64,000 bases of DNA from positions 1,550,001 to 1,614,000 of the forward strand of contig CP012068.1 in assembly GCA_001189495.1 (NCBI GenBank), read 5' to 3'. The position numbers and the translations under genes were made by a program. A model generated the notes under the pieces. That model did no database searches. It was not told where the DNA came from and saw nothing but the letters and a program-made list of their open reading frames with translations. Numbering within the stretch: position 1 is the first letter of the stretch; each line of letters begins with the position of its first letter. The DNA is from Eubacterium sulci ATCC 35585. GTDB taxonomy: Bacteria > Bacillota > Clostridia > Peptostreptococcales > Anaerovoracaceae. Shown in pieces: positions 1 through 64,000 of the stretch.

Positions 1-335
1 AAAAGATCGAAGCAATAGCTAAGAAGATATATCACGCTGATTCAGTGAACTTTGTCGAGAAGGCACCTAAGCAGCTTGAGGAACTTGAGGCTCTTGGCTT
101 CGGAAATCTTCCTGTCTGCATGGCAAAGACACAGTATTCCTTCTCAGATAATCCAGATTTGCTCGGAGCACCTAAGAACTTCAGTATCTCTGTCAGAAAT
201 CTCAAGGTTTCTGCCGGCGCAGGATTTATCGTTGCCCTTACAGGAGATATCATGACCATGCCGGGACTTCCAAAGAGACCAGCAGCTGAGAGAATCGATA
301 TCGATAACGATGGCAAGATCACTGGACTATTCTAG
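1..335 (+). CDS. fhs: Formate-tetrahydrofolate ligase, C-terminal part (cut by window edge)
   Basis: ATP-dependent ligation of formate to tetrahydrofolate, giving 10-formyl-THF in the cytoplasm. The window starts inside the gene; reading frame 3 gives about 110 residues ending in TAG. The segments [19 protein letters not shown] and [18 protein letters not shown] are the typical C-terminus of formyltetrahydrofolate synthetase. It is followed on the same strand by cyclohydrolase and dehydrogenase genes of the same pathway, which supports the call. The start and most of the protein lie outside the window. Confidence 0.95.
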
Positions 336-420
336 TTTTCAGAGATGATTTTCAAAGCTTAGCAGTTTCAGTATATGCTATCTGAAGAAGCTCTGCCTTC
401 TCAGATTTAGGGGTATAATA

Positions 421-1032
421 ATGACAAAATCACATAACATAGAAGAATTTCTAGAAGTTTTATCTTCATCAAGTCCGACTCCAGGTGGCGGGGGTGCCAG
501 CGCTCTAGTAGGCGCAATTGGTGTTTCACTAGGTCACATGGTTGGAGCCCTAACCAGTGGTAAGAAAAAATACGAACATGTTCAAGGCGAGATAGACCTC
601 TTGCTTAAGCATGCAGATGATTTAAGTAAAAGTCTTACGGACTGCATCCAAAAGGACGCTGATGCCTTTGCTCCACTAGCAAGGTGCTATTCATTGCCAA
701 AAGAGACACCTGGTAGAGATCAGATTATGGAGGGCTGCCTTCAGCAAGCTGCATCAGTTCCATTACGCATCATGCAATTAGCAGCTCAGGCTATAGAGAT
801 TCAGAGAGAGTTCGCAATTGTCGGAAGCCCACTTGTCATCTCAGATGCTGCAACAGGCGTCGCACTTTGCCGCGCCTCACTTATGGGTGCACTGGTTAAT
901 GTGAAGGTAAACACCAAGCTCATGAAGGATAGATGCTATGCAGATATGATTAATGCGGAGGCAGATGCCCTTGCTGAACAGTACTGCAAGCTTTCAGAGG
1001 AGATTTTCTATAACATATTGGAGAGATTTTAA
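421..1032 (+). CDS. fchA: Methenyltetrahydrofolate cyclohydrolase of the cyclodeaminase family
   Basis: A 203-residue, mostly helical protein of the formiminotransferase-cyclodeaminase C-terminal family. The N-terminal signature SPTPGGGGASALVGAIG (about residues 18-34) is the conserved glycine-rich folate-site segment of the family. Stand-alone versions in clostridia act as 5,10-methenyl-THF cyclohydrolase (FchA) or formimino-THF cyclodeaminase; the neighbouring fhs and folD favour the C1-folate role. The start has AGGGG upstream. Its stop codon TAA directly abuts the folD ATG, so the two are probably translationally coupled. FolD downstream can also carry cyclohydrolase activity, so the exact division of labour is uncertain. 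Confidence 0.85.
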   Translation: MTKSHNIEEFLEVLSSSSPTPGGGGASALVGAIGVSLGHMVGALTSGKKKYEHVQGEIDLLLKHADDLSKSLTDCIQKDADAFAPLARCYSLPKETPGRDQIMEGCLQQAASVPLRIMQLAAQAIEIQREFAIVGSPLVISDAATGVALCRASLMGALVNVKVNTKLMKDRCYADMINAEADALAEQYCKLSEEIFYNILERF

Positions 1033-1893
1033 ATGACAGATATATTAAAGGGAGCACCCCTCGTTGATAAGCTCTGTTCTGAGCTAATCGCTAAGGTTAA
1101 GGAGCTATCAAAGCAAAACATCAAGCCTTGCCTTGCCATAGTTAGAGTTGGTGCAAAGCCTAATGACATAAGCTATGAAAACACAATTCTTAAGCGCTGT
1201 GAAAAGATTGGCGTAGTAGCAAAACAGGTAGTGCTTGCAGAGGACATCCCTGCAGAGGATTTTTACGCTGAACTAGAGAATTTAAACGCTGACTGCAATG
1301 TCCATGGCATACTGATGTTTAGACCTCTTCCATCACATATAGATGGTGAGAAGGCTCGCAATTTGATTGCGGCATCAAAGGATGTAGACGGATCAACCGA
1401 TGCTTCTCTTGCAGGCATCTTCACTGATAGCGATGTAGGATTTCCGCCTTGCACCGCTTCTGCAGCAATGGAAATACTAGATTTCTATGGAGTTGAGCTA
1501 AGTGGCAGGAATGCAGTTGTACTAGGCCGCTCTCTAGTTATCGGAAAGCCTGTTGCAATGATGCTTCTCAGAAAGAATGCCAGCGTAACAATCTGCCACA
1601 GCAGAACCAAGAATATAGAGGAGCTTTCACGCTCAGCGGATATCCTTATCGCATGCACAGGCCAGCCAGAGAGTGTAGGACCTGAGTATGTTAATCCAAA
1701 TCAGTGTATAATAGACGTAGGCGTCAGCTATAGTGAAGCTAAGCAAAAGCTTTGCGGAGATGTAGATTTTGATGCAGTCTCAGATAAGGTCGCTTCCATA
1801 ACCCCAGTACCTGGTGGTGTTGGTGGCGTCACATCAACCATACTAGTTAAGCATGTTGTTGAAGCCGCAGCTAAACAAGCGTGCACTAGATAG
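1033..1893 (+). CDS. folD: Bifunctional methylene-THF dehydrogenase / methenyl-THF cyclohydrolase
   Basis: 286 residues, the usual FolD length. It oxidises 5,10-methylene-THF with NAD(P) and hydrolyses the methenyl product to 10-formyl-THF. Visible signatures are the Rossmann segment VVLGRSLVIGKPVAMMLL (family GRSxxVGxP) and the C-terminal loop ITPVPGGVGGVTSTIL (family TPVPGGVGPMT). The position normally holding the catalytic lysine reads SYENTILKRCEKIG (family YxxxKxKxxxxxGI), so the usual YxxxK lysine appears replaced: Y followed by ENTIL. That may mean weakened cyclohydrolase activity, consistent with a dedicated cyclohydrolase gene immediately upstream. The ATG begins right after the upstream stop codon. 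Confidence 0.93.
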   Translation: MTDILKGAPLVDKLCSELIAKVKELSKQNIKPCLAIVRVGAKPNDISYENTILKRCEKIGVVAKQVVLAEDIPAEDFYAELENLNADCNVHGILMFRPLPSHIDGEKARNLIAASKDVDGSTDASLAGIFTDSDVGFPPCTASAAMEILDFYGVELSGRNAVVLGRSLVIGKPVAMMLLRKNASVTICHSRTKNIEELSRSADILIACTGQPESVGPEYVNPNQCIIDVGVSYSEAKQKLCGDVDFDAVSDKVASITPVPGGVGGVTSTILVKHVVEAAAKQACTR

Positions 1894-1925
1894 AACAATA
1901 ATTTGTACTAGTTTAATAAGTTTAA

Positions 1926-2024
1926 TGTCAGAGTAGGATTTGGCGCGTTAAGTGTCGCAGGATGGGAGTTGTCTGCGAACGAAAGGAATTTATTCCTGCG
2001 GTGCCAATTCCGCATCCGCTGCCA
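1926..2024 (+). promoter_or_regulatory. Tetrahydrofolate (THF) riboswitch aptamer
   Basis: The sequence matches the folT-type THF aptamer, including the signature GCGTTAAGTG at 1945-1954. The helices can be traced by eye. P1 is 1926-1931 with 2019-2024 (one mismatch) and P2 is 1936-1944 with 2003-2011 (one mismatch). P3 is TCGCAG 1955-1960 with CTGCGA 1973-1978, and the apical hairpin is AGGAA 1984-1988 with TTCCT 1993-1997. The pseudoknot GGATG 1960-1964 pairs with CATCC 2013-2017; P3 and the pseudoknot share base 1960. It sits directly upstream of a folate carrier gene, the classic context of this class. Confidence 0.95.
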
Positions 2025-2033
2025 CTTTAGATT

Positions 2034-2069
2034 CTTCTTTTGTGGCATAGCCATGAAAGGAGTTTTTTT
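2034..2069 (+). terminator. Riboswitch expression platform: intrinsic terminator that covers the folT ribosome binding site
   Basis: A 13-bp stem, 2034-2046 with 2050-2062 (two or three G-U pairs), has a 3-nt loop and is followed by seven T (2063-2069). The 3' arm contains AAAGGAG, the only plausible Shine-Dalgarno site of the next gene. Bases TGCCAC at 2020-2025, the 3' strand of aptamer helix P1, are exactly complementary to GTGGCA at 2042-2047 in the 5' arm. This predicts an antiterminator in the ligand-free state and termination when folate is bound. Confidence 0.85.
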
Positions 2070-2070
2070 A

Positions 2071-2589
2071 ATGAAAACAAACACAAAACAAATGACGCTG
2101 AATTCAGTTCTAGCCGCTATTTGCGCAACTCTAGCCTTCCTTGCAATCTCAACGCAGGGAATGAAGATCACCTTTGAGAGTTTCCCCGTTCTCATCGGCG
2201 CATTGTTATTCGGACCGCTAAGCGGAGTTGCCATCGGTACACTAGGTACCGTAATCTACCAGCTGCTCAAATTCGGCATCACATTCACAACACCACTTTG
2301 GATTCTACCATACACTCTCTACGGACTGTATGTGGGATTATATGCAAAGCGTCACGGCTTCAAGCTAAGCACTAAGCAAACATTCTTCATCATAATGTCA
2401 GGAGAGCTTCTGATTACAGTAATCAACACTATTTCACTCTATATAGATAGCCACATCTACGGCTACTACACTCCTGCTTTGATTTTAGGACTTCTGCTTC
2501 CTAGACTTGGACTCTGCGTTGCAAAGGGAATCGCATTCTCAGTAATCGCACCTCAGATAGTGAAGCCACTTCAGAAAATATCAAAGTAA
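2071..2589 (+). CDS. folT: ECF transporter substrate-binding subunit, folate type
   Basis: 172 residues from the ATG chosen because AAAGGAG lies 8-9 bases before it; an upstream in-frame start would read through the riboswitch. The protein is a small integral membrane protein with about five or six hydrophobic segments and the N-terminal region TLAFLAISTQGMKITFESFPVLIGALLFGP, typical of S-components of energy-coupling factor vitamin transporters. Folate is assigned from the THF riboswitch and the surrounding C1-folate genes. It would need the shared EcfA/EcfA'/EcfT module, which is not in this window. Confidence 0.88.
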   Translation: MKTNTKQMTLNSVLAAICATLAFLAISTQGMKITFESFPVLIGALLFGPLSGVAIGTLGTVIYQLLKFGITFTTPLWILPYTLYGLYVGLYAKRHGFKLSTKQTFFIIMSGELLITVINTISLYIDSHIYGYYTPALILGLLLPRLGLCVAKGIAFSVIAPQIVKPLQKISK

Positions 2590-2601
2590 GATTAGAGTAA
2601 A

Positions 2602-4443
2602 ATGGAAAACACAAACAAAAGAATGAAGGCTGAGCAAATCCTCACCTACGATGATGCGTTAAACTACATCGAAAACTACACATGGAGCAAGACTCGCCTA
2701 GGTCTTTCGAGAACCTACGAGCTACTTGATGCGCTCGGAAACCCACAGGATTCACTTAAATTTGTCCACGTAGCCGGAAGCAACGGTAAAGGAAGTACCT
2801 GCGCAATGCTCTCATCGATACTGTCAAAGGCTGGATTTAAGACAGGTTTCTATCTGTCCCCTCACCTTTTCAGTTTCTGCGAGCGTTTTCAGATAAATGG
2901 AAGACAAATCGCTGAAGAGGATTTCATAGATATAACAAGGAAGGTTGCAGCCGCTGCGGACAGCCTAGACGACCATCCTAGTCAGTTTGAAATTTCGACC
3001 GCCATAGCCTTTCTCTACTTCAAGACTCAGGGCTGTGACATCGTCGTTCTCGAAGTTGGCATGGGGGGAAGCCTAGACAGCACCAATGTTATAAATGCTC
3101 CAGAAGTTGCCGTAATCTGTAACATCGGCCTAGACCACACAGATTTCCTCGGAAACACTCTTGCCGAAATAGCAGAAAACAAAGCAGGCATTATTAAGCC
3201 CGGTTGCGAGGTAGTTTGCTACGAAATGGCTAGCGAGGCGCTATCAGTCATAGAAAACAGATGCAAGGAGCTAAACACTCCTCTTCATATATCAAAGTTT
3301 GATAGCCTAAAGTATCTAAACCAAAGCCTGAAATCTCAATCCTTTAGCTACGATGGCATAGAATACTCAATATCCCTTCTCGGCGAGCACCAGTGCAAAA
3401 ACGCCTCTGTCGCAATAGAGGTAATTAAAGCGCTCCGCTCAAGAGGATGGACAGTCTCTGACGAGTCCCTAAAGCAAGGCCTCCGCGACGCTAAATGGCC
3501 AGCAAGATTTGAGATACTGTCACTTGACCCTATATTCATTTTAGACGGAGGGCATAATCCACAGTGCGCCAGTTCCATTGCTAAGGCAATCTCAGACTAT
3601 CTTCCTGAGCAGAAGCTTAAACTTGTGATTGGAATGCTTGCAGACAAAAACGTCAGCGAGGTCATAGATATAATTGCACCTAAGGTAAGCGAGTTCTACT
3701 GCCTTGCGCCAGATAGCGATAGAGCAATGGCAGCTGGCGAACTTGCAGGTTTGATTAGGTCAAAAGGATTAAACGCTAAGGCATACGCTTCAAGCGAAGA
3801 TTGCCTATCTGAAGTTTTAGATACTGCAGGTGAACAGCCTGTAATGGCATTCGGATCACTATACCTTGCAGGAGAACTTAGAAAAAGCGCTGCAAAAGTA
3901 CTTCAGAAAAAGCAAAGAAAAGAAGCTCTAGCTGCAAGAAACTCACTCAGCAGTGACTATATAGAGAAGGCATCTCATGCAATCTGCGAAAAGCTTATCT
4001 CTAGCGATGACTTTCAAAGCGCTAAGAAGATATTCGTTTACAAGGCTGTAGCTTGTGAGGTAAGGCTTGATGATTTGATAGAAAAAGCATTGTCCCTTGG
4101 TAAGGAGATATATTACCCACTCTGCAAAAGTAAGGGTGAAATGCTAGCCCTAAAACCAGGTCAAGATACAGTTTGGAAAGAGGGTTCTTTCGGAATATCA
4201 GAGCCTAGTGAAGACGGATCTAGCGAAGCTAAACCGAGCGAGCTAGACCTCATAATATGTCCGCTGGCTGGCTTTGATGAAGCTGGAAATCGCATAGGAA
4301 TGGGCGGTGGATACTACGATAGATTTCTTGCGAAAGCTGGATTAGCAAAGGTCGTAGGAGTTGCCTTTGATTGCCAGAGGCTAGAGAGAATACTTGCTCA
4401 GCCACATGACATTGCGCTTCCAAAGATAATCACAGAAAAATAA
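2602..4443 (+). CDS. folC: Fusion of folylpolyglutamate synthase and 5-formyltetrahydrofolate cyclo-ligase
   Basis: 613 residues in one uninterrupted frame. Residues 1 to about 430 are a Mur-ligase-like FolC: the ATP loop AGSNGKGST is at 58-66, followed by FYLSPHLFSFCERFQING and EVGMGGSLDSTN. This part adds glutamates to folates and possibly also acts as dihydrofolate synthase. Residues about 436-613 are a complete 5-formyl-THF cyclo-ligase, with KKQRKEALAARN at its start, GMGGGYYDRF at 566-575 and a family-like end with HDIALPKIITE. That half converts 5-formyl-THF to 5,10-methenyl-THF using ATP. The start lies 12 bases after the folT stop and has a weak ribosome binding site. Confidence 0.92.
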   Translation: MENTNKRMKAEQILTYDDALNYIENYTWSKTRLGLSRTYELLDALGNPQDSLKFVHVAGSNGKGSTCAMLSSILSKAGFKTGFYLSPHLFSFCERFQINGRQIAEEDFIDITRKVAAAADSLDDHPSQFEISTAIAFLYFKTQGCDIVVLEVGMGGSLDSTNVINAPEVAVICNIGLDHTDFLGNTLAEIAENKAGIIKPGCEVVCYEMASEALSVIENRCKELNTPLHISKFDSLKYLNQSLKSQSFSYDGIEYSISLLGEHQCKNASVAIEVIKALRSRGWTVSDESLKQGLRDAKWPARFEILSLDPIFILDGGHNPQCASSIAKAISDYLPEQKLKLVIGMLADKNVSEVIDIIAPKVSEFYCLAPDSDRAMAAGELAGLIRSKGLNAKAYASSEDCLSEVLDTAGEQPVMAFGSLYLAGELRKSAAKVLQKKQRKEALAARNSLSSDYIEKASHAICEKLISSDDFQSAKKIFVYKAVACEVRLDDLIEKALSLGKEIYYPLCKSKGEMLALKPGQDTVWKEGSFGISEPSEDGSSEAKPSELDLIICPLAGFDEAGNRIGMGGGYYDRFLAKAGLAKVVGVAFDCQRLERILAQPHDIALPKIITEK

Positions 4444-4447
4444 ACTT

Positions 4448-4474
4448 AGCCCTGCATCAAATGCAGGGCTTTTT
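4448..4474 (+). terminator. Intrinsic terminator of the folate operon
   Basis: Perfect 10-bp stem AGCCCTGCAT / ATGCAGGGCT with a CAA loop, followed by TTTT on the plus strand, just after the folC stop. Confidence 0.9.
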
Positions 4475-4478
4475 CATC

Positions 4479-4510
4479 AAAAAGAGTGCATGAGAATCTC
4501 ATACACTCTT
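4479..4510 (-). terminator. Intrinsic terminator of pckA
   Basis: Read on the minus strand, AAGAGTGTATGAGA and TCATGCACTCTT pair around a short loop, followed by a T run. It faces the folC terminator between the two converging operons. Confidence 0.85.
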
Positions 4511-4515
4511 ACATT

Positions 4516-6084
4516 TTATTTTAGCTTAGGTCCTGCAGCTACAACCTCTGCATCCATCTTTTTGTACTTCTTGAAGTTTTCAACAAAGCTTGAAGCCAGC
4601 TTCTGACATCTCTCCTCATAAGCATTCTTATCTTCCCATGTATTTGCAGGAATTAGAAGCTCTGAAGGAACTCCTTCTATGCTCGTAGGAACTGATACAC
4701 CAAAGGTCTCGTCTTTAACAAACTCAGACTTCTCTATCTCTCCTGTAAGAGCAGCTGTTACCATTGCTCTTGTATATGATAGCTTCATTCTCTTGCCAGT
4801 ACCATTCCATCCTGTGTTTATTAGGTAAACATTAGCACCTGACTTTTCTACCTTTTCGGCTAGCATTCTAGCATAAACAGAAGGATCTAGCGGTAGGAAC
4901 GGCTCTCCAAAACATGTTGAGAATGTTGGAACGGGCTCGATTATGCCGATTTCCGTACCAGCCACCTTTGATGTAAAGCCCGAAACGAAATAGTACATAG
5001 CCTGATTTCTATCTAGCTTAGAAATTGGAGGAAGTACTCCGTAAGCATCTGCTGTAAGGAAGATTACAGTCTTAGGCACGCTCTTAGATATTCCCGAAAG
5101 CTCTGCATTTGGTATATGCTCAATAGGATATCCAACTCTTGTGTTTACTGCTAGGGAATCATCAAAGAAGTCAAACTCTCTTGTCTCCTCGTCCATAACA
5201 ACATTCTCCACCAAAGCGCCAGCCTTAATAGCGTTATAGATTTCCGGTTCGGTCTCTACAGAAAGATTGATGCACTTCGCGTAACATCCACCCTCAAAGT
5301 TGAATATTGAATCATCGGACCAGCCGTGCTCATCATCACCGATAAGCTTGCGATTAGGATCTGCTGAAAGCGTCGTCTTTCCTGTTCCTGAAAGACCAAA
5401 GAACACTGCGCTGTCATTATCTTTTCCGACATTTGCCGAGCAGTGCATTGGGAAAACATCCATCTTAGGAAGATCGTAGTTCATGATTGAGAAGACAGAT
5501 TTCTTGATTTCTCCTGAGTAGTATGTTCCGCAGATTAAAACCTCATGCGATTCATAGTTTACTATGATAGCAGCTTCTGAGTTTGTTCCGTCAACCTCAG
5601 GGACGCACTTGAATCCAGGTGCTACATAGATTGTATAGTCCTGCTTAAAGCTCTCAAGTTGCTCAGCAGTAGGTCTCATCAAAAGTTGATGAATGAATAG
5701 GTTCTGTGAAGCAAGCTCATTTATGATTCTAAATGACTGTCTATATCTTTCGTCTCCACCTGCAAATCCATCAAAGATGAACACTTCTTTGTTCTGCAAG
5801 TATGCTACTATCTTAGCTTTTAGCGCATTGAATTTTGATTCCTCGATTGGGCGATTAACCTTTCCCCAAGCGATTTCATCGTGAACTGCTGGCGTGTCAA
5901 CGATGAATTTGTCATTTGCACTTCTTCCTGTATATTTACCAGTTTTTACAACTAGTGCTCCCGTATTTGAGAGCTTACCCTCGCCTCTTCTCAAAGCATG
6001 CTCAGTGAGCTTGGCAGGTGATAGATTGCGATAAATTGCCTTTGTATTAATAATGCCGGATGTTTCCAGTCCGTAGGTTTCCAT
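4516..6084 (-). CDS. pckA: Phosphoenolpyruvate carboxykinase (ATP)
   Basis: 522 residues. Catalyses ATP-dependent interconversion of oxaloacetate and phosphoenolpyruvate plus CO2. In anaerobic Clostridia it may run toward oxaloacetate formation. The kinase-1a P-loop GLSGTGKT is at residues 230-237, with the downstream metal site LIGDDEHGW and the substrate arginine segment TGRSANDKF near 52-60. The ATP-specific family is indicated by this P-loop and the length. AGGAGG lies a few bases upstream of the ATG. The gene follows the M18 aminopeptidase gene after only 34 bases, so the two may be co-transcribed. Confidence 0.96.
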   Translation of the reverse strand: METYGLETSGIINTKAIYRNLSPAKLTEHALRRGEGKLSNTGALVVKTGKYTGRSANDKFIVDTPAVHDEIAWGKVNRPIEESKFNALKAKIVAYLQNKEVFIFDGFAGGDERYRQSFRIINELASQNLFIHQLLMRPTAEQLESFKQDYTIYVAPGFKCVPEVDGTNSEAAIIVNYESHEVLICGTYYSGEIKKSVFSIMNYDLPKMDVFPMHCSANVGKDNDSAVFFGLSGTGKTTLSADPNRKLIGDDEHGWSDDSIFNFEGGCYAKCINLSVETEPEIYNAIKAGALVENVVMDEETREFDFFDDSLAVNTRVGYPIEHIPNAELSGISKSVPKTVIFLTADAYGVLPPISKLDRNQAMYYFVSGFTSKVAGTEIGIIEPVPTFSTCFGEPFLPLDPSVYARMLAEKVEKSGANVYLINTGWNGTGKRMKLSYTRAMVTAALTGEIEKSEFVKDETFGVSVPTSIEGVPSELLIPANTWEDKNAYEERCQKLASSFVENFKKYKKMDAEVVAAGPKLK

Positions 6085-6118
6085 TTGTTTCCTCCTATAT
6101 CCGAGTTAAGTATCTTAG

Positions 6119-7456
6119 TTAAAAACTTAGTGAATAACTTCCTGCTCCTTCAAAGACCACACTGGTCTCGTAGAAGCATTTTAGCGCTTTGATCAAATAA
6201 TCTGTATCCTCACTGCCTGCCGTTTCGTATGGCGAATGCATCGCAAGCTGTGCCAGTCCTATGTCGACTGTATTTAATGATACCTGAGCGCTAGATATAT
6301 TTCCGAGTGTCGAACCGCCCGCCATATCTGAGCGATTTGCAAACTCTTGGTAGGGAACCTCTGCCCTTTTACAAATCTGTTTGAACATAGCAGCTGAAAC
6401 TGCGTCCGTCGTATATTTCTGGTTAGCACTGTGCTTTATCACTATGCCCTTATTCATCTCCGGTCTGTTTATAGGGTCAGCCTTTGATGAGGCATTTGGA
6501 TGTACCGCATGCGCGTTGTCCGCTGAGACCATCATGCTAGAAGCCACAAGCTTTGCAATCTCCGAAACACTCTTTCCGAAAGCTTCACCTATCCTGCTTA
6601 TAGTATCGCTTAGGAAGGTTGACCCTGCTCCCTGCTTGGTTTCACTTCCGACCTCCTCATTATCAAAGGCCGCCAGCATCGGGATAGAATCCTTGCTCTC
6701 CGCGGTTAAGATTGCCTGCAGAGCAGAGTAAACGCACTGCAGATCATCGATGTGCGGAGCTGAGAAGAATTCGTTCTTCGCTCCCCAGAAAGTCGGCTTC
6801 GTCCTGCTATACAGAAACAGATCACTTCCGACAATATTATCCTTACATACACCGGCAGAATCCGCTACTAGCTCCATGAACTCACCCTTTGATCCCATCT
6901 GAGAAAAAAGCGGTAACATATCATTTTGCACGTTGAACGCGATTCCGTCGTTTGCTTTACGGTTCATGTGGATTGCAAGATTTGGAATCATAAGGAGATC
7001 ACGGTCGATGTTGACAAGCTTAGTGCTTAGTCTAACCTGGCCTCCTGCCTCGTCACATTCCTCACTAACAACAACTCTTCCAGCAACCGAAAGCGGTCTG
7101 TCAAACCACGGAGCCATTAGCATACCGCCATAGCCTTCCACATTAAGCTTGACATATAGCTCACCCTCTTCAAGCTCAGGTCTATCACCCTTAATCTTGA
7201 AACATGGTGAATCAGTGTGCGCTGAAGCAATCTGGAATCCCTTAAAATTATTTTTGGGCAGCCTAAAAGCCAGAACCGATGACTCGTTTCTGACTACAAA
7301 GTATTTGCCGTTATTTTTTAGATTCCACGAACTGCCCTCGCTGAGTTCCTCAAAGCCCTGCTCCTCCAGTATCGCACGCATATTTGCTACGACATGAAAG
7401 GGCGTAGGAGACTTTTCTAGGAAGCCCATAAGCGCCTTCGTTGAATTTTCGTACAT
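6119..7456 (-). CDS. apeB: M18 family aminopeptidase
   Basis: 445 residues from the ATG at 7456, preferred over an upstream in-frame TTG because GGAGGA lies just before it. M18 enzymes are cytoplasmic dinuclear-metal aminopeptidases (aspartyl aminopeptidase family). Metal-site motifs are visible in order: SAHTDSPCFKIK near residue 80, the AAFDNEEVGSET segment in the middle and DNAHAVHPN after it, ending with the HSPYETAGSEDTDYL helix region. It lies immediately upstream of pckA. The exact substrate is not determined by sequence. Confidence 0.93.
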   Translation of the reverse strand: MYENSTKALMGFLEKSPTPFHVVANMRAILEEQGFEELSEGSSWNLKNNGKYFVVRNESSVLAFRLPKNNFKGFQIASAHTDSPCFKIKGDRPELEEGELYVKLNVEGYGGMLMAPWFDRPLSVAGRVVVSEECDEAGGQVRLSTKLVNIDRDLLMIPNLAIHMNRKANDGIAFNVQNDMLPLFSQMGSKGEFMELVADSAGVCKDNIVGSDLFLYSRTKPTFWGAKNEFFSAPHIDDLQCVYSALQAILTAESKDSIPMLAAFDNEEVGSETKQGAGSTFLSDTISRIGEAFGKSVSEIAKLVASSMMVSADNAHAVHPNASSKADPINRPEMNKGIVIKHSANQKYTTDAVSAAMFKQICKRAEVPYQEFANRSDMAGGSTLGNISSAQVSLNTVDIGLAQLAMHSPYETAGSEDTDYLIKALKCFYETSVVFEGAGSYSLSF

Positions 7457-7604
7457 TTCATCCTCCAAAATCTCTATCAATTGTACTAATACTATTATAC
7501 GACATTACAAAGAGATTTTGTTAAATAAATGTTAATTATTTTGATCTATATATTTTGTTTTGTAATTAAATTCATCAAAACCATAAATTACTTGACTGCT
7601 ACAT

Positions 7605-7676
7605 AAAAACTTGCCGAGCTTAACCAAGCTATGCTTGGACTTAGGTTTCGACTTCCTAAATTCGGCACAGCTCAAG
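7605..7676 (-). other. Predicted branched RNA structure, possible tetR terminator
   Basis: On the minus strand two hairpins, TTAGG/CCTAA and CCAAGC/GCTTGG, are enclosed by an outer stem CTTG plus CCGA pairing with TCGGCAAG (a bulge lies in one arm). Together they form a three-way junction followed by five T. It lies 60 bases past the tetR stop and 150 bases before the aminopeptidase gene. It may simply be an elaborate terminator; no known RNA family is recognised. The 280-base gap 7457-7735 otherwise shows nothing. Confidence 0.45.
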
Positions 7677-7735
7677 TATACCTAGCACTGGCGCGTTCTG
7701 CCCTAGCCTCATCCGTCGGATATTCGCAACAAAAC

Positions 7736-8389
7736 TTAGCTTCGCTCCTCGACTAGCGCCATTCCTACCGTTCCTACGCTCGCCGTTATATTGCTCAAGA
7801 ATAGCGCAATATCGTCGTCGCTAACCGGGTAGTCCAGTTCTTTCCAAAGAAAGATTGTTGCAAGCATTCCCTCCATAACAAAGGTCAGATATAAATCCAT
7901 CCAAGGCATGCTCTTTTCGTTAGCCCCTGCATAGGCAATCAGGGTCGCCTTCTCCTGCTTTACAATCTTCTTAGTAAGTCTCGAATGCCCGTCAAAATAC
8001 ATCACAAGCTTAAACAGCTCTGGATTATACCTAAGCTGATTAATCAGATTCTCAAAGATAGGAAGTATAATCTTTGATAGTTCCTCCTGCTCTGCTGACA
8101 TCTGATTCTTGCCCTCGTACTTTGCCATATCCACATGAGACTTTGCTATACAATCGACCAATAGTCCGTTGAGATCTTCTACTAAGTTATTTTCGATTTC
8201 GTCCATAACCTGGTAGATATCGGAATAGTGATTATAGAAGGTTTTTCTATTCACATCCGCTTCCTTCGTTAACTCGATAATAGTAATATCGGAAATGTTT
8301 TTCTTGTCCATAAGCGTCATAAGCGCATCCTGAATCGCTTTCTTGGTCTTCTTAACACGTCTATCGCTATGCTTTTTGTTGTCATTCAT
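7736..8389 (-). CDS. TetR/AcrR family transcriptional regulator
   Basis: 217 residues from the ATG at 8389, chosen because GAGGAGA precedes it; a longer frame adds 19 residues with no ribosome binding site. The N-terminal helix-turn-helix covers about residues 12-58 (KKAIQDALMTLMDKKNISDITIIELTKEADVNRKTFYNHYSDI is the TetR pattern with its NRKTFYNHY recognition helix). The C-terminal ligand domain is variable and resembles the TetR_C_8-like group; no ligand can be inferred. It is divergent from a small membrane-protein gene, with an inverted repeat in the shared upstream region. Confidence 0.9.
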   Translation of the reverse strand: MNDNKKHSDRRVKKTKKAIQDALMTLMDKKNISDITIIELTKEADVNRKTFYNHYSDIYQVMDEIENNLVEDLNGLLVDCIAKSHVDMAKYEGKNQMSAEQEELSKIILPIFENLINQLRYNPELFKLVMYFDGHSRLTKKIVKQEKATLIAYAGANEKSMPWMDLYLTFVMEGMLATIFLWKELDYPVSDDDIALFLSNITASVGTVGMALVEERS

Positions 8390-8442
8390 ACTCGTCTCCT
8401 CTAATTCTGCATACTTTACACGTCTACGCCTATATTGGTCAT

Positions 8443-8499
8443 TCAATTGTATATACTCATCATACTACTTATTTGTATAATAATCAACATCGTACAAAT
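8443..8499 (-). promoter_or_regulatory. Probable tetR promoter with overlapping inverted repeat
   Basis: Inverted repeat ATTTGTA (8471-8477) / TACAAAT (8493-8499) with a 15-base spacer. On the minus strand a TTGATT hexamer inside it is spaced 17 bases from TATGAT, giving a plausible -35/-10 pair for tetR. Such overlap is typical of autoregulation by TetR proteins, but the operator assignment is inferred. Confidence 0.4.
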
Positions 8500-8687
8500 T
8501 TTCTTACACTTACTCCACATTATAATCAGAAAAGGGTGCTTATCTTTGACGGAAAATGCACGTTTTGAAAAATTAGATTGATATTTCTGTGAATAAGGAT
8601 TAAGATGAAGTTAAGATAGGTAAAGCTATGCTTACCACCTTTATGCATATAGATTGAGATATTTCTTTGTGAATGAGAGGTACTATT

Positions 8688-8999
8688 ATGAAATATAATT
8701 TAGTAACAAAAAAGAATATCGCTATTGCAGTTTTTATAATTCTAGTAATATTTGCTACTGTTTGTTTTGATTATTTTCGCACTCTAAATGCAAATAATCA
8801 GCAGCTGACCAAAATGCTACAAGCAGTCGAGGAAAATCCTGTAAGTTCTGAGATCAAGGACAAGGATGGCAATAACATCACAGAAGATTTCCTAAAGAGA
8901 TATAAGGAAGACTTCAAAAAAAGAGACTACAGCAAGGCCATCAAAGAAATCCGCGAGAAACAATATTCTGTTGCAGCCAGCTATAGGATTATATCTTAA
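8688..8999 (+). CDS. Small membrane-anchored protein of unknown function
   Basis: 103 residues from the ATG at 8688, which has GAGAGGT upstream; the frame could start five codons earlier. One hydrophobic segment, about residues 10-28 (IAIAVFIILVIFATVCFDYF), follows a short lysine-rich cytoplasmic start, leaving a polar, charged domain of about 70 residues probably outside the cell. No known family is recognised. It is divergent from tetR and upstream of the CofE-like ligase, so TetR control is possible but not shown. Confidence 0.65.
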   Translation: MKYNLVTKKNIAIAVFIILVIFATVCFDYFRTLNANNQQLTKMLQAVEENPVSSEIKDKDGNNITEDFLKRYKEDFKKRDYSKAIKEIREKQYSVAASYRIIS

Positions 9000-9119
9000 A
9001 ATTTGCCTAAAATTTAACTGTATACAAATTTCCTATTTTACAACTTGCCCATTTTGATATATTATTTTAGTAGCTAGTAAAAAATTTAACAAAGCGTTTT
9101 ATATCTAAAGGAGAATAAT

Positions 9120-10313
9120 ATGGAAAAAGTAGTGGGAACGGTTGTAAGAGGATTGCGTGCGCCAATTTTTAAAGCAGGCGACGATCTTGTCCAGATGATC
9201 CCCGATTTATTAGATAGATTTTTTGAACAAGAGAACATAGAGATTGGCAAAAAGGACGTCGTTGCTATCACTGAGAGCGTTGTCGCTCGTACACAGGGTA
9301 ACTACGTTACAATAGACCAGGTCGCTAAGGATCTTAACCCTGACTTTGCTGGTAAGGAACTTGGAGTAATCCTTCCTATCCTAAGCAGAAACCGCTTTGC
9401 TATAGTTCTAAGAGCCATTGCAAGCGCAGATGTAGAGAAGGTAATTCTTCAGCTTTCACTTCCATCAGACGAGGTTGGAAACCACTTAATTACACTAGAC
9501 CAGCTCGACAACGCAGGTATCAACCCTTGGAGAGAGACTATCTCAGAGGCTAAGTATCGCGAGCTATTCGGATACCAGAAGCACGAGTTCACAGGTATCG
9601 ACTATGTTGCATATTACAAGGAGCTCGTAGAGGACTGCGGCAAAAAGTGCGAAATCATATTCTCAAACGATCCACTAGCAATCCTAGCTCACACCAAATA
9701 CGTTATCAACTGCGACATCCACACAAGAAAGCGCACCAAGAACCTTCTTCTAAAGAATGGTGCTGAATGTGTACGCAGTCTCGACGATATCATGAATGCG
9801 CCAATAGACGGCTCAGGCTATAACGAAAAGTACGGCCTTCTCGGTTCAAACAAGTCAACTGAAGACCAGATCAAGCTCTTCCCTCGCGAATGTTCTCCTC
9901 TAGTTGAGGCAATCCAGGCTGAAGTCAAGAAGCGCACAGGCAAAACCATCGAGGTTATGGTTTACGGAGACGGAGCTTTCAAGGATCCTGTCGGAAAGAT
10001 TTGGGAACTTGCTGACCCAGTCGTATCACCTGGCTACACAAGCGGACTTGAGGGAACACCAAACGAGCTAAAGCTCAAATACCTCGCAGACAATGATTTC
10101 AAGGATTTGCGTGGCGACGAGCTCAAGGAAGCTATCAAAGAAGCTATTAAGTCCAAGTCAGACAACCTAGTAGGCCAGATGGCAACTCAGGGTACAACCC
10201 CAAGACAGCTAACAGACCTTCTCGGAAGCCTCTGCGATCTGACATCAGGCTCAGGCGACAAGGGAACTCCAGTAGTCTACATCCAGGGCTACTTCGACAA
10301 CTATACAAACTAA
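9120..10313 (+). CDS. CofE-like (coenzyme F420-0:L-glutamate ligase superfamily) protein
   Basis: 397 residues with AAAGGAG before the ATG. The N-terminal half carries the F420_ligase pattern: VVAITESVVARTQG near 47-60 and LSRNRFAIVLRAIA near 96-109. The middle contains a nucleotide/metal-site-like segment with EVMVYGDGAFKDPVGKIWELADPVV. True CofE adds glutamate to F420-0 using GTP. No F420 biosynthesis gene is seen here, and F420 is not a usual clostridial cofactor. This longer family may therefore join glutamate to another acceptor. It stands alone between the tetR region and a strong terminator. Family assignment is fairly sure; the substrate is unknown. Confidence 0.8.
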   Translation: MEKVVGTVVRGLRAPIFKAGDDLVQMIPDLLDRFFEQENIEIGKKDVVAITESVVARTQGNYVTIDQVAKDLNPDFAGKELGVILPILSRNRFAIVLRAIASADVEKVILQLSLPSDEVGNHLITLDQLDNAGINPWRETISEAKYRELFGYQKHEFTGIDYVAYYKELVEDCGKKCEIIFSNDPLAILAHTKYVINCDIHTRKRTKNLLLKNGAECVRSLDDIMNAPIDGSGYNEKYGLLGSNKSTEDQIKLFPRECSPLVEAIQAEVKKRTGKTIEVMVYGDGAFKDPVGKIWELADPVVSPGYTSGLEGTPNELKLKYLADNDFKDLRGDELKEAIKEAIKSKSDNLVGQMATQGTTPRQLTDLLGSLCDLTSGSGDKGTPVVYIQGYFDNYTN

Positions 10314-10387
10314 TATTTGACTGGTACGCCATATCTAAGCTATTGTTAGCTCGTGACGTCACCAGCTCTCCTTAAAAGACATTTAGG

Positions 10388-10445
10388 GCGACCCGGTAAG
10401 CTTAGCATCTATATCGCTAGCAGGCTACTGGGTCGCTTTTTATTT
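10388..10445 (+). terminator. Intrinsic terminator of the CofE-like gene
   Basis: Arms GCGACCCGGTA (10388-10398) and TACTGGGTCGC (10426-10436) pair with one G-T, with an inner AGCTTAGC/GCTAGC region, followed by TTTTTATTTTT. Confidence 0.85.
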
Positions 10446-10602
10446 TTCTTTCTTATAGTTTTTATCTTGAACTCACCCTATCAACCCTGGACACCCTGAT
10501 TAAGAGTCAGGTGCACCGCTACTTGCCAAGCTTCTAAAGATTCTGCTTTACAAAGCCCCCAATTTTTAATATAATACTTTAGGTAAGCATTATTACTTAC
10601 AT

Positions 10603-10679
10603 GCGCCATTAGCTCAATTGGATAGAGTGCCTGACTACGAATCAGTAGGTTGGGGGTTCGAGCCCCTCATGGCGCACCA
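10603..10679 (+). tRNA. tRNA-Arg (anticodon ACG)
   Basis: A 77-base cloverleaf with an encoded CCA end. The acceptor stem is GCGCCAT/ATGGCGC, the D arm AGCTCAATTGGATAGAGT, the anticodon loop CTACGAA with ACG, and the T arm GGGGGTTCGAGCCCC. The anticodon stem appears to have a C-T mismatch at its outermost pair. Confidence 0.96.
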
Positions 10680-10686
10680 TAAGATA

Positions 10687-10730
10687 AAAACCTTGAAAAC
10701 ACTGTGTTTTACAGTCATTCAAGGTTTTTT
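10687..10730 (+). terminator. Intrinsic terminator after tRNA-Arg
   Basis: AAAACCTTGAA / TTCAAGGTTTT stem with an inner ACTGTG/ACAGT element, followed by a T run, 8 bases after the tRNA. Confidence 0.85.
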
Positions 10731-10807
10731 CTTTGCTGAAAAGCAGCTTTGTTTTCTTTAGTAATCGCAAATAGTTTATAGTATATTTTTTAATAAAGCA
10801 TATTCCC

Positions 10808-12007
10808 CTACACTCGTTCATACTGCTTTCCGCATAGGCTTAAGGCCAAATTCACAAACATCTCTATCCCTACCGATATTGAATCTTCATTAATATTAAG
10901 TGTAGCATCATGAAGAGTTCCTGTAGGAATGTCATCCTGTGCACATCCGAGCATAAAAATTGATCCAGGTATTTCTTCTTGATAATATGCAAAGTCTTCT
11001 GATCCCATATGCGGTCTTTTGATCTTTATACAACATTCTTTTGACTCTAATATTGATTCCGCCACATCAATCACTTTTTCGGTAAGTATTGTATCGTTGT
11101 TTACTGATGGAAATCCTGTTATGAATTCAATTGCTCCGTTACCTCCCATAGCCTCTGCTGTCCCAACAACAATTTGTTTCATTTTATTCTTTATAATTTC
11201 TTTACTTGACTTATCTATACATCGAATCATACCCCTCATTTCCACATAGTCTGGAATTATATTTACAGCTTCGCCTCCATTTATTTGACATATTGAAAAT
11301 GTTGCAACATCAAATGGATCAATCCCATTGCTTAAAACCGACTGTAGACCACTGATTACTTGTGCTGCAATAATAATCGCATTTACCCCACAATGTGGTT
11401 CTGATGAATGAGCTCCCTTTCCTCTTATTCTTATTTCAAATTCGTCATCTGTTGCAGAGAGTGGTCCGCTTTTCGTTCCAATGGTTCCGCACGCAAGTTC
11501 GGGCATCATATGAAGAGCAAATATTGCTTCTACATTTGGATTTTCCAACGCACCATCATTGATAATACATTTTGCACCTCCATTAGCCTCCTCACCTGGC
11601 TGAAATATAAATTTTATAGTGCCTTTAAACGAATCTTTCATCTGTGATATCATAAATGCCGTACCCAACAAAATAGCCATATGGCAATCATGTCCACACG
11701 CGTGCATAACCCCGTGATTCTTAGACTCAAATTCCAGCCCTGTATCTTCCAAAATTGGTAAAGCATCCATATCTGCTCTGAATGCAATATTAGGGCCACC
11801 TATTCCCGAGTCAAAAGTAGCTATAACTCCTGTTCCTCCTACGTTATTCTTTACTTCAAATCCCATTTTATTAAGTTTTTCAGATATAAATTTAGAAGTT
11901 TCAAATTCCTCGAAGCTTAATTCTGGGAATTCATGAAAATGCCTTCTCCACGAAATCACTTCGTCGAGGTTTGCTTTAACCATTGGTTTTATCTGATTTA
12001 TATACAT
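10808..12007 (-). CDS. M20 family amidohydrolase (aminoacylase/hippurate hydrolase type)
   Basis: 399 residues. A dinuclear-metal hydrolase that cleaves N-acyl or amide bonds of amino-acid derivatives in the cytoplasm. Metal-site motifs are RADMDALP (77-84), MHACGHDCH (101-109, with Cys104 and His106), QPGEE (136-140), an ALHMMP segment and HMGSEDFAYY near the C-terminus. This pattern is the M20D (HipO/AbgB-like) group. It follows the isochorismatase-fold gene after 19 bases, and both lie downstream of a sigma-54 promoter. Together they probably degrade one amide or carbamoyl compound, whose identity is not readable. Confidence 0.9.
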   Translation of the reverse strand: MYINQIKPMVKANLDEVISWRRHFHEFPELSFEEFETSKFISEKLNKMGFEVKNNVGGTGVIATFDSGIGGPNIAFRADMDALPILEDTGLEFESKNHGVMHACGHDCHMAILLGTAFMISQMKDSFKGTIKFIFQPGEEANGGAKCIINDGALENPNVEAIFALHMMPELACGTIGTKSGPLSATDDEFEIRIRGKGAHSSEPHCGVNAIIIAAQVISGLQSVLSNGIDPFDVATFSICQINGGEAVNIIPDYVEMRGMIRCIDKSSKEIIKNKMKQIVVGTAEAMGGNGAIEFITGFPSVNNDTILTEKVIDVAESILESKECCIKIKRPHMGSEDFAYYQEEIPGSIFMLGCAQDDIPTGTLHDATLNINEDSISVGIEMFVNLALSLCGKQYERV

Positions 12008-12026
12008 CTTTCTAACCTTCTTCTAT

Positions 12027-12740
12027 TTAGTTTAACTGCTCTAACCTCTCAATTAACTCCTGGGTTTTCTCACAATTCGCATATATGTATTTAATACTTT
12101 GCAACGCTTTGTCGTGTCTTTCTTGACTCATAGCTGCCATAGCATCTTCAATCATATCCACCTTATATCCAAGGTCTGCCAAATCTCTTACCGATGTGCT
12201 TACGCATTGATCTGTATAGAATCCTGTAACTACTACATTTTTTATTCCTAAATTTCTAAGAATCCTGTCTATTGGTGTCCCTACGACTATTCCTGAACAT
12301 GTCTTATTAAGTACAATCTCATTCTCTAACGGCATTGCTTCATCACAAAATTCCGACGCGGTACATCCCGGAGGATAATACATTCCGGCAGAACTATGTA
12401 ATACGCCGGTATCTTTTGCATCGCTAAGTAACGATTGAATTCTAATGTGTATAGGTCTTATTCCGACCTTACGACAGTTTTTAAGAATTTTATTGATATT
12501 TTCCAGTGCAACTTTTGTATTTGACTCTAATTGTTCTAAAATAGGCATTAAAGGTTCAACCTCTATTCCCATTGATTCAAATCCAGCAATAAAGTATTCC
12601 TTAGTTATACATTTCTGTGCATCTATTATTATAAGAGCAGTTTCCTCCGGTGATAACATAACTGGATTCTTATACACTAGATCTGATAATTGTCCATAAT
12701 ATGATTCCACAAATTCATTTAAAGCATTATTTTTATCCAT
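12027..12740 (-). CDS. Isochorismatase-fold cysteine hydrolase
   Basis: 237 residues. The family's catalytic triad is visible: Asp40 in LIIIDAQKC, Lys146 in VLNKTCSG and Cys179 in VTGFYTDQCVSTSVRDL. The nucleophilic cysteine favours the amidase branch (nicotinamidase, N-carbamoylsarcosine amidase, ureidoacrylate amidase) over true isochorismatase, which lacks it. The first gene after the -24/-12 promoter, it is followed by an M20 amidohydrolase, consistent with stepwise breakdown of a nitrogen compound. Lower GC and AT-rich flanks suggest the module may be acquired. Confidence 0.88.
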   Translation of the reverse strand: MDKNNALNEFVESYYGQLSDLVYKNPVMLSPEETALIIIDAQKCITKEYFIAGFESMGIEVEPLMPILEQLESNTKVALENINKILKNCRKVGIRPIHIRIQSLLSDAKDTGVLHSSAGMYYPPGCTASEFCDEAMPLENEIVLNKTCSGIVVGTPIDRILRNLGIKNVVVTGFYTDQCVSTSVRDLADLGYKVDMIEDAMAAMSQERHDKALQSIKYIYANCEKTQELIERLEQLN

Positions 12741-12791
12741 TTTTTCTCTCCTTATTATATAAATAGCTTTATATTAACATATAAAGATATA

Positions 12792-12808
12792 TAGCAAAAT
12801 TCATGCCA
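12792..12808 (-). promoter_or_regulatory. Sigma-54 (-24/-12) promoter
   Basis: On the minus strand, TGGCATGAATTTTGCTA: the GG at -24 and GC at -12 are separated by exactly 10 bases, close to consensus TGGCAC-N5-TTGCW. It lies about 50 bases before the isochorismatase-fold gene, and the gene upstream encodes a sigma-54 activator. Confidence 0.85.
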
Positions 12809-12860
12809 CATAAGATATAGAATCCAAAACCACTATTTTATATTACAGTACAATTATTTA

Positions 12861-12905
12861 CGCAATTTACTGCTGCAATTAATTGCATTAGCGCAATTTA
12901 TTGCA
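12861..12905. promoter_or_regulatory. Cluster of palindromic activator sites for the sigma-54 regulator
   Basis: Three related 14-base sites: CGCAATTTACTGCT (12861-12874, imperfect), TGCAATTAATTGCA (12874-12887, perfect palindrome) and CGCAATTTATTGCA (12892-12905). They lie about 55-110 bases upstream of the -24/-12 promoter, the usual place for enhancer sites, and end two bases from the regulator stop codon. A fourth copy lies before the regulator gene. Confidence 0.75.
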
Positions 12906-12907
12906 TA

Positions 12908-14167
12908 TCACAGTCCTAACTTTCTACACTTATAGTACAATGTTCTTATAGGTATACCTAATATATTTGCAGCCTTATTTTTATCTCCCCCACATTTGTC
13001 AATCGCTTCGCGAATACAAAAGCTCTCAAACATATTTATAGCAGTATTCAAATTGTCCGGAATATCCATGTGATACATAATTCGCGACGGCTCTGTTTTA
13101 ACATTCATCCCTTTTAAGGCAAATTCTATATCCGAGCGTGACAAAACATCATTATCTTCTCTTGAGTTTATCAGAGCCCTCGAAATTACATTCTCTAGTT
13201 CTCTTACATTCCCAGGCCAATCTTCCTCATACAGTAGTTCTAATGCATCTTCATCAATTCTACTTACATGCCTCTCGTAAAACTCATTGTATTTTTCTAT
13301 TATATGCATAACAATAATACCGATATCTGTCTTCCTCTCCCTTAGAGGTGGTATTACAATAGGAAAAACATTTAATCTATAGTATAAATCCTCACGAAAT
13401 TCTCCATTTCTAATCATTTTTTCAAGAGGTTTATTAGTTGCGCAAATTATCCTAACATCAACAAATTCAGGTTCCGTCGCACCTATAGGCATAATCTCTT
13501 TTTCTTGTAAAACTCTTAGGAGTTTGACTTGCATTTTTAGGGATATGTCACCAATCTCATCTAGAAAAAGTGTTCCTCCATCAGCTTCTTTAAACAATCC
13601 CACTTTTCCTCCACGTCTTGAACCTGTAAAAGAACCATCTTTATATCCAAATAGTTCACTTTCTAAAAGTTCCTCAGGAATCGAATTGCAATTTATTTTG
13701 AGAAATTTCTCAGTTCGTCGTTTACTTGCTCCATGAATTGCGTTTGCAAACAATTCTTTACCTGTACCGCTTTCCCCTCGTAACATTATAGTAGCTGGTG
13801 TTGTAGCCGCAATTTTCGCCGTTTGTACTACTTTAAGCAACTCAACATCTCGTCCTATTATATCTGCAAATGTATATCTTCTCTCCACTTTTCTTAGTTT
13901 TTTATTTAGCCTTGAAATTTCCATTTTGAGTCGAGTAATTTCTGACATATCATGATAAACAGATATACCACCAACTTTTACATCATCTAAGTAAATGTCG
14001 TTTTCATCTACTACAAATTCCCTGCTGCCCCTTTTACGCATATCATTAAAGGAACTGTTAGCATATACTCTATCACCGTTTAAATCTTTAATTTCAATAG
14101 CATACTTTAATGCATCCGTTATAGGGATTGTAGCTTTGATTAGATTCGTCAAATTGTCGTTTTTCAT
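12908..14167 (-). CDS. Sigma-54-dependent transcriptional activator (PAS-like, AAA+, Fis HTH)
   Basis: 419 residues. Residues 1-80 are a small PAS-like sensor (IEIKDLNGDRVYANSSF), then a short coiled coil (77-97). The AAA+ domain has Walker A GESGTGKE (131-138) and the LFLDEIGD Walker B near 200-207. The C-terminus is a Fis-type helix-turn-helix (NKAANILGIPIRTLYYKCRKL). The sigma-54 contact loop, normally GAFTGA, reads GSFTGS (178-183), keeping the essential FTG core. It probably activates the hydrolase pair downstream from the palindromic sites and senses its inducer through the PAS part. AGAGGT precedes the start. Confidence 0.93.
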   Translation of the reverse strand: MKNDNLTNLIKATIPITDALKYAIEIKDLNGDRVYANSSFNDMRKRGSREFVVDENDIYLDDVKVGGISVYHDMSEITRLKMEISRLNKKLRKVERRYTFADIIGRDVELLKVVQTAKIAATTPATIMLRGESGTGKELFANAIHGASKRRTEKFLKINCNSIPEELLESELFGYKDGSFTGSRRGGKVGLFKEADGGTLFLDEIGDISLKMQVKLLRVLQEKEIMPIGATEPEFVDVRIICATNKPLEKMIRNGEFREDLYYRLNVFPIVIPPLRERKTDIGIIVMHIIEKYNEFYERHVSRIDEDALELLYEEDWPGNVRELENVISRALINSREDNDVLSRSDIEFALKGMNVKTEPSRIMYHMDIPDNLNTAINMFESFCIREAIDKCGGDKNKAANILGIPIRTLYYKCRKLGL

Positions 14168-14181
14168 CAGAATACCTCTTT

Positions 14182-14195
14182 TGCAATTTATTGCA
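14182..14195. promoter_or_regulatory. Palindromic site upstream of the sigma-54 activator gene
   Basis: TGCAATTTATTGCA, the same motif as the cluster at 12861-12905, 15 bases before the regulator start codon. This position would suit autoregulation, probably repression. Confidence 0.7.
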
Positions 14196-14279
14196 TTTTC
14201 AGCTCAACTATATCGCTATTTCTTACAATCGTCAATATATTCATATCACTAAGATATGATAATAATGAATCAACTCAAA

Positions 14280-14321
14280 GAAAAAAATGGATACTAGCGT
14301 TAATCAACACTTAGTATCCAT
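14280..14321 (-). terminator. Minus-strand intrinsic terminator next to the insertion sequence
   Basis: ATGGATACTA (14287-14296) and TAGTATCCAT (14312-14321) pair perfectly; on the minus strand a run of T follows. No minus-strand gene lies immediately to the right because the insertion sequence begins there, so it may have served a gene now separated from it. Confidence 0.7.
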
Positions 14322-14323
14322 AT

Positions 14324-14331
14324 GTTATTTT
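14324..14331. repeat. Target-site duplication, left copy
   Basis: GTTATTTT directly left of the insertion sequence; the same 8 bases occur at 15966-15973 on its right side. ISL3-family elements characteristically make 8-bp duplications. Confidence 0.7.
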
Positions 14332-14335
14332 GGCG

Positions 14336-14437
14336 CTCTAAAATATTGGGTTGGGGTTGGTACTCTCTAAATTATCGGGTTGGTAAAAACAGACCGTTTT
14401 TTCTTTGAGGTTGGTGGACTCTAAAATATCGGGTTGG
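14336..14437 (+). repeat. Left-end iterated repeats of the insertion sequence (three copies)
   Basis: Near-identical 19-base copies at 14336-14354, 14365-14383 and 14419-14437, pattern CTCTAAAWTATYGGGTTGG. They are probable transposase binding sites. Confidence 0.75.
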
Positions 14438-14505
14438 TAAAAAAAATAACCCTTCGCATATAATGTATTTAAGCACAATACTCTAATTACGAAGGGAGGA
14501 ACTCT

Positions 14506-15846
14506 ATGATTCCTAATACTGATTTTATCACAACTTTTCTCAATATCAGAGATTCTGATCTGGAATATTTCTTTGTTTCTACAGAAAATGGTAAAACTTA
14601 CTACAATGTTCAGCTTAAAAGGAAGCTTTTTTCCTGTCCATATTGCCGTTGTGAAACTATCGGATATGGACACAGAATGAAAACAATCTATCACCCTGTT
14701 TTGAGAGATACTAACGGATATATCAAATATAATGCCAATCGATATCTCTGTAAAGGCTGTGGCAAGATTTCCATGGAACCTAATCCTTTTGCATTCTCTG
14801 AATTCAATTCATCATACTTGCTTCTTGATGAAGTTATGAAGAAATTAAAGAACCTTGGCTACACTCTAGAAATGATTTCCGAAGAACTGAATATTTCAAC
14901 CACACAGATAAACAATTATCTTGATTCATATGTTGTTGTCCCTAATCTTCCTCTTCCTGAATCCGTTGGCATTGATGAACTTCATAGTCCTTCTCTTTCA
15001 AGGAAGAATGCTAGCTATTTATGTGTAATTGTAGACAACGAAAAGCGTTGCCTATACGATATTCTGGATTCCAGAAGTAAAGATTATCTATCAAATTTTT
15101 TCGTGAGTAAAACAAGAGAAGAAAGGCATAATGTAAAATATGTAACTATTGATATGTGGGAACCTTACCGTGATGTTGCAAAGTCATTTTTACCAAATGC
15201 AATAGTGGCAGTTGACCCTTTTCATGTAATTGAACACCTGTGCAGAGACTTTGAAAATCTTAGAATTAGCCTTATGAAACAATGTCCTTACGATTCAAAT
15301 GGCTATTATCTTTTAAAGAAATGGAACTGGCTATTAAATAAGGACGGCATAGATTTAGATAACGCTAAAGCATATAATCACAGATTCCAAACCACCTTAA
15401 ATCGAAGAGATTTGTTAATGATGATCAAAGATACTTTCCCAATCCTTGGCGAAGCATATGAATTAAAAGAGTATTACAGAAGGCTAAACAAAACAGCAAC
15501 CTATGAGGAGGCAGTTGAAAAATATGATGATGTTGTAAGGCTTTTTAATAACTCCGGAATTCCTCAATATGATGAATTTGCATCCATATTAGTAAAATGG
15601 AAAACTGAAATACTTAATTCTTTCAGAAGACCATATGAAAACAGAAAACTTTCCAATGCTTATTCTGAGAATATCAACGGAAAACTCCGAACATACATAA
15701 CTGTATCCAGAGGGCTTGGCAACTTTAAACGGTTTAGATGTAGAACTCTATTCGCTTTAAATCCAAAAATATACTTTGCAATATCGGACAACCTTAAAAC
15801 AAACAAGAGGATTGGACGAAAGAGAGGTCCATACAATAAAGAGTAG
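14506..15846 (+). CDS. ISL3-family transposase, intact
   Basis: 446 residues with GGGAGGA before the ATG. The N-terminus has a zinc-ribbon of paired cysteines (CPYCRCETIGYGHR and LCKGCGKIS, about residues 44-90) and then a helix-turn-helix (TLEMISEELNISTTQINNYL). The DDE catalytic domain shows VGIDELHSPS, then YVTIDMWEPYRDVAK and AVDPFHVIEHL. A C-terminal acidic residue follows in YSENINGKLRTY, before the FRCRTLFALN block typical of ISL3. No frameshift or stop is seen, so the element may still be active. Confidence 0.93.
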   Translation: MIPNTDFITTFLNIRDSDLEYFFVSTENGKTYYNVQLKRKLFSCPYCRCETIGYGHRMKTIYHPVLRDTNGYIKYNANRYLCKGCGKISMEPNPFAFSEFNSSYLLLDEVMKKLKNLGYTLEMISEELNISTTQINNYLDSYVVVPNLPLPESVGIDELHSPSLSRKNASYLCVIVDNEKRCLYDILDSRSKDYLSNFFVSKTREERHNVKYVTIDMWEPYRDVAKSFLPNAIVAVDPFHVIEHLCRDFENLRISLMKQCPYDSNGYYLLKKWNWLLNKDGIDLDNAKAYNHRFQTTLNRRDLLMMIKDTFPILGEAYELKEYYRRLNKTATYEEAVEKYDDVVRLFNNSGIPQYDEFASILVKWKTEILNSFRRPYENRKLSNAYSENINGKLRTYITVSRGLGNFKRFRCRTLFALNPKIYFAISDNLKTNKRIGRKRGPYNKE

Positions 15847-15852
15847 CAATAT

Positions 15853-15899
15853 AAAAGGACATTTTCCACATGAATTTCATGCGAAAAATGTCCTTTTTA
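15853..15899. terminator. Bidirectional terminator after the transposase
   Basis: AAAAGGACATTTT (15853-15865) pairs with AAAATGTCCTTTT (15885-15897), with an inner CATGAA/TTCATG stem and T runs on both strands. Confidence 0.8.
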
Positions 15900-15909
15900 T
15901 TCATAGTCA

Positions 15910-15961
15910 CCAACCCGATAGTTTAGAGATGGATTTTTCTAACCAACCCGATAATTTATAC
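15910..15961 (-). repeat. Right-end iterated repeats of the insertion sequence (two copies)
   Basis: CCAACCCGATAGTTTAGAG (15910-15928) and CCAACCCGATAATTTATAC (15943-15961) are inverted copies of the left-end 19-base repeat. Confidence 0.75.
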
Positions 15962-15965
15962 TATC

Positions 15966-15973
15966 GTTATTTT
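15966..15973. repeat. Target-site duplication, right copy
   Basis: GTTATTTT, matching 14324-14331. Confidence 0.7.
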
Positions 15974-16070
15974 TGACTCGTTAACGATATGTTCTTATTT
16001 ATAATGTATCAAATTGTTCAGTTCTTTTTATATCTTATGTAAACCACCGATTTTACAAGTAGACAGATAC

Positions 16071-18050
16071 TTATTTCCCCTTATACGCCGAATACTTACC
16101 CTCGGGACGCTCTTTAATCTCACCTGTTTTGTATGCCTCAACAAGACGCTTTACCGCCTCTGCCTGTCTTAGAAGTTCGGCTCCCTCATCAGTATCGATA
16201 ACTAGCATTCTCGTCTTGAGAGTATCCACAGTCTTCATGCTAGGGCTAAAGAATTTCTGAGTGCCATCCTCTTTCAAAGGCTCATAAGGCTTGTGTTCAG
16301 CCAGAGCCATAAATCTCGAGTTAAAGATAAATGTATATCCTGCTATCCCTGTCTGCTTTTGATATGCCTTTGATATACCGCCATCTATTACGTAGAGGAG
16401 GCCGCCTCCTTTGATTGGGCTTTCTCCATTTTTGATTTTTACTGGAACGTGTCCGTTCAAAATCTTGGAGTGACTTGGGTCAAGTCCAAACTCACGTAAA
16501 ATCTTTTCGCATGGCTCCTTGCTGTTTATTAGCTTGTAGTAAGGTCTTACAGGTTCCTTGTGGCTAGCTTTGTCGTCGATGAACAATCTCTCAAAAGTCG
16601 TCATCTTCTCTTTGCCAAACAGAGGAGAATCCTTAGCAAGCCATAGGTACCACATTAGGTCTCCAGGCTTTCCGTACTTCTTAATTTTCTCAGGCGAGAA
16701 ATACGAGGCTCTAATCTGTTTATCGAGATGATCCATCAAAGCTCTACCTGCACACTTTGCTCCGTAGATATCCACAGGAAGGAAGTCACCGTTCTCATCC
16801 ATAGGAATGCATCCGTGGAAGAGCAAATTGCCGTTTATACGCTTGTAAAGTGCTCCATGGCTAAACATGTACCTTATATGAGTTTGCAGCCTCTCAGAGT
16901 TAATTATCGACGCTGAGAGCGAATTCATAACTGCACGCTCATCCTCGGTAAGCTCGTATGGATTGTTTGGATCAATAGTTGGGAAGAAAGTATCGTTTAG
17001 CGGATAAACTGTGCCTTCGACATTGACCGTACCATTCTCAAAATCAATCTTGTCTAGCAAAAGTCTCTTGTCTAGATCAAATTCAGGATGCTCTTTGATA
17101 AGCTGTCCTTCTAGCTTAAACTGCATTATTGCAATCGCCTTGTGCATGCGTGCAGCAAGCTGGTCGTCTACAGGATCAAATTTGTTCTTGTCCAAAACAT
17201 GTGGCCAGAACTTCTTGCATTCGTCGTTTCCATATGTATCAGCAGCAAATGTTGTAAGTCTTCTAAGGTTAATTCCGTATCCAACCTCAAGCATATCAAA
17301 GTTATTATAGCTGATGTTCATTCTAATGATGTTAGCTATGCAGGCAAGGTTTCCTGCCGCAGCACCCATCCAGACGATATCGTGGTTACCCCACTGGAAA
17401 TCAACATCGTGGTAGTCCATCAAATAGTCCATAATTGTATCAGGATGCGCACCTCTGTCATATATATCACCTATGATGTGAAGCTTGTCAACTGCAAGTC
17501 TGCTTATGGCATCAGCCATCTCTGTAATAAAGATTTCACCAAAACCAAAGTTTACAACCGTATTAATAATCTCGCTGTAGTAGTGAACACGGTTTTCCTC
17601 ATCGTCAGCGTGAAGAAGCTCATCCATAGCATAATCGAGATACTTAGGAAGTCTATTTCTAACCCTTGATCTAGTGTACTTTGTTGAAACCGACTTACAG
17701 ATTGTAACCAGTCTATAGATAACAGTCACGCACCACTGCGAAAAATCAATCTCCGTCTTCTTACGTCTTTCTATCTCAGCCTGAGGATTATATATCAAAG
17801 CCGCTAGGTCCTCCCTATCGTCCTCGCTCAAAATCCCCGCATAATGCTCGTCAATCTTTGTCTTTATCGTACCTGAAGCACTTCTTAGCATGTGAATGAA
17901 AGCCTCATGCTCTCCGTGAAGATCGCTCAAAAAGTATTCAGTTCCCTTAGGTAAAGCAAGTATTGCCTTAAGGTTTATATACTCGGCAGTAGCCGCTCTT
18001 ATATTAGGGTATCTGTCTGCAAGAAGCTCTAGATAATTTGAATCTGACAT
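16071..18050 (-). CDS. fbp: Fructose-1,6-bisphosphatase, class III (Firmicutes type)
   Basis: 659 residues, the usual length for the large Firmicutes FBPase. It dephosphorylates fructose 1,6-bisphosphate in gluconeogenesis. The metallophosphatase core is visible: YFLSDLHGEHEAF near residue 42, IIGDIYDRGAHPD in the middle, QWGNHDIVWMGAA, and a late HGxxP-type segment NGHVPVKIKNGESP. AAAGGAG precedes the ATG. The gene follows murA after about 118 bases, in which a GGCTCA/TGAGCC hairpin lies across the murA stop. Together with pckA it gives a gluconeogenic route in this window. Confidence 0.95.
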   Translation of the reverse strand: MSDSNYLELLADRYPNIRAATAEYINLKAILALPKGTEYFLSDLHGEHEAFIHMLRSASGTIKTKIDEHYAGILSEDDREDLAALIYNPQAEIERRKKTEIDFSQWCVTVIYRLVTICKSVSTKYTRSRVRNRLPKYLDYAMDELLHADDEENRVHYYSEIINTVVNFGFGEIFITEMADAISRLAVDKLHIIGDIYDRGAHPDTIMDYLMDYHDVDFQWGNHDIVWMGAAAGNLACIANIIRMNISYNNFDMLEVGYGINLRRLTTFAADTYGNDECKKFWPHVLDKNKFDPVDDQLAARMHKAIAIMQFKLEGQLIKEHPEFDLDKRLLLDKIDFENGTVNVEGTVYPLNDTFFPTIDPNNPYELTEDERAVMNSLSASIINSERLQTHIRYMFSHGALYKRINGNLLFHGCIPMDENGDFLPVDIYGAKCAGRALMDHLDKQIRASYFSPEKIKKYGKPGDLMWYLWLAKDSPLFGKEKMTTFERLFIDDKASHKEPVRPYYKLINSKEPCEKILREFGLDPSHSKILNGHVPVKIKNGESPIKGGGLLYVIDGGISKAYQKQTGIAGYTFIFNSRFMALAEHKPYEPLKEDGTQKFFSPSMKTVDTLKTRMLVIDTDEGAELLRQAEAVKRLVEAYKTGEIKERPEGKYSAYKGK

Positions 18051-18168
18051 ATTTTACTCCTTTAAAACTCGATTGCATCTCTTTCCAAGACATCATCAAA
18101 GCACTATATTATCTACTTTGTATTTATCCTATATGCTGACAACGGCTCAACCTTGTCAGTATGAGCCG

Positions 18169-19434
18169 TCAGTCTTCTATTCTCAATATATTTGCGCCGA
18201 GCGCACGAAATTTCTCTACGAACTTCTCGTATCCACGCTCAACATGGTAAATCTGTGAAACTTCAGTAGTTCCAGACGCAACAAGACCTGCGAGTACCAT
18301 TGCAGCACCTGCACGAAGATCGGTTGCAATTACGCTTGAACCCTCAAGCTTCTTTCCACCCTGAACAATTGCGCGATTACCTTCGGTTTTAATATTTGCA
18401 CCCATTCTGTTAAGCTCAGCAACATGCATGAATCTGTTCTCAAAAACAGTCTCAATAACAGTGCTTGAACCCTCAACAGTCGTCAAAAATGACATGAAAG
18501 GTGACTGTATATCAGTTGGGAACCCTGGATATGGAAGAGTCTTAAGATCAGTTGCTATAAGTTTCTTGTCCGCTGCATTTACATAAAGACCTTCTTCCGT
18601 TATCTCAACTGTAACTCCGCACTCTCTAAGCTTTGCAGTTATAGGCTTAACGTGATCTGGAACCACATTCTTTATCATAACCTCACCACGAGTAATCGCA
18701 GCTGCAAGCATAAAAGTAGCAGTCTCTATTCTATCAGGAATTACATTGTGAGCGGCCCCGTGAAGTGACTTAACACCTTCAATTTTAATAGTATCAGTAC
18801 CTGCACCTTTGATCTTTGCTCCCATTTTGTTCATGAAGTTAGCAAGATCTACAATCTCAGGCTCCTGAGCCGCGTTCTCAATATATGTTGTTCCATTTGC
18901 CAAAACAGCAGCCATCATGATGTTCTCAGTCGCTCCTACACTTGGGAAGTCAAGATAGATAGCTGCACCCTTGAGACCGTTCTCTGGCGCTGTTGCTTCG
19001 ATATAGTTTTCCTTTGCTATAATCTCAGCACCAAGAGCCTCAAATCCCTTAAGATGAAGCCCTATAGGTCTCTCACCTATGGTACATCCACCAGGCATAT
19101 ACACCTTAGCGTACCCAGCTCTAGCTAGAAGAGGTCCCATCAGCAAAAATGATGCACGCATCTTGCTCGTATGTTCGTAGCTCGCCTCACGCTTTGTTAG
19201 CTCTTCCATATTTATCTCTAGCACGTTTTCCTCTATCTGATTGATGCTTCCACCAAGAGATACCAAAATCTCCTTCATGACCTTAACATCTATCAAATTA
19301 GGCACGTCGCTTATCTTACATTTTTCTTTTGTTAGGATAGCAGATGCCATCTCTGGTAACACCGCGTTCTTGGCTCCGCTTATCTGAACCACTCCATAAA
19401 GTGGCGCTCCGTTTTGTACTAAAAATTTTGCCAC
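18169..19434 (-). CDS. murA: UDP-N-acetylglucosamine 1-carboxyvinyltransferase
   Basis: 421 residues from the GTG at 19434, chosen because GGAGGA lies just upstream; a TTG further out would remove that site from the leader. It transfers enolpyruvate from PEP to UDP-GlcNAc, the first committed step of peptidoglycan synthesis. The N-terminus ISGAKNAVLPEMASAIL contains the conserved KN pair. The loop with the fosfomycin-reactive cysteine is present as PGGCTIGERPIGLH, so the enzyme should be fosfomycin-sensitive at this residue. The arginine of TDLRAGAAMVLAGL is also present. It sits between abrB and fbp in a minus-strand operon. Confidence 0.95.
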   Translation of the reverse strand: MAKFLVQNGAPLYGVVQISGAKNAVLPEMASAILTKEKCKISDVPNLIDVKVMKEILVSLGGSINQIEENVLEINMEELTKREASYEHTSKMRASFLLMGPLLARAGYAKVYMPGGCTIGERPIGLHLKGFEALGAEIIAKENYIEATAPENGLKGAAIYLDFPSVGATENIMMAAVLANGTTYIENAAQEPEIVDLANFMNKMGAKIKGAGTDTIKIEGVKSLHGAAHNVIPDRIETATFMLAAAITRGEVMIKNVVPDHVKPITAKLRECGVTVEITEEGLYVNAADKKLIATDLKTLPYPGFPTDIQSPFMSFLTTVEGSSTVIETVFENRFMHVAELNRMGANIKTEGNRAIVQGGKKLEGSSVIATDLRAGAAMVLAGLVASGTTEVSQIYHVERGYEKFVEKFRALGANILRIED

Positions 19435-19471
19435 GACTTCCTCCGAATTCAGCAATCTTCTATGACGATTT

Positions 19472-19714
19472 CTATAGCTTCTTTAGCTCTTTGATGCATG
19501 CTCCACACACGTTCTTGCCGTGCACTTCCTGTACATCCTCATCGCTTCCACAAAACACACATCGCGCTTCGAACTTCTTTAGCATTATGTAGTCATCCTG
19601 AACAAAGACCTCAAGGCTGTCATCTGTATTTATGTCTAGGCTTCGTCTTAGCTCAATAGGAATTACAATTCTCCCTAGCGCGTCAACCGGCCTTACTATT
19701 CCCGTCGATTTCAT
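19472..19714 (-). CDS. abrB: AbrB-family transition regulator with a C-terminal zinc ribbon
   Basis: 80 residues with a strong GGAGGGAG ribosome site. Residues 1-45 form the swapped-hairpin DNA-binding domain (STGIVRPVDALGRIVIPIELRRSL). The C-terminal part has two CxxC pairs, CVFC and CGAC, a small zinc-ribbon instead of the usual AbrB tetramerisation domain. AbrB proteins control transition-state and stationary-phase genes. Position next to trmN6 and ricT resembles the Bacillus abrB locus, which supports orthology. Confidence 0.88.
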   Translation of the reverse strand: MKSTGIVRPVDALGRIVIPIELRRSLDINTDDSLEVFVQDDYIMLKKFEARCVFCGSDEDVQEVHGKNVCGACIKELKKL

Positions 19715-19731
19715 TTATCTTCTCCCTCCAA

Positions 19732-20055
19732 CTAGTTCTTTCCGTTTTTGATAAGCGAAATCAAAGAGCTTATTGATTTTGCTATGCTCGAAAGCGAAGC
19801 GACCCTTGATTCATTCCCAGCAGCAGCGCTTGCAAAGCTTGCAATGGTCTTTGATAGATCATCTACAACTGGCTTTGTCTCAATCGCCTTTTCGCTAACG
19901 ATTCCGCTAACAACAGAAACATCCTCCAAAATACCGTTCACTCTCTTAAGCGTCTGTATAAGACGTGCAACTGCTACAATCAAAAATATGAGCAATATTA
20001 TCGCTACTGCAATCAAAATAATATATAACATGTTGTTCAAATCAATAGTAACCAT
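19732..20055 (-). CDS. Small membrane protein, DUF948-like
   Basis: 107 residues. One strongly hydrophobic helix (about 9-31, LYIILIAVAIILLIFLIVAVARL) is followed by a helical, serine- and valine-rich region of the kind seen in DUF948 proteins. Function is unknown. GGGAGG precedes the ATG. It lies 17 bases upstream of abrB and 80 bases after trmN6. Confidence 0.7.
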   Translation of the reverse strand: MVTIDLNNMLYIILIAVAIILLIFLIVAVARLIQTLKRVNGILEDVSVVSGIVSEKAIETKPVVDDLSKTIASFASAAAGNESRVASLSSIAKSISSLISLIKNGKN

Positions 20056-20135
20056 ATAAGCCTCCCGGTATCTCCTTTGATCTCCAATTAATTTATCTTA
20101 ATAATTACTGACTAACTTAGCCTCCAGCCTCAAAG

Positions 20136-20879
20136 CTAGACCTCATAGGCCTCCAAAACTTCTTTCGTAAAGCTGCCATCTTCATTTCTTACGCTGATGT
20201 TCTCAAGCCAGTTGAGCTGCCTCCTGCCTCCCTTAACAAAGTGCATAAGCAGTATATTGGGCACGCCGCCAGGCTTACCGCTAACAAGCTGAATAGTCTT
20301 AGGCTCAAGCGCAAATCTCCTGCTCGCCTCACATATATCTATCAGCCTTCCTGGTCTATGAACCATGAATAAGCTTCCGCCATCCTTGAGCAAAAAAGCC
20401 GCCGCCTCTAGGAATTCCTCAAGCCCCGCAAGAAGCTCATGCCTTGCAATAGCCTTTGCCGTATTACCGCTCACAAGGCCCCTACCTGACTCCATATACG
20501 GTGGATTGGTCGTCACTACATCAAAGCCCTCCGCCCCAAGTAGCTGACTCTCCATGCCCTTAATATCTTTAACATTGGCAAGTACAAGCTTAAGTCTATC
20601 CATCAAAGAGTTAAGCTTAAGGTTCTCCTGCGCAAGCTCAAAGGCCTGCTCCTGAACCTCAACTCCAACAATTTCCTTAGCCCTGCATCTAGCTGACATA
20701 ATCAGTGGAATTACCGCTGTATTTGTACCAAGATCACAGACCCTCATATCTTCAGTAATCTGCAATTTCCTGCAAGCCATATTAGCTAAAAGAACTGCAT
20801 CCGTTCCGTAGCAGAAGGCATCCTCATCCTGAGCTAGCTTAAGTCCACCGAAACCTATATCATCTACTCGTCTCTTCAT
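20136..20879 (-). CDS. trmN6: tRNA1(Val) adenine-37-N6 methyltransferase-like protein (YabB type)
   Basis: 247 residues. A class I SAM-dependent methyltransferase: the SAM site is VCDLGTNTAVIPLIMSARC and the N6-adenine catalytic motif is TTNPPYMESG. Family members methylate A37 of tRNA-Val or similar targets. The first codon lies one base after the ricT stop, indicating co-transcription. The position after ricT matches yabB in Bacillus, although yabA, normally between them, is absent. Confidence 0.88.
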   Translation of the reverse strand: MKRRVDDIGFGGLKLAQDEDAFCYGTDAVLLANMACRKLQITEDMRVCDLGTNTAVIPLIMSARCRAKEIVGVEVQEQAFELAQENLKLNSLMDRLKLVLANVKDIKGMESQLLGAEGFDVVTTNPPYMESGRGLVSGNTAKAIARHELLAGLEEFLEAAAFLLKDGGSLFMVHRPGRLIDICEASRRFALEPKTIQLVSGKPGGVPNILLMHFVKGGRRQLNWLENISVRNEDGSFTKEVLEAYEV

Positions 20880-20880
20880 G

Positions 20881-21840
20881 CTAGTTATTCTTCATAAGCT
20901 CCTCGAGCTCTGCCTTGTATTCTTCATCGACCTCGTTTAGAATTTCTCGGTCATTGTTATGTCCGCCCTTTGACCTCTTATCCTTACCGGATTTGTTCTT
21001 GTCAAACTGCCTCTTTATCTCTTCCTTGCGATATGTGTAGATATCCTCTGAAAGCTTGTCGCTTCCGTCCTCTTCCTTCTCGCCAGTAAAAAGCCTTACT
21101 CTCACGGTCTCTCTAAATATATTAGAATCTACAACCTTTGCTCTTCCGTCACTTGTCTTAACTATCTCACCGCTCTCAGGCATACCCTTACGAAGCTCGA
21201 TATACACATCGTTCTCATACTTTAGGCAACACATTAGCCTTCCACATATACCCGAAATCTTTCCAGGATTTAGGGAGAGATTCTGAGTCTTTGCCATCTT
21301 GATAGATACAGGCTGAAAATCTGTTAGCCAAGAAGCACAGCAGAGTCCTTTACCACAAGGTCCGCATCCGCCAATAATCTTGGCTTCATCTCTAACTCCC
21401 ACCTGCCTGAGCTCTATTCTCATCCTGAAAACACTAGCTAGGTCCTTGACAAGCTCTCTAAAATCTATTCTGCCATCCGCAGTGAAGTAAAACACAATCT
21501 TGTTATTATCAAAAGTATATTCCACATCTATGAGCTTCATCTCAAGTCCGCGCTTGTCAATCTTCTCTTGACAAATACGCATCGCTTCAGACTTCTTGCT
21601 CTCGTTCTCATCCCTACGCTTGATATCTTCTTCCGTAGCTATCCTGATAATAGGCTTGAGCGGCTTAACCAAGCTCGAATCCTTGATAGCATTAGGCTGC
21701 ATTGCAATATATCCAAATTCGAGTCCTCTAGCAGTCTCTACGATTACACCGCATCCGACCTCGAGTCCTTCTAAATCTAGCGGATCAAAATAGTATACCT
21801 TACCATTGTTGCGAAATTTAACGCCGGCTACATTTATCAT
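20881..21840 (-). CDS. ricT: PSP1-domain protein RicT (YaaT)
   Basis: 319 residues. The PSP1 domain occupies most of the first 220 residues. The conserved cysteine segment IIGGCGPCGKGLCCASWLTDF and the later CGRLMCCLKYE are typical. RicT works with RicA and RicF in Bacillus to stimulate RNase Y-dependent mRNA maturation, through iron-sulfur clusters. The lysine- and glutamate-rich C-terminal tail is low complexity. It is tightly packed between holB and trmN6. Confidence 0.92.
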   Translation of the reverse strand: MINVAGVKFRNNGKVYYFDPLDLEGLEVGCGVIVETARGLEFGYIAMQPNAIKDSSLVKPLKPIIRIATEEDIKRRDENESKKSEAMRICQEKIDKRGLEMKLIDVEYTFDNNKIVFYFTADGRIDFRELVKDLASVFRMRIELRQVGVRDEAKIIGGCGPCGKGLCCASWLTDFQPVSIKMAKTQNLSLNPGKISGICGRLMCCLKYENDVYIELRKGMPESGEIVKTSDGRAKVVDSNIFRETVRVRLFTGEKEEDGSDKLSEDIYTYRKEEIKRQFDKNKSGKDKRSKGGHNNDREILNEVDEEYKAELEELMKNN

Positions 21841-21843
21841 CGC

Positions 21844-22659
21844 TTACCTTCCCATCTTTAAAATTAAATTCTTCATAGCATATCTAAAATTAGAATTGCC
21901 ATTAATGCTGCGTCTAGCCTCCTCAACATAGGAAATGTACTTCGCAGCTTTATTTCTATTCATTACCGCAGAGCCACTGTTTATCAGATGCTCTCTCAAA
22001 ACTCTTTCTATCGCATCAAGAAAGCTCAAAGCCCCGCGTCTATCCTTCACACATTTATCCAGTAAATTCTTCTGCTCATAAAACAAATTGCGATCCACGA
22101 CCATCTTTATCAAAGCCTCAGCGTTGGCGAGTAACTTTGCATCATCTGCCAAACACAAATCTGCATCATTAATTCTGATGCTAGCACATCTTGATCTAAC
22201 GGTCGGAAGTAAATTTACGCTGTTCTCAGACAAAAGCATTATCAAAGAGCTCGCCTTCGGCTCCTCAAGTGTCTTAAGAAGTCTGTTCTGCGCCCTATCC
22301 GTCATTGTATCCGCAGATTCGATGATTGCAATGTGCATCTTTCCCTCTGCTGAAGGAAGCATCGCAAGCTCCCCCTGCAAATGTTCTATTGCCTCGTTCT
22401 TGATTGACTTCTCATCCTGAAGGTAGTGAAGATCCTCGTAAGAATCCTTATCTATGCGCTTACAAATGCTACACTGATCACACCCCTCACCAGGTTTTTC
22501 CTTGCATAAAGTAGCCTTTGCAAAAGCCTTTGCAATCCCTGGCTTATCAATTAGGCTATCGCCCTCGATAATATATGCATGTGTAATATTACCTTTTATA
22601 ATCGCATCGCTGAGAGACTCTAGCGATTTACCATATTTAAAATACTTACTAAGTCCCAC
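21844..22659 (-). CDS. holB: DNA polymerase III subunit delta prime
   Basis: 271 residues starting with GTG preceded by GAGGT. It belongs to the clamp-loader AAA+ family: the zinc-binding cysteines are in CKEKPGEGCDQCSICKRI. The segment RAQNRLLKTLEEPKASSLIMLLSE and the arginine motif LLPTVRSRC follow. The P-loop is degenerate (IEGDSLIDKPGIAKAFAK, no GxxGxGK), which is normal for delta prime. It lies between tmk and ricT, as in Bacillus. Confidence 0.92.
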   Translation of the reverse strand: MGLSKYFKYGKSLESLSDAIIKGNITHAYIIEGDSLIDKPGIAKAFAKATLCKEKPGEGCDQCSICKRIDKDSYEDLHYLQDEKSIKNEAIEHLQGELAMLPSAEGKMHIAIIESADTMTDRAQNRLLKTLEEPKASSLIMLLSENSVNLLPTVRSRCASIRINDADLCLADDAKLLANAEALIKMVVDRNLFYEQKNLLDKCVKDRRGALSFLDAIERVLREHLINSGSAVMNRNKAAKYISYVEEARRSINGNSNFRYAMKNLILKMGR

Positions 22660-22673
22660 AACAACCTCTGAAT

Positions 22674-23357
22674 TTACCTTGCAAGAATCACATCGAGCTT
22701 TTCAATAATCTCAGACTTAACTGACTCAATATCTTTGCATGCATCAATCCTTATGATTCTATCTCTATTTGCCTCGTCATCCATAAGTGCAAGATATCCA
22801 TTATACACTCTCATGCGGAAGGAATCCTCCTGAAGTTCCATCCTATCCTTACCTTCCCCCCTGCTATCTATACGGCTAGAAGCAATATGTGGGTTTATAT
22901 CAAGAAAGAATGTATAGTCAGGCATAAATCCATCTACTGCGTATTTGTTAATATCCCAAATTGCATTACCCATCTGCCTACCATAGGCCTGATAAGCAAT
23001 ACTCGAATCTACGAATCTATCGCATACAACAACCTTGCCCTCTGAAAGCGCAGGTTTAATAACTTCACTTACAATCTGTGCACGTGAAGCAGCGTAAAGC
23101 ATTGCTTCAGTCATAGCACACATTTCTGCATTAGCTGGATCCAAAAGAATGTCTCTTATCTTTTCACCTATGCTTGTGCCACCTGGTTCCCTAATAAACA
23201 AAGCATCAACGCCTCTAGCCTCTAAGTAATCCTTAATATTAGCTAGCTGTGTAGACTTTCCGGAACCATCGCCTCCCTCAACGGATATAAATATACCCTT
23301 GTTCAAATCAGGTTCACACTTAGGCACGATTCCTGGCATTCTCTTGTCATTGCACAT
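22674..23357 (-). CDS. tmk: Thymidylate kinase
   Basis: 227 residues. Phosphorylates dTMP to dTDP. The P-loop SVEGGDGSGKST is at about residues 26-37, followed by IREPGGTSIGEKIRDILL with the DR(E)PGG motif, and VVCDRFVDSSIAYQAYGR. An N-terminal extension of about 20 residues precedes the usual start. The ATG at 23357 is kept because AAAAGGA lies 6 bases upstream, inside the preceding small gene. Confidence 0.95.
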   Translation of the reverse strand: MCNDKRMPGIVPKCEPDLNKGIFISVEGGDGSGKSTQLANIKDYLEARGVDALFIREPGGTSIGEKIRDILLDPANAEMCAMTEAMLYAASRAQIVSEVIKPALSEGKVVVCDRFVDSSIAYQAYGRQMGNAIWDINKYAVDGFMPDYTFFLDINPHIASSRIDSRGEGKDRMELQEDSFRMRVYNGYLALMDDEANRDRIIRIDACKDIESVKSEIIEKLDVILAR

Positions 23358-23359
23358 AT

Positions 23360-23467
23360 CTATTTCCTTTTAATGACCATATCTATCATTCTGTTAAAGA
23401 GCAGAAAAGTAATATATGCCATTGGACAAACTAAGAGTATGCAAAATATAATCTTAAAAATAAACAT
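23360..23467 (-). CDS. Small membrane protein, 35 codons, translationally coupled to tmk
   Basis: A short open frame encoding 35 residues, beginning MFIFKIIFCILLVCPMAYIT and ending in a positively charged IDMVIKRK. It is predicted to have one hydrophobic segment of about 20 residues. AAGGAGC lies 6 bases before its ATG, a strong ribosome binding site, and its stop TAG is two bases before the tmk start. The tmk Shine-Dalgarno lies within its last codons, so translation of the two is probably coupled. No known family is recognised. Confidence 0.55.
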   Translation of the reverse strand: MFIFKIIFCILLVCPMAYITFLLFNRMIDMVIKRK

Positions 23468-23556
23468 ATATCTGCTCCTTAAATGTAAATTTACATATAG
23501 GTAAATTATACCATTTGTACCAAATAATTACAATCTAGTAAAAGTATTCTAGACAT

Positions 23557-23583
23557 AAAAAAAGACTGCATAAGCAGTCTTTA
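23557..23583 (-). terminator. Terminator of the rRNA operon
   Basis: AAAGACTGC / GCAGTCTTT hairpin with a TTAT loop, followed by seven T on the minus strand, a few bases after 5S rRNA. Confidence 0.9.
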
Positions 23584-23587
23584 ATGA

Positions 23588-23703
23588 ACCGGCAACGTCC
23601 TATCTTCCCGGGCAGTCGCCCACCAGGTATTGTCGGCGCTGAAGAGCTTAACTACTGTGTTCGAGATGGGAACAGGTGTGACCTCTTCGCTATAATCACC
23701 GGA
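23588..23703 (-). rRNA. rrf: 5S ribosomal RNA
   Basis: Minus-strand sequence has the closing stem CCGG..CCGG. It shows the conserved CGAAGAGGTCACACC, GTTCCCATCTCGAACACAG and GGTGGGCGACTGCC segments. Ends are estimated from the terminal stem. Confidence 0.93.
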
Positions 23704-23758
23704 TTAAACCTTACTAAATAACGCTTCTCACTAGCATTTCTTTTCCTTTGAAACCACT

Positions 23759-26643
<2,885 letters not shown>

Positions 26644-26867
26644 ATCAAGTGTGTAGCTTTTACCATTATTAATTAACTTCAGTAAATTGCTCTTTTCTGG
26701 TTTCTCGGTTGAAATCGTTTACCCTTGCTATTCGTTAGACTCTCTTTCGATTATCTTAGAAACTTACGTTTCTAGCAAAAATTTCTCGATTTCGTTTCGT
26801 TGTGATTTGTTGTTTTACAAATCTTTTCGTTTTTTTGTGATACACGTTATTTAGTTTTCAAGGTTCA

Positions 26868-26943
26868 TGGTGGAGAATAAGGGAATCGAACCCTTGACCC
26901 CCTGCGTGCAAAGCAGGTGCTCTCCCAGCTGAGCTAATTCCCC
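26868..26943 (-). tRNA. tRNA-Ala (anticodon TGC)
   Basis: 76 bases with encoded CCA. Acceptor stem GGGGAAT/ATTCTCC, D arm AGCTCAGCTGGGAGAGC, anticodon loop TTTGCAC and T arm AGGGTTCGATTCCCT. It lies in the 16S-23S spacer, the normal location; the other 224 bases of spacer before 23S hold no gene. Confidence 0.97.
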
Positions 26944-26983
26944 ACGATACCAGAGAAAATTCTCATAGCATGAAATGGTCTAT

Positions 26984-28507
<1,524 letters not shown>

Positions 28508-28752
28508 TTGTATATTAAGCTTTCGCTTGAATATCTATCCTATTTCTCTAAGAACGCTATTGCGTTTGCAATATTCTATTCAGAATCATTGTTTTGTTTG
28601 AGAAATTGTCGTTGTATCTTTCGATACATGCAATCATTTAAGATTGCAGAACCATAATTAGTTCTTACCATGTTACATGGTCAAATTTTATTTGACTATT
28701 TCTATGCTATGAGGTTTTCTAGGTTCTTGCTGTCGCATTTGACAGCTTAATC

Positions 28753-28781
28753 ATATTACCATTTTTACTAGGCTATGTCAA
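28753..28781 (-). promoter_or_regulatory. rRNA operon promoter P2 (proximal)
   Basis: TTGACA at 28776-28781 and TAATAT at 28753-28758, separated by 17 bases. The transcript would begin in a GCTGTC/GACAGC hairpin. Confidence 0.8.
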
Positions 28782-28850
28782 GAAGTTTTTCATTCTTTTT
28801 TTAACTTTTCTAAATGGTTTTTCTCTGCCGCTCTTCGCGACAGCTTGATT

Positions 28851-28880
28851 ATATTACCACAGCTTTAAATACCTTGTCAA
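28851..28880 (-). promoter_or_regulatory. rRNA operon promoter P1 (distal)
   Basis: TTGACA at 28875-28880 and TAATAT at 28851-28856, separated by 18 bases. The downstream region AAGCTGTCGCG resembles that of P2 and also folds as a hairpin. The 28508-28940 stretch holds only the rRNA leader and these promoters. Confidence 0.8.
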
Positions 28881-28940
28881 TCGCTTTTTAAAAATTATTT
28901 TAAATAAATCTAACAGCTATTTTGCCATGCAAATAAGACC

Positions 28941-31190
28941 CTAATTTACATATATCCTTACAGTCTTATTTTGATTCTTTGCTTCTCTGATGCATGCAGA
29001 TATATCAACAAAGTCTGTAGCTGCAATTATATCCTGATCAGATATATCTCTTTTGATAATCTTATATTCTTTAGACTTTCTGTCTATGAATTCGCTCTCA
29101 TCCCATCCATGTTCACTGACCATTAATGGAAGAGCTCCGTAGTGCACTCCACCTGTTTCGAGTGAATCAATTACCCTCTCTGCTCCTAGCTCTTGAAGCA
29201 AGATTATCGTCTCTTCATTGTATACGTTAAAACCATAGTCAGCATATAGATGCAAAGATTCTCCATGACCATACTTTCTTTCGAGCGTCTTAATAAATGC
29301 AAGCGTACCGAGGTTACCTATATATATTCCATGCTTACTGGCCAGTTTCCAAAGAGCCTCTTCACCCTTTGATAGAATCTTATATTCCTTGCCCTTTGAT
29401 ATATTGCTTATATATGGAATGATTCTTTCGTCGGCATAGGGTTCCTTCACTAGATCCGCTGCAGGAATTAGATAGCTGAGTTCGACTTCCGATTCTGCGC
29501 ACTTTGCTTCGGTTTCAGTTCTATCGAATTTTTTATATGCATCTAGGCTGTAGAAGAACATTTCTAGTCTTGCGCTATCATCTCGTTTTGCTTTAGGAAG
29601 CGAACTAGGAAGCTCAAGCGTCGGCTTTCCGTTTTTTATATATCCGTTCCTTCCTTCACATAGGGCTGATTCGAATAAACTTAGCGTCTCACGCCTTAAT
29701 TTGTTTAGTTCGGACATCTGAACCTTTAGACAGAATTCTCCGTTAAAATCGATTTTTTCGGCACTGAACGGGCTTCCGCCTAATTTGGTTAAGGCTTTAG
29801 CTATTCTATCTCTTGCAGATATTTCTGCAGGCTCAAAACGCTCCGTCTCATTTACTACGCTTATGATTCCGCTTTCATCGCTTATGCGAATCTGTATCTT
29901 GCCATCTAGTTCATTGCATTCTATATTTATCCTTGCTTTACGTAAGAACTTGCCCTCGTTCCAGTCTTTGTTCTTATAACTATTTGCTGCTAGCTCGATT
30001 TGATCCTTACTAGTTATCCTGTAGACTGCGTACGACTTCTCGACACGATCTTTGATGTCACCAACTATGTATACGCCTTTGCCATCTTCCTTTAGATACG
30101 TTATAACGTTGCCTGCCCTGATATTTTTTCCGCGGACTTCAATTCCGTCGCCTAGGCGCAGCTCTTTGCTAGAGCTTATTTTGATTAGGTTTCTACCTGC
30201 ATTTGCGTTTAGAACCTTGCCTATTTCGACGCCTTTGTGCTTTGATATTTCACCCGACATGAAGTCTGATGGATTTTGTTCATTTAGATATGCGCTTGTG
30301 AAGCCCCTATTGAATATCTGCGTTAATGCAAGTCTATCTTCTTTGCTAAGCTTATAGCTTCCATTCTTTGCATAGATGTCGAGGTATTTGCGATATATTG
30401 ATGTTACGACCGCAACATATTCCGGTGATTTCATTCGGCCTTCGATTTTGAGCGAGCGCACTCCTGCTTCGCAGAGTTTGTCAAGATGGTCTATCATCGA
30501 CATGTCGCTAGGACTTAGAAGAGCAGTTTCTTTTGTTCCGCCGCTTCTGTCCGCACTTTTATATGGAAGTCTGCACGGCTGGGCACAGCCTCCTCTGTTT
30601 CCGCTTCGCCCACCTATGTAGCGGCTCATCTGACACTGTCCTGAATAGCAGACACATATTGCACCATGACAGAAGACCTCGATCTCGCAAGGCGTCTCTT
30701 TGCATAGAGTTTCGATTTCGGCTAGCGATAGTTCTCTTGCTGGTACGACACGACTGAAGCCTAGGTCCATTGCCTGATACACTCCGTCCTTATCAAAGAC
30801 AGATGCCTGTGTTGACATATGAAGTTCGAAACCAGGAAGGTGCTTTCTCACAAGATTAGCAAAGCCTATGTCTTGAACAATTATAGCGTCGACTCCAATC
30901 TCATATAGATTCTTTGCGTATTCTAGTGCTTCGAGCAGTTCCTCATCCTTTATAAGGACATTTATTGTTATGTAGACTTTTACATTTCTTTTATGTGCAA
31001 AGTGCACCGCCTCTTCTATCTCATCTAGCTCAAAATTATGTGCATTGATTCTAGCATTAAAAAGATTGCCTCCTGCATAGACAGCATCTGCCCCGCTTTC
31101 GACTGCCGCAATAAAAGCCTCTTTGCTTCCGGCAGGGGCAAGTAGCTCGCATATGTTTCTATTTTTGCTCAGGCCGTTTTGCTTTTCCAT
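28941..31190 (-). CDS. U32 family peptidase with DUF3656-like C-terminal region
   Basis: 749 residues. The N-terminal U32 domain (about 10-330) carries the cysteine-rich signature FCHGAICVCYSGQCQMS with NRGGCAQPCR following. U32 proteins of this type (YrrO, RlhA) act on RNA modification, RlhA hydroxylating 23S rRNA C2501, rather than as true peptidases. The C-terminal half (about 350-749) is the extension found in the large form. Its start overlaps the preceding methyltransferase gene by 32 bases. That partner also modifies rRNA, suggesting a joint ribosome-modification role. Confidence 0.88.
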   Translation of the reverse strand: MEKQNGLSKNRNICELLAPAGSKEAFIAAVESGADAVYAGGNLFNARINAHNFELDEIEEAVHFAHKRNVKVYITINVLIKDEELLEALEYAKNLYEIGVDAIIVQDIGFANLVRKHLPGFELHMSTQASVFDKDGVYQAMDLGFSRVVPARELSLAEIETLCKETPCEIEVFCHGAICVCYSGQCQMSRYIGGRSGNRGGCAQPCRLPYKSADRSGGTKETALLSPSDMSMIDHLDKLCEAGVRSLKIEGRMKSPEYVAVVTSIYRKYLDIYAKNGSYKLSKEDRLALTQIFNRGFTSAYLNEQNPSDFMSGEISKHKGVEIGKVLNANAGRNLIKISSSKELRLGDGIEVRGKNIRAGNVITYLKEDGKGVYIVGDIKDRVEKSYAVYRITSKDQIELAANSYKNKDWNEGKFLRKARINIECNELDGKIQIRISDESGIISVVNETERFEPAEISARDRIAKALTKLGGSPFSAEKIDFNGEFCLKVQMSELNKLRRETLSLFESALCEGRNGYIKNGKPTLELPSSLPKAKRDDSARLEMFFYSLDAYKKFDRTETEAKCAESEVELSYLIPAADLVKEPYADERIIPYISNISKGKEYKILSKGEEALWKLASKHGIYIGNLGTLAFIKTLERKYGHGESLHLYADYGFNVYNEETIILLQELGAERVIDSLETGGVHYGALPLMVSEHGWDESEFIDRKSKEYKIIKRDISDQDIIAATDFVDISACIREAKNQNKTVRIYVN

Positions 31191-32322
31191 TATCCCCTAG
31201 CTTCTTTCCATGAAATTGATAGTAGCACACCTCAAGTCTACCGTTGTAGAGTTTGCGCCTTCTATCAGCCTTTCTTCCGAAGACCTTTGCTTCAATGTCC
31301 TTGTCCGTGGTTACCATGAACATAGACCAGCTTGGATTTTCGGCAAAGAACTTCTTGTACTTGCTGTAGATTGCTGCTATCTGTTTTTGCTCACCAATTC
31401 TCTCGCCATAAGGCGGGTTGGTTATGATTATTCCTGAAGGTTTTGATGCTTTAATCCTAGACATATCTGCATTTATGAACCTAATGCAGTCGTCAACTCC
31501 TGCTTCGATAGCATTTTCCTTTGCCGCTTCGATAGCCATCTTATCTATATCGATTGCGACGATGTCTAGCTTTGCTTCATCATCCATCAAATCGTAGGCG
31601 CGCTTCTTCTCTTCCTTCCAAAGCTTCTTGTCTATGGCTTCCCATTCTTCACATGCGAAGCTTCTTGAAAGCCCTGGCGCAATATTCCTTCCTATCATCG
31701 CAGCCTCTATTGCTATGGTTCCAGATCCACAACAAGGGTCGAGTAATACCCTGTCCTTATTCCAAAACGAAAGCTGTACCATTGCAGCTGCAAGAGTCTC
31801 TTTGATTGGAGCAGCTACAGTTTTAACCCTGTAACCTCTCTTATGAAGTCCAGATCCGCTTGTGTCTACTGTCAAAGTAACCCTGTCTTTTAGTATGGTC
31901 ACCTTTACCGTGTACTCTGCGCCCGTTTCTGGAAGAGTCTCCATCAAATATGCCTCGCCGAGCCTAGATGCTATTGCTTTCTTACAGATTCCCTGACACG
32001 CAGGAACGCTATGAAGCTGAGACTTAACCGAAGTTCCAGTAACTGTGAACTTTCCATCCGGCGGTATAAGCGCTTCCCACATCAAAGCCTTTGTCTGTTG
32101 AAAGAGCTCCTCAAAGGTCCTTGCCTCAAACTCTGCCATCTTTAGCAAAACTCTATCGGCCGTTCTCAGCCAAAGATTACTCCTTACTATGGCACGCTCG
32201 TCGCCCTCAAAGGTAACCTTTCCGTCCTCAGTTTTGAGCACCTTGTAATCAAGGCTTTCTATTTCGCGCCTTACAACAGCTTCAAGTCCAAAGGTTGCTG
32301 TTGCTATCAGCTCATATCTCAT
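31159..32322 (-). CDS. THUMP-domain class I RNA methyltransferase (RlmL/YpsC type)
   Basis: 387 residues. An N-terminal THUMP domain (about 50-160) for RNA binding precedes a Rossmann methyltransferase. Its SAM motif is DPCCGSGTIAIEAAM and its N2-guanine catalytic motif is ITNPPYGERIG. Such proteins methylate guanine N2 in 23S rRNA. It overlaps the U32 gene by 32 bases. The C-terminal tail is basic. Confidence 0.92.
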   Translation of the reverse strand: MRYELIATATFGLEAVVRREIESLDYKVLKTEDGKVTFEGDERAIVRSNLWLRTADRVLLKMAEFEARTFEELFQQTKALMWEALIPPDGKFTVTGTSVKSQLHSVPACQGICKKAIASRLGEAYLMETLPETGAEYTVKVTILKDRVTLTVDTSGSGLHKRGYRVKTVAAPIKETLAAAMVQLSFWNKDRVLLDPCCGSGTIAIEAAMIGRNIAPGLSRSFACEEWEAIDKKLWKEEKKRAYDLMDDEAKLDIVAIDIDKMAIEAAKENAIEAGVDDCIRFINADMSRIKASKPSGIIITNPPYGERIGEQKQIAAIYSKYKKFFAENPSWSMFMVTTDKDIEAKVFGRKADRRRKLYNGRLEVCYYQFHGKKLGDNGKAKRPEQK

Positions 32323-32416
32323 CGTCTTCTCCTATATCTTCTAACATCTTCCTTTGATGCGCGAATTCATACATCAAAGATAATTATCCCTTTGTGGTAT
32401 AGCCTTAGGCTAGCTC

Positions 32417-32465
32417 CCATTTAAAAATGGACGCCTCCCATGTGAAACACAAGGAAGCATCCACT
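32417..32465 (-). terminator. Terminator-like hairpin after mreB
   Basis: GGATGCTTCCTTGTG pairs with CACATGGGAGGCGTCC around a TTT loop on the minus strand, with one mismatch, then ATTTTTAAATGG. It lies about 45 bases after the mreB stop. Confidence 0.65.
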
Positions 32466-32508
32466 AATCTGACTTATTTATAAAATGTGTTCTCCAGTAT
32501 TATGCACA

Positions 32509-33525
32509 TTATAGATAAGGTTCTCTTCTGTTGAGTTTGTTGCTCTCAATTGACTCGATAACGTTTAGCGCATTTCCGGTTCCTATCGCAACGCACTGCT
32601 CAGGATTCTCAGCAATTCTTACGTTCATTCCTGTTCTTGCCTGGATACGCTTGTCAAGTCCGTAGAGGTAGGCACCACCACCTGTTAGAACTATGCCTGA
32701 GCTTGTGATGTCGGCCGCAAGTTCAGGAGGTGTCTGCTCAAGAACGCTATGCACCGCCTCGCAGATTGTGTATAGAGGCTCCTCAAGAGCTTCCATGATC
32801 TCTTCTGATGTTATCTCTACAACCTTAGGAAGTCCACTTACAAGGTCTCTACCTCTGCACTCAGCAGTTATGGTTTCTTCTCTTGGTGATGCTGTTCCGA
32901 GTTTCTTCTTGAGATCCTCACTTGTTCTCTCACCTATATAGAGCTTGTGATTCTTTCTCATATATCTAACGATGTACTCGTCAAACTTATCTCCGGCAAC
33001 CTTAACAGAAGCACTAGCAACGATACCGCCCAGAGCGATTACCGCAATGTCTGTTGTACCACCACCGACGTCTATTACCATAACTCCGTCTGGCCTAGCG
33101 ATATCAAGACCAGCACCGATAGCTGCTGCTACGGGTTCCTCAATTAGATAAACATTCTTGCCGCCCGCCTGTGTAGCCGCTTCTCTAACCGCACGCTTTT
33201 CTACTTCGGTTACTCCACTAGGCACGCAAACCATGATTCTTGGCTTAAAGAAGAAACCGCTGCCACAAGCCTTCTTGATGAAGTACTTAAGCATCTTCTC
33301 TGTAATATCATAGTCTGAGATTACACCATCTCTAAGTGGCTTAACTGCAACTATATTAGCAGGTGTTCTACCTAGCATCTGTCTTGCCTCTTCACCTACT
33401 GCAAGAATCTCATCTGTATCCTGATTAACCGCAACAACAGACGGCTCCTCAAGTACGATACCCTTATTCTTTATATAAACCAATACATTGGCTGTTCCCA
33501 AATCTATTCCAACTTCAGTTGCCAT
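32509..33525 (-). CDS. mreB: Rod-shape actin MreB/Mbl
   Basis: 338 residues. Bacterial actin that organises cell-wall synthesis along the membrane. The nucleotide-binding signatures EVGIDLGTANVLVYIKNKG, IDVGGGTTDIAVIALGG and GIVLTGGGAYLYGL are present. mreC and mreD are not adjacent, so it may be the Mbl-like paralogue rather than the main MreB. Confidence 0.94.
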   Translation of the reverse strand: MATEVGIDLGTANVLVYIKNKGIVLEEPSVVAVNQDTDEILAVGEEARQMLGRTPANIVAVKPLRDGVISDYDITEKMLKYFIKKACGSGFFFKPRIMVCVPSGVTEVEKRAVREAATQAGGKNVYLIEEPVAAAIGAGLDIARPDGVMVIDVGGGTTDIAVIALGGIVASASVKVAGDKFDEYIVRYMRKNHKLYIGERTSEDLKKKLGTASPREETITAECRGRDLVSGLPKVVEITSEEIMEALEEPLYTICEAVHSVLEQTPPELAADITSSGIVLTGGGAYLYGLDKRIQARTGMNVRIAENPEQCVAIGTGNALNVIESIESNKLNRREPYL

Positions 33526-33619
33526 AAAATTTCCTTTCCATCAACAAAATAGTTACTCCTATTATATACAAGATATGAACTTTTTTCAATGCAAAGCATG
33601 TTTTTGATTTGTAAAAGAG

Positions 33620-34660
33620 CTAATTTTTAAGTAGATTTTTGATGGAGTTTATCAAAGCATCTACATCCTCTTCCGTCGTACCCCACGCAGTTACAAACCT
33701 TGCTACGATTTTGCCATCTCTCTCAGGAGTCCATTCATAAAAGAAGAAGTCCTTCTCAAGTTCCTTTACAACCTCAGTTGGCAGATAAGGGAATACCTGA
33801 TTCGTCTGAGATGTTCCCAAAAATTCGCATCCAAGCTTCTCTAGTCCATTTCTCAGCTTTTCTGCTAGCTCATTTGCATGTTTTGCCATTCCGAAGTAGA
33901 TACTATCTTCTCCCCCTTCGAGCAAAGCTTCAAACTGGACACCTATAAGTCTCCCCTTTGCGAGAAGACCGCAGTTTTGTTTAATCATCCAGCGGAAATG
34001 CTCGTTCATCTTAGGATTTGATATTATGAGCGCCTCTCCGAAAAGAGCCCCATTTTTGGTTGCACCTAGATAAAAAGCATCACATAGTTTTGCAAGTTCC
34101 TTTAATCTCACATCACAGTACTTACTTGTGAGTGCCGAGGCCATTCTCGCACCATCAATATATAGGTACATATCTCTTGCCTTACAACAATCATACAGTG
34201 CCTCGAGCTCAGCTTTACTATATAAAGATCCACACTCTGTTGGTTGAGAGATATACACTAGCTTAGGGATTACAGTATGCTCATCCTCATATTCATCCCA
34301 AGCTGCATTTATATTCTTTACTGTGAGTTTTCCGTCTTCATCTGGCATGCCAATTATCCTATGACCTGTCGCCTCAACCCCACCAGTCTCATGTGAATAT
34401 ATGTGACCAGCCTTAACAGCTATAACCGCCTCGTAAGGTCTTAGGCTTGCTGATATCAAAGTCACATTGCATGGAGTACCGCCTACCATCATGTGCACAT
34501 CACAGTCTTGCCTTCCGATAAGTTCCTTTATCATCTTTGCTGCATTCTCACAGTGAACATCTAGACCATATCCGTCTGTATGCTCAAGGTTGGTTTTCTG
34601 CAAAGCCTCTAGGACCTTAGGGTGTGCTCCCTGGCTATAATCCGACCTAAAATAAATCAT
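33620..34660 (-). CDS. ltaE: Threonine aldolase / beta-eliminating lyase family
   Basis: 346 residues. PLP-dependent fold-type I enzyme that cleaves L-threonine or allo-threonine to glycine and acetaldehyde. The PLP lysine is in YLGATKNGALFGEAL, and YIDGARMASAL is the usual aspartate-binding segment. It lies two bases downstream of an ECF carrier gene. Glycine from this enzyme could feed the C1-folate pool of the neighbouring pathway, but this link is inferred. Related PLP enzymes such as tryptophanase-like lyases cannot be fully excluded. Confidence 0.9.
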   Translation of the reverse strand: MIYFRSDYSQGAHPKVLEALQKTNLEHTDGYGLDVHCENAAKMIKELIGRQDCDVHMMVGGTPCNVTLISASLRPYEAVIAVKAGHIYSHETGGVEATGHRIIGMPDEDGKLTVKNINAAWDEYEDEHTVIPKLVYISQPTECGSLYSKAELEALYDCCKARDMYLYIDGARMASALTSKYCDVRLKELAKLCDAFYLGATKNGALFGEALIISNPKMNEHFRWMIKQNCGLLAKGRLIGVQFEALLEGGEDSIYFGMAKHANELAEKLRNGLEKLGCEFLGTSQTNQVFPYLPTEVVKELEKDFFFYEWTPERDGKIVARFVTAWGTTEEDVDALINSIKNLLKN

Positions 34661-34662
34661 GC

Positions 34663-35214
34663 CTATTTCCTCCCTCTATATGTTAAGTTTGCCTTTTCTA
34701 AAGCTATTACGACGGCCGGAATCAAAACTATATGAAAAAGTATTGCCGGCACCGCATCTATAAAAGCATATTTCATAAACATTTGATATGTGAAACGAAG
34801 TCCGTCCCTACTTGAGAGTGCAATCATGCTAGCTCCCCAAACAATTCGACCAACTATCATTGCCGTTATCAGGGATACATATATACTCCCCGTCTTCCTA
34901 GGAAGCTGACTATATAGCAAGCCCGCTATAAGGCCATAGGTCGCAAGCTCAAGACTCATTGCAAATCCCGCCTGCATCAAAGCTGGCGCTCCATGTATTA
35001 AAAGGCTTAGCACTGGCGCAGCCAGGCCAACAATAAATCCAATCACTGGTCCACAAGCAAAGCCAGCTATCAAAACCGGAATATGCATAGGGCGAAGTCC
35101 TTGCCCAAAACGCGGGACTTGATCAGTAAGCATCGGTAAAACAACACTAATTGCAAGGCATATCAGTGCCATAATTAAGTATGAAGTTTTAGCAGTCTTC
35201 TTTTTCTTTGCCAT
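34663..35214 (-). CDS. ECF transporter S-component, substrate unassigned
   Basis: 183 residues, about five or six membrane segments with a lysine-rich start (MAKKKKTAK). The pattern HIPVLIAGFACGPVIGFIVGLAAP is typical of the ECF S-component fold. The gene is transcribed together with the threonine aldolase gene two bases later, which suggests that substrate could be a vitamin B6 precursor or related compound. That substrate guess is weak. It needs the shared EcfAAT module encoded elsewhere. Confidence 0.7.
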   Translation of the reverse strand: MAKKKKTAKTSYLIMALICLAISVVLPMLTDQVPRFGQGLRPMHIPVLIAGFACGPVIGFIVGLAAPVLSLLIHGAPALMQAGFAMSLELATYGLIAGLLYSQLPRKTGSIYVSLITAMIVGRIVWGASMIALSSRDGLRFTYQMFMKYAFIDAVPAILFHIVLIPAVVIALEKANLTYRGRK

Positions 35215-35294
35215 ATATTCTCCTAGCTTTTCCTATCGATTATAATAACACACCTGCGTTCTCTGTCAAATGAAATAGGACTATATTATTAGAT

Positions 35295-35329
35295 ACAAAA
35301 AACCCGAACTGAGTATTCTCAGTTCGGGT
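35295..35329 (-). terminator. Terminator of the thiolase gene
   Basis: ACCCGAACTGAG (35302-35313) / CTCAGTTCGGGT (35318-35329) 12-bp perfect stem, followed by T6 on the minus strand. Confidence 0.92.
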
Positions 35330-35358
35330 AAAAATCATTTTTGTTTAATGGCTTAATG

Positions 35359-36543
35359 CTATTTCTCTACTACTAGAGCTGTTCCCATTCCGCCACCGAT
35401 GCAAAGTGTAGCAAGACCCTTCTTAGCATCTTCTCTCTTTAGCATCTCGTGAATCAATGTAACTAGGATACGGCATCCTGATGCTCCGATTGGGTGACCA
35501 AGTGCGATAGCTCCACCGTTAACGTTTAGCTTAGCAGGATCAATTCCTAGGTCCTTACCAACTGCTAGAGCCTGAGCTGCAAATGCTTCGTTAGCTTCGA
35601 TAAGATCCATATCATTGATTGATAGTCCAGCCTTCTCAAGAGCCTTTCTTGATGATGGAACAGGTCCGATTCCCATGATCTTAGGATCAACACCAGCAGA
35701 TGCGTATGAAACGATCTTTACTAGTGGTGTTAGGCCAAGCTCCTTAGCCTTGTCAGCTGACATTACTACTACAGCAGCGCCTGAATCGTTGATTCCTGAT
35801 GCATTACCAGCTGTAACTCCTCTTCCGTCCTTCTTGAATGCTGGCTTTAGCTTGCCAAGCTTTTCGATTGTTGAACCGAACTTAGGGTGCTCATCTGTAT
35901 CGAATACGATAGGATCACCCTTCTTCTGTGGGATTTCTACTGGAACGATTTCATCCTTGAATCTGCCTGACTTAACAGCAGCTTCAGCCTTTAGCTGTGA
36001 ATCAAGAGCAAACTGATCCATCTGTTCTCTTGTTAGACCCCATTCTTCAGCTACGTTCTCAGCTGTTACACCCATGTGATAGTTGTTGAATGCGTCCCAA
36101 AGTCCATCGTTAACCATTGCGTCAACCATCTTTGTGTCGAACATTCTTGCTCCCCATCTTGCTGATGGAACTACATATGGAGCTAGTGACATATTCTCTG
36201 CACCACCTGCAACGATGATGTCAGCGTCTTCTGCCTTGATGATCTGAGCAGCAAGCTCAACAGCTCTTAGTCCGCTTCCGCAAACCTTGTTGATTGTCAT
36301 TGCAGGAACTTCCTTTGGAAGACCAGCATCTAGCATCATCTGTCTTGCTACGTTCTGTCCAAGACCAGCCTGAAGAACGTTACCCATGATAACTTCGTCA
36401 ACCATCTCTGGCTTAACTCCAGCCTTTTCTAGTGCTCCCTTTATAACAACTGCTCCTAGCTCTCTAGCTGAAACATTCTTAAGTGTTCCACCATAGCCAC
36501 CAATAGCTGTTCTAACTGCGCTTACGATTACAACTTCTCTCAT
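35359..36543 (-). CDS. thlA: Acetyl-CoA acetyltransferase (thiolase)
   Basis: 394 residues. Condenses two acetyl-CoA to acetoacetyl-CoA. The active-site cysteine is in [16 protein letters not shown], and the second active-site blocks are [18 protein letters not shown] and [11 protein letters not shown]. The length and motifs match the clostridial butyrate-pathway thiolase. It stands alone with its own terminator; other butyrate genes are not nearby. Confidence 0.95.
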
Positions 36544-36681
36544 TGTAAGTACCTCCTAATGTCGTATTTTTCTACGAAATTTACTTGTTTCCTAATATAA
36601 TATAAGTACAATAACCTGATACTCCCACTTTACAACATTGTTAAATAATAGTCAATACTAAAATAGAAATTCTTTAACAAA

Positions 36682-37617
36682 TTATTTCCTAAAATGGGCG
36701 TAAAAAAGGCGTTCCATATATTCTGGTTTAAGGGCCTCCTTGGCCTGTCTGAGATTTTCTAATCCCATGTCTTCTTCCCTGTTTACATACTCAACGCTCT
36801 CAGGAAGTTGCTTGCAGAACTCTCTACAGACTATCTGATATATCCCTCTAAAATCGTCATTTGCTTTCTCAAAATGCTCAATCGCCATGCTATCTGAAAC
36901 AGTCTCTCCTATTGCAAAGCCCTCGAGCTTTCCATTGATATAAATAGCTGCCGAATAAACATTTGGTTCCTCTACTAACTTGAGGATTTGCCCTATAGCG
37001 TCAAACTCCGTTTCTAGAGAATCTATCTCCTCATCCTGCTCCTTGAGTTCCTTTTGCTCAGTGGCAAATGCTAAAACCTCATCTCTCATATCTAAAGTGA
37101 TTGGCTTTACTTCGTACTCAAAATTCTTGAGGAAGTAGTTCATGTGATTTTTCTTCTTATGCAAGGCTCTTCCCGAAAGATTTATTAGCTTATCCTTAAG
37201 GTAGACATATTCATCTGCATCACGGTTTTCAAAGATTTCTATCTCATCTCCGAAGGCCTCCTCTAGCAAGCCCTTCATTTTCTCTGGAATAGCCACGATA
37301 CGGAACTTGATTCCCATATCGTCAAATCTTCTCTTGCATTCAAGAATGGCCTTGCGAAGTCTTGGGATGTCGTACTCCCCATTATCCGTCAAAGGCATGG
37401 AGATTACCGAGTCACTTCCGTCACCGGCGCAGTTTCCACCCGCCATACAGACATAACCTTCGATGATGTCCCAGCTTAAGCAGTAGCTTCTTCTCCATAT
37501 ATAGTTTGTAATATATGTATAGCCAGCTGCCCTATAGTCATATCCGTTAAAATATCTCAGTAAAGTAGCCCTGTCTCCCGATTCGGGATCCTCAAATGTG
37601 TGGCTAAATATACTCAT
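36682..37617 (-). CDS. DUF2156 family acyltransferase-like protein
   Basis: 311 residues. The fold is of the GNAT-like, phosphatidylglycerol lysyltransferase C-terminal type (DUF2156). Visible features are GRALHKKKNHMNYFLKNFEYE in the middle and GEtVSDSMAIEHFEKANDDFRGIYQ near the C-terminus. Members transfer aminoacyl or acyl groups, but the acceptor is unknown. The start overlaps the surE stop by 4 bases, so the two are coupled. Confidence 0.8.
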   Translation of the reverse strand: MSIFSHTFEDPESGDRATLLRYFNGYDYRAAGYTYITNYIWRRSYCLSWDIIEGYVCMAGGNCAGDGSDSVISMPLTDNGEYDIPRLRKAILECKRRFDDMGIKFRIVAIPEKMKGLLEEAFGDEIEIFENRDADEYVYLKDKLINLSGRALHKKKNHMNYFLKNFEYEVKPITLDMRDEVLAFATEQKELKEQDEEIDSLETEFDAIGQILKLVEEPNVYSAAIYINGKLEGFAIGETVSDSMAIEHFEKANDDFRGIYQIVCREFCKQLPESVEYVNREEDMGLENLRQAKEALKPEYMERLFYAHFRK

Positions 37618-38366
37618 ATATCAATTCTCCAATCCTTTAGTTTCTCTAATTCATCATAGTCTGTAAGGTCTACCCTCAGCGGAGTTATCGTGATGTAGTT
37701 ACAAGCGTTGTAGAAAACATCAACGTCATCCTTATTTTCCTTATGGTCTGGAATGTGACCCTTCAATTTATATCTATCATCCTCGACATGTACAAACCCA
37801 TCGTTAAAGTATCCGGGTCCCAACTTTGATAGCTTAATGCCCTTGAGCTCCTCGACCGGTTTGTTCGGCGAGTTAATATTTAGAATCGTCTTTGGCGCAA
37901 GTTCATTCTTTACGTAATCTATCAAATAAATGGCTGCCCGGCATGCTCCATCAAAATGAGATGAATCGCGGTCGTTCACCGAAACTGCAACGGCCTTATA
38001 TCCTCTCATCGTAGCTTCTAGAGCAGCTCCGACGGTTCCTGAGTATACGGTATCAGTTCCTAGATTGCTACCCATGTTTATACCCGAATATACAATATCT
38101 AGCTCTATGCCATTAGCCTCACACATTTGAATTCCGACCTTTGTGCAATCTGACGGAGTTCCAGAAACCATCCATGCCATTTTGGCGCAAGGAAATTCTA
38201 TGGGTCTTACGAAGATTTCCTCATCTAAGGTTATGGAGTGACTCTTACCGCTTTGCTGTGTGCTCGGCGCGCAGACATAGACATCACCGACTTCTGACAT
38301 AGCTTTTGCTAAGGCCTTTATTCCATCGGCATGAATGCCGTCATCGTTAACGAGTAAAAAATTCAT
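37614..38366 (-). CDS. surE: 5'/3'-nucleotidase SurE
   Basis: 250 residues. Dephosphorylates nucleoside monophosphates. The metal motif MNFLLVNDDGIHADGI at the start, VSGTPSDCTKVGI in the middle and YSGINMGSNLGTDTVYSGTVGAA are clear SurE marks. It overlaps the Sir2-type gene by one base and the DUF2156 gene by four, forming a three-gene minus-strand operon. Confidence 0.94.
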   Translation of the reverse strand: MNFLLVNDDGIHADGIKALAKAMSEVGDVYVCAPSTQQSGKSHSITLDEEIFVRPIEFPCAKMAWMVSGTPSDCTKVGIQMCEANGIELDIVYSGINMGSNLGTDTVYSGTVGAALEATMRGYKAVAVSVNDRDSSHFDGACRAAIYLIDYVKNELAPKTILNINSPNKPVEELKGIKLSKLGPGYFNDGFVHVEDDRYKLKGHIPDHKENKDDVDVFYNACNYITITPLRVDLTDYDELEKLKDWRIDI

Positions 38367-39088
38367 TAATATTTCATTACCTTTCCTATCGAGTCGTAGA
38401 TAACAAGACTCGCCCTGCTATCATACGGAGTCTCAGTCTTATTTATCAAAACAAGCTCCTTACCGCGGTAGTAGTTTATAAGCCCTGCCGCTGGATACAC
38501 TGCAAGCGATGTTCCACCAACTATGAGAAGATCCGCTTCCGATATAGCCTTGACCGCACCCTCTATAGTTGCATCATCCAGCATCTCTCCAAAGAGGACT
38601 ACGTCTGGCTTGATTCTACCTGAGCAGCTACAATATGGAACGCCTTCTTTACAGTTAGCTTCATCCATAACATAGTCGAGGTCATAGAACTTTCCGCACT
38701 TCTCGCAGTAGTTTCTGTTCACGCTTCCGTGCAGCTCGTAGACATTGCGATTTCCAGCCTTCTGATGCAGTCCATCGATGTTCTGCGTTACTACAGCCGT
38801 GAGCTTGCCTTCTTGCTCTAGCTTAGCAAGCGCCTTGTGTGCATCATTTGGCTCAGCCTCTGTGTAAACTAGATTCTCCTTGTAGAATTTATAAAACAGC
38901 TTGTTATGGCTAAAATAAAAATCCGCAGACACAATAGACTCCGGAGAATAGCCGTACTCAGTTTTCGCATGATATATTCCACTCTCAGACCTGAAGTCTG
39001 GGATATTACTCTCCGTTGAAACTCCTGCTCCTCCGAAGAATACAATCTTGTTGCTCTTATCTATCAAACTTTTTAATCTTGGATCCAT
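38366..39088 (-). CDS. cobB: Sir2-family NAD-dependent protein deacylase
   Basis: 240 residues from the ATG at 39088, chosen because AAAGGAG lies 6 bases upstream; 14 further codons are in frame before it. The NAD-binding signatures are FFGGAGVSTESNIPDFRSE and VTQNIDGLHQKAG. The catalytic histidine is in YELHGSVNR and the zinc cysteines are CEKC and CSCS. It removes acetyl or succinyl groups from lysines. It is divergent from the patatin gene. Confidence 0.93.
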   Translation of the reverse strand: MDPRLKSLIDKSNKIVFFGGAGVSTESNIPDFRSESGIYHAKTEYGYSPESIVSADFYFSHNKLFYKFYKENLVYTEAEPNDAHKALAKLEQEGKLTAVVTQNIDGLHQKAGNRNVYELHGSVNRNYCEKCGKFYDLDYVMDEANCKEGVPYCSCSGRIKPDVVLFGEMLDDATIEGAVKAISEADLLIVGGTSLAVYPAAGLINYYRGKELVLINKTETPYDSRASLVIYDSIGKVMKY

Positions 39089-39177
39089 TTGAGCTCCTTT
39101 TAAAAAACATTTGCGTGTGATAATATACAAATAAATAGATTAAGTATATTATATCACATTCGAGGGGGTATGTTAAC

Positions 39178-40341
39178 ATGAAAAAGACACTCGACAGTTC
39201 TTACGGAAGACAGAAGACTGGTACGAGCGGTTCTGGTAAAACAGCTTTGGTTTTGAGTGGTGGTGGTTCTCGCGGTGCCTATCAGTGCGGTGCATGGAGA
39301 GCTTTAATTGAGCTTGGAATTCCAGTTGACATGGTTGTCGGTGTCTCCGTTGGTTCTTTGAACAGTGCCATGGTAGTACAAGGAGATCCCTTCCTTGCTT
39401 CCGGACTTTGGCGTAGGCTCGAGACCGACAAAGTCTTTGATGTAAAGCCTGATGCCCAGATTACGGAATTTGCAGCCGAATTTTTCAAACAGGGCGGTGC
39501 AGGCGTCAGCGGCCTTAAGGAACTTGTCGACACCTATCTTGATGAGGATAAGATAAGAAATAGTTCTATGGACTTTGGCCTTTTGACTGTAGAAGTACCG
39601 GCAATGAAGCCTCACTATCTCTGGAAGGATGAAATTCCAAAGGGTAAGATTGGCGACTATATAATTGCTAGCTCTTCTGCATTTCCTGCACTAAAACCTC
39701 ATAAAATCGATGGAAAAACCTATATCGATGGTGGCTACGAAAACAATATGCCAATCCACATGGCAGTTGAGCGCGGTGCAACGAATATCATTGCAATCTA
39801 TCTTGATGCAGTCGGTAGATATGACAAGGACAAGGAAATGTCTAGCTCCGAAAACATCAAGCTCATAAGCCCTAAATGGGACCTCGGCTCCTTCCTCGTA
39901 TTTGATCCTGATAACACAGAGAATATTATGAGGCTTGGATATCTAGATGCAATGAAGGTCTTCGGAATTTACGACGGCGAGCTTTATAGCTTTGCTAAGA
40001 AGGAATTCGACAAGAAGACTCTCAAAAAAATAGATGATCTAGCATCAATATTTGAGCTAGATCCTTTGATTCTATATACGAGAAAAAGTTTTATCGCAAG
40101 ACTTGTTGATATTATTATAGAGTTCAACAAGCGCAGCGATGCTTTGAAAGAGCAGGAACTAAATCCAAATACTATCAAAGCATACCTAAATAGCCTCAAT
40201 AAGAAAACAGTGGTTATTTTGATAGCCAAAAATCTCAAAGAAAATGGAGAAGTCTCGATATTCAACAAATCTTATATCAAGAAACTTCTCCCTGCTGAGA
40301 TAAGCGCTGCAAAATTGCTTCTTAGCTTTGAGCTCCTGTAA
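39178..40341 (+). CDS. Patatin-like phospholipase
   Basis: 387 residues. Patatin fold: oxyanion motif [12 protein letters not shown] (27-38), nucleophile elbow GVSVG with Ser57 (55-59), and the catalytic aspartate in IDGGYENN. It is a bacterial RssA/YlbK-type lipid acyl hydrolase. A C-terminal extension beyond residue 240 is helical and lacks a recognised domain. AGGGGG precedes the start. It converges with the ABC ATPase gene, and the two coding ends overlap by 20 bases. Confidence 0.9.
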
Positions 40342-41029
40342 ACCTGAGCGTTGCGCCAAGGAAATTGGATAGTCTCTCACTCTTAGGGTTTTCGAAGATT
40401 TCCCTAGAGCTTCCTTCCTCAACAATAGTTCCCGCATCCATAAAGATTATGCGGTCTGCAACCTCTCTTGCAAAGTTCATCTCGTGAGTTACAACAATCA
40501 TTGTCATATCCTGGCAGGAGAGATCTTTCATCACGGAAAGCACCTCTCCTGTTGTCTCGGGATCGAGTGCCGATGTCGGTTCATCAAAGAGCATCAAATC
40601 AGGCTCCATGGCTAAAGCCCTTGCTATTGCAACTCTTTGTTTTTGTCCGCCAGAAAGCTGAGCTGGATACGCGCCTTCCTTATCGCTTAGTCCGACCATA
40701 GCAAGCAGCTTCTTTGCTTTTTCCTCAGCATCTTTGCGCTTTATTTTCTTTACCTTCACCGGAGCATAGCTTATATTCTCAAGGCATGTCATGTGTGGAA
40801 AAAGGTTAAAGTTTTGAAAAACCATCCCGCATTTTCCATCTAGCTCTAGGTTTCCCGATGTCACTTTTTCAAGTCCACCTATGCATCTTAGGAATGTGCT
40901 TTTCCCTGATCCCGAAGGTCCGATAATCGCAACAGTCTCTCCTTTTTTGATATTGAGCTTAACGCCTTTGACTGCATCTTCTGTTCCGAATCGCTTACTT
41001 ATATTGTCCGCTCTAAGTGTGTAACTCAT
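40322..41029 (-). CDS. Polar amino-acid ABC transporter, ATP-binding protein
   Basis: 235 residues. Walker [10 protein letters not shown], signature [15 protein letters not shown] and Walker [15 protein letters not shown] are complete, with the GlnQ/HisP-type segment. It pairs with the permease and the binding lipoprotein upstream. The C-terminus overlaps the end of the patatin gene. Amino-acid specificity (glutamine, histidine, cystine or other) cannot be read. Confidence 0.95.
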
Positions 41030-41055
41030 CCCTTAACTCTCTCTTGCAAAATTCT

Positions 41056-41715
41056 CTATGCTGACTTTGCATCATACTTTTTAAAATACTTTTCTAACTT
41101 ACCTGCACCAAAGGTTAAAGCCCCTGTCATAATTAGATATATTACCGCTGCTACAACAAATGGTGTCATATCTGTAAGTCTGTTTACCGTTGTGCTTGTT
41201 GATCTCATCAAATCGATTACGGTACCTATTGTCGACGCAAGCGCTGTGTCTTTTACAAGCGTAATTGCTTCATTTACAACTGGTGGAAGCACTGCCTTCA
41301 TAGTCTGCGGAAGGATGATGTCCTTCATAGTTGCAAACTTTGATATACCAAGTGCCTCTGCTGCCTCATACTGTCCCTCATCTACGCTTGCAATTCCGCC
41401 CCTATAAATCTCTCCGAAATACGCTGCGTAATTCAAAACAAATGTCAGAATTACTGCAAGAAATGGATTGATTTTTACTCCAAGGCTTATTGGGAAGAAA
41501 TAGTAGAAGAAGTAAAGCTGCAGTATCAGCGGAGTTCCTCTAAAAATCCATATGTATATTTTGCAAAACCATCTTATCGGCAGGATTTTACTCTCGCTTC
41601 CCAGCGCAAATGGTAACCCTAGTGGCAGTGAAAGTACCAGTGTCAAAACGAATATAGCAACTGTTACCTTTGCTCCGCTAAGTAAAAATGGTAAGTATTC
41701 TAAAATTGTATTCAT
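41056..41715 (-). CDS. Polar amino-acid ABC transporter, permease
   Basis: 219 residues, about five membrane helices. The EAA loop EAAEALGISKFATMKDIILPQ is the ATPase-docking site of His/Glu/Gln permeases. It begins three bases after the binding-protein stop and 26 bases before the ATPase start. Confidence 0.94.
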   Translation of the reverse strand: MNTILEYLPFLLSGAKVTVAIFVLTLVLSLPLGLPFALGSESKILPIRWFCKIYIWIFRGTPLILQLYFFYYFFPISLGVKINPFLAVILTFVLNYAAYFGEIYRGGIASVDEGQYEAAEALGISKFATMKDIILPQTMKAVLPPVVNEAITLVKDTALASTIGTVIDLMRSTSTTVNRLTDMTPFVVAAVIYLIMTGALTFGAGKLEKYFKKYDAKSA

Positions 41716-41718
41716 TTT

Positions 41719-42570
41719 CTATTTCACTTCTTCGTAAACAACTATATCTTCTCCGAACCACTTCTTGCTTATCTCTGATGCAGTTCCATCATCTATTAGT
41801 TCCTTGAGCGCCTTATTGACTTTATCGCGCATCTTTGTATTACTCTTCTCAAAACCTATTACATAGTAATCGTTTCCAAATGAGAACTCGCATTTCTTCA
41901 TAATGCCATCAAGATTCTTGTTTGCATACTCACCAAGCACTTGGTCTACAACGATTACATCTACACGTCCTGCCCTTAGGTCCATGATTGCATCATCATA
42001 TGTGTCATACTCAGATACATTATCTGCAAAACTCTTGTAGTTCTTATCAGCCTTAATCATGGCAAGAGCTGATGAATCAACCTGTGTTCCTATCTTTAGA
42101 TTAGCAAGTTCACTAGAATCCTTAACATCAACATCCGATGAATTTAGTGCCATTACCACAATCTTGTTATCTAGATACTTAGCTGAAAGAGCCATCTTTT
42201 CTTTTCTTTCAGGTGTAACTGACATTCCATTCCATACACAGTCAATAGATCCTGACTTTAACTCCATCTCCTTTGAATCCCAATCAATTGCCTTGAAGTC
42301 GACCTTCATATTTAGCTTCTTTCCGACAGCCTTTGCCATATCAATATCAAAGCCAACTAGCTTGCCCTTCGCATCTCGGAAGCCCATAGGAGCAAAGGTA
42401 TCGTCAAGCCCCACAACCAAGGTGTCTTTAGATTCCTTCTTCGTATCATCCTTGCCTCCGCATGCTGTCAAAGCACATGTCATAATCAAAGTTAATATAA
42501 CCGCTGAGATTATAAATCTCTTACTTCTCTTTCCTTTTGTTTCTCCTATAAACATTCTATTCTTAGCCAT
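41719..42570 (-). CDS. Polar amino-acid ABC transporter, substrate-binding lipoprotein
   Basis: 283 residues from the ATG at 42570, preferred because AAGGGA lies 7 bases upstream; a GTG five codons earlier is less likely. A signal peptide with lipobox LTAC (Cys37) anchors it in the outer leaflet of the membrane. The fold is family 3 solute-binding: DTFAPMGFRDAKGKLVGFDIDMAKAVGKKL and the later DALRAG-like segment DAIMDLRAGRVDVIVVDQ. It is the first gene of the transporter operon. Confidence 0.93.
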   Translation of the reverse strand: MAKNRMFIGETKGKRSKRFIISAVILTLIMTCALTACGGKDDTKKESKDTLVVGLDDTFAPMGFRDAKGKLVGFDIDMAKAVGKKLNMKVDFKAIDWDSKEMELKSGSIDCVWNGMSVTPERKEKMALSAKYLDNKIVVMALNSSDVDVKDSSELANLKIGTQVDSSALAMIKADKNYKSFADNVSEYDTYDDAIMDLRAGRVDVIVVDQVLGEYANKNLDGIMKKCEFSFGNDYYVIGFEKSNTKMRDKVNKALKELIDDGTASEISKKWFGEDIVVYEEVK

Positions 42571-42664
42571 TTTATTTCCCTTCACTTTATTGATTTATCG
42601 TGCTAAAGTATTAATGTGTTAAATATACCATTGAAAATTCAAACTGTCAACACCGTTTTTTAAA

Positions 42665-42700
42665 TTTTTATAAAAAATACCGGCACTGTTGTGCCGGCAT
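42665..42700 (-). terminator. Terminator after tuf
   Basis: CCGGCAC / GTGCCGG stem (42680-42697) with a loop of four, followed by a T run on the minus strand. It separates tuf from the transporter operon. Confidence 0.88.
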
Positions 42701-42726
42701 CTTATGTCTACTTGTAATTTGACCTA

Positions 42727-43920
42727 TTACTCGATGATCTCTGTTACAACACCTGAACCTACTGTTCTGCCACCTTCTCTGATAGCGAATCTTAGGCCTT
42801 CTTCGATAGCGATTGGTGTGATCAAATCAATCTCCATGATTACGTTATCTCCAGGCATGCACATCTCTGTTCCTTCTGGTAACTTTAGGTCTCCTGTTAC
42901 GTCTGTTGTTCTGAAGTAGAACTGTGGTCTGTATCCGTTAAAGAATGGTGTATGTCTTCCGCCTTCTTCCTTCTTTAGTACGTATACCTGTCCCTTGAAC
43001 TTTGTATGTGGGTGAATTGTTCCTGGTGCTGCTAGAACCTGTCCTCTTTCGATTTCGTTTCTCTGTACACCTCTTAGTAGTGCTCCTACATTGTCTCCTG
43101 TCTCTGCCTCATCTAGAAGCTTTCTGAACATCTCTAGACCTGTTACTACTACTTTTCTCTTCTCTTCTGTGAGTCCGATGATTTCTACTTCCTCACCAAC
43201 CTTTAGTACGCCTCTCTCAACTCTTCCTGTTGCTACTGTTCCTCTTCCTGTGATTGAGAATACGTCCTCTACTGGCATTAGGAATGGCTTATCGTTATCT
43301 CTTTCTGGTTCTGGGATGTAGCTATCTACTGCTTCGAATAGCTCTACAATCTTGTCTCCCCACTCGCTTGCTGGATCTTCTAGTGCCTTAAGCGCTGATC
43401 CTCTGATGATTGGTGTGTCATCTCCTGGGAAGTCATACTCTGATAGTAGTTCTCTTACTTCCATCTCTACTAGATCTAGAAGTTCTTCGTCATCTACCAT
43501 ATCGCACTTGTTTAGGAATACGATGATGTATGGTACGCCTACCTGTCTTGATAGAAGGATGTGCTCTCTTGTCTGTGGCATTGGTCCATCTGTTGCTGCT
43601 ACTACTAGGATAGCTCCGTCCATCTGTGCAGCACCTGTGATCATGTTCTTTACATAGTCAGCGTGGCCTGGGCAGTCAACGTGCGCGTAGTGGCGGTTTG
43701 GTGTCTCATACTCAACGTGTGATGTTGAGATTGTGATTCCTCTTTCCTTCTCTTCTGGTGCCTTATCGATCTTGTCGAACTCAACCTTCTCACCTAGTCC
43801 ATATCTCTGGTTTAGTGTTGTTGTGATCGCAGCTGTAAGTGTTGTCTTACCGTGGTCTACGTGTCCGATTGTACCGATATTGATATGTGGTTTGTTTCTT
43901 TCAAATTTCTGTTTTGCCAT
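42727..43920 (-). CDS. tuf: Elongation factor Tu
   Basis: 397 residues. Delivers aminoacyl-tRNA to the ribosome as a GTPase. P-loop [21 protein letters not shown] and NKCDMVDD are all present, with the C-terminal barrel domains complete. It follows fusA after 21 bases, as in the classic str operon. Confidence 0.98.
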
Positions 43921-43941
43921 TATTATATTCCTCCAATTAGG

Positions 43942-46014
43942 TTACTTGCTTGCATTAACCTTTTCAACAAGGTTATCTGGAAGCTTCTCAAAGTGGTCAA
44001 ACTGCATTACATATACACCACGACCCTGTGTCTTAGATCTAAGGTCTGTTGCATATCCAAACATTTCTGATAGAGGTACCATACCTCTAACTGCTACAGC
44101 GCCGTTGTTCATATCTGAGCCTTCGATTCTTCCTCTTCTTGAAGAGATATCACCGATTACATCGCCCATATACTCATCCGGAACGGTTACCTCTACCTTG
44201 AATATAGGCTCAAGGAGAACTGGCTTACCCTTCTTTGCTGCTTCTCTAAATGCCATGGATGCTGCTACCTTAAATGCCATTTCAGATGAGTCAACTTCGT
44301 GGTATGAACCATCATATAGTTCAACACCTACATCGACTACCTGATATCCAGCAACTGGACCAGTCTCCATCGCTTCTTTGATACCTGCCTCGATAGGTCC
44401 GATATATTCCTTAGGAACCGCACCGCCGACGATTGAGTTGATGAACTCGAATCCAGCACCTGGCTCGCGTGGGAATACCTTGATCTTAACGTGACCGTAC
44501 TGACCGTGACCACCAGACTGCTTAGCATACTTGTGATCGACATCTGCAGTTTCTGTAATTGTTTCTTTGTATGAAACCTGTGGCTTACCTACGTTAGCCT
44601 CTACCTTGAACTCACGAAGAAGTCTATCTACGATGATTTCTAGGTGGAGCTCACCCATACCTGCGATGATGGTCTGTCCTGTATCTTCGTTTGTGTATGT
44701 CTTGAAAGTTGGATCTTCTTCAGCAAGCTTTGCCAAAGCGATACCCATCTTTTCCTGACCTGCCTTTGTCTTAGGCTCGATAGCAATCTCAATTACTGGA
44801 TCTGGGAATTCCATTGACTCAAGAACAATTTCATCCTTTTCGTCGCAGAGTGTGTCACCTGTTGTAACATCCTTTAGACCTACAGCTGCAGCGATATCTC
44901 CTGAGTAAACCTTCTCGATTTCCTCTCTCTTGTTAGCGTGCATCTGAAGGATTCTTCCGAGTCTTCCCTTCTTGCCCTTTGTTGAGTTATAAACATATGA
45001 GCCTGATTCAATAGTTCCTGAATATACTCTGAAGAACGCAAGCTTTCCTACGAATGGGTCAGCCATGATCTTAAACGCTAGTGCTGAGAATGGAGCCTCA
45101 TCTGATGAAGGTCTTTCAGCCTCTTCTCCAGTAACAGGGTCAACACCCTTGATAGCTGGGATATCAACTGGTGATGGCATATAGTCGATAACTCCATCGA
45201 GCATCATCTGTACACCCTTGTTTCTGTAAGCTGATCCGCAGAATACAGGAACCATCTGGCAATCAATTGTCTGCTTACGGATAGTTGTCTTCACTTCTTC
45301 GATTGTCAGCTCTTCACCATCGAGGAACTTCATCATGAGTTCTTCGTCGCACTCAGCAACTGACTCAATCATCTTTTCTCTCCACTCCTGAGCTATTTCC
45401 ATCATATCTTCAGGAATATCTGTAATCTCGAATTCTTTTCCGAGATCATCCTTATAAATTTCCGCCTTCATAGTTACCAAGTCAATGATACCTACGAATG
45501 TTTCTTCTACTCCGATTGGTAGCTGAACAGGCACGGCGTTAGCCTTAAGTCTATCCTTTACCATATCTACTACCCTGTAGAAATTAGCTCCTAGGATATC
45601 CATCTTGTTGATGAAAATCATTCTTGGAACTCCGTATTTTTCAGCCTGTCTCCAAACTGTTTCGGACTGTGGTTCAACACCACCCTTAGCGCAGAGTACT
45701 GTAACCGCACCGTCAAGTACTCTAAGCGATCTTTCTACTTCAACTGTAAAGTCTACGTGGCCTGGAGTATCAATGATATTGATTCTGTTTCCCTTCCACT
45801 GTGCAGTAGTCGCAGCAGAAGTAATGGTAATACCACGTTCCTGTTCCTGTTCCATCCAGTCCATAACAGCTGCGCCGTCATGTGTCTCACCAATCTTGTG
45901 TGACTTACCTGTATAGAAGAGGATTCTTTCGGTTGTGGTAGTCTTACCAGCATCGATGTGAGCCATGATACCGATATTTCTTGTGTTCTCTAATGAGAAT
46001 TCTCTACCTGCCAT
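43942..46014 (-). CDS. fusA: Elongation factor G
   Basis: 690 residues. GTP-dependent ribosome translocase. P-loop [12 protein letters not shown] at the start, [13 protein letters not shown] and INKMD, followed by domains II-V. It lies 23 bases after rpsG and just before tuf. Confidence 0.98.
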
Positions 46015-46037
46015 TACTTTTCCTCCGTCTAATCAAA

Positions 46038-46508
46038 CTACCATCTGAAATGTGCAAATGCCTTATTAGCCTCTGCCATTCTATGTGTATCTTCTTTCTT
46101 CTTAACTGATGCGCCTGTGCTGTTAGCTGCGTCAATCAGTTCCTTTGCAAGTCTCTCTGCCATGGTTCTCTCGCCTCTTGCTCTAACAGCTGCTGTGAGC
46201 CATCTTAGTGCAAGTGTCTGTCTTCTCTCAGGTCTAACCTCAATAGGTACCTGATAGTTCGCACCACCGATTCTTCTTGCTTTTACTTCTAAAACAGGCA
46301 TGATGTTGTTCATTGCCTTATCAAATACTTCCAATGGTTCTTCACCAGTGATTTCCTTCACCTTGTCGAAAGCTCCGTAAACGATAGCCTGAGCTACGCC
46401 CTTCTTACCATCTAGCATGATACTGTTGATAAGCTTTGCTACAACAAGATTTCCGTATACTGGATCAGGAAGTACTATACGTTTTGGTGTGTTTCCTTTT
46501 CTTGGCAC
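46038..46508 (-). CDS. rpsG: Ribosomal protein S7
   Basis: 156 residues from the GTG at 46508, which has GGGAGG upstream and gives the standard start [11 protein letters not shown] ten-codon longer frame has no ribosome site. S7 binds the 3' domain of 16S rRNA. The 260-base gap to rpsL is unusually long; part of it folds into a possible regulatory structure. Confidence 0.97.
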
Positions 46509-46621
46509 TTCTCTTCCTCCCTCGCTTATTAACATCAAAATATAAACTTCGATATCTCATTCGCGGTATGCTACTAATTGCACGACTTCTCTTCACCGAT
46601 ACTCAAAGCGTAAGTGCTCTG

Positions 46622-46683
46622 GTCGATTACTCTGGATGACCCGGCAATCTTGTGGTCATTCAGTCTGTCCGGGGGTACTCGAC
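46622..46683 (-). other. Predicted structured RNA between rpsL and rpsG (possible S7 site)
   Basis: On the minus strand GTCGA pairs with TCGAC at the base (46622-46626 and 46679-46683), with GTAC/AGTA- and CCCGG/CCGGG-type inner pairing. An alternative stem CTGAATGACC with GGGTCATCCAG can form instead. In E. coli S7 represses its operon by binding the rpsL-rpsG spacer, so an analogous role is plausible but unproven. The rest of 46509-46769 shows nothing else. Confidence 0.4.
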
Positions 46684-46769
46684 AAAATTCGCTAAACGCT
46701 ATTTGCCGTGGCGCTCAATATAAAATATATCAAGGGCTTAGTTCCCGATTGCTTGAATCAATAATTTAC

Positions 46770-47186
46770 TTACTTTTTCTTTGGTTTCTTGGCACCGTAC
46801 TTTGAACGAGCCTGACCTCTGTCATTAACTCCAGCTGTGTCGAGTGTTCCTCTGATGATGTGATATCTTACACCAGGGAGGTCCTTAACTCTTCCACCTC
46901 TGATAAGCACTACGCTGTGCTCCTGAAGGTTGTGACCGATTCCAGGAATGTACGCTGTTACCTCAATTCCGTTAGTTAGACGTACTCTGGCAACTTTTCT
47001 AAGAGCTGAGTTAGGCTTCTTAGGTGTTACTGTCTTAACAGATGTGCAAACGCCTCTCTTCTGTGGTGAATGAGTATCTGTTGCTGTTCTCTTAAGAGCA
47101 TTCATACCCTTTCCGAGAGCTGGTGCAGTAGATTTCTTTACAGCACTTGTTCTGCCCTGACGTACTAATTGATTGATTGTAGGCAT
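46770..47186 (-). CDS. rpsL: Ribosomal protein S12
   Basis: 138 residues. Decoding-centre protein. The streptomycin-site motif [12 protein letters not shown] is wild-type in form, so resistance through this residue is not indicated. [15 protein letters not shown] is the conserved C-terminal part. It lies downstream of rpoC with a hairpin in the spacer. Confidence 0.97.
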
Positions 47187-47218
47187 TGATTTCTCCTTTC
47201 CTTGATATATTATTTACA

Positions 47219-47256
47219 GCTAAACTGACCCTCATGAATATCAGGGCCAGTTTAGT
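47219..47256 (-). other. Hairpin in the rpoC-rpsL spacer
   Basis: CTAAACTGGCCCT pairs with AGGGTCAGTTTAG (one mismatch), with no T run on either strand. It may be an mRNA processing or stability site rather than a terminator. Confidence 0.5.
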
Positions 47257-47308
47257 GAAAACCAAACCTTATTCTACCATAAATTTTCTCGATGTGCAAG
47301 CGATGAAA

Positions 47309-50300
47309 CTATTCTTCTTCAGGTGCTTCTACCTGTTCTTCGAAATCTGTCTCACTTGCGATTTCTCCGATTTCTATATCCTCAAGATTTGAAATGTATT
47401 CGTTAACGGATACGCTCTCATCTTCGTCTATTTCCTCGAAGATTGGCTCCACATCGCTCTGTGGTCTAATCTGCTGAACACTCTTTTCTTCCTCACGAGC
47501 TCTTCTCTCAGCTTCTCTCTGCGCTTCAACCTCGCTTAGGTATTCGTCGATGTCAGCCTGATGCTCACCGTAATCAAGATTGATGTTGCGGTACTTCTTC
47601 ATACCTGTACCTGCAGGTATGAGCTTACCGATGATAACATTTTCCTTGAGTCCGAGTAGCTTATCGTTCTTACCCTTGATAGCAGCATCTGTAAGCACTC
47701 TTGTTGTTTCCTGGAATGAAGCCGCTGACAAGAACGAATTTGTTGCAAGCGATGCCTTCGTGATTCCGAGCAGAACTCGCTTTCCGCTAGCTGGTGCCTT
47801 GCCCTCAGCCTCAGCATTGCTGTTAGCTTCTGCAAGTTCCAGTCTAGTGTACATGCTACCTGGGAGAAGATCTGTATCACCTGGATCTTCAATCTTGAAC
47901 TTTGATAGCATCTGGCTAGCGATAATCTCAATGTGCTTATCGTTGATGTCTACACCCTGGTTCTTATATACACGCTGAACTTCCTTGAGTAGGTACTGGT
48001 AAACACCCTCTACTCCGTTCAGTCTCATGATATCATGTGGATTGAGCGGACCACTTGTGATGTTTCCACCCTTCTTTACTTCGTCTCCAACCTTTACTGC
48101 AAGGCGAGCTCCGTAAGGAACGATGTAGGTCTTATCGCCTTCCTCTTCGCTTCGAACGATAACCTCTGTCTTGTTATCTGTTCTAGCTTTGATTTCGCGG
48201 ACAACACCATCTTCCTCACAGATTTCTGCAAGTCCCTTTGGCTTTCTTGCCTCAAATAGCTCCTCTACTCTAGGAAGACCGTGTGTAATATCAGATCCAG
48301 CGACACCACCAGTATGGAAGGTTCTCATTGTAAGCTGTGTACCAGGCTCACCGATTGACTGAGCAGCTATGATACCGATTGATTCACCGATATTAACATG
48401 CTCACCTGTCGCAAGGTTTCTTCCGTAGCACTTAGCACAGATACCTGATTTACTGTTACATGTCATTGCTGATCTAATTGTTACAGCTTCAATACCTGCT
48501 TCTACTACCTCTAGTGACTGATCATCGCCGATTTCCTCGTTAGCTTTAACGATAACACGTCCATCTCTTGGATCAACTATATCGTTTAGTGCAGTTCTTC
48601 CCGCGATTCTCTGATTTAACGGTTCGATAATTTCCTTACCATCCACAAACGCTCTTACTTCGACACCCTCTGTGCTTCCGCAATCTATATCTCTTACGAT
48701 TACGTTATGTGAAACGTCTACAAGTCTTCTTGTTAGGTAACCTGAATCGGCTGTACGAAGAGCTGTATCGGCAAGACCCTTACGAGCACCATTTGATGAA
48801 ATAAAGTACTCGAGTACTGATAGACCTTCACGGAAGTTAGCCTTGATAGGAATCTCTACCGTGTGTCCTGTAGCGTTCGCCATAAGTCCACGCATACCAC
48901 CGATCTGTCTGATCTGGTTCTTACTACCTCTGGCTCCTGATGTTGCCATGATATTTAGGTTATTTGCAGGCTCTAGCGAATCCATCAAAGCGTCTGCGAC
49001 GTCATCTGTTGTCTTATTCCAGATTTTGATGATTTGCTCGTATCTTTCTGAATTTGATACAAGACCTGCTCTATATGCCTTTTCGTACTTATCAACTTCC
49101 TGCTGAGCAGCCTCGATGATTTCCCACTTGCTGTCAGGAATTTTCATGTCATCGATACCGATAGAAACAGCAGCCTTTGTTGAGTACTTGTATCCCATAG
49201 ACTTGATGTAGTCAAGCATCAAAACGGTTCCTGTGTTTGCATGAACCTTGAAGCACTTGTCGATTATCTCGCCTAGCTTCTTCTTTCCACAGAGGAAGTT
49301 AACCTCTAGTGAATATGGATCCTTGCTTCTGTCTATGTAACCTAGGTCCTGTGGAAGTCCCTGGTTGTATATGAATCTACCTACTGTTGACTCTACTAGT
49401 CCGCCGCGAAGATCTTCTGGACCATCAAACATTCTAACCTTTACCTTAGCGTGAATGTTTACTACTCCATCGTGATATGCCATGATCATTTCATCCATAT
49501 CTGTGAAGACCTTGCCGTCACCCTTTTCAGGTATTCTCTCAAAGCCAGCTACCTTGTTAGCCTCAGAAAGCTTAACATCTGTGAACTCGTCCATAGCATA
49601 AACTGTACGTTCCTTACCATTTACGACTTCAACCTTGCGAGCTGTACCTGGATATGTCAAGTAGTATGCACCTAGAATCATATCCTGTGTAGGTGCTGTG
49701 ATAGGTGAGCCGTCCTTTGGTGCCAGAATGTTGTTAACTGACAACATTAGGAATCTAGCCTCAGCCTGTGCTTCTACAGATAGCGGTACGTGGACAGCCA
49801 TCTGGTCTCCGTCAAAGTCTGCGTTAAATGGCGTACAAACGAGCGGATGAAGCTTGATTGCCTTACCTTCTACTAGTACTGGCTCAAATGCCTGAATACC
49901 TAGTCTGTGAAGGGTCGGCGCACGGTTGAGCATTACTGGATGCTCTTTGATTACCTCTTCGAGAACGTCCCAAACTTCTGGCTTAACCTTCTCTACGAGT
50001 TTCTTAGCATTTTTGATATTGTGTGCATAGCCCTGAGCTACTAGTTCCTTCATGATGAAAGGCTTGAAAAGCTCTAGCGCCATCTTCTTTGGAAGACCGC
50101 ACTGGTAGAACTTTAGCTCTGGACCTACAACGATAACCGAACGTCCTGAGTAGTCTACACGCTTACCAAGAAGGTTCTGACGGAAACGTCCCTGCTTACC
50201 CTTGAGCATGTCAGATAGTGACTTGAGCGCTCTTGAACCAGGTCCTGTAACAGGTCTTCCACGACGTCCATTATCTATTAGTGAATCAACTGCCTCTTGA

Positions 50301-51193
50301 AGCATTCTCTTCTCGTTTCTGACGATGATGTCAGGCGCTCCGAGTTCAAGAAGTCTCTTGAGACGGTTGTTTCTGTTAATTACTCTTCTGTAAAGGTCAT
50401 TCAGATCTGATGTTGCAAATCTGCCACCGTCGAGCTGTACCATTGGACGAAGATCTGGTGGAATTACTGGAACAACTTCCATAATCATCCACTCAGGCTT
50501 GTTGTCTGAAAGTCTCAGTGCTTCTACAACCTCAAGACGTCTAACGATACGAATCTTCTTCTGTCCGCTTGCATCTTGAAGCTTTTCGCGTAGATCAGCT
50601 GATAGCTCATCAATATCGATATTCTGAAGAAGTGTTCTAACAGCCTCAGCACCCATAGCTGCTTTGAATCTGTCTCCGAACTGTTCCTTAGCCTCACGAT
50701 ATTCGATTTCCGATAGGATTTCCTTGTATGCTAAAGATGTATCTCCTGGATCAGTTACGATGTAAGCTGCAAAGTAGAGCACCTTCTCAAGATTTCTTGG
50801 AGTAATGTCTAGGACAAGACCCATCCTCGAAGGGATACCCTTAAAGTACCAGATGTGAGAAACTGGAGCCGCAAGTTCAATGTGGCCCATTCTCTCTCTT
50901 CTTACCTTAGCCTTTGTAACTTCTACGCCGCAACGGTCGCAGACTATACCCTTATATCTGATTCTCTTGTATTTACCACAGTGGCACTCCCAGTCCTTCA
51001 TAGGTCCGAAGATGCGTTCACAAAAGAGGCCATCGCGTTCTGGTTTCAGAGTTCTGTAGTTTATTGTCTCTGGCTTTGTTACTTCACCGTGAGACCACTC
51101 TAAAATCTTATCTGTTGAAGCAAGCTTAATCTGCAGCGAATCAAAATGATTTAATTCATAATTATTCGGTTTCTTATTTGATACTTCTGTCAA
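47309..51193 (-). CDS. rpoC: RNA polymerase subunit beta prime
   Basis: 1,294 residues. TTG start with AAAGGGG upstream; no better start is seen before the zinc-binding start region [20 protein letters not shown]. The catalytic magnesium motif NADFDGDQM is present, followed by the trigger-loop and clamp regions. The C-terminal tail is acidic. The gene follows rpoB after 17 bases. Confidence 0.98.
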
Positions 51194-51210
51194 AGCTCTG
51201 CGCCCCTTTC

Positions 51211-54200
51211 TTATATTTCTATATCTGATTGGTCAGCTGAGTCCTCTTCACTCTCTTCTTGACCTTCTTCGCTCAATCCGAATCCCTTAGAATAGAGTTC
51301 CTGCTCATTCTCGATGCGATTGTCAACATCCATGATGCTGTCGATTCCCGAAGGTCCTTCGTACTCTGAGAACTCCCTGAGTTCCAATTCCTTGTTGTCT
51401 TCATCGAGAACTCTTACATCCAGTGCAAGTGACTGCATTTCCTTGATGAGAACCTTGAAGGACTCAGGAATTCCTGGTTCAGGAATATTCTCGCCCTTAA
51501 CGATTGACTCATAGGTCTGCACTCTTCCGACGATATCATCGGACTTGACAGTAAGAATCTCTTGAAGTGTATATGCAGCGCCGTATGCTTCTAGCGCCCA
51601 AACTTCCATCTCTCCGAAACGCTGTCCACCGAACTGAGCTTTACCACCCAGAGGCTGCTGCGTAACGAGTGAGTAAGGACCCGTACTTCTTGCGTGAATC
51701 TTATCATCAACAAGATGGTGAAGTTTCAGCATGTACATGTATCCTACAGTTACTGCATTATCAAAGTATTCACCTGTTCTACCGTCTCTGAGCTTAAGTT
51801 TACCTGTCTCAGAGTATCCGCAATCTACTAATAGCTCACGAATATCCTTCTCAGATGCTCCATCAAATACAGGTGTTGCGATGTACCAGCCCTTTGTCTT
51901 TGCTGCAAGACCAAGGTGAACCTCAAGTACCTGTCCTACGTTCATTCGGGAAGGTACGCCCAAAGGATTCAGCATGACCTGAAGGCTGTTGCCATTCTCC
52001 ATGAATGGCATATCCTCTTCCGGTAGGATTCTTGAGATGACACCCTTGTTACCGTGACGGCCGGCCATCTTATCTCCGACATTAATCTTTCTCTTTGTTG
52101 CGATATATACTCTTACAAGCTTGTTAACGCCAGGATTTAGCTCATCCCCGTTCTCTCTTGTAAAGATTTTAACATCAACAACTATACCAGTTTCACCATG
52201 TGGAACCTTCAGAGAAGTATCTCTTACTTCTCTAGCCTTTTCGCCGAAGATAGCTCTTAGGAGTCTCTCTTCTGCGCTCAGGTCGTTCTCTCCCTTAGGT
52301 GTAACCTTACCAACCAGAATGTCAGTAGCGTTTACTTCAGCACCTATGCGAATGATTCCATCCTCGTCTAGGTCCCTAAGTGCGTCTTCACCGACATTAG
52401 GAATATCTCTTGTAATTTCTTCAGGTCCGAGCTTAGTATCTCTTGCCTCTGACTCGTATTCAACGATATGAAGTGATGTCAAAACATCGTCCATAAGAAG
52501 TCTTTCGTTAAGGATGATAGCATCCTCGTAGTTGTAGCCTTCCCAAGTCATGAATCCAATCAAAAGATTCTTACCTAGAGCAATTTCACCTAGATCTGTT
52601 GAAGGACCATCAGCGATTACTTCACCCTCTTCAACATGCTCGCCATGACTAACAATAGGTCTCTGGTTGATGCATGTTCCCTGGTTTGAACGCTTGAACT
52701 TGAGTAGCTTGTATTCGTCTACTTCGTTATTGTCATCTCTTCTAATACGAATCTCATCAGCATCTACAAACTCGATTGTTCCTGCATGCTTAGCAAGTGA
52801 AACAACACCAGAGTCTCTAGCTGCCTTGTACTCCATTCCTGTACCAACGTATGGCGCCTCAGTTACGAGTAGAGGAACCGCCTGACGCTGCATGTTGGAT
52901 CCCATCAAAGCACGGTTAGCATCGTCGTTTTCTAGGAACGGAATCATAGCAGTAGCTACTGAAACTACCTGCTTAGGTGATACGTCCATCATATCGACAA
53001 CTTCTCTTGGGAACATAGCGATTTCGCCAGCATTACCTCTTGCTGCAACCTTTGCATTGATAAATCTGCCGTTTTCGTCAAGAGGCTCATTAGCCTGAGC
53101 TACAATCATTAGCTCTTCATCATCAGCATCTATATATCTGATTTCTTCAGTTACGATGCCCTCGCCCTTCTTAACAACTCTATATGGGGTTTCAATGAAT
53201 CCGTACTCATTGATAATTCCGTATGTTGTAAGCGAACCGATAAGACCGATGTTTGGTCCTTCCGGAGTCTCTATAGGACACATTCTTCCGTAGTGAGAAT
53301 GGTGTACGTCTCTAACTTCAAAGCCAGCTCTTTCTCTTGACAGACCACCTGGTCCAAGAGCTGAAAGTCTTCTCTTATGTGTAAGTTCTGCGAGTGGATT
53401 GTTCTGGTCCATGAACTGTGAAAGCTGTGAGCTTCCGAAGAACTCCTTAATCGCAGCAGTCACAGGTCTGATATTCATCAAAGCCTGAGGTGTAGCGAGC
53501 TCTAGATCCTGAATTGTCATTCTCTCCTTAACAACTCTCTCCATTCTAGCAAGACCGATTCTGAACTGATTCTGAAGCAATTCTCCAACAGTTCTAAGTC
53601 TTCTATTTCCGAGATGATCTATATCATCAACTCCACCTATACCATAGTTCAGGTTCAGCAAATAGCTGACTGAAGCGATAATATCAGCCATGATGATGTT
53701 CTTAGGTGAAAGCTCATCTCTGCGAAGTCTAAGCTGACGTCTTACTTCCTCTTCGTCATCATTTTCGTTTAGGATTTCCATGAGAACAGGATAGTAAACC
53801 TTCTCAGCCACGCCAAGCTCAGTAACATCAAAATCAACAAAGCCCTTAATGTCAACGAAGTTATTACCTATTACCTTTGTCACATTCTCATGAGAATCAT
53901 CGTGCATAGCGTAAACCATTACATAGTTAACACCTGCATCTTCTATAGTCTTAGCAAGAGTTCTTGAAACTCTGCCATCCTTCTCAATCAAAATCTCACC
54001 TGTGCTTGGATCGATTACATCTTCTGCCACTACTGCATCTACCAATCTATTTGCCAGGCCTAATTTCTTATTGTATTTATATCTTCCAACCTTAGCGAGG
54101 TCGTATCTCTTAGGGTCAAAAAATAGGGAATTCAAAAGTGACTTGGCGCTGTCCACTGTAGGTGGTTCACCAGGTCTAAGTCTCCTGTATATCTCTCTTA

Positions 54201-54894
54201 GTCCACTCTCGTAGTCAGTCGTTGAATCCTTCTCAAGTGTCTTAAGAAGTCTCTCATCTGGACCAAAGATATCAATAATCTCCTTGTCAGATGCGATACC
54301 TAAAGCTCTTAGCAGAGTTGTAAGAGGCTGCTTACGAGTTCTGTCAACTCTAACAGAAAGGGTCTCTACCGCATCGGTTTCGTACTCTAACCATGCACCC
54401 CTGTTAGGTATAATCTGTGAAGAATATAGCTTTCTATTCGATTTATCTGTCTCGACGCTGAAGTATGGCCCAGGTGAACGCACGAGCTGGGTTACAATAA
54501 CTCTCTCTGCACCGTTATATATGAAAGTACCTTTTTCGGTCATCAAAGGGAAATCGCCCATGAAGACTTCTTGTTCCTTCACTTCGCCAGTTTCCTTGTT
54601 AACCAATCTAACTCTTACCTTCAGTGGTGCTGCGTATGTTACATCTCTCTCCTTGCACTCCTCCTGCTCGTACTTTGGGGGATCGCTTAGGGAATAATCA
54701 ATGAATTCCAATACGAGATTATTCGCATAATCCTTGATTGGGGAGATGTCTTCAAATACTTCCTTCAATCCTTCATCCAAGAACCATTTGTATGATTTTG
54801 TCTGAATATCAATGAGGTTAGGCATTTCACTAACTTCATTAATTTTAGAGAAGGTCATACGCTCTTTTCTACCTACTTCTATAGGTTTTGGCAT
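51211..54894 (-). CDS. rpoB: RNA polymerase subunit beta
   Basis: About 1,227 residues from the ATG at 54894, chosen for its 8-base spacing from AAGGAG; ATG 54900 or GTG 54903 are alternatives. The rifampicin-binding region is the sensitive type, [20 protein letters not shown] with the following [10 protein letters not shown]. The acidic C-terminal tail is usual for the lineage. Its promoter is directly upstream, which makes it the first gene of its operon. In this window it is separated from rplL by the accessory island. Confidence 0.98.
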
Positions 54895-54944
54895 TTTCAT
54901 CACTCCTTACGTCTCAACAGTTTACATTCGTGTGGCAGTCTATT

Positions 54945-54973
54945 ATTTTATCACAATAAAATCAATAGGTCAA
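54945..54973 (-). promoter_or_regulatory. rpoB promoter
   Basis: TTGACC at 54968-54973 and TAAAAT at 54945-54950 with a 17-base spacer on the minus strand, 50 bases before the rpoB start. In this organism rpoB is therefore probably transcribed independently of rplL. Confidence 0.7.
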
Positions 54974-55009
54974 CCACTTGACATTCATTTTACATCAACC
55001 CCTGACATT

Positions 55010-55435
55010 CATTTTATAGGTACAGCAATAACGACCGGTATGTGTATATCCGGCGCAGCTATGGGAGATAAATTTTCACCTCTCTCAGATTCCACTAACC
55101 TTACCGCAGGTGTTTCAGAGACGAATTTGTTTGATCATGTTAAGGCATGGTCCCCGATGATACTTTGGACATCATGCGGTGCTCACCACACATTGATGCT
55201 TGGAGTTTCCCCTATACAATACGCTCCTTATGCATTTATCCCTCTGCTTGCTCCGGTTATAGCGCTTGCGGAAGCTTATACAGGACGTCTTGTTATATGG
55301 GCTGACGGAAAGCAATCCGGTTTGTTTTCCAAGAAAACTCAAACAGAAGAAACCTGCACCTGCACCCGATTATTCTTTGGCAATAAGCTTGAAGGCTCTA
55401 AAAGAAAATACTACAAGAGAAAGAGTAAAAAATAG
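55010..55435 (+). pseudogene. NhaC-type Na+/H+ antiporter remnant
   Basis: The frame ending at 55435 encodes GAAMGDKFSPLSDSTNLTAG and FDHVKAW, the signature of NhaC antiporters, joined directly to a NhaC C-terminal part, SCGAHHTLMLGVSPIQYAPYAFIPLLAP. The long central section (about 200 residues in intact relatives, by recall) is missing in frame, and the N-terminus is absent. So this is a truncated and internally deleted gene. A terminator follows it. Two copies of TGACATTCATTTTA lie just upstream (54979 and 55003). Confidence 0.8.
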
Positions 55436-55452
55436 AGAGACCGCATAAAAAA

Positions 55453-55492
55453 GCGACGCGTCGGAATATCTCGTTCCGGCACGTCGCCTTTT
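55453..55492. terminator. Bidirectional terminator after the nhaC remnant
   Basis: GCGACGCGTCGGAA pairs with TTCCGGCACGTCGC with one mismatch, flanked by A and T runs on both sides. Confidence 0.8.
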
Positions 55493-55584
55493 AAATCGGC
55501 ACTTTAAATTATCGTGTAGGTGCAAAAATCTCTCCATAGGGTATGATTTGATTGAGCCTGTGAAAAAAACTAAAGGGGCAACGG

Positions 55585-55635
55585 TCAGTATTTCCAAGTA
55601 GCGAGGCATATGGAAAATTTACGCTTAGTGCTCAT
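55585..55635 (-). pseudogene. Truncated copy of the 43-codon membrane peptide gene
   Basis: An ATG with AAGGGAGA upstream begins MSTKRK, the same six residues as the gene at 56418-56549, and then the sequence diverges and stops after 16 codons. The upstream 35 bases are identical in both places. It marks the end of the duplicated module. Confidence 0.65.
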
Positions 55636-55656
55636 TTTCTTAAATCTCCCTTGTAA
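55622..55656 (-). repeat. 35-bp direct repeat, copy 1
   Basis: Identical to 56536-56570. It contains the ribosome site and first codons of the small membrane peptide gene. Confidence 0.9.
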
Positions 55657-55683
55657 CAAAACTCAACATGCACGCAATATTCG

Positions 55684-56106
55684 TTAGTATTCCCACTGAT
55701 ATCCAGCTTTTGTCATATCCTCGCGTATCTTATCTCTAATATATACACCTTTATACATTCCCTTTATATTGTTTTTAGAACGATAATATTTTTGAAAGTC
55801 AATCAGCTGTTTTGCTTTATTATTTTTTTCTTTAATTGATATGTAATAACCTTCACTGTTTAGATATTTCATAATCTCATTAGTGTTAGGCCCCATTTTT
55901 ACACTGTAGATGATCTCTCCATTTCTTATTTCAAACTCTGAAACTTGACAGTCAAGGCTCAATAAATACATATTCATGTCTAAATTGATTAAGAGTTTTG
56001 TATTATATATAGCATTACTCATTCTAAGTATGGAGTAGCACGAATAAATGGATATAAATATCGAAACTAATACAATTAAAGCAAATCTTTTATTTAATCT
56101 ATCCAC
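55684..56106 (-). CDS. Membrane-anchored putative immunity protein, copy 2
   Basis: 140 residues, GTG start overlapping the orphan toxin tail by 13 bases, with AAGGAGG inside that tail's KGGYKW-type codons. One membrane helix (about 8-27), then a soluble domain with GPNT (72-75), an EGY near 85-87 and a C-terminal GYQW. Over residues 43-109, 62 of 67 positions are identical to copy 1, while the membrane helix and the last 30 residues differ. The domain resembles the C-terminus of the LXG-like effector. The immunity role is inferred from position and topology. Confidence 0.65.
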   Translation of the reverse strand: MDRLNKRFALIVLVSIFISIYSCYSILRMSNAIYNTKLLINLDMNMYLLSLDCQVSEFEIRNGEIIYSVKMGPNTNEIMKYLNSEGYYISIKEKNNKAKQLIDFQKYYRSKNNIKGMYKGVYIRDKIREDMTKAGYQWEY

Positions 56107-56330
56107 TTGTAGCCTCCTTCTCTAAGCTCTTTTATAATATGATCCCTAATCTGTACAGTTGAGTTTCTGTTTATATCTTTACCATATTTTATCATATTAT
56201 CAATATTTTCCTTCATTGTTCCTTCTAAAGGATAACCTTTATCATTCATATATTTCATTACAGCATCATTACCGACTTTTATTTTATTCTCTACTTGAAT
56301 TAATGCAGTACTAAAAAACGACGGATACAT
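56094..56330 (-). pseudogene. Orphan C-terminal fragment of an LXG-like effector
   Basis: 78 codons strongly similar to the last 70 residues of the effector at 57005-58663: AVMKYMNDKGYPLEGTMKEN aligns with its GPNTEAVMRYMDNKGYPLKG region, and both end GGYKWID. No LXG or middle domain is encoded upstream and the ATG has no well-spaced ribosome site, so it is probably a silent toxin-tail cassette. Its end overlaps immunity copy 2 exactly as in the intact locus. Confidence 0.75.
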
Positions 56331-56417
56331 CCTTATTCATTAAAAAAAGTTTGAATGTATCCTGCGTTAATTTTTACCAATATTCTAATATGGTGTTCTC
56401 ATTATTAATCTTAAATA

Positions 56418-56549
56418 CTATTTGATTTCTATACTTTCTAGCGCTTCATGTAAGCTCTTCAACTCTAGATAGTTTCGCACTACAAATGCTAGACATACTA
56501 TATTAATAAATAAAAGTACACATAATATAATTTTTCGCTTAGTGCTCAT
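56418..56549 (-). CDS. Small membrane peptide, 43 codons
   Basis: A frame of 43 residues starting MSTKRKIILCVLLFINIVCL, with AAGGGAGA just upstream of the ATG. One hydrophobic helix covers about residues 7-24, and the C-terminal half is charged and helical. It follows immunity copy 1 and its first codons are repeated in the second module, which indicates it is a real part of the cassette. No family is recognised. Confidence 0.6.
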   Translation of the reverse strand: MSTKRKIILCVLLFINIVCLAFVVRNYLELKSLHEALESIEIK

Positions 56550-56570
56550 TTTCTTAAATCTCCCTTGTAA
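56536..56570 (-). repeat. 35-bp direct repeat, copy 2
   Basis: Identical to 55622-55656; spans the ribosome site and start of the 43-codon gene. Confidence 0.9.
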
Positions 56571-56603
56571 AACGTAAACAGCTATAGATTTTAAAAAACA
56601 AGG

Positions 56604-57017
56604 TCATCTCCATTGGTATCCAGAGGCTTTCATATCAATCCGTATATTCTCGCTAATATCCTTGAACTTACCTTTGATTCTGTGTTTAGCACGATAATCC
56701 TTTTGAAAGTCAATCAGCTGTTTCGCTTTATTATTTTTCTCTTTAATTGATATGTGATAACCTTCACTGTTTAGATATTTTATAATCTCATTAGTGTTGG
56801 GTCCCGTTTTTACACTGTAGATGATCTCCCCATTGATTATTTCAAACTCTGAAACTTGACAGTCAAGGCTCAATAAGTACATATTCATGTCTACTTGAAT
56901 TATATATTGTTTAGCATAAATAAAATTCGATGTTTTGTATATATAAAAAAGTGAAGTTAGTGAGAAAAATATAGAAACGCAAATAACTAAAGCAAACCTA
57001 TTATTTAGTCTATCCAT
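56604..57017 (-). CDS. Membrane-anchored putative immunity protein, copy 1
   Basis: 137 residues. ATG overlapping the effector stop by 13 bases; AAAGGAGG in the effector's last codons is its ribosome site. A single membrane helix (about 8-28) is followed by a soluble domain with TGPNT (71-75), EGY (85-87) and C-terminal GYQW. Coupled translation with the effector and membrane location fit an immunity protein for a toxin acting at or across the membrane. The shared domain with the effector tail is unusual for immunity proteins, so a chaperone or regulatory role remains possible. Confidence 0.7.
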   Translation of the reverse strand: MDRLNNRFALVICVSIFFSLTSLFYIYKTSNFIYAKQYIIQVDMNMYLLSLDCQVSEFEIINGEIIYSVKTGPNTNEIIKYLNSEGYHISIKEKNNKAKQLIDFQKDYRAKHRIKGKFKDISENIRIDMKASGYQWR

Positions 57018-58663
57018 TTGTAACCTCCTTTATCTAATCCATTAATAATATCTTTGACAACAAGTACAGTTGAATCTTTATTTCTGTGCTTACCATATTT
57101 TCTTAAACTTTCAATATTATCTTTCATTGAGCCTTTTAATGGATAGCCTTTATTATCCATATATCTCATAACAGCTTCTGTATTTGGTCCAAATCTTATG
57201 ACACACTCATCATTAACTTGAGTGACATATGAATCTGTTGTTGTTGCTAATTCAACTTTAATTATATTTTCTGCAAGAATTCTAGCATTATAGTCATTAT
57301 TCATATCGCTAGCAAAATCCATAAGCGAAGAAAGTCCCGGGATAGAAATATAATCTTGTGCAAGATTAAGTCCTGTCTTCGCCATTATTTTTCTTGTAGA
57401 AAATTTATTTTTAGATATATAGTCTCCCAGTACCGCATTCTTGTATTCCCATGCACCTACAAGTCCTTTTCCGAAGGTATGCACCGTAATATCTTTTGTA
57501 CAGCTTACTGCTCTAGTCGAACTATGAGCAACACCATTTTCATATTTCCAAGCTCCATATTCATATCGATAGGTATGAATCTTTATTGAATATCCATTAT
57601 GGTATTTAACTTGTCCGACTTTGGTCACCTCTGTTTCTTTAAAAACGGTATTTACAAACTCGGTTATTTCGACCAATTTATTATTTGATTTACCGTTCTT
57701 AGTTAACTTAGTTAGGTTTTCATTTAAGTCTGAAACGAGGTTCGGTGCAGATTTTTTGAGCTGCCTGAGTGAAACTATACTATCACCCCTTTTTGTTCTA
57801 ATTTCCTGTCCATAATATCCCTCAATAATATTATCCAAATCATGAGTCGTACATTTACTTGAGTGTATATGATTAATAATATAGTTATACATAGAAAGCT
57901 GGAGCGGAGACATATTTTTCTTCTCGGTATCTGCAAACAGCCCAATCGCTTCCACAGATATTACTTTTTTACCACTCGCATCCTTACAAAATAACAACTT
58001 ATTCGGATCTATGTTATGGTCTCGAATTGCTGAATATATTGATAGTGCATTTGCAAGCTTCGTTTTAGGAAATTTGCCTTTAGCCCCGGCGATAGATAGG
58101 TCATATAGTAACATATTCTGTTTCTTGATCATCGTATTAACTGAGGAATAATACGAACTGCTAGCTTTTTCCAAATTAATAAGGTTACTGAGCTTTTTCT
58201 CATAATCTTTCTTTAACGAAAGAGCATTGTCTCGAGCCGCTTTGTAGTGACTTTTGAGTAAATCAAATACTGATGAACAGAATTCAAAATTCCGTTGTAT
58301 CGTCCTTATATTATCGACCATGCTATCATAGAAGTGATAGTCTTCCTGCTTTTGGTTAATTAATGCCCTTAGCTCATCTTCATCAAGCTGCTCAGTGATT
58401 TCATTATTAGAAATCGCTGTTACAAGCTTCTGGTATTGCATAAGGATTTCTACCGAAATATGTTCGAAATAATCGATTGCAATTATATGTGCATGAGCCT
58501 GATTTTTCGCAGCCGAAATAGCTAATCCTTCGGATGTACTGTTTGTTACAAGAAAGTTCATTGAATCTCTTATACCGCTTACTAAGGAATAGTATTTATT
58601 TGCATTGTCTGTTATACTTTTGGCTTCTGCCTGAATTAGTTTGGGATCAACTTTAAGCCCCAT
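57005..58663 (-). CDS. LXG-like type VII secretion effector (polymorphic toxin)
   Basis: 552 residues. Residues 1 to about 210 are a long helical, coiled-coil region starting MGLKVDPKLIQAEAKS, in keeping with an LXG-type secretion domain. The middle (about 220-470) is unrecognised, with a small hydrophobic and glycine-containing stretch (KGLVGAWEYKNAVLGDYI) and no known enzyme motif. The last 61 residues begin GPNT (492-495) and end GGYKWID. No classical signal peptide is present, as expected for type VII export. It overlaps the Lap2-like gene by 11 bases and the immunity gene by 13. The toxic activity is unknown. Confidence 0.7.
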   Translation of the reverse strand: MGLKVDPKLIQAEAKSITDNANKYYSLVSGIRDSMNFLVTNSTSEGLAISAAKNQAHAHIIAIDYFEHISVEILMQYQKLVTAISNNEITEQLDEDELRALINQKQEDYHFYDSMVDNIRTIQRNFEFCSSVFDLLKSHYKAARDNALSLKKDYEKKLSNLINLEKASSSYYSSVNTMIKKQNMLLYDLSIAGAKGKFPKTKLANALSIYSAIRDHNIDPNKLLFCKDASGKKVISVEAIGLFADTEKKNMSPLQLSMYNYIINHIHSSKCTTHDLDNIIEGYYGQEIRTKRGDSIVSLRQLKKSAPNLVSDLNENLTKLTKNGKSNNKLVEITEFVNTVFKETEVTKVGQVKYHNGYSIKIHTYRYEYGAWKYENGVAHSSTRAVSCTKDITVHTFGKGLVGAWEYKNAVLGDYISKNKFSTRKIMAKTGLNLAQDYISIPGLSSLMDFASDMNNDYNARILAENIIKVELATTTDSYVTQVNDECVIRFGPNTEAVMRYMDNKGYPLKGSMKDNIESLRKYGKHRNKDSTVLVVKDIINGLDKGGYKWID

Positions 58664-58958
58664 TGCTCACACCCTCTCGCCGTTGGTTGTATTCTGTTTC
58701 TTCCTTCTCATTGAATAATTTCCTGCGATAATGTAGTAACGAGTTCAGCACCTCATCTTGTTCATACCTTATGTTTCTCTCCAAACTACGCTGCTCATCA
58801 AGTTTCGCAGTTATGTTTCTATCTGTACTGAATCTATAAGCTTCTTCGTCAATCCGATTTAAGCGATGAAATCTTTGCTTCTCCATATCATCGAACTCAT
58901 TCTTACAGCTCTTTATCAATGTGTCTAAATCTTCAATCTGTTGTTCTAACTTGTCCAT
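58653..58958 (-). CDS. Lap2-like partner of the LXG effector (coiled coil)
   Basis: 101 residues, strongly charged and predicted helical throughout (LEQQIEDLDTLIKSCKNEFDDMEKQ). It matches the size and place of DUF3958/Lap2 proteins, targeting factors for LXG effectors in the type VIIb system. It overlaps the effector gene by 11 bases. The assignment rests on position, size and coiled-coil character rather than a sharp motif. Confidence 0.6.
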   Translation of the reverse strand: MDKLEQQIEDLDTLIKSCKNEFDDMEKQRFHRLNRIDEEAYRFSTDRNITAKLDEQRSLERNIRYEQDEVLNSLLHYRRKLFNEKEETEYNQRREGVSNGA

Positions 58959-59009
58959 ACTACCTAAGCCCTCTTTTAATACCTATAATACCTACGCAAA
59001 ATTCATTCA

Positions 59010-59285
59010 CTAATTTGTATTATCTAAATCTCTTGCAATTTCTTCATCTAAATCTTTAAACTGTTTCCCAAGCTTTGCAAAATTGCTCGCATCAACACGA
59101 GCTATGTCTTGATACTTACGATAAATTTGATTTAACATATCCTCTGTTTTACTCATATTAGATTTCACAGATAAATGAGAATAATCGTCATTATCAAAAT
59201 TCAAGGAAGTAAAATCACTAATATTTGACTTATTTTTTTTCAGAAAATCATCATAACTGGAATCTAATTTTATATTCTTACTCAT
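59010..59285 (-). CDS. Lap1-like WXG100-fold partner of the LXG effector
   Basis: 91 residues, helical hairpin type, with GGAGA before the ATG. The C-terminal segment KQFKDLDEEI contains FxxxD (Phe76-Asp80), the motif used by Lap1 proteins in LXG export. It is the first gene of the effector operon, preceded by an extended -10 promoter. WXG100-like structure is inferred; the central tryptophan-glycine motif is not obvious. Confidence 0.6.
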   Translation of the reverse strand: MSKNIKLDSSYDDFLKKNKSNISDFTSLNFDNDDYSHLSVKSNMSKTEDMLNQIYRKYQDIARVDASNFAKLGKQFKDLDEEIARDLDNTN

Positions 59286-59319
59286 ATTATCTCCGTTTAA
59301 GAAAACCTTATTTATCGTA

Positions 59320-59328
59320 TTATATCAT
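59320..59328 (-). promoter_or_regulatory. Extended -10 promoter of the LXG operon
   Basis: TGATATAAT (extended -10 TGN-TATAAT) about 35 bases before the Lap1-like gene; no good -35 is visible, which is usual for this class. Confidence 0.5.
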
Positions 59329-59405
59329 GCAATATACTTTTTTTATAGATATATTCTCTTTATCAACCACTTGTTACTTCGGTTCCATCACACTAGTCTT
59401 AGTTA

Positions 59406-60041
59406 TCAATGTAGTAGAAAAAAACATAACTTTACAATCGCCATACCGTTTACAACAATGTTACATATAAAATGTGCGGTCATCACAACATATATATTCT
59501 TAGTTTTAATATAGGAAATGCTTAATGGCAAAGCCCATATCATACATAGAAATATTCCCCAAATTGCAAGTGCATGTTCCAAAGCATATAAAAACATACT
59601 AAAAAGAGTTGTTAAAACCAATATTCTTCTGTTTTTGAATGATATGAGATTCTTCCTGTAGAAACTTTCTTCTACAATTGGTGGTAGGATTATTGTAGAA
59701 AATGTAAATAGAATAAGCTTGAACCAATTATTTACTCTTAACTTAATCATTCCGTTATTAAGTTGTGGAAATATATTAGATAAGACGTTTGTAAATGCAA
59801 AAGCATGAGCGCAGAACAGTATTGTAAGCAGAACTTGCTTCCAAAAAATGCGTCCTTTTTTTACGGAATTCAACCATTCTTTGATTGAAAAATCTTTTCT
59901 CTGCTTGAAATATACTGCCAGTGCTATATAAAATAAAAAAAATATATATATACAATATTTTCGAAAGAACAAGCACGCTAATATAAATAAGCTTTCCACA
60001 ATAATCGGGAAGATATTTGATTTTATGTACTTACTATCCAT
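59406..60041 (-). CDS. CPBP-family intramembrane metalloprotease
   Basis: 211 residues with seven or eight hydrophobic segments. The CPBP/Abi signature is intact: EESFYRK (Glu124, Glu125, Arg129), LEHAL (His156) and TAHFICN (His190, Asn194). Members process prenylated or secreted peptides and often protect producers from bacteriocins. It lies between the membrane-protein operon and the LXG operon. A role in maturing or resisting the effector is possible but not shown. Confidence 0.88.
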   Translation of the reverse strand: MDSKYIKSNIFPIIVESLFILACLFFRKYCIYIFFLFYIALAVYFKQRKDFSIKEWLNSVKKGRIFWKQVLLTILFCAHAFAFTNVLSNIFPQLNNGMIKLRVNNWFKLILFTFSTIILPPIVEESFYRKNLISFKNRRILVLTTLFSMFLYALEHALAIWGIFLCMIWALPLSISYIKTKNIYVVMTAHFICNIVVNGMAIVKLCFFLLH

Positions 60042-60105
60042 ACTACATGCTCCAAGTTAATTTTAACATTTGATATCAATTGCAAGCAATAAAACATACG
60101 ACAAA

Positions 60106-60147
60106 TACAAAAGCAGCAAGCCAAAGCTTAACATTCTGGCAAGCTGC
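60106..60147 (-). terminator. Terminator of the membrane-protein operon
   Basis: GCAGCTTGCCA (60137-60147) and TGGCTTGCTGC (60113-60123) pair with a two-base internal loop, followed by TTTT on the minus strand. Confidence 0.7.
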
Positions 60148-60160
60148 ATTTTAAGGTCAA

Positions 60161-60709
60161 TTAGTCTTCTTCCGACTCATCTTGATATGTTCCATCTTCC
60201 ATTTGCTTCAATCTTACAATATCTATATATCGGTCAAGTCTTGGAAGAAAGTTCTTATGAAAATTTTTCTCGATATTTTTTCTTAGTAAATATATATAAC
60301 CTGCTGCATACAATCCTATAACAGCTGCAAATGCAGATATTACCACAGTCATCATTAGAAATTCTAGCATCACGCCCATTGCTATACCAAGTACCAAAAA
60401 GATAACGCACTCTACCATCAGTAGTACAAATATAGGATTCCCCCATCCGGTCTTTCCCAAGCGATATCTCAAAACTGATTCAGTCCTCAGAGACTGTCTG
60501 AGATCAAGTTCTATGCTTGATGTAGCAATCAAAAAAGGTTTTAGGCATTTCCCCTCTTCCGTTTTTTGATATCTCTTTATTCCTGCTTTATCGAGGCGTA
60601 CCCTTGAAACACGGGTTCCCGCCTTTTCACCAAGGACACCGCCAAGAGCAATTGAAACTAAGTTAAGCGGCTCTGAGATTCTAACTTCACCGTCTACAAA
60701 ATTGCTCAT
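60161..60709 (-). CDS. Membrane protein of unknown function
   Basis: 182 residues. A polar N-terminal half of about 90 residues is followed by two hydrophobic helices (about 95-120 and 124-146) and an acidic charged C-terminal tail. No family is recognised. It starts two bases after the stop of the next gene and ends the three-gene operon. Confidence 0.75.
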   Translation of the reverse strand: MSNFVDGEVRISEPLNLVSIALGGVLGEKAGTRVSRVRLDKAGIKRYQKTEEGKCLKPFLIATSSIELDLRQSLRTESVLRYRLGKTGWGNPIFVLLMVECVIFLVLGIAMGVMLEFLMMTVVISAFAAVIGLYAAGYIYLLRKNIEKNFHKNFLPRLDRYIDIVRLKQMEDGTYQDESEED

Positions 60710-60711
60710 TA

Positions 60712-61194
60712 CTACTCCTCATTTCTTCGGGCTACAATTAGCCATACAAAAGTACTTATTTCCACAGCTGACATCGCGATCATAACCAAAGCGAAGGCTC
60801 CAATCAATATCACTGAGCATGCAAATCCAACTGAGATTAGTATATCTGCAATCATCACAGTTAGGTATACCCACATGCGCCTGCTTTGCTTAAGTTCCTT
60901 TGCATCTTCTGTTATGAGTTTGAAGTTTGATGCCAGCAGTATAGCCGATACTAGGATTATCACAACAGTGCATAATCCATATATAATCAGTGAAACTATA
61001 CTAGATAAGCCAAGCATATCTAGATCAACATACATAAAGCCACCCTGCACAAAGAATATATCTTCAGAAAAGATCTTAAATCCAATATACAAGAGAACCC
61101 TAAGTATACTAATAGTTATATACGCACCTGCAAGCCTTGTAACTCTCTTTGATGCATCTATATTCGAAAAAAACTTTGAATCAATATTATTCAT
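60712..61194 (-). CDS. Membrane protein of unknown function, four helices
   Basis: 160 residues with four predicted membrane helices (about 23-42, 60-88, 107-125 and 129-155). No known motif is seen. It overlaps the preceding gene by 8 bases, and its stop is followed by the next start after two bases, so the three genes are one unit. Confidence 0.75.
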   Translation of the reverse strand: MNNIDSKFFSNIDASKRVTRLAGAYITISILRVLLYIGFKIFSEDIFFVQGGFMYVDLDMLGLSSIVSLIIYGLCTVVIILVSAILLASNFKLITEDAKELKQSRRMWVYLTVMIADILISVGFACSVILIGAFALVMIAMSAVEISTFVWLIVARRNEE

Positions 61195-61810
61195 TTATTG
61201 TATTCTCTGTGCCATCAACAGAAGCTGTATTTTCTACTGGGGCTTCTGTCACAGGTGCTACCGGAGCCTCCTCTACTGGTGTTACTGGGTCAGTCTCTGA
61301 CGCCTGCTCTGCAACTGGTGTAGCTGTAGGCGCTGGTGCAGCATTCTGATTGTTTATGTTATTAAAGCTGTTATTTGGGTTTGCAGTAGTAAACTGGTGC
61401 ATTGAATTTCTTGAATTTAGTCCTCTTTCGAACTCACTTTCAGCACCAACTTTTCTTAGCATGCTGATTGAAAGTCCTGATAGAACCCATGTTATGATTC
61501 CGAGAACCACATAGTTCAGCGCTAGTACCAAAGCGACACCTGCTGATACAGCTAGCAAGATGAATCCCATCATCTTCATGTTGCTTTTTATGAAAAGTAC
61601 AATTGCTAGTACGATAGCAACCGCTGAGATAACCTCAAGTCCAATGAATGTGAAACGCTGTAAATTAAATATAAATGCAATATTTGTATCTGTATATGAA
61701 TACTCTATTATGTAGTTTGTTATTCTTACAAGTATAAATGCAATAACTGTTGCTATGATAAGTGCTCCGTTAATTGCTATTCCCTTTTTTGCAATACTCT
61801 GCTGTGTCAT
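61187..61810 (-). CDS. Membrane protein with acidic proline/alanine-rich tail
   Basis: 207 residues from the ATG at 61810, which has GGAGGGG upstream. Four membrane segments occupy residues 10-140, followed by a tail rich in Pro, Ala, Thr and Glu with repeated VAP/VTE/EAP-like units (about 155-207), probably flexible. No family is recognised. The start lies only 17 bases after the rplL terminator, so it is either read through from rplL or expressed from a promoter that overlaps the terminator. Confidence 0.75.
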   Translation of the reverse strand: MTQQSIAKKGIAINGALIIATVIAFILVRITNYIIEYSYTDTNIAFIFNLQRFTFIGLEVISAVAIVLAIVLFIKSNMKMMGFILLAVSAGVALVLALNYVVLGIITWVLSGLSISMLRKVGAESEFERGLNSRNSMHQFTTANPNNSFNNINNQNAAPAPTATPVAEQASETDPVTPVEEAPVAPVTEAPVENTASVDGTENTINE

Positions 61811-61825
61811 AATATTCCCCTCCGT

Positions 61826-61860
61826 AAAACAAAAGGGAGCCACTATAATAAGCAGCTCCC
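61826..61860 (-). terminator. Terminator after rplL
   Basis: GGGAGC (61855-61860) and GCTCCC (61835-61840) pair around a loop of about 14 bases, followed by TTTTGTTTT on the minus strand. Confidence 0.7.
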
Positions 61861-61909
61861 ATTGAAATTGGTTTCAACCAAAGCCCGAGATATTTAGTCG
61901 AGCCTAGAA

Positions 61910-62275
61910 CTATTTAAGTTCTACCTTTGCGCCAACTTCCTCAAGCTGAGCCTTCATTGCATCAGCTTCAGCCTTCTCAACGCCTTCCTTTAGAACGCCA
62001 GGAGCTCCGTCTACAAGAGCCTTAGCTTCCTTAAGTCCAAGACCTGTAATTTCTCTTACAACCTTGATAACCTTAATCTTCTCTGCACCTACTTCTGCAA
62101 GTACAACGTTGAACTCTGTCTGCTCAGCGCCAGCATCTCCACCAGCTACAGCACCAGCTACAGCTACAGGAGCAGCAGCAGATACGCCGAACTCTTCTTC
62201 ACATGCTTTAACGAGCTCATTTAGCTCTAGTACTGTCATACCTTTGATGGCTTCTATGATCTTATCCTTATCCAT
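61910..62275 (-). CDS. rplL: Ribosomal protein L7/L12
   Basis: 121 residues. The stalk protein: helical N-terminal dimerisation part, alanine/valine hinge ([15 protein letters not shown]) and C-terminal factor-binding domain ([20 protein letters not shown]). Follows rplJ after 44 bases. Confidence 0.98.
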
Positions 62276-62319
62276 TATTATTCTCCTTTTATTTTATAAT
62301 GTTGATTTTACTTTAAATA

Positions 62320-62814
62320 CTATTCTGTTTTTGCATCAGCAACAGCCTGAAGTGTTCTAACAAATGTTGAAACTGGTGACTGAATGCTTCCCATGAACTT
62401 AGCAATAAGCTCATCTCTTGAAGGAATGTTAGCGATAGCTTCAACGCCTGCCTTGTCATAGAATGTTCCTTCTACAACACCTGCCTTGAATTCTACTGCT
62501 GGGATTTCCTTAATTAGACCGTTAAGTGTTCTTGCTGGAGCTGTTGCATCAGTCTTGCTGATTGCAATAGCGCTTGGTCCTGCAAGGTGGTCCTTCAATG
62601 ACTCGAAGTCTGTTCCTTCGATTGCTCTCTTTACGAGAGTATTCTTATATACAGTGTAGTCGACATCTGCCTCACGAAGAGCTCTTCTCATCTTGTCTGC
62701 CTGCTCTACTGTGATTCCCATGTAATCAACAAGGATTGCAGACTGTGCTCCGTCAAGTTTAGCTTTAATCTCGTCGATTACTAGCTGTTTCTGTTGTTTT
62801 GCTACGTCTGACAT
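62320..62814 (-). CDS. rplJ: Ribosomal protein L10
   Basis: 164 residues. Anchors L7/L12 to the ribosome and represses its own operon by binding the leader RNA upstream. Typical segments are GAQSAILVDYMGITVEQADKMR and KNTLVKRAIEGT. Confidence 0.97.
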   Translation of the reverse strand: MSDVAKQQKQLVIDEIKAKLDGAQSAILVDYMGITVEQADKMRRALREADVDYTVYKNTLVKRAIEGTDFESLKDHLAGPSAIAISKTDATAPARTLNGLIKEIPAVEFKAGVVEGTFYDKAGVEAIANIPSRDELIAKFMGSIQSPVSTFVRTLQAVADAKTE

Positions 62815-62863
62815 TTAGTTCTCCTTTCTGCAATGTGTACATTGCGAATAGCATGCGGTACTC

Positions 62864-62958
62864 AACAAAAAACCCCATCATTTTGTAGACGGGGTCAATA
62901 TCTATGTATTGTACCTCGGCAGGAAATTAAGTCTTTCGACACCTGCTGTCTACGGTTT
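62864..62958 (-). promoter_or_regulatory. L10 (rplJ) leader with attenuator
   Basis: On the minus strand, CCGTAGACAGCAGGTG pairs with TTAATTTCCTGCCGAGGT, the standard L10-binding leader pattern. It is followed by a terminator, ACCCC...GGGGT with TTTTTT (62866-62895). GTAGAC (62948-62953) can pair with GTCTAC (62885-62890) to form an antiterminator, so L10 binding should favour termination. Confidence 0.85.
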
Positions 62959-62989
62959 AGTTCTCAATATTAAATTACTAAATTTGAGC

Positions 62990-63685
62990 TTAGTCAAGAA
63001 TTGCAGGGTTAACCTTGATTCCAGGTCCCATTGTTGTGGAAACTGAGATGCTCTTCATGTACTGACCCTTTGCTGTAGCTGGCTTAGCCTTGATAATAGC
63101 TTCGATTAGTGCCTTGAAGTTCTCCTGTAGTTTCTCTGGACCGAATGATTTCTTACCGATGATAGTGTGAACGATGTTCTGTCTATCCAAACGGTACTCA
63201 ACCTTACCTGCCTTAATGTCAGCCAATGCTCTCTCTAGGTCCATTGTAACTGTTCCTGATTTTGGGTTTGGCATAAGTCCCTTAGGTCCGAGTACACGTC
63301 CTAGCTTACCTACAACACCCATCATGTCCGGTGTAGCAACTACTACATCGAAGTCAAACCAGTTTTCACTCTGGATCTTCTGAGCGAGTTCATCTGCTCC
63401 TACATAATCTGCTCCAGCCTTTTCCGCCTCTTCTGCCTTAGCACCCTTAGCGAAAACGAGAACCTTTACTTCCTTACCTGTTCCGTGTGGAAGTACAAGT
63501 GCTCCTCTTACCTGCTGGTCAGCGTGTCTTCCGTCTACACCAAGTCTGATGTGGACTTCTACTGTTTCATCAAATTTTGCATGTCCTGTCTCTACGACCT
63601 TAGCCATAGCGCCAGGTACATCGTATAAAGTAGCTCTATCTACTTTCTCTGCTACGTTCTTGTAGCCCTTACCTCTCTTTGGCAT
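62990..63685 (-). CDS. rplA: Ribosomal protein L1
   Basis: 231 residues. Binds 23S rRNA at the stalk. Typical segments: [35 protein letters not shown] and [15 protein letters not shown]. Confidence 0.98.
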
Positions 63686-63765
63686 ATTTTACCTCCTGCT
63701 GGTTCTATCGGCCTGCTTGCGCTTAGGTTGCATTTTCTTGCACAACCTACTGACCTCCCAGAAAA

Positions 63766-64000
63766 TTAGTCTTCGACAACGATTCCCATACTTCTTGCTG
63801 TTCCTGCAATCATGCTTGTAGCTGATTCTAGGTTAGCTGCGTTAAGATCTGGCATCTTTGTCTTTGCGATTTCTTCTACCTGTGCTCTTGAAAGCTTTGC
63901 AACCTTTGTCTTGTTTGGTTCTCCTGAACCTGAAGCCAATCCGGCTGCTTTCTTTAGCAATACTGCTGCTGGTGGTGTCTTTGTAATGAACGAAAAGCTT
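63766..64000 (-). CDS. rplK: Ribosomal protein L11, C-terminal part (cut by window edge)
   Basis: Minus-strand frame from the window edge gives [32 protein letters not shown] and [18 protein letters not shown], the C-terminal domain that binds the GTPase-associated centre of 23S rRNA. The N-terminal domain is outside the window. Confidence 0.95.

Follow-up and report, generated by a model that had tools for sequence, protein, structure and literature searches.

The leader of folT in Eubacterium sulci ATCC 35585 is very probably a THF-I riboswitch that lies within a folate one-carbon gene cluster and acts as an OFF switch for folT and folC/MTHFS. Both the riboswitch class and the type of expression platform are already known, and the folT leader is a new example only. 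All coordinates refer to the window, i.e. the entire 64-kb stretch of contig CP012068.1 that was analysed, and features are on the plus strand unless stated otherwise.

Results

A full-length THF-I aptamer upstream of folT

In a cmscan search, the Rfam model RF01831 (THF, THF-I) matches positions 1927-2023 (+) with 83.4 bits (E 8.4e-18; cut-off, i.e. gathering score, 36 bits) over model positions 1-99 of 99, and a genome-wide scan gave this match only in the 1.74-Mb genome. A first-pass annotation of the same DNA had proposed a complete THF riboswitch and named a covariance-model scan as the check; the full-length match with its good score bears this out. The P1 helix is formed by GTCAG (1927-1931) and positions 2019-2023 in the cmscan alignment, and is weak, with standard pairs at four positions and a U.C mismatch at one (1928/2022). 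Such a short, imperfect P1 suits a helix that must be given up. L3 GGATGGGA (1960-1967) is able to pair with CATCC (2013-2017) in J2/1 in two possible registers, giving a predicted pseudoknot, which had also been traced in the first-pass annotation. The U residues at 1934, 1963 and 1969 may be the counterparts of U7, U35 and U42, a tentative mapping. In PDB 4LVV, U7, U35 and U42 are the ligand-contacting uridines (PMC6614920).

The aptamer has the inverted three-way junction layout of the THF-I class, and we found nothing in it that differs from this class. The context, by contrast, is a variation, because the aptamer follows folD inside a one-carbon gene cluster. The class was reportedly described by Ames et al. 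2010, Huang et al. 2011 and Trausch et al. 2011. THF-II riboswitches (folE motif) share the ligand class and are simpler two-helix RNAs, found in Gram-negative bacteria upstream of folE and with the SD inside P1 (PMC6800512). Assignment of the leader to THF-II was dropped, as the match is to RF01831.

The gene cluster and folate supply

The gene order is fhs-fchA-folD-[THF switch]-folT-folC/MTHFS. The 3' end of fhs (formate-THF ligase; PF01268) is at 45-335, where the gene is cut by the window edge, and is followed by an fchA-like methenyl-THF cyclohydrolase gene (421-1032; PF04961, with NF045657 below its cut-off) and by folD (1033-1893), which ends 33 nt before the aptamer. The whole fhs gene is present in the corresponding locus of [Eubacterium] infirmum (L031). 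Downstream of the aptamer are the regulated gene, which encodes a FolT-like ECF transporter S component (2071-2589; PF12822, 50.1 bits, above cut-off), and folC fused to the gene for 5-formyl-THF cyclo-ligase (MTHFS) (2602-4443; TIGR01499, 391 bits; TIGR02727, 160 bits). It is established that THF-I riboswitches precede folT, folC and folE, and the position upstream of folT and folC is as reported for Gram-positive bacteria (PMC9881143); this aptamer too lies ahead of folate transport and synthesis genes, with the FolT-like S component and FolC/MTHFS on its 3' side. The FolC/5-formyl-THF cyclo-ligase fusion is a single protein of 613 aa and is also found in [Eubacterium] infirmum. Beyond it, between folC/MTHFS and the convergently oriented PEP carboxykinase gene, lies a hairpin (4448-4470) that resembles a terminator and has T runs on both strands. 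Elsewhere in the window are a ribosomal protein L10 leader (RF00557, 62858-62973 (-), 78.1 bits) and a 16S-tRNA-23S-5S rRNA operon (23587-28506 (-)).

In the genome, no match was obtained for GTP cyclohydrolase I (folE), FolE2 or HPPK, and the sole Pterin_bind match is a MetH-like protein; DHFR and ECF T components are encoded. Because folE, FolE2 and HPPK have no match and Pterin_bind is matched only by the MetH-like protein, folate import should be needed, and we predict from gene content that the organism is a folate auxotroph that depends on imported folate. Given this predicted dependence, feedback from the intracellular pool on import makes sense.

The terminator contains the SD of folT

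An intrinsic terminator hairpin (2034-2062) starts ten bases 3' of the aptamer end and has 13 bp, of which 5 are G-C, a loop ATA and a predicted energy of -14.6 kcal/mol. The SD AAAGGAG (2056-2062) forms the last part of its 3' arm, and the U tract TTTTTTT (2063-2069) doubles as the spacer between the SD and the folT start codon, ATG 2071. The 13-bp terminator and the placement of the SD within its arm had both been noted in the first-pass annotation, and both stand. Two other candidate starts, the in-frame ATG 2053 and the TTG 1969 of a longer frame, were discarded, as neither has an SD. Among 72 ORFs in a control that covers the 64-kb window, only start 2071 has an SD that lies within a terminator-like hairpin.

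The switching strand consists of the P1 3' strand CTGCC plus AC (2019-2025) and is the alternative partner of GTGGCA (2042-2047) by sequence and duplex tests. GTGGCA would be the antiterminator 3' strand and, at positions 2042-2046, is within the terminator 5' arm; folds of growing transcripts adopt this pairing at 2047. In the minimum-energy antiterminator fold, AGA (2029-2031) adds a minor extension by pairing with TCT (2036-2038). It had been claimed that a P1 3' strand TGCCAC is exactly complementary to GTGGCA. The complementarity of TGCCAC (2020-2025) to 2042-2047 is indeed exact; however, P1 (2019-2023) holds TGCC only, and AC is just outside it.

The leader is strictly conserved in [Eubacterium] infirmum

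The leader (1927-2070) is identical at 144/144 positions in [Eubacterium] infirmum, including 97/97 in the aptamer, whereas its surroundings have diverged. Identity is 81-86% in the flanking coding DNA, 57% at fourfold-degenerate sites (43% divergence), 55% in the folD-aptamer gap, 55-67% in gaps next to the leader and 61-79% in other small gaps; the two FolT proteins are 91% identical. This argues that the whole leader, platform included, is under selection. In view of this conservation and of the window-wide control, a chance hairpin was dropped as an explanation.

Complementarity is kept across relatives

RF01831 matches were found in 94/149 sampled genomes of the same family, and 90 loci were taken for analysis. 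The next gene mostly encodes a FolT-family S component (TIGR04518 match in 77 of the 87 scanned), and in 9 it is folE. In a simple pattern scan, which could overlook some hairpins and starts or place them wrongly, the SD is inside a U-tailed hairpin in 22/90 leaders from many genera; the remaining leaders show either a terminator apart from the SD or no terminator. Within these 22 leaders, pairing between the P1 3' strand region and the terminator 5' arm beats shuffled sequences at p<=0.05 in 16. Moreover, with the strand extended to 14 nt and the target restricted to the terminator 5' arm, 20 non-redundant, diverged SD-in-hairpin leaders pair with their own arm at a mean of -9.44 kcal/mol vs -6.99 kcal/mol for swapped arms, a difference reached by 0/20,000 permutations. 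Swapping with just the last 8 aptamer nt gave no significant result by duplex energy (211/1000) and a significant one by exact match (1/1000). The two strands also change in step, with TGCCAC/GTGGCA in the window and TGCTACA/TGTAGCA in a relative (L035).

Other arrangements occur in the family. Two congeners (genomes G095 and G144; loci L104 and L105) have no RF01831 match and carry a classic FolT (149-154 bits) before folC, with a short gap ahead that leaves no room for an aptamer. Two genomes have two THF riboswitches each (G047 and G088; loci L010, L092, L013 and L093). In another locus, a ZMP/ZTP riboswitch (RF01750, 51 bits; L037:443-534) precedes the THF riboswitch by ~4.3 kb.

The regulated S component is a divergent FolT relative

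The S component scores 50.5 bits with TIGR04518 (FolT), below the curated cut-off of 60, which counts against our preferred explanation; some members of the same clade pass this cut-off, e.g. L037 with 64.2 bits. No solved structure was found for it by phmmer. The model predicted for it has a pLDDT of 88 and, in VIA-align, comes nearest to FolT 4z7f (Z 17.3, rmsd 2.7, 159 aligned); RibU and ThiT are tied with FolT within 1 Z, and the fold alone therefore does not name the substrate. The protein has the clade signature YxDSxIYGYY and is without the FPGFT motif of most classic relatives. E. faecalis FolT contacts folate through R26, K36, D64, F80, T81, N117 and R142, and substitutions D64A and F80A abolish binding (PMC4525288). 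In an alignment with classic relatives, the glutamate-side lysine, asparagine and arginine of this pocket are apparently kept, and the pterin-side R26, D64 and F80 are apparently replaced. When relatives of the S component were collected by protein search alone, a THF aptamer was directly upstream in 9/9, including the distant L039 (34% identity); a tenth match (L040) was left out because a contig end cuts the locus.

Judging by its sequence, the S component is a member of a divergent FolT-like clade rather than a classic FolT. A tentative and rather doubtful suggestion is that this clade, tied to THF riboswitches and one-carbon genes, imports not folic acid but reduced or one-carbon folates, and feeds the FolC/5-formyl-THF cyclo-ligase fusion. 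Streptococci are known to have an S component for reduced folates, ThfT (PMC9712650).

Discussion

Based on these data, we suggest a model in which the P1 3' strand decides between two competing structures. When reduced folate is scarce, this strand (2019-2025) would pair with GTGGCA (2042-2047) once the latter is transcribed. The antiterminator pairing would delay the terminator such that RNA polymerase clears the U tract, and folT and folC/MTHFS would be made. By contrast, with THF or a one-carbon derivative bound, P1 would be held and GTGGCA would be free, the 13-bp terminator would form and transcription would stop. In transcripts that escape termination, the same hairpin would hide the SD and could reduce folT translation.

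Fold energies, which are nearest-neighbour estimates that ignore the pseudoknot, constrain when this decision can be made. In isolation, the antiterminator is at -12.0 and the terminator at -14.6 kcal/mol, and these values, together with the complementarity kept across relatives, favor the on/off exchange between P1 and terminator that the first-pass annotation had put forward. As the transcript grows, the minimum-energy fold is the antiterminator at 2047 and becomes the terminator from 2060 onwards. For explicit structures ending at 2047, the antiterminator is at -37.2 kcal/mol vs -27.3 kcal/mol for P1, i.e. ~10 kcal/mol apart without ligand or pseudoknot, whereas in the finished RNA the terminator fold (-42.6 kcal/mol) lies ~5 kcal/mol below the antiterminator fold (-37.9 kcal/mol). 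Thus, antitermination must be kinetic, and the ligand would have to act before ~2047 is transcribed. The same energies imply that read-through RNA could refold and may stay translationally weak even without ligand, which counts against our preferred explanation.

How the hairpin acts could also be read differently. The switch could be purely transcriptional, with the SD inside the terminator as a mere result of leader compactness and translational control playing no real part. The canonical U tract on the hairpin and the terminators that are apart from the SD in some relatives speak for this reading, and read-through RNA gets ribosomes soon after its synthesis. However, the SD is in the terminator in 22/90 examined relatives from many genera, and many other relatives are without a terminator and presumably translation-only. 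We therefore regard a purely transcriptional switch as a serious but less probable option. Alternatively, the terminator could be weak, with most transcripts read through and the hairpin mainly governing ribosome access. This is in line with G-C pairs at just 5/13 positions of the stem, with a terminator fold that is the more stable one in the finished RNA, so that the SD would be closed at equilibrium, and with the many relatives apparently without any terminator; but it is unlikely, given the seven T that directly follow the 13-bp stem and are unchanged in [Eubacterium] infirmum.

A different question is where transcription starts. If the leader had its own promoter, there would be no control point inside the operon. 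Promoter scans gave matches at chance numbers only, anywhere, which leaves room for such a promoter. However, the 33-nt folD-aptamer gap, 55% identical in the sister species, has no terminator-like or promoter-like site that we could find, and the order folD-[THF]-folT-folC is kept in three relatives (G011, G044 and G093); we consider a separate promoter improbable. Because the gap is without promoter or terminator and is not conserved, read-through from folD into the switch and folT, and hence co-transcription with folD, is likely.

The preferred reading, an OFF switch with dual control of transcription and translation, follows a published design. In the dual platforms of Barrick and Breaker 2007, the ribosome site is in the 3' side of the terminator, which can act on transcription and then on translation, and the terminator ends <=10 nt before the start codon (PMC2258182). 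In the folT leader, a U-tailed hairpin between aptamer and gene ends 8 nt before the start codon (2062 vs 2071), and we found no difference from this platform type. Dual control fits the published definition, and we infer the translational part. Since SD-burying terminators were described as dual platforms in 2007, the folT leader is a further case of a known kind.

For dual-platform THF-I riboswitches, the folT leader adds a case from the [Eubacterium] infirmum lineage that is cleanly annotated and strongly conserved. Placed as it is, the switch could allow folT and folC/MTHFS, which serve folate uptake and retention, to be controlled apart from the upstream one-carbon enzymes. The switch also points to a clade of S components whose substrate merits testing. 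In a predicted folate auxotroph, such a switch would be the main feedback on folate supply.
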